From: Pseudomonadota bacterium
GTDB taxonomy: Bacteria > SAR324 > XYD2-FULL-50-16 > JAHJRI01
Reading direction: 5' to 3'
DNA: 7,503 bases
Assembly (NCBI GenBank): GCA_022360105.1
Contig: JAKSDL010000352.1
Coordinates: forward strand, 1 to 7,503
In this document: in pieces, positions 1-7,503 of the stretch
Layout: every line of letters starts with the position of its first letter
Position numbering within the stretch: position 1 is the stretch's first letter
The notes under the pieces: model-generated
Database searches by the model: none
Told to the model about the DNA's origin: nothing
The model's input: the letters and a program-made list of their open reading frames with translations, nothing else
Position numbers and translations under genes: made by a program

Positions 1-30
1 AACATAAGTCAGATCGGTGATCGCAAATGA
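1..30 (+). CDS. Possible C-terminal end of an upstream gene, perhaps hicA (partial)
   Basis: Reading from base 1, an open frame gives NISQIGDRK and stops at the TGA at 28-30. The short tail loosely resembles the end of some HicA toxins, and hicA normally lies just upstream of hicB, which is what follows here. Nine residues are too few to identify a family, so this rests mostly on gene order. The other two plus-strand frames close within the first 20 bases. Confidence 0.22.
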   Translation, partial: NISQIGDRK

Positions 31-97
31 AATCCTATTTGATCAAACCGGAAAAAACGAACAAAAAACTACTATGAAATCATTTAATCAGGTGGAA

Positions 98-346
98 ATG
101 GATATTAAACATTATTACGCTGTTTTATCGAAGTATGATGAAGGTGTTGTGGCAGAATTTCCTGATATTGACGATTTTCAGGCAATTGGAAGCGATTTTG
201 CGGATGCTTATCGAGCTGCTTCAAAAGATATCATCTCTTTCTTTGCCCAGGAGAAAGTAACGATGATCAGAAAACCCACATCTTTTGAGGACTTAAAGCT
301 CAAACACTCAGGTTTGAATAAGGTGATTTTACCGATACCTATTTAA
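98..346 (+). CDS. HicB-like antitoxin-domain protein, short form
   Basis: An 82-residue protein with the pattern of the HicB N-terminal partial-RNase-H fold: an opening strand (YYAVLSKYDEG, residues 6-16), a second strand leading into FPDIDDF (21-27), a helix with alternating Ala and acidic residues (33-50), and a last hydrophobic strand (KVILPIPI, 75-82). In full-length HicB this last strand is followed by a ribbon-helix-helix or HTH DNA-binding domain; here the protein ends at the strand. HicB proteins neutralise the HicA mRNA interferase and usually repress their own operon; without a DNA-binding domain this one could at most do the first. Start choice is uncertain: ATG at 98 places the first strand at the usual distance from the N terminus and has AGGTGG just upstream, though very close; ATG 74 and GTG 17 are in frame. 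Any partner toxin would lie mostly upstream of the window. Confidence 0.75.
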   Translation: MDIKHYYAVLSKYDEGVVAEFPDIDDFQAIGSDFADAYRAASKDIISFFAQEKVTMIRKPTSFEDLKLKHSGLNKVILPIPI

Positions 347-370
347 ATCGATTTAATACCGAATCAATTC

Positions 371-676
371 TCAGGATTGGGATTCTCTGCCGCACTGCTC
401 GCAGGTGTTTTCTATGGCGGGATTGGCGGTGCCGCAGTGAATGCAGACCCAAGGCCTGAGAATCTTGTCTTGACCTGCTTTGTACTGAGAATTAGACTCT
501 TCCGGGTTGTCCTCGCCATTTTCTCCCAGCATACCTCCGATCATCTTTTCGATACTTTTCAGAGATCCAGTTTGTTTATTGTTTTTCCAAGCCCAGTACC
601 CCAGGTATCCAACGGTGGAAAAAACAACGGTAATCCCGGCCAGGGTGGCAACAGATCCGATGATAGAGACTGCCAT
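371..676 (-). CDS. Small membrane-anchored zinc-ribbon protein
   Basis: A 101-residue protein of unknown function. Residues 4-30 form one hydrophobic membrane segment ending in an aromatic stretch (GYLGYWAW) followed by Lys/Asn, which suggests a single N-terminal anchor. A charged linker rich in Glu, Asn and Lys (about 31-72) leads to a C-terminal zinc ribbon with ligands Cys78, Cys81, Cys92 and Cys95 (C-x2-C-x10-C-x2-C), of the kind found in zinc-ribbon and RanBP2-like modules that bind proteins or nucleic acids. The start is well supported: AAGGAGGC lies six to seven bases before the ATG. It ends in TGA, showing that TGA is an ordinary stop in this genome. It converges with the hicB-like gene, leaving 24 bp between the stops. 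The overlapping plus-strand frames lack a ribosome-binding site or recognisable domain. Confidence 0.82.
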   Translation of the reverse strand: MAVSIIGSVATLAGITVVFSTVGYLGYWAWKNNKQTGSLKSIEKMIGGMLGENGEDNPEESNSQYKAGQDKILRPWVCIHCGTANPAIENTCEQCGRESQS

Positions 677-680
677 TACT

Positions 681-688
681 GCCTCCTT
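681..688 (-). promoter_or_regulatory. Strong Shine-Dalgarno site of the zinc-ribbon gene
   Basis: On the minus strand this reads AAGGAGGC, a nearly complete anti-16S match, and ends five bases before the ATG at 676. It decides the start. A TATTAT hexamer just upstream on the same strand (about 695-700) could be the -10 element, but no good -35 is visible. Confidence 0.7.
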
Positions 689-1008
689 CAGTAATAATAT
701 TCGTTTAACCTTTTGTGCAAAAACTGCATCAGCAGTTGATTTGTAAAACCTTCACCGTGTGAGCAAAGTTATCAGTTTTTGGAACATTTGATTGTAGTGA
801 AACAAATTTTGAAGACTTTCCGCTTAATCAAACGTTGCACTTTATTGAAACCAATTGGCCAAAATAGTGAAGCATTGTTGATTTGCTGATGCCAATAATC
901 TTTATACTTAGCGAGGATGACATTCTAAATCAACGACTTTATGGTGCTGCATGAAACAAAAAATGTTGGATGGCTTGTCAATTTGACAGCTTGTAAGGCA
1001 ACCTTGGC

Positions 1009-1090
1009 GTTCCTACGGAACCCACTTGGATTTTGATATCGAATCCAGCGGTTGACACCACTGGTGACTATTGTATCATCCCTTCAGGAT
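1009..1090. repeat. Degenerate interspersed palindromic repeat with three small hairpins
   Basis: The unit has an ordered structure: GTTCC-TAC-GGAAC (1009-1021), a central imperfect hairpin with stem halves CCAGCGGT and ACCACTGG around TGAC-like loop bases (1045-1064), and ATCC-CTTCA-GGAT (1078-1090). Read on the minus strand it begins with CCTGAAGGGATGATA, continues into the variable central stem and ends near CCGTAGG. From memory, this layout, with 'CTGAAGGGATG' at one edge and 'CCGTAGGG' at the other, recurs as an intergenic repeat in many bacterial genomes. The mismatch in the central stem suggests an old, decaying copy. No transposase is present in the window. Confidence 0.55.
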
Positions 1091-1390
1091 GTTGCTCACA
1101 GCGATTGATCTTTAATTTTCACAAGCTTCTCCTTCAAGGTCCTCAAATCAACAAGTCAGTTTGCAGTATCCTTCAATCAAGCCAAATCATCGAAGGGGGT
1201 GACATTGATTTTCACGAGGATAGTCTCGTGGTTCATTCAGTTGAGATAATGAGCAAATTGGCATTCATAAAGGATTGATCTGGAATCGATTAAGAATGAA
1301 ATCCTGCATTAATGATGTGACACCTTGTGTTTCATGCGATATGATCATGACAACGTCAGAATCCATTTTCCCAGGATCTTCAGTATGATA

Positions 1391-1394
1391 GGAG
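1391..1394 (+). promoter_or_regulatory. Shine-Dalgarno site fixing the selenoprotein start
   Basis: AGGAG (1390-1394) lies five bases before the ATG at 1400 and selects it over the in-frame TTG 1325, ATG 1334 and ATG 1385. The ATG at 1400 also puts the positively charged signal-peptide start (MIKR) directly at the N terminus. Confidence 0.7.
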
Positions 1395-1399
1395 TTGAT

Positions 1400-1918
1400 A
1401 TGATCAAGCGTTTTCTTACTATGGGGTTAATCCTGTTCCTGTTTTCCTCCACGTCCCTGTTTGCTGCCAAACTACCAGAGTTCACAGGCAAATCAACAGA
1501 TCTCTGGATAAATTCCAAGCCTTTAAAACTGGCAGATTTGAAAGGCAATGTCGTTCTGATCGAAGTCTGGACCTCTACCTGAATAAGCTGCATCCGCAGC
1601 AAACCATGGGTCTATGGTTTAAAACAGACATACAAGGCAAAAGGGTTGAAAATCATTGGTATTCACACTCCTGAGGTTGAGATGGAAAAGCAGCGGGAGA
1701 AGGTGGAAAGGGTTGCTAAAATGTACCTTTGTGACTATCCCATCATGTTGGATAACGACAATCAGTATTGGAAAGCTCTCAAAATCAATTTCTGGCCCAG
1801 TTATTTTCTGGTAGACAGGTCCGGAAACATCGTAAACAATGCATACGGCGAAATGCGCAAGGGATTTCCTCGCACTGATAAGTTTGAAGCGGCGCTGGCA
1901 GAGCTTGTTTCCCAATGA
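1400..1918 (+). CDS. Periplasmic TlpA/DipZ-like thioredoxin, probable selenoprotein with U-x-x-C active site (in-frame TGA at 1580-1582)
   Basis: Read through the TGA at 1580-1582, this is one 172-residue protein. Residues 1-23 are a signal peptide (MIKR, hydrophobic core, SLFAA), so it acts outside the cytoplasm or as a lipid-anchored thiol reductase/oxidase. The rest follows the TlpA_like_DipZ_like thioredoxin pattern: strand NVVLIEVWTST (50-60), active site U61-I-S-C64, helix, KIIGIHTPE (84-92), LDNDNQYWKALKINFWPSYFLVD with the cis-proline at Pro133, and GNIV. Relatives carry W-T-x-x-C-I-N-C at the same place, so TGA replaces exactly the nucleophilic first cysteine. Homology continues in the same frame with no gap, and a hairpin with a GGGUCU loop follows 25 bases after the TGA (see SECIS entry). 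Alternatives: a pseudogene by a single Cys-to-stop change, or one long and one short dead ORF; conservation on both sides of the TGA argues against decay. The final stop is also TGA. Substrate is unknown; no cytochrome c maturation genes are nearby. Confidence 0.85.
1580..1582 (+). other. Predicted selenocysteine codon (UGA, Sec61)
   Basis: TGA in frame with both halves of the thioredoxin domain, aligned with the first cysteine of the family's C-x-x-C motif. The resolving Cys64 is kept. Redox-active cysteine positions are where selenocysteine is almost always found in bacterial thiol oxidoreductases. Confidence 0.82.
1587..1620 (+). promoter_or_regulatory. Putative bacterial SECIS element
   Basis: Downstream of the TGA are two adjacent hairpins inside the coding sequence. 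The first, GCTGC-ATCC-GCAGC (1587-1600), starts five bases after the TGA. The second has a perfect 7-bp stem, AAACCAT (1601-1607) with ATGGTTT (1614-1620), closing a six-base loop GGGTCT. The E. coli fdhF SECIS has a six-base apical loop AGGUCU, with the G and U bound by SelB; here five of six loop bases agree. The loop begins 25 bases after the UGA, inside the range known for bacterial SECIS elements. A bulged U below the apical stem, as in fdhF, is not obvious. Confidence 0.75.
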
Positions 1919-2089
1919 CTTATGAAACGTTCTTTTGGTGGGTGTAGGGTGAATTCCCCTTGTAAAATCTTTGTGAACTTTGATGGTTTGATTGATTCAA
2001 TCTGGTGATTAACCCATAACTGTTGGATACTATTGGAAGTTCAGGCAGATAAACCCATGCCTGCCATTCTAACTGCATGCAATGAGGCT

Positions 2090-2608
2090 ATGGATAAACA
2101 GCAGGAAACAAAGGAAAAAAAGTCGATCAAGAACCTCTATCGCCGTTTTATAAAGATTCGCGGTAATCCAAGAGAAATCGCCTATGGATTTTCGCTGGGC
2201 ATTTTCATCGGCATGTCGCCTACTATGGGTGTGCAGATTATCCTGGCAGTCTTTATAGCTTCCCTGCTGAAATGGAACAAAATTTCTGCGACTATCGGTG
2301 TCCTTATTACCAATGCCTTCACGGCCCCGTTGCTATACACCATGACCTATCTGGTTGGTGCCAGAATCTTGGGGATGAAAAATAACTTCTCTTTCCCCAA
2401 GGAGATGAATCTGGAGTCGGTGATGGCGCTGATGGAAAAGGCACCATCCATTCTGGGTGCGATGACCGTGGGAGGAGTCGTTGTTGGGATACCTCTCGCA
2501 ATTGTTTCCTATTTTGCCGCTTATAAGCTTTCCGAATTCTATCAGAATAAGGTTAAAGACAAGATTCCAAAAGTCAGATCCCGCTCACACAAACAAAAAG
2601 GTCATTAA
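2090..2608 (+). CDS. DUF2062 family inner-membrane protein
   Basis: A 172-residue protein from the ATG at 2090. A basic amphipathic start (KSIKNLYRRFIKIRGNPREIAYGF, residues 11-34) leads into three hydrophobic segments at about 30-61, 66-93 and 120-146, followed by a strongly basic tail. The arrangement 'R-G-x-P-x-x-I-A-x-G-F-x-x-G-x-F-I-G-x-x-P' and the conserved T-N-A-F-T-A-P loop (74-80) between the first two segments are typical of DUF2062, a family of unknown biochemical role sometimes found beside glycosyltransferases or fused to them. Start is uncertain: ATG 2057 and TTG 2033 are in frame, and none has a well-spaced ribosome-binding site (GAGG at 2084-2087 is too close to 2090). The gene lies 171 bp after the selenoprotein in the same direction, so co-transcription is possible. 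Its stop overlaps that of the convergent gene. Confidence 0.82.
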   Translation: MDKQQETKEKKSIKNLYRRFIKIRGNPREIAYGFSLGIFIGMSPTMGVQIILAVFIASLLKWNKISATIGVLITNAFTAPLLYTMTYLVGARILGMKNNFSFPKEMNLESVMALMEKAPSILGAMTVGGVVVGIPLAIVSYFAAYKLSEFYQNKVKDKIPKVRSRSHKQKGH

Positions 2609-4257
2609 ACCCGGTTATTCTTCAAGTGTATCTCCAACTTCATCCTTGGTACCTGCAGTACATCAAATCCTATGATTACCAAGTGTTTTTTTCTGCTCAG
2701 CAAAGTATTAATATCATTGAGGCTTTTTGAGGCTGTCAAAACAGGAACAGGTTTGATGTCTATGTTCTCCAGATCTTTTTGCACACTGGCTTTGGAGATC
2801 CAGTTTCCCATGGTCAGGGGTGTTGTGTTTATCCAGTGTTTGAACCGGGGTGTTAAATCCAAAATATCCGGAACCAGTGGCTCCCCGGGATAAACAATGG
2901 CCAGGACGTTTTTTGTGAGGTCATTGAGATCCAGGCTTGAATCGTAAATCCGTAATGAATTGATTTCCGGACTCTGGATAAACGCGTCCAGGTGCTTTTT
3001 TTGAAAACTTGACGTTGTGACGGTTTGCTCAGAAACAATGGACTGGTCAGGAGATCCCCAAAGACGATGCTGTTTCTCACTTGAAAATGCCCCAATTTCC
3101 CTGAAGATGTAAAATCCTCCTACCCCATCCAGTGTTGCATGACTACTATCGGGGTAATAACTGAATCCGCCTTCCTGCGGAATATAGTACCGGTTAAACA
3201 AAATTCGAATATAATTCTCAAAGTGTTTTTTTGCCAGCGCCTGATTTTCCCTGGAACTATCCTTCCAAAGATACCGGGTCAGCAGCCTGAGGCTTTTTGG
3301 TGTTCTGAGATTCCATTCATGCAGATCATCCAGGTTATCATCTGCAGGGAAAGCTGTGGCCAGTGTTTCGAGGGTTGATGCAAAAAGCTTGTCTTTGTAT
3401 CGGAGCGGAAACTCGGGATGGATGTCATTTCCTTTTTTATCAACAAATGCTTTTAATATGGATGAGGTATTGTTCGTATCTTTTTTCAGCAGTTTGCCAT
3501 CTTTTGATTTAGGTCCCCACAAACCGGTTTTCGGGTCTTGATGCTCATAAAACCATTTCAGCAGGGTATGTCTCCATTCGGGTGAAAAGTTGTAAAGCCC
3601 GTGTTTTTGAATCACCATGTTTATGTTGTCAGGGTCGTAGTGAGTGAAATCCCTGGCTAAAGTAAGAATATCCCGTGCGTTATGGAAAGACGTCTGCGGC
3701 AGTTTGGCAGCAATCCAGTTCATCGTTGAGATATCGTCCAGGTAAGCAACCAGCTTCTCCGGGGTGTTGACCCTGTCCAGGTACTTCAGGCGGTATTTGA
3801 GTTTTAAAGGTCTATCCAGTTCCTTCACCAGGGATTCGATATGAAGTATGACATTCTCGGTAGGGCCGTGGTAGGTGCATAAAGGGTAGGCATCATCCAT
3901 AAATGCCCCGGTTTTGGGGTTTTGAAGGTTTAAATAAAACTCCAACTCTTCCTCTTTGCTCTTGAAATCAGGCATTTTGATCAGTCCTTTTTTTGTAATC
4001 AGTTGCTCGTGCAAGCGGTCCATTAATGCAGCTGACTTTGCAAACTCCCATTTACCAAGGTGATAAGCGATGCCCAGCCCTTTGAATTCGAATTCAGCCA
4101 TGTAATAATTCTGTTCCTGAAGCTGTTTGTTGAGTGTAAACATCTCCCGAATCCTGGCTTTTGCACGGTAAGCCTGGATTGAGATGAAGACGGCGATGAT
4201 CAAAGTTATAGCAAGTAATGAAAAGGTTATGGTTTTAAGCATTGTTTTGTTTTTCAT
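2605..4257 (-). CDS. Membrane-anchored protein with alpha/alpha-toroid-like repeats, function unknown
   Basis: A 550-residue protein I cannot assign to a named family. Residues 9-28 form one hydrophobic segment after a basic start, which reads as a signal anchor or uncleaved signal peptide, so the rest probably faces the periplasm. Three spaced motifs recall the inner-helix turns of terpenoid-cyclase/prenyltransferase-type alpha/alpha toroids: QNPKTGAF (112-119), QDPKTGLWG (240-248) and QEGGFSYYP followed by ATLDGVGGF (361-382). Family enzymes use aspartate-rich motifs or zinc ligands for catalysis; none is evident, so a binding or polysaccharide-related role is equally possible. The C-terminal part (about 440-550) has alternating strands and helices. 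No clear Shine-Dalgarno precedes ATG 4257; ATG at residue 6 is an alternative. A three-copy direct repeat and a possible -10 lie upstream, suggesting activated transcription. Confidence 0.8.
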   Translation of the reverse strand: MKNKTMLKTITFSLLAITLIIAVFISIQAYRAKARIREMFTLNKQLQEQNYYMAEFEFKGLGIAYHLGKWEFAKSAALMDRLHEQLITKKGLIKMPDFKSKEEELEFYLNLQNPKTGAFMDDAYPLCTYHGPTENVILHIESLVKELDRPLKLKYRLKYLDRVNTPEKLVAYLDDISTMNWIAAKLPQTSFHNARDILTLARDFTHYDPDNINMVIQKHGLYNFSPEWRHTLLKWFYEHQDPKTGLWGPKSKDGKLLKKDTNNTSSILKAFVDKKGNDIHPEFPLRYKDKLFASTLETLATAFPADDNLDDLHEWNLRTPKSLRLLTRYLWKDSSRENQALAKKHFENYIRILFNRYYIPQEGGFSYYPDSSHATLDGVGGFYIFREIGAFSSEKQHRLWGSPDQSIVSEQTVTTSSFQKKHLDAFIQSPEINSLRIYDSSLDLNDLTKNVLAIVYPGEPLVPDILDLTPRFKHWINTTPLTMGNWISKASVQKDLENIDIKPVPVLTASKSLNDINTLLSRKKHLVIIGFDVLQVPRMKLEIHLKNNRV

Positions 4258-4345
4258 ATCGGTTTTGGGTCAAAGGTTTATTATTTCAGAATGCAGGATG
4301 GGCCGACGAAACCTGCCCATCTCCAAGACTCAAATTCAATTTCTC

Positions 4346-4351
4346 ATTCTA
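4346..4351 (-). promoter_or_regulatory. Possible activator-dependent -10 element for the 550-residue gene
   Basis: On the minus strand this reads TAGAAT, one mismatch from TATAAT, about 90 bases upstream of the ATG at 4257. The position 17 bases further upstream has only a poor -35 (CAAATC), and the nearest copy of the direct repeat (4373-4384) abuts it. This is the layout of a promoter that needs an activator. Start site not determined. Confidence 0.35.
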
Positions 4352-4372
4352 CAACCGGGAAATGAATAGATT

Positions 4373-4435
4373 TGACCTGAATGGAGCCGATTTGTCCTGA
4401 ACGGAACAATTTATATTTGGGACTGTCCTGAAAGG
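4373..4435. promoter_or_regulatory. Three-copy direct-repeat array, putative LytTR-type operator
   Basis: Three copies of a 12-bp motif in one orientation: TGACCTGAATGG (4373-4384), TGTCCTGAACGG (4393-4404) and TGTCCTGAAAGG (4424-4435). On the minus strand the consensus is CCNTTCAGGWCA; the first two copies extend the match to about 15 bases. Start-to-start distances are 20 and 31 bp, close to two and three helical turns, so all three face the same side of DNA. LytTR regulators commonly bind direct repeats about two turns apart, and a LytTR gene ends just beside the array. That this protein binds here is inference. Confidence 0.55.
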
Positions 4436-4450
4436 TACCGGATGGCGTGA

Positions 4451-4468
4451 ATGAAACTAGAGTTTCAT
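4451..4468. repeat. Short perfect palindrome at the end of the LytTR gene
   Basis: ATGAAACT-AG-AGTTTCAT, perfect 8-base arms with a two-base centre, spanning the stop codon at 4457-4459. It could be a weak hairpin end or a binding site; no T-run follows on the minus strand, so it is not called a terminator. Confidence 0.3.
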
Positions 4469-5338
4469 CTCGATGCGGGATAATACCTCTTTGAGATTGT
4501 TTCTGCTGATGGGCAACATGTACTCGCCGTGTTGTAATAAAAGAGAGTACTGCCTGCCCCTCTTTTTGAGCTTAAGTACGTGATGTAGATTTACTATATG
4601 AGACCGATGAATCTGCATGAAACACTGCCTTGGCAGCTCTTCCAGGATTTCCTTTAGTGGCTTGCGGACAAGTAAGGTCTCGTGTTGGTCATCAAAATGA
4701 TGAAATATATCAAGATAGTGCCCGTTGACTGAGATATGAGATATATTGCGAGGGTCAATTCTACGAGTGATACTATCGACTTGAATCTCAACAATAGATT
4801 GGGGATTTTCCAGAGGGGAGCAACCCTGGTTTGGCGGCCTGCTCTCAAGATCTGCATTCACACGGTTAACCAGGTTTTCAATAATCGTGTTTTTGTAAAC
4901 CCTGTATGTATAAACCCCGAAAATTACAAAAGCGTAGGGAAAATGTCGCCAGTAATATCGAATCACCCAGCTTTTTTCGAACTGGTAGTAAGATTGTTTC
5001 ATCAGAAACAAAAAACCAATCGCCAAGGTGTAAATCACAATAAACTCAAAAGGGGTGGAAGCAAATCGAAGGAATAACTTCTTACCTGTCAGTTTTAAAT
5101 ATCCATAAATAGAGATGCCGTAAATAACGAAAGCAGCAAAAAGAGAGGTTCCCATAAACAGGTATTCAAGCAGCCCCTGGATCAACCGTTCGCGGGGTTG
5201 CGTGAATTTGAATATGGCAAAGTAAAACAGCGTGAAAAAAAGTACCAATTTAGCAGCAGATCTTATCACTTCTGCTGGAGGCGTGACAGCGCAGTTGGTT
5301 GCCGCGAACCTTTTAAGCTGTTGAAAAAACGGATTCAT
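4457..5338 (-). CDS. Membrane-bound LytTR-domain transcriptional regulator
   Basis: A 293-residue protein with an N-terminal membrane domain and a C-terminal DNA-binding domain. Hydrophobic segments at about 28-44, 58-80, 97-114 and 133-148 suggest four membrane passes; they are followed by a polar linker (150-182) and a LytTR domain (about 183-290). LytTR landmarks are ISHISVNGHYLDIFHHF (199-215), the strongly conserved FMQIHRSHIVNL (240-251) and LPISRN (275-280). There is no receiver domain, so it is not an ordinary response regulator; the membrane part may itself sense a signal and keep the protein at the membrane. It starts 26 bp after the marR stop on the same strand, consistent with one operon. 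No strong Shine-Dalgarno is seen before ATG 5338. A triple direct repeat just downstream is a candidate target. Confidence 0.9.
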   Translation of the reverse strand: MNPFFQQLKRFAATNCAVTPPAEVIRSAAKLVLFFTLFYFAIFKFTQPRERLIQGLLEYLFMGTSLFAAFVIYGISIYGYLKLTGKKLFLRFASTPFEFIVIYTLAIGFLFLMKQSYYQFEKSWVIRYYWRHFPYAFVIFGVYTYRVYKNTIIENLVNRVNADLESRPPNQGCSPLENPQSIVEIQVDSITRRIDPRNISHISVNGHYLDIFHHFDDQHETLLVRKPLKEILEELPRQCFMQIHRSHIVNLHHVLKLKKRGRQYSLLLQHGEYMLPISRNNLKEVLSRIEMKL

Positions 5339-5364
5339 CAGGTTTGATCAATAAAAATCTCAGT

Positions 5365-5808
5365 TTAAATCCTCAGTCTGCCTTCCAGTTCTTTTAACAT
5401 CTCAAAGAATCGGCTTTTTTGTGTCTCATTATATCCTTCGAACAAAGCTGCCAACTGCTCGTTGTATACAGGGCGGATTTCATCAAGAATCTGCTGCCCT
5501 TTTTTGGTAATCTCAAATACCCAACGTCTTTTATCCTGTTTATCCAGCTTTCTTCCGATGATGCCTTTGTTTTCGAGCTGATTAAGTTTCTGGGTAATGC
5601 TGGCCGGGGTTCCTTCTACAAATTCTTGAAGTATCGAGCTGGAATTTTTTCCGGCAGCGATTTTAGCCAGCACCGCATAAAGATTAGTCGTTAAGTCAAA
5701 TTTTTTGAATATTCGTTTATCACCCGATTTCTTTAACAAAGTGGTAGAAAGAAAAAGTTGTTCAACGACCTGAATGTTCAAAGACTCCTGCTTGGTTTTT
5801 TGTGCCAT
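5365..5808 (-). CDS. MarR-family transcriptional regulator
   Basis: A 147-residue protein, normal length for MarR. Helical ends for dimerisation (about 8-28 and 103-145) flank a winged helix-turn-helix: the HTH spans about 54-82 (TPASITQKLNQLENKGII, with the recognition helix near 68-79), and the wing carries the family pattern D-x-x-D-K-R-R-x-x-x-x-x-T-x-x-G (89-104). MarR dimers bind palindromes and usually repress their own operon until a ligand or oxidation releases them. It begins seven bases after the SDR stop, so it is translated from the SDR message. A 45-bp near-perfect palindrome over the operon promoter is its likely operator. Inducer unknown; by context perhaps an SDR substrate or product. 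Confidence 0.92.
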   Translation of the reverse strand: MAQKTKQESLNIQVVEQLFLSTTLLKKSGDKRIFKKFDLTTNLYAVLAKIAAGKNSSSILQEFVEGTPASITQKLNQLENKGIIGRKLDKQDKRRWVFEITKKGQQILDEIRPVYNEQLAALFEGYNETQKSRFFEMLKELEGRLRI

Positions 5809-5815
5809 AAAATGC

Positions 5816-6592
5816 CTAATTTTTCATGCCACGGGCAATCGCATCCGGCCAACGGCGAAACGCCCAGAACAAAAATTTGAATACACCCGGTTTGATTAGT
5901 ATTCGTTTGTTTTTCTCAACAATATCTACCAGATACCCTGCCACTTGAGATGTTGTCAAAGTCGGCATGAACGGAGTAGGGGCCGGGATTCTCTCCTCAC
6001 TGCCCGGATTGTTCTCCCAATAGCTGCTATCCACCTTGCCAAACACGGCAAGAGAGACATTGACACCTGTTCCCAATAACTCAGATCTCAAGGCTTCGGT
6101 AAAACCTCTCAAAGCAAATCTGGCTGCAGAATAGGCTATGGCGTTGCCCTTGGGCAGAAAAGACGCATCTGAGGTCAGGTTAATGATATGACCACTTTTT
6201 CGCTCAACCATTTCCGGTAAAAAAGCCTTGGTAACAGCGAAGGCGGCCAGATAAGGAAGAGAGATCATATCCCGTGCCTGGGAGTGGCTGGTTTCCCGGA
6301 TCGTCATCCACTTTCCCATGCCGGCATTGTTAATGATGATATCAGGGATACCTGCTTTCTTTTTTACTTTGTTGAGTGTGGCTTGAGTCGCCTCGTTATC
6401 CGCAAGGTCAACCGGATAATAAAACGCCTTGCCACCATTGTTGGTTATCGTCTCGGCAACAGCCTTGAGTTCTTTTTCCCTGCGAGCCAGCAAAACAACA
6501 GTGTTTCCCATGGTACCAATGGTTTCGGCAGCTTTAGCGCCAATACCGCTGGATGCTCCTGTTATCAAAACAGTTTTGTTTGTTAGTTTCAT
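5816..6592 (-). CDS. SDR-family NAD(P)-dependent oxidoreductase with altered catalytic residues
   Basis: A 258-residue classical short-chain dehydrogenase/reductase. Seen in the sequence: the Rossmann cofactor motif TGASSGIG (11-18), Arg36-Arg37 after the second strand, which favours NADP(H), VDL (61-63), NNAG (88-91), Ser141 and Tyr154 at the usual 13-residue spacing, and FGKV (184-187) in place of PG. Two members of the Asn-Ser-Tyr-Lys tetrad differ: the YxxxK lysine is Arg158 (codon AGA) and the position aligned with Asn is Pro113. From memory a subfamily with 'Y-x-A-A-R' and 'S-x-P-Y' exists, so this may be a lineage trait and not decay. ATG 6592 is chosen because GGAG (6599-6602) lies six bases before it; ATG 6604 and GTG 6616 are in frame but the latter falls inside the operator palindrome. 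Substrate unknown. Confidence 0.9.
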   Translation of the reverse strand: MKLTNKTVLITGASSGIGAKAAETIGTMGNTVVLLARREKELKAVAETITNNGGKAFYYPVDLADNEATQATLNKVKKKAGIPDIIINNAGMGKWMTIRETSHSQARDMISLPYLAAFAVTKAFLPEMVERKSGHIINLTSDASFLPKGNAIAYSAARFALRGFTEALRSELLGTGVNVSLAVFGKVDSSYWENNPGSEERIPAPTPFMPTLTTSQVAGYLVDIVEKNKRILIKPGVFKFLFWAFRRWPDAIARGMKN

Positions 6593-6598
6593 TTCATT

Positions 6599-6602
6599 CT
6601 CC
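6599..6602 (-). promoter_or_regulatory. Shine-Dalgarno site fixing the SDR start
   Basis: GGAG on the minus strand, six bases before ATG 6592. The two longer in-frame starts (6604, 6616) have no comparable site, so the first eight residues of the longest frame are probably leader. Confidence 0.65.
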
Positions 6603-6611
6603 ATCTGAAAT

Positions 6612-6656
6612 TTCACATAATTAATTATTAAGTTACTTAATTATTAATTATGTGAA
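6612..6656. promoter_or_regulatory. 45-bp near-perfect palindrome, putative MarR operator
   Basis: Two 22-base arms around a central T at 6634, with a single mismatched pair. The core TTAAGT-T-ACTTAA is a perfect 13-bp palindrome, and each arm also contains the AT-rich near-palindrome ATAATTAATTAT. MarR dimers bind AT-rich palindromes of about 16-20 bp, so the element could hold two or three dimers. It lies immediately upstream of the SDR-marR genes and covers the predicted -10, which fits autorepression. It could also form a cruciform or an RNA hairpin in the leader. Confidence 0.75.
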
Positions 6657-6668
6657 CTAGAATGTCAA
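6641..6668 (-). promoter_or_regulatory. Predicted promoter of the SDR-marR-lytTR operon
   Basis: On the minus strand a perfect TTGACA -35 (6663-6668) is followed after 16 bases by TAATAA (6641-6646), or after 17 by AATAAT. The -10 lies inside the operator palindrome, so a bound MarR dimer would block RNA polymerase. Transcription would start about 40 bases before ATG 6592. Confidence 0.6.
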
Positions 6669-6796
6669 GATTCCCCGTCATTTTTCATTGTGTGTTGAAA
6701 AAGCCTTGGATAAAATATTGAAATGGTTACGCGAATTGTGATTTCGATGAAGGGAACTCAAAATTGTTCGCAAAACTGATTATTCAACCCTGAACT

Positions 6797-6802
6797 AGGA
6801 AG
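6797..6802 (+). promoter_or_regulatory. Shine-Dalgarno site of the DUF1801 gene
   Basis: AGGAAG three bases before the ATG at 6806, a slightly short spacing. No earlier in-frame start competes. Confidence 0.5.
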
Positions 6803-6805
6803 AAC

Positions 6806-7183
6806 ATGTTATATGATGTAAAAACCCCTGTTGAATATCTTGAACAGTTGGATCATGACTGGAGGAGGGAAAAGCTGGAAAGTCTCCGCGGATTAATTAT
6901 GTCAAAGGCCCCCGATCTTGTAGAAGATGTTCACTGGAAGATGCTTGGTTATGGCAACGGTGAAGACCGGGTGTTTCATCTGAATGTCCAAAAGCAGTAC
7001 GTAAGTTTATACGTGGGAAATGCCGATAAGGTTGATCCGGATGGCAGTCTGCTTGAGGGAATCGATGTGGGTAAGGGTTGTATCCGCTTTAAAAAATCCA
7101 CAGCCATTGAAAATACCAGGATAGATGAATTTATCGAAAAGACCGTTACCCTATGGAAAACCGGCCAAGATGTGGATTGTTAG
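6806..7183 (+). CDS. DUF1801 (YdhG-like) family protein
   Basis: A 125-residue cytoplasmic protein with the DUF1801 pattern: an N-terminal helix (VKTPVEYLEQLDHDWRREKLESLRGLI), the conserved 'W-K-M-L-G-Y' turn (44-49), paired strands VFHLNVQKQYVSLYVG (56-71), and the late GKGCIRFKK (89-97), where the strand and basic residues are strongly kept. Members adopt a frataxin/CyaY-like alpha-beta fold; some are described as iron chaperones, but the biochemical role of most is unknown. Length is usual for the single-domain form. It is transcribed away from the SDR operon, and the 213 bp between the two starts contains the operon promoter and presumably its own, though I see no convincing -35/-10 pair for it. 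The protein ends in Cys125. Confidence 0.88.
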   Translation: MLYDVKTPVEYLEQLDHDWRREKLESLRGLIMSKAPDLVEDVHWKMLGYGNGEDRVFHLNVQKQYVSLYVGNADKVDPDGSLLEGIDVGKGCIRFKKSTAIENTRIDEFIEKTVTLWKTGQDVDC

Positions 7184-7196
7184 GTTGATTCGTACC

Positions 7197-7283
7197 TATT
7201 CACCACAGAGGTCACAGGGGAAAGAGTTGGAATAGTAAAATGGTAAATATAAATTCCTGCTCTTCGTGTCCTCGTGGTGAATA
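7197..7283. repeat. Inverted repeat of the 'CACCACAGAG...GTGGTG' intergenic type
   Basis: TATTCACCAC (7197-7206) pairs perfectly with GTGGTGAATA (7274-7283); partial pairing continues inward through AGAGGTCAC against GTGTCCTC. The centre is unpaired and AT-rich. Units beginning CACCACAGAG with G-A-rich tails and ending in the complementary form are, from memory, a common intergenic repeat in many bacterial phyla. This copy lies just after the DUF1801 stop and may form the 3' end of its transcript. No T-run makes it a classic terminator. Confidence 0.6.
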
Positions 7284-7355
7284 AATACCTTTTGTTTACA
7301 ATTAACAATTGTCAGTTTTCCGGTCACAAAAAAAAGTGGCAGATTCATTTAATTC

Positions 7356-7503
7356 CTATGCACTTTTACCCAGGTACTTCTCCAGCTCCGGGGTAACCAT
7401 AAATTCCGATTTGATTTTTTGGTATTCCTCCTCCAACTGCCGAATTTTCCCCAAACTGCTTTTCTTTGCCCGTAACATGACATTCTTATCCGTGTAACGA
7501 GAC
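7356..7503 (-). CDS. C-terminal end of an unrecognised gene (partial)
   Basis: On the minus strand a frame is open from the window edge to the TAG at 7356-7358, giving about 48 residues: it runs SRYTDKNVMLRAKKSSLGKI, then a Glu/Lys-rich helix (RQLEEEYQKIKSEF), and ends PELEKYLGKSA. The charged heptad-like stretch suggests a coiled coil. The composition and absence of stops look like real coding sequence, but the family is not recognisable from this tail. The plus-strand frame over the same bases has no ribosome-binding site and is poor in coding character. Confidence 0.5.
   Translation of the reverse strand, partial: SRYTDKNVMLRAKKSSLGKIRQLEEEYQKIKSEFMVTPELEKYLGKSA

Follow-up and report, generated by a model that had tools for sequence, protein, structure and literature searches.

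The gene at positions 1400–1918 of the window (the whole stretch of 7,503 nucleotides that was analysed) is almost certainly a single gene for an exported thioredoxin-fold thiol/selenol-disulfide oxidoreductase, in which UGA codon 61 is read as selenocysteine (Sec) by way of a downstream hairpin with a GGUC loop. Its product is very probably a genuine selenoprotein, representing a new, SAR324-type clade of a kind that is already known. SAR324 is a widespread uncultured group.

The frame contains exactly one internal TGA, at codon 61, and closes with a second TGA, read-through of the first giving a product of 172 residues (Table 1). A sequence-only reading had proposed an exported DipZ/TlpA-like thioredoxin here, with the in-frame TGA on the first Cys of its active site, a ribosome-binding site and signal peptide at its start, and TGA in normal use as a stop elsewhere; it had also expected standard gene calling to split the gene. 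These proposals stand. Without read-through, the ORF list indeed breaks the gene into 1325–1582 and 1646–1918, and truncated products recur in the databases (see below). Two of the nine window genes checked end in TGA, namely 1400–1918 and 371–676, the latter attesting its ordinary use as a stop; that the other eight genes hold no internal TGA is a consequence of how ORFs were listed and carries no evidence. An AGGAG motif lies 5 nucleotides before the ATG. At the N-terminus, K3 and R4 precede a hydrophobic stretch (Kyte-Doolittle peak 2.10, 13-residue window), and residues 1–22 thus appear signal-peptide-like by hydropathy, to which the low model confidence of the same region may be added; the protein is possibly membrane-anchored. 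A terminator scan of 1250–2060 found none, and an Rfam scan of the whole window at E up to 1 returned nothing.

Table 1. Features of the selenoprotein gene and its surroundings, with the basis of each assignment.
Feature	Position	Strand	Basis
Shine-Dalgarno-like AGGAG	1390..1394	+	Read directly; 5 nt before ATG 1400
Selenoprotein gene, exported DipZ/TlpA-like redoxin, 172 residues with Sec61 (predicted)	1400..1918	+	Homology, 11/11 relatives with TGA, structural model
Signal-peptide-like N-terminus, residues 1-22 (putative)	1400..1465	+	Hydropathy after K3 R4, low pLDDT
TGA, Sec codon 61, first residue of U-I-S-C active site	1580..1582	+	Cys at this column in 96/120 listed database relatives
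Small hairpin between UGA and SECIS, 5 pairs, 4-base loop	1587..1600	+	Window fold; role uncertain
Cys64, resolving residue of UxxC	1589..1591	+	Kept in 12/12 Sec-type sequences
SECIS-type hairpin, stem 1601-1608 / 1613-1620, loop GGUC 1609-1612	1601..1620	+	26 nt past UGA
Pro133 of W-P turn	1796..1798	+	Invariant column, alignment A2
Terminal TGA stop	1916..1918	+	Read directly

The internal TGA is shared by relatives across the SAR324 phylum. A contig scan found one contig with a close relative, L001, from a SAR324 cluster MAG; the two proteins are 83% identical, the TGA stands at the same codon, and L001 aligns with the window in four blocks, collinear in both, at 79.7–83.7% nucleotide identity. 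The window thus probably derives from a close SAR324 relative. A search of 52 SAR324-phylum genomes (E up to 1e-15) yielded 11 homologues in 10 genomes, the L001 locus included. Each has exactly one internal TGA at the same codon, directly preceding [I/S]-[N/S]-C-I-R-S-x-P-W-V, and, counting the window, all 12 sequences read have TGA in the place of the catalytic Cys. Identity falls as low as 45% in these relatives, and none has a further internal stop; random nonsense changes elsewhere in their genes, which the sequence-only reading had named as grounds for doubt, were looked for and not seen. To limit bias from the query, a Cys homologue (P0004, E up to 1e-10) was then searched in its place; it returned those 11 loci at the top, followed by seven stop-free matches of 27–37% identity at E 6e-16 or weaker. 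Neither Sec-form nor Cys-form queries found a close Cys form among the 52 genomes. An exported Sec reductase that shows no reversion to Cys among the genomes sampled offers a good system for studying the benefit of Sec outside the cytoplasm. One genome, G030, encodes the Sec redoxin at two loci (L012 on G030:C119 and L020 on G030:C543), and in L012 a Leu replaces the Trp of the WT motif. Beyond the phylum, a search of 50,697 phage records gave one weak match, and every best place in a search of 230 plasmid records lay below 60% identity (best 20 of 230).

Database proteins place Cys at the same column. At an E limit of 1e-10, a profile built from the C-terminal halves retrieved 1490 proteins; among the best 120, 96 have Cys at the Sec column, 23 start after the site, and one (P0050) has Trp. 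The 23 are C-terminal stubs, and members of the clade therefore stand cut in public records. Four stubs match loci that we read exactly or almost exactly (P0048 with L013, P0052 with L011, P0054 with L020 and P0059 with L015), and NCBI lists P0048, P0052 and P0059 under SAR324 as 'redoxin family protein'; stubs with no matched locus would presumably have Sec upstream as well. A separate group of stubs (P0053, P0055, P0057, P0060 and P0073), known from protein records alone, starts right after the Sec site with [M/V]NCQ[R/H]SFPWV. An 80-row tree set 12 Sec rows, 23 stubs and the one Trp row across a single branch (97/74, 98% of bootstrap trees) from 44 Cys rows, the latter being every third of the 96 Cys rows plus 12 from another search; with 113 columns, many forks of this tree are unresolved and long branches are flagged. 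The same split between Sec and Cys was recovered (99/98) from longer rows in a 35-row tree, which comprises the 36 rows of alignment A2 minus P0039, its 13 'Sec' rows being the 12 read sequences and the stub P0002, which presumably has Sec. One switch between Cys and Sec suffices for these trees, which have no fixed root; its direction would putatively be from Cys to Sec.

The read-through protein has the domain and fold of a redoxin on both sides of the TGA, as had been claimed from the letters. PF08534 (Redoxin) matches residues 24–160 at 3e-15 (56.7 bits against a cut-off of 26.6), spanning the TGA; AhpC-TSA and Thioredoxin_8 also exceed their cut-offs, and redoxin-type domains are the only Pfam matches in the 172 residues. 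The best sequence match in the PDB is the DipZ C-terminal domain (1.7e-24, residues 36–151), with the TGA opposite the first Cys of C-I-N-C. An AlphaFold2 model with Sec modelled as Cys reached a pLDDT of 91.9 and a pTM of 0.84, the pLDDT being 56 and 53 over residues 1–20 and 91 and above afterwards. When the model was searched against the PDB, DipZ C-terminal domains came first (rmsd 1.4, 34% identity), followed later by a plant quenching protein, NHLRC2 and ResA. Residue 61 lies in the model after strand 51–57 and before helix 62–81, which is the usual place of the attacking residue. Taken together, Pfam, alignment and model describe a redoxin thioredoxin fold that bears the W-x-x-x-[C/U]-x-x-C motif and a conserved W-P turn, whose Pro133 we take to occupy the cis-proline site of the thioredoxin fold.

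The best further evidence is a SECIS-type hairpin that the sequence-only reading had not described. The 60 nucleotides from the TGA onwards align without gaps in the 12 sequences (alignment A1), and the hairpin structure tested on them was taken from the fold of the window itself. Over stem columns 22–29 and 34–41, around the GGUC loop, 88.5% of cells are paired in the 12 sequences. Both sides of the pair change at pairs 23–40 (UA/AU), 24–39 (UA/CG/AU) and 27–36 (AU/GC/CG), amounting to 13 cells, and the covariation score is 0.409 against a shuffled mean of 0.146. None of 500 shuffles reached the hairpin in paired fraction, in both-side-changed cells or in covariation score, and every hairpin measure dropped when the partner was slid by 1–3 columns; the number of pairs with a both-side change (three) was equalled by 106 of the 500. 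Unprompted, RNAalifold returned the inner seven pairs of the SECIS stem and four pairs of a smaller hairpin nearer to the TGA. Pair 27–36 joins the third bases of a Pro codon and of a Tyr/His/Gln codon, which change together and remain paired in 12 of 12 sequences. The Val codon in the loop is GTC in all 12 (66 of 66 pairs), and codon conservation over the hairpin is in modest excess (146 of 272 same-residue codon pairs versus 1067 of 2629).

The hairpin also agrees with the rules for bacterial SECIS elements as given in the legend to Fig 2 of PMC13188914: a loop of 3–9 nucleotides with G in its first two positions, a stem of 4–16 bp, a distance of 16–37 nucleotides from the UGA, and an MFE of at most -7.5. 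All 12 sequences have the 4-nucleotide GGUC loop beginning with G, 5–8 contiguous pairs and a spacing of 26 nucleotides, and their 43-nucleotide folds range from -8.3 to -16.7 kcal/mol; in one of the 12 (L011), the minimum-energy fold of the 43-nucleotide piece is another structure. For a Cys control, seven plasmid loci were fetched, of which a first motif found two and a wider motif six, L041 giving none and being dropped. In these six plasmid-borne Cys homologues the loop-closing pair is not formed, and 0–5 of the eight pairs are present versus 6–8 in the Sec-type sequences. As a positive control, SelD in four gene-carrying genomes (L045–L048) has a hairpin 17 nucleotides after its TGA, again with a GGUC loop. 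The spacing within SAR324 thus differs between the SelD gene (17 nucleotides) and the redoxin gene (26 nucleotides). The smaller hairpin nearer to the TGA (A1 columns 8–12/17–21) was considered as a SECIS and rejected: it shows no covariation beyond shuffles, and pair 8–21 fails to form in 7 of the 12 rows, as does pair 11–18 in 2 of them. It could, by its position, shorten the spacing between UGA and SECIS.

Machinery for Sec insertion is present in the relatives. tRNA-Sec scores above the cut-off in 41 of the 52 SAR324-phylum genomes, which makes selenium use in SAR324 testable, and in every one of the 10 gene carriers; ARAGORN also finds a tRNA-Sec with anticodon TCA in G001, the closest genome. 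tRNA-Sec matches alone are weak proof because 5 of 14 control genomes also exceed the tRNA-Sec cut-off, compared with 2 for the SelB cut-off and 1 for that of SelA. SelB is above the cut-off in 48 of the 52 genomes and in 8 of the 10 gene carriers (all except G002 and G011), G001 scoring 288.5 bits over model positions 48–580. SelA is found in 9 of the 10 carriers, including G001 and excepting G011, and SelD in 8 of 10, excepting G006 and G011. Seven of these eight SelD genes have a TGA of their own; the eighth, in G001, covers only model positions 71–310 at a contig start. DsbD_TM occurs in 9 of the 10 carriers and is missing in G011. Gaps in the MAGs could explain these absences from G002, G006 and G011, and the genome of the window itself presumably holds the same machinery, judging by its relatives.

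It is very improbable that a near-cognate or suppressor tRNA reads the UGA not as Sec but as Trp, Cys or some different residue. Such a reading can point to P0050, where the sequence WTSIWINC has Trp at the Sec column, as a code 4 gene caller would print it; most likely this Trp is a TGA so printed by a metagenome gene caller. Against it, TGA also terminates both 1400–1918 and the gene at 371–676, tRNA-Sec, SelA, SelB and SelD are present in relatives, a covarying SECIS-type hairpin lies downstream, and the other 96 relatives that reach the site (best 120 of 1490) all have Cys. An accidental TGA in a dead or mis-sequenced gene is scarcely credible. The two pieces in the ORF list would fit a pseudogene, as would the promoter scan of 1250–2060 on both strands, where no signal stands out (three promoter-like sites against a shuffle mean of 1.8, sd 1.5; no clear excess); yet all 11 relatives keep the same TGA with no other stop, and the protein is conserved on both sides of it. 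A sequencing error at 1580 is very unlikely, as 11 loci in 10 genomes carry the same TGA. A pair of small proteins, with the second beginning past the TGA, is hardly conceivable, since the C-terminal products in public records (P0048, P0052, P0059) are set against stub start codons that differ between relatives, a strong hairpin just past the TGA, and a thioredoxin fold that in the model needs both halves, strand 51–57 and helix 62–81 meeting at residue 61.

For the selenoprotein, the following mechanism can be proposed. Guided by the GGUC-loop hairpin 26 nucleotides downstream, tRNA-Sec and SelB would insert selenocysteine at UGA codon 61. The selenolate of Sec61 would attack a disulfide or other oxidised substrate, Cys64 would resolve the resulting selenenyl-sulfide, and a DsbD-type membrane reductase would re-reduce the redoxin; family knowledge suggests just such a function, that of an exported selenol/thiol reductase recharged by DsbD. 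As to origin, we tentatively suggest a history that is possible while falling somewhat short of probable: the DipZ-like redoxin clade exchanged Cys for Sec a single time and has retained Sec ever since, with a SECIS that bears the GGUC loop of SelD but sits 9 nucleotides (three codons) further from the UGA, a distance that the small hairpin in between may shorten. Given the GGUC hairpin at two UGA spacings, SAR324 SelB would therefore have to tolerate both.

The sequence-only reading had held that a Sec form of this branch is little described, and this stands in part. UxxC redoxin selenoproteins are a known kind: a 'Redoxin family protein' selenoprotein with PF08534 and UxxC (example HEU0032618.1) is listed in Table 1 of PMC13188914 and as a row in PMC9312934, the listing citing the Global Ocean Sampling (GOS) survey and a 2016 survey. 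The window protein has the PF08534 domain and UxxC motif that define this family, and one Sec as in the listed type (HEU0032618.1 / MBA3499694.1), the comparison being with the table description and not with sequence, lineage or SECIS. Two GOS classes from marine microbes are likewise UxxC Sec redoxins, Prx-like 3 with 68 sequences (pfam08534 at E above 0.001) and Trx-like 1 with 321 (COG0526) (PMC2398784). These classes are broad and drawn from environmental reads, whereas the window protein matches PF08534 at 3e-15; its family may be among the GOS reads, although SAR324 is not named in the main text of PMC2398784. A thiol-disulfide isomerase-like UxxC selenoprotein from the Sargasso Sea, with four sequences (PMC1088965), is of the same type as the window protein by its description. 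The part of the claim that holds is that we found no description, in open-licence papers, of the SAR324-type clade, of Sec in all the members recovered, or of the SECIS that goes with it; in that literature, searches for selenoprotein, selenocysteine or selenium with SAR324 gave only PMC5029168 as relevant, where SAR324 appears in an organism table, and no selenoprotein paired with DipZ was found. To a class that appears in those papers mainly as table rows and environmental reads, the SAR324 sequences add a clade that is full-length, anchored in genomes and equipped with a covarying SECIS.

Among characterised families, the closest is the C-terminal domain of mycobacterial DipZ (2hyx, 5cyy), the best PDB match by both sequence and fold, which has W-x-x-x-[U/C]-I-[N/S]-C in common with the window protein but Cys in place of its Sec. 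DipZ itself is larger, having both a membrane domain and an additional C-terminal domain. The window protein, in contrast, is a single domain of 172 residues, in which Pfam shows no fused membrane domain of the DsbD type such as DipZ proper has. The ResA-like WAxxUGC family NF041054 shares a TlpA/ResA-like fold with an active-site Sec but has a UGC motif and a long form, and the window protein, at 33.7 bits against a cut-off of 300, is not a member. TlpA, ResA and DsbE are also exported thioredoxin-fold reductases, with a C-x-x-C site, and ResA structures match at 3e-12; they are Cys enzymes, however, and the window protein scores 64.4 bits on the ResA model NF002854 against a cut-off of 170.

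Elsewhere in the window, 2608–4257 encodes a protein of 550 residues that matches nothing in Pfam or NCBIfam, and falls within 2596–5355, a stretch missing between the matched L001 blocks. Upstream of the selenoprotein gene, 677–1399 spans about 720 bases without a convincing gene (small ORFs only, no Rfam match); nearly all of it is covered by 699–1432, which lies outside the blocks matching L001. Across the 12 loci a conserved operon was sought; neighbours were common only within small groups, and no partner gene is proposed. One such case is a long run of neighbours, at L026 (G029:C172) and L030 (G030:C543), common to the Sec redoxins L011 and L020.
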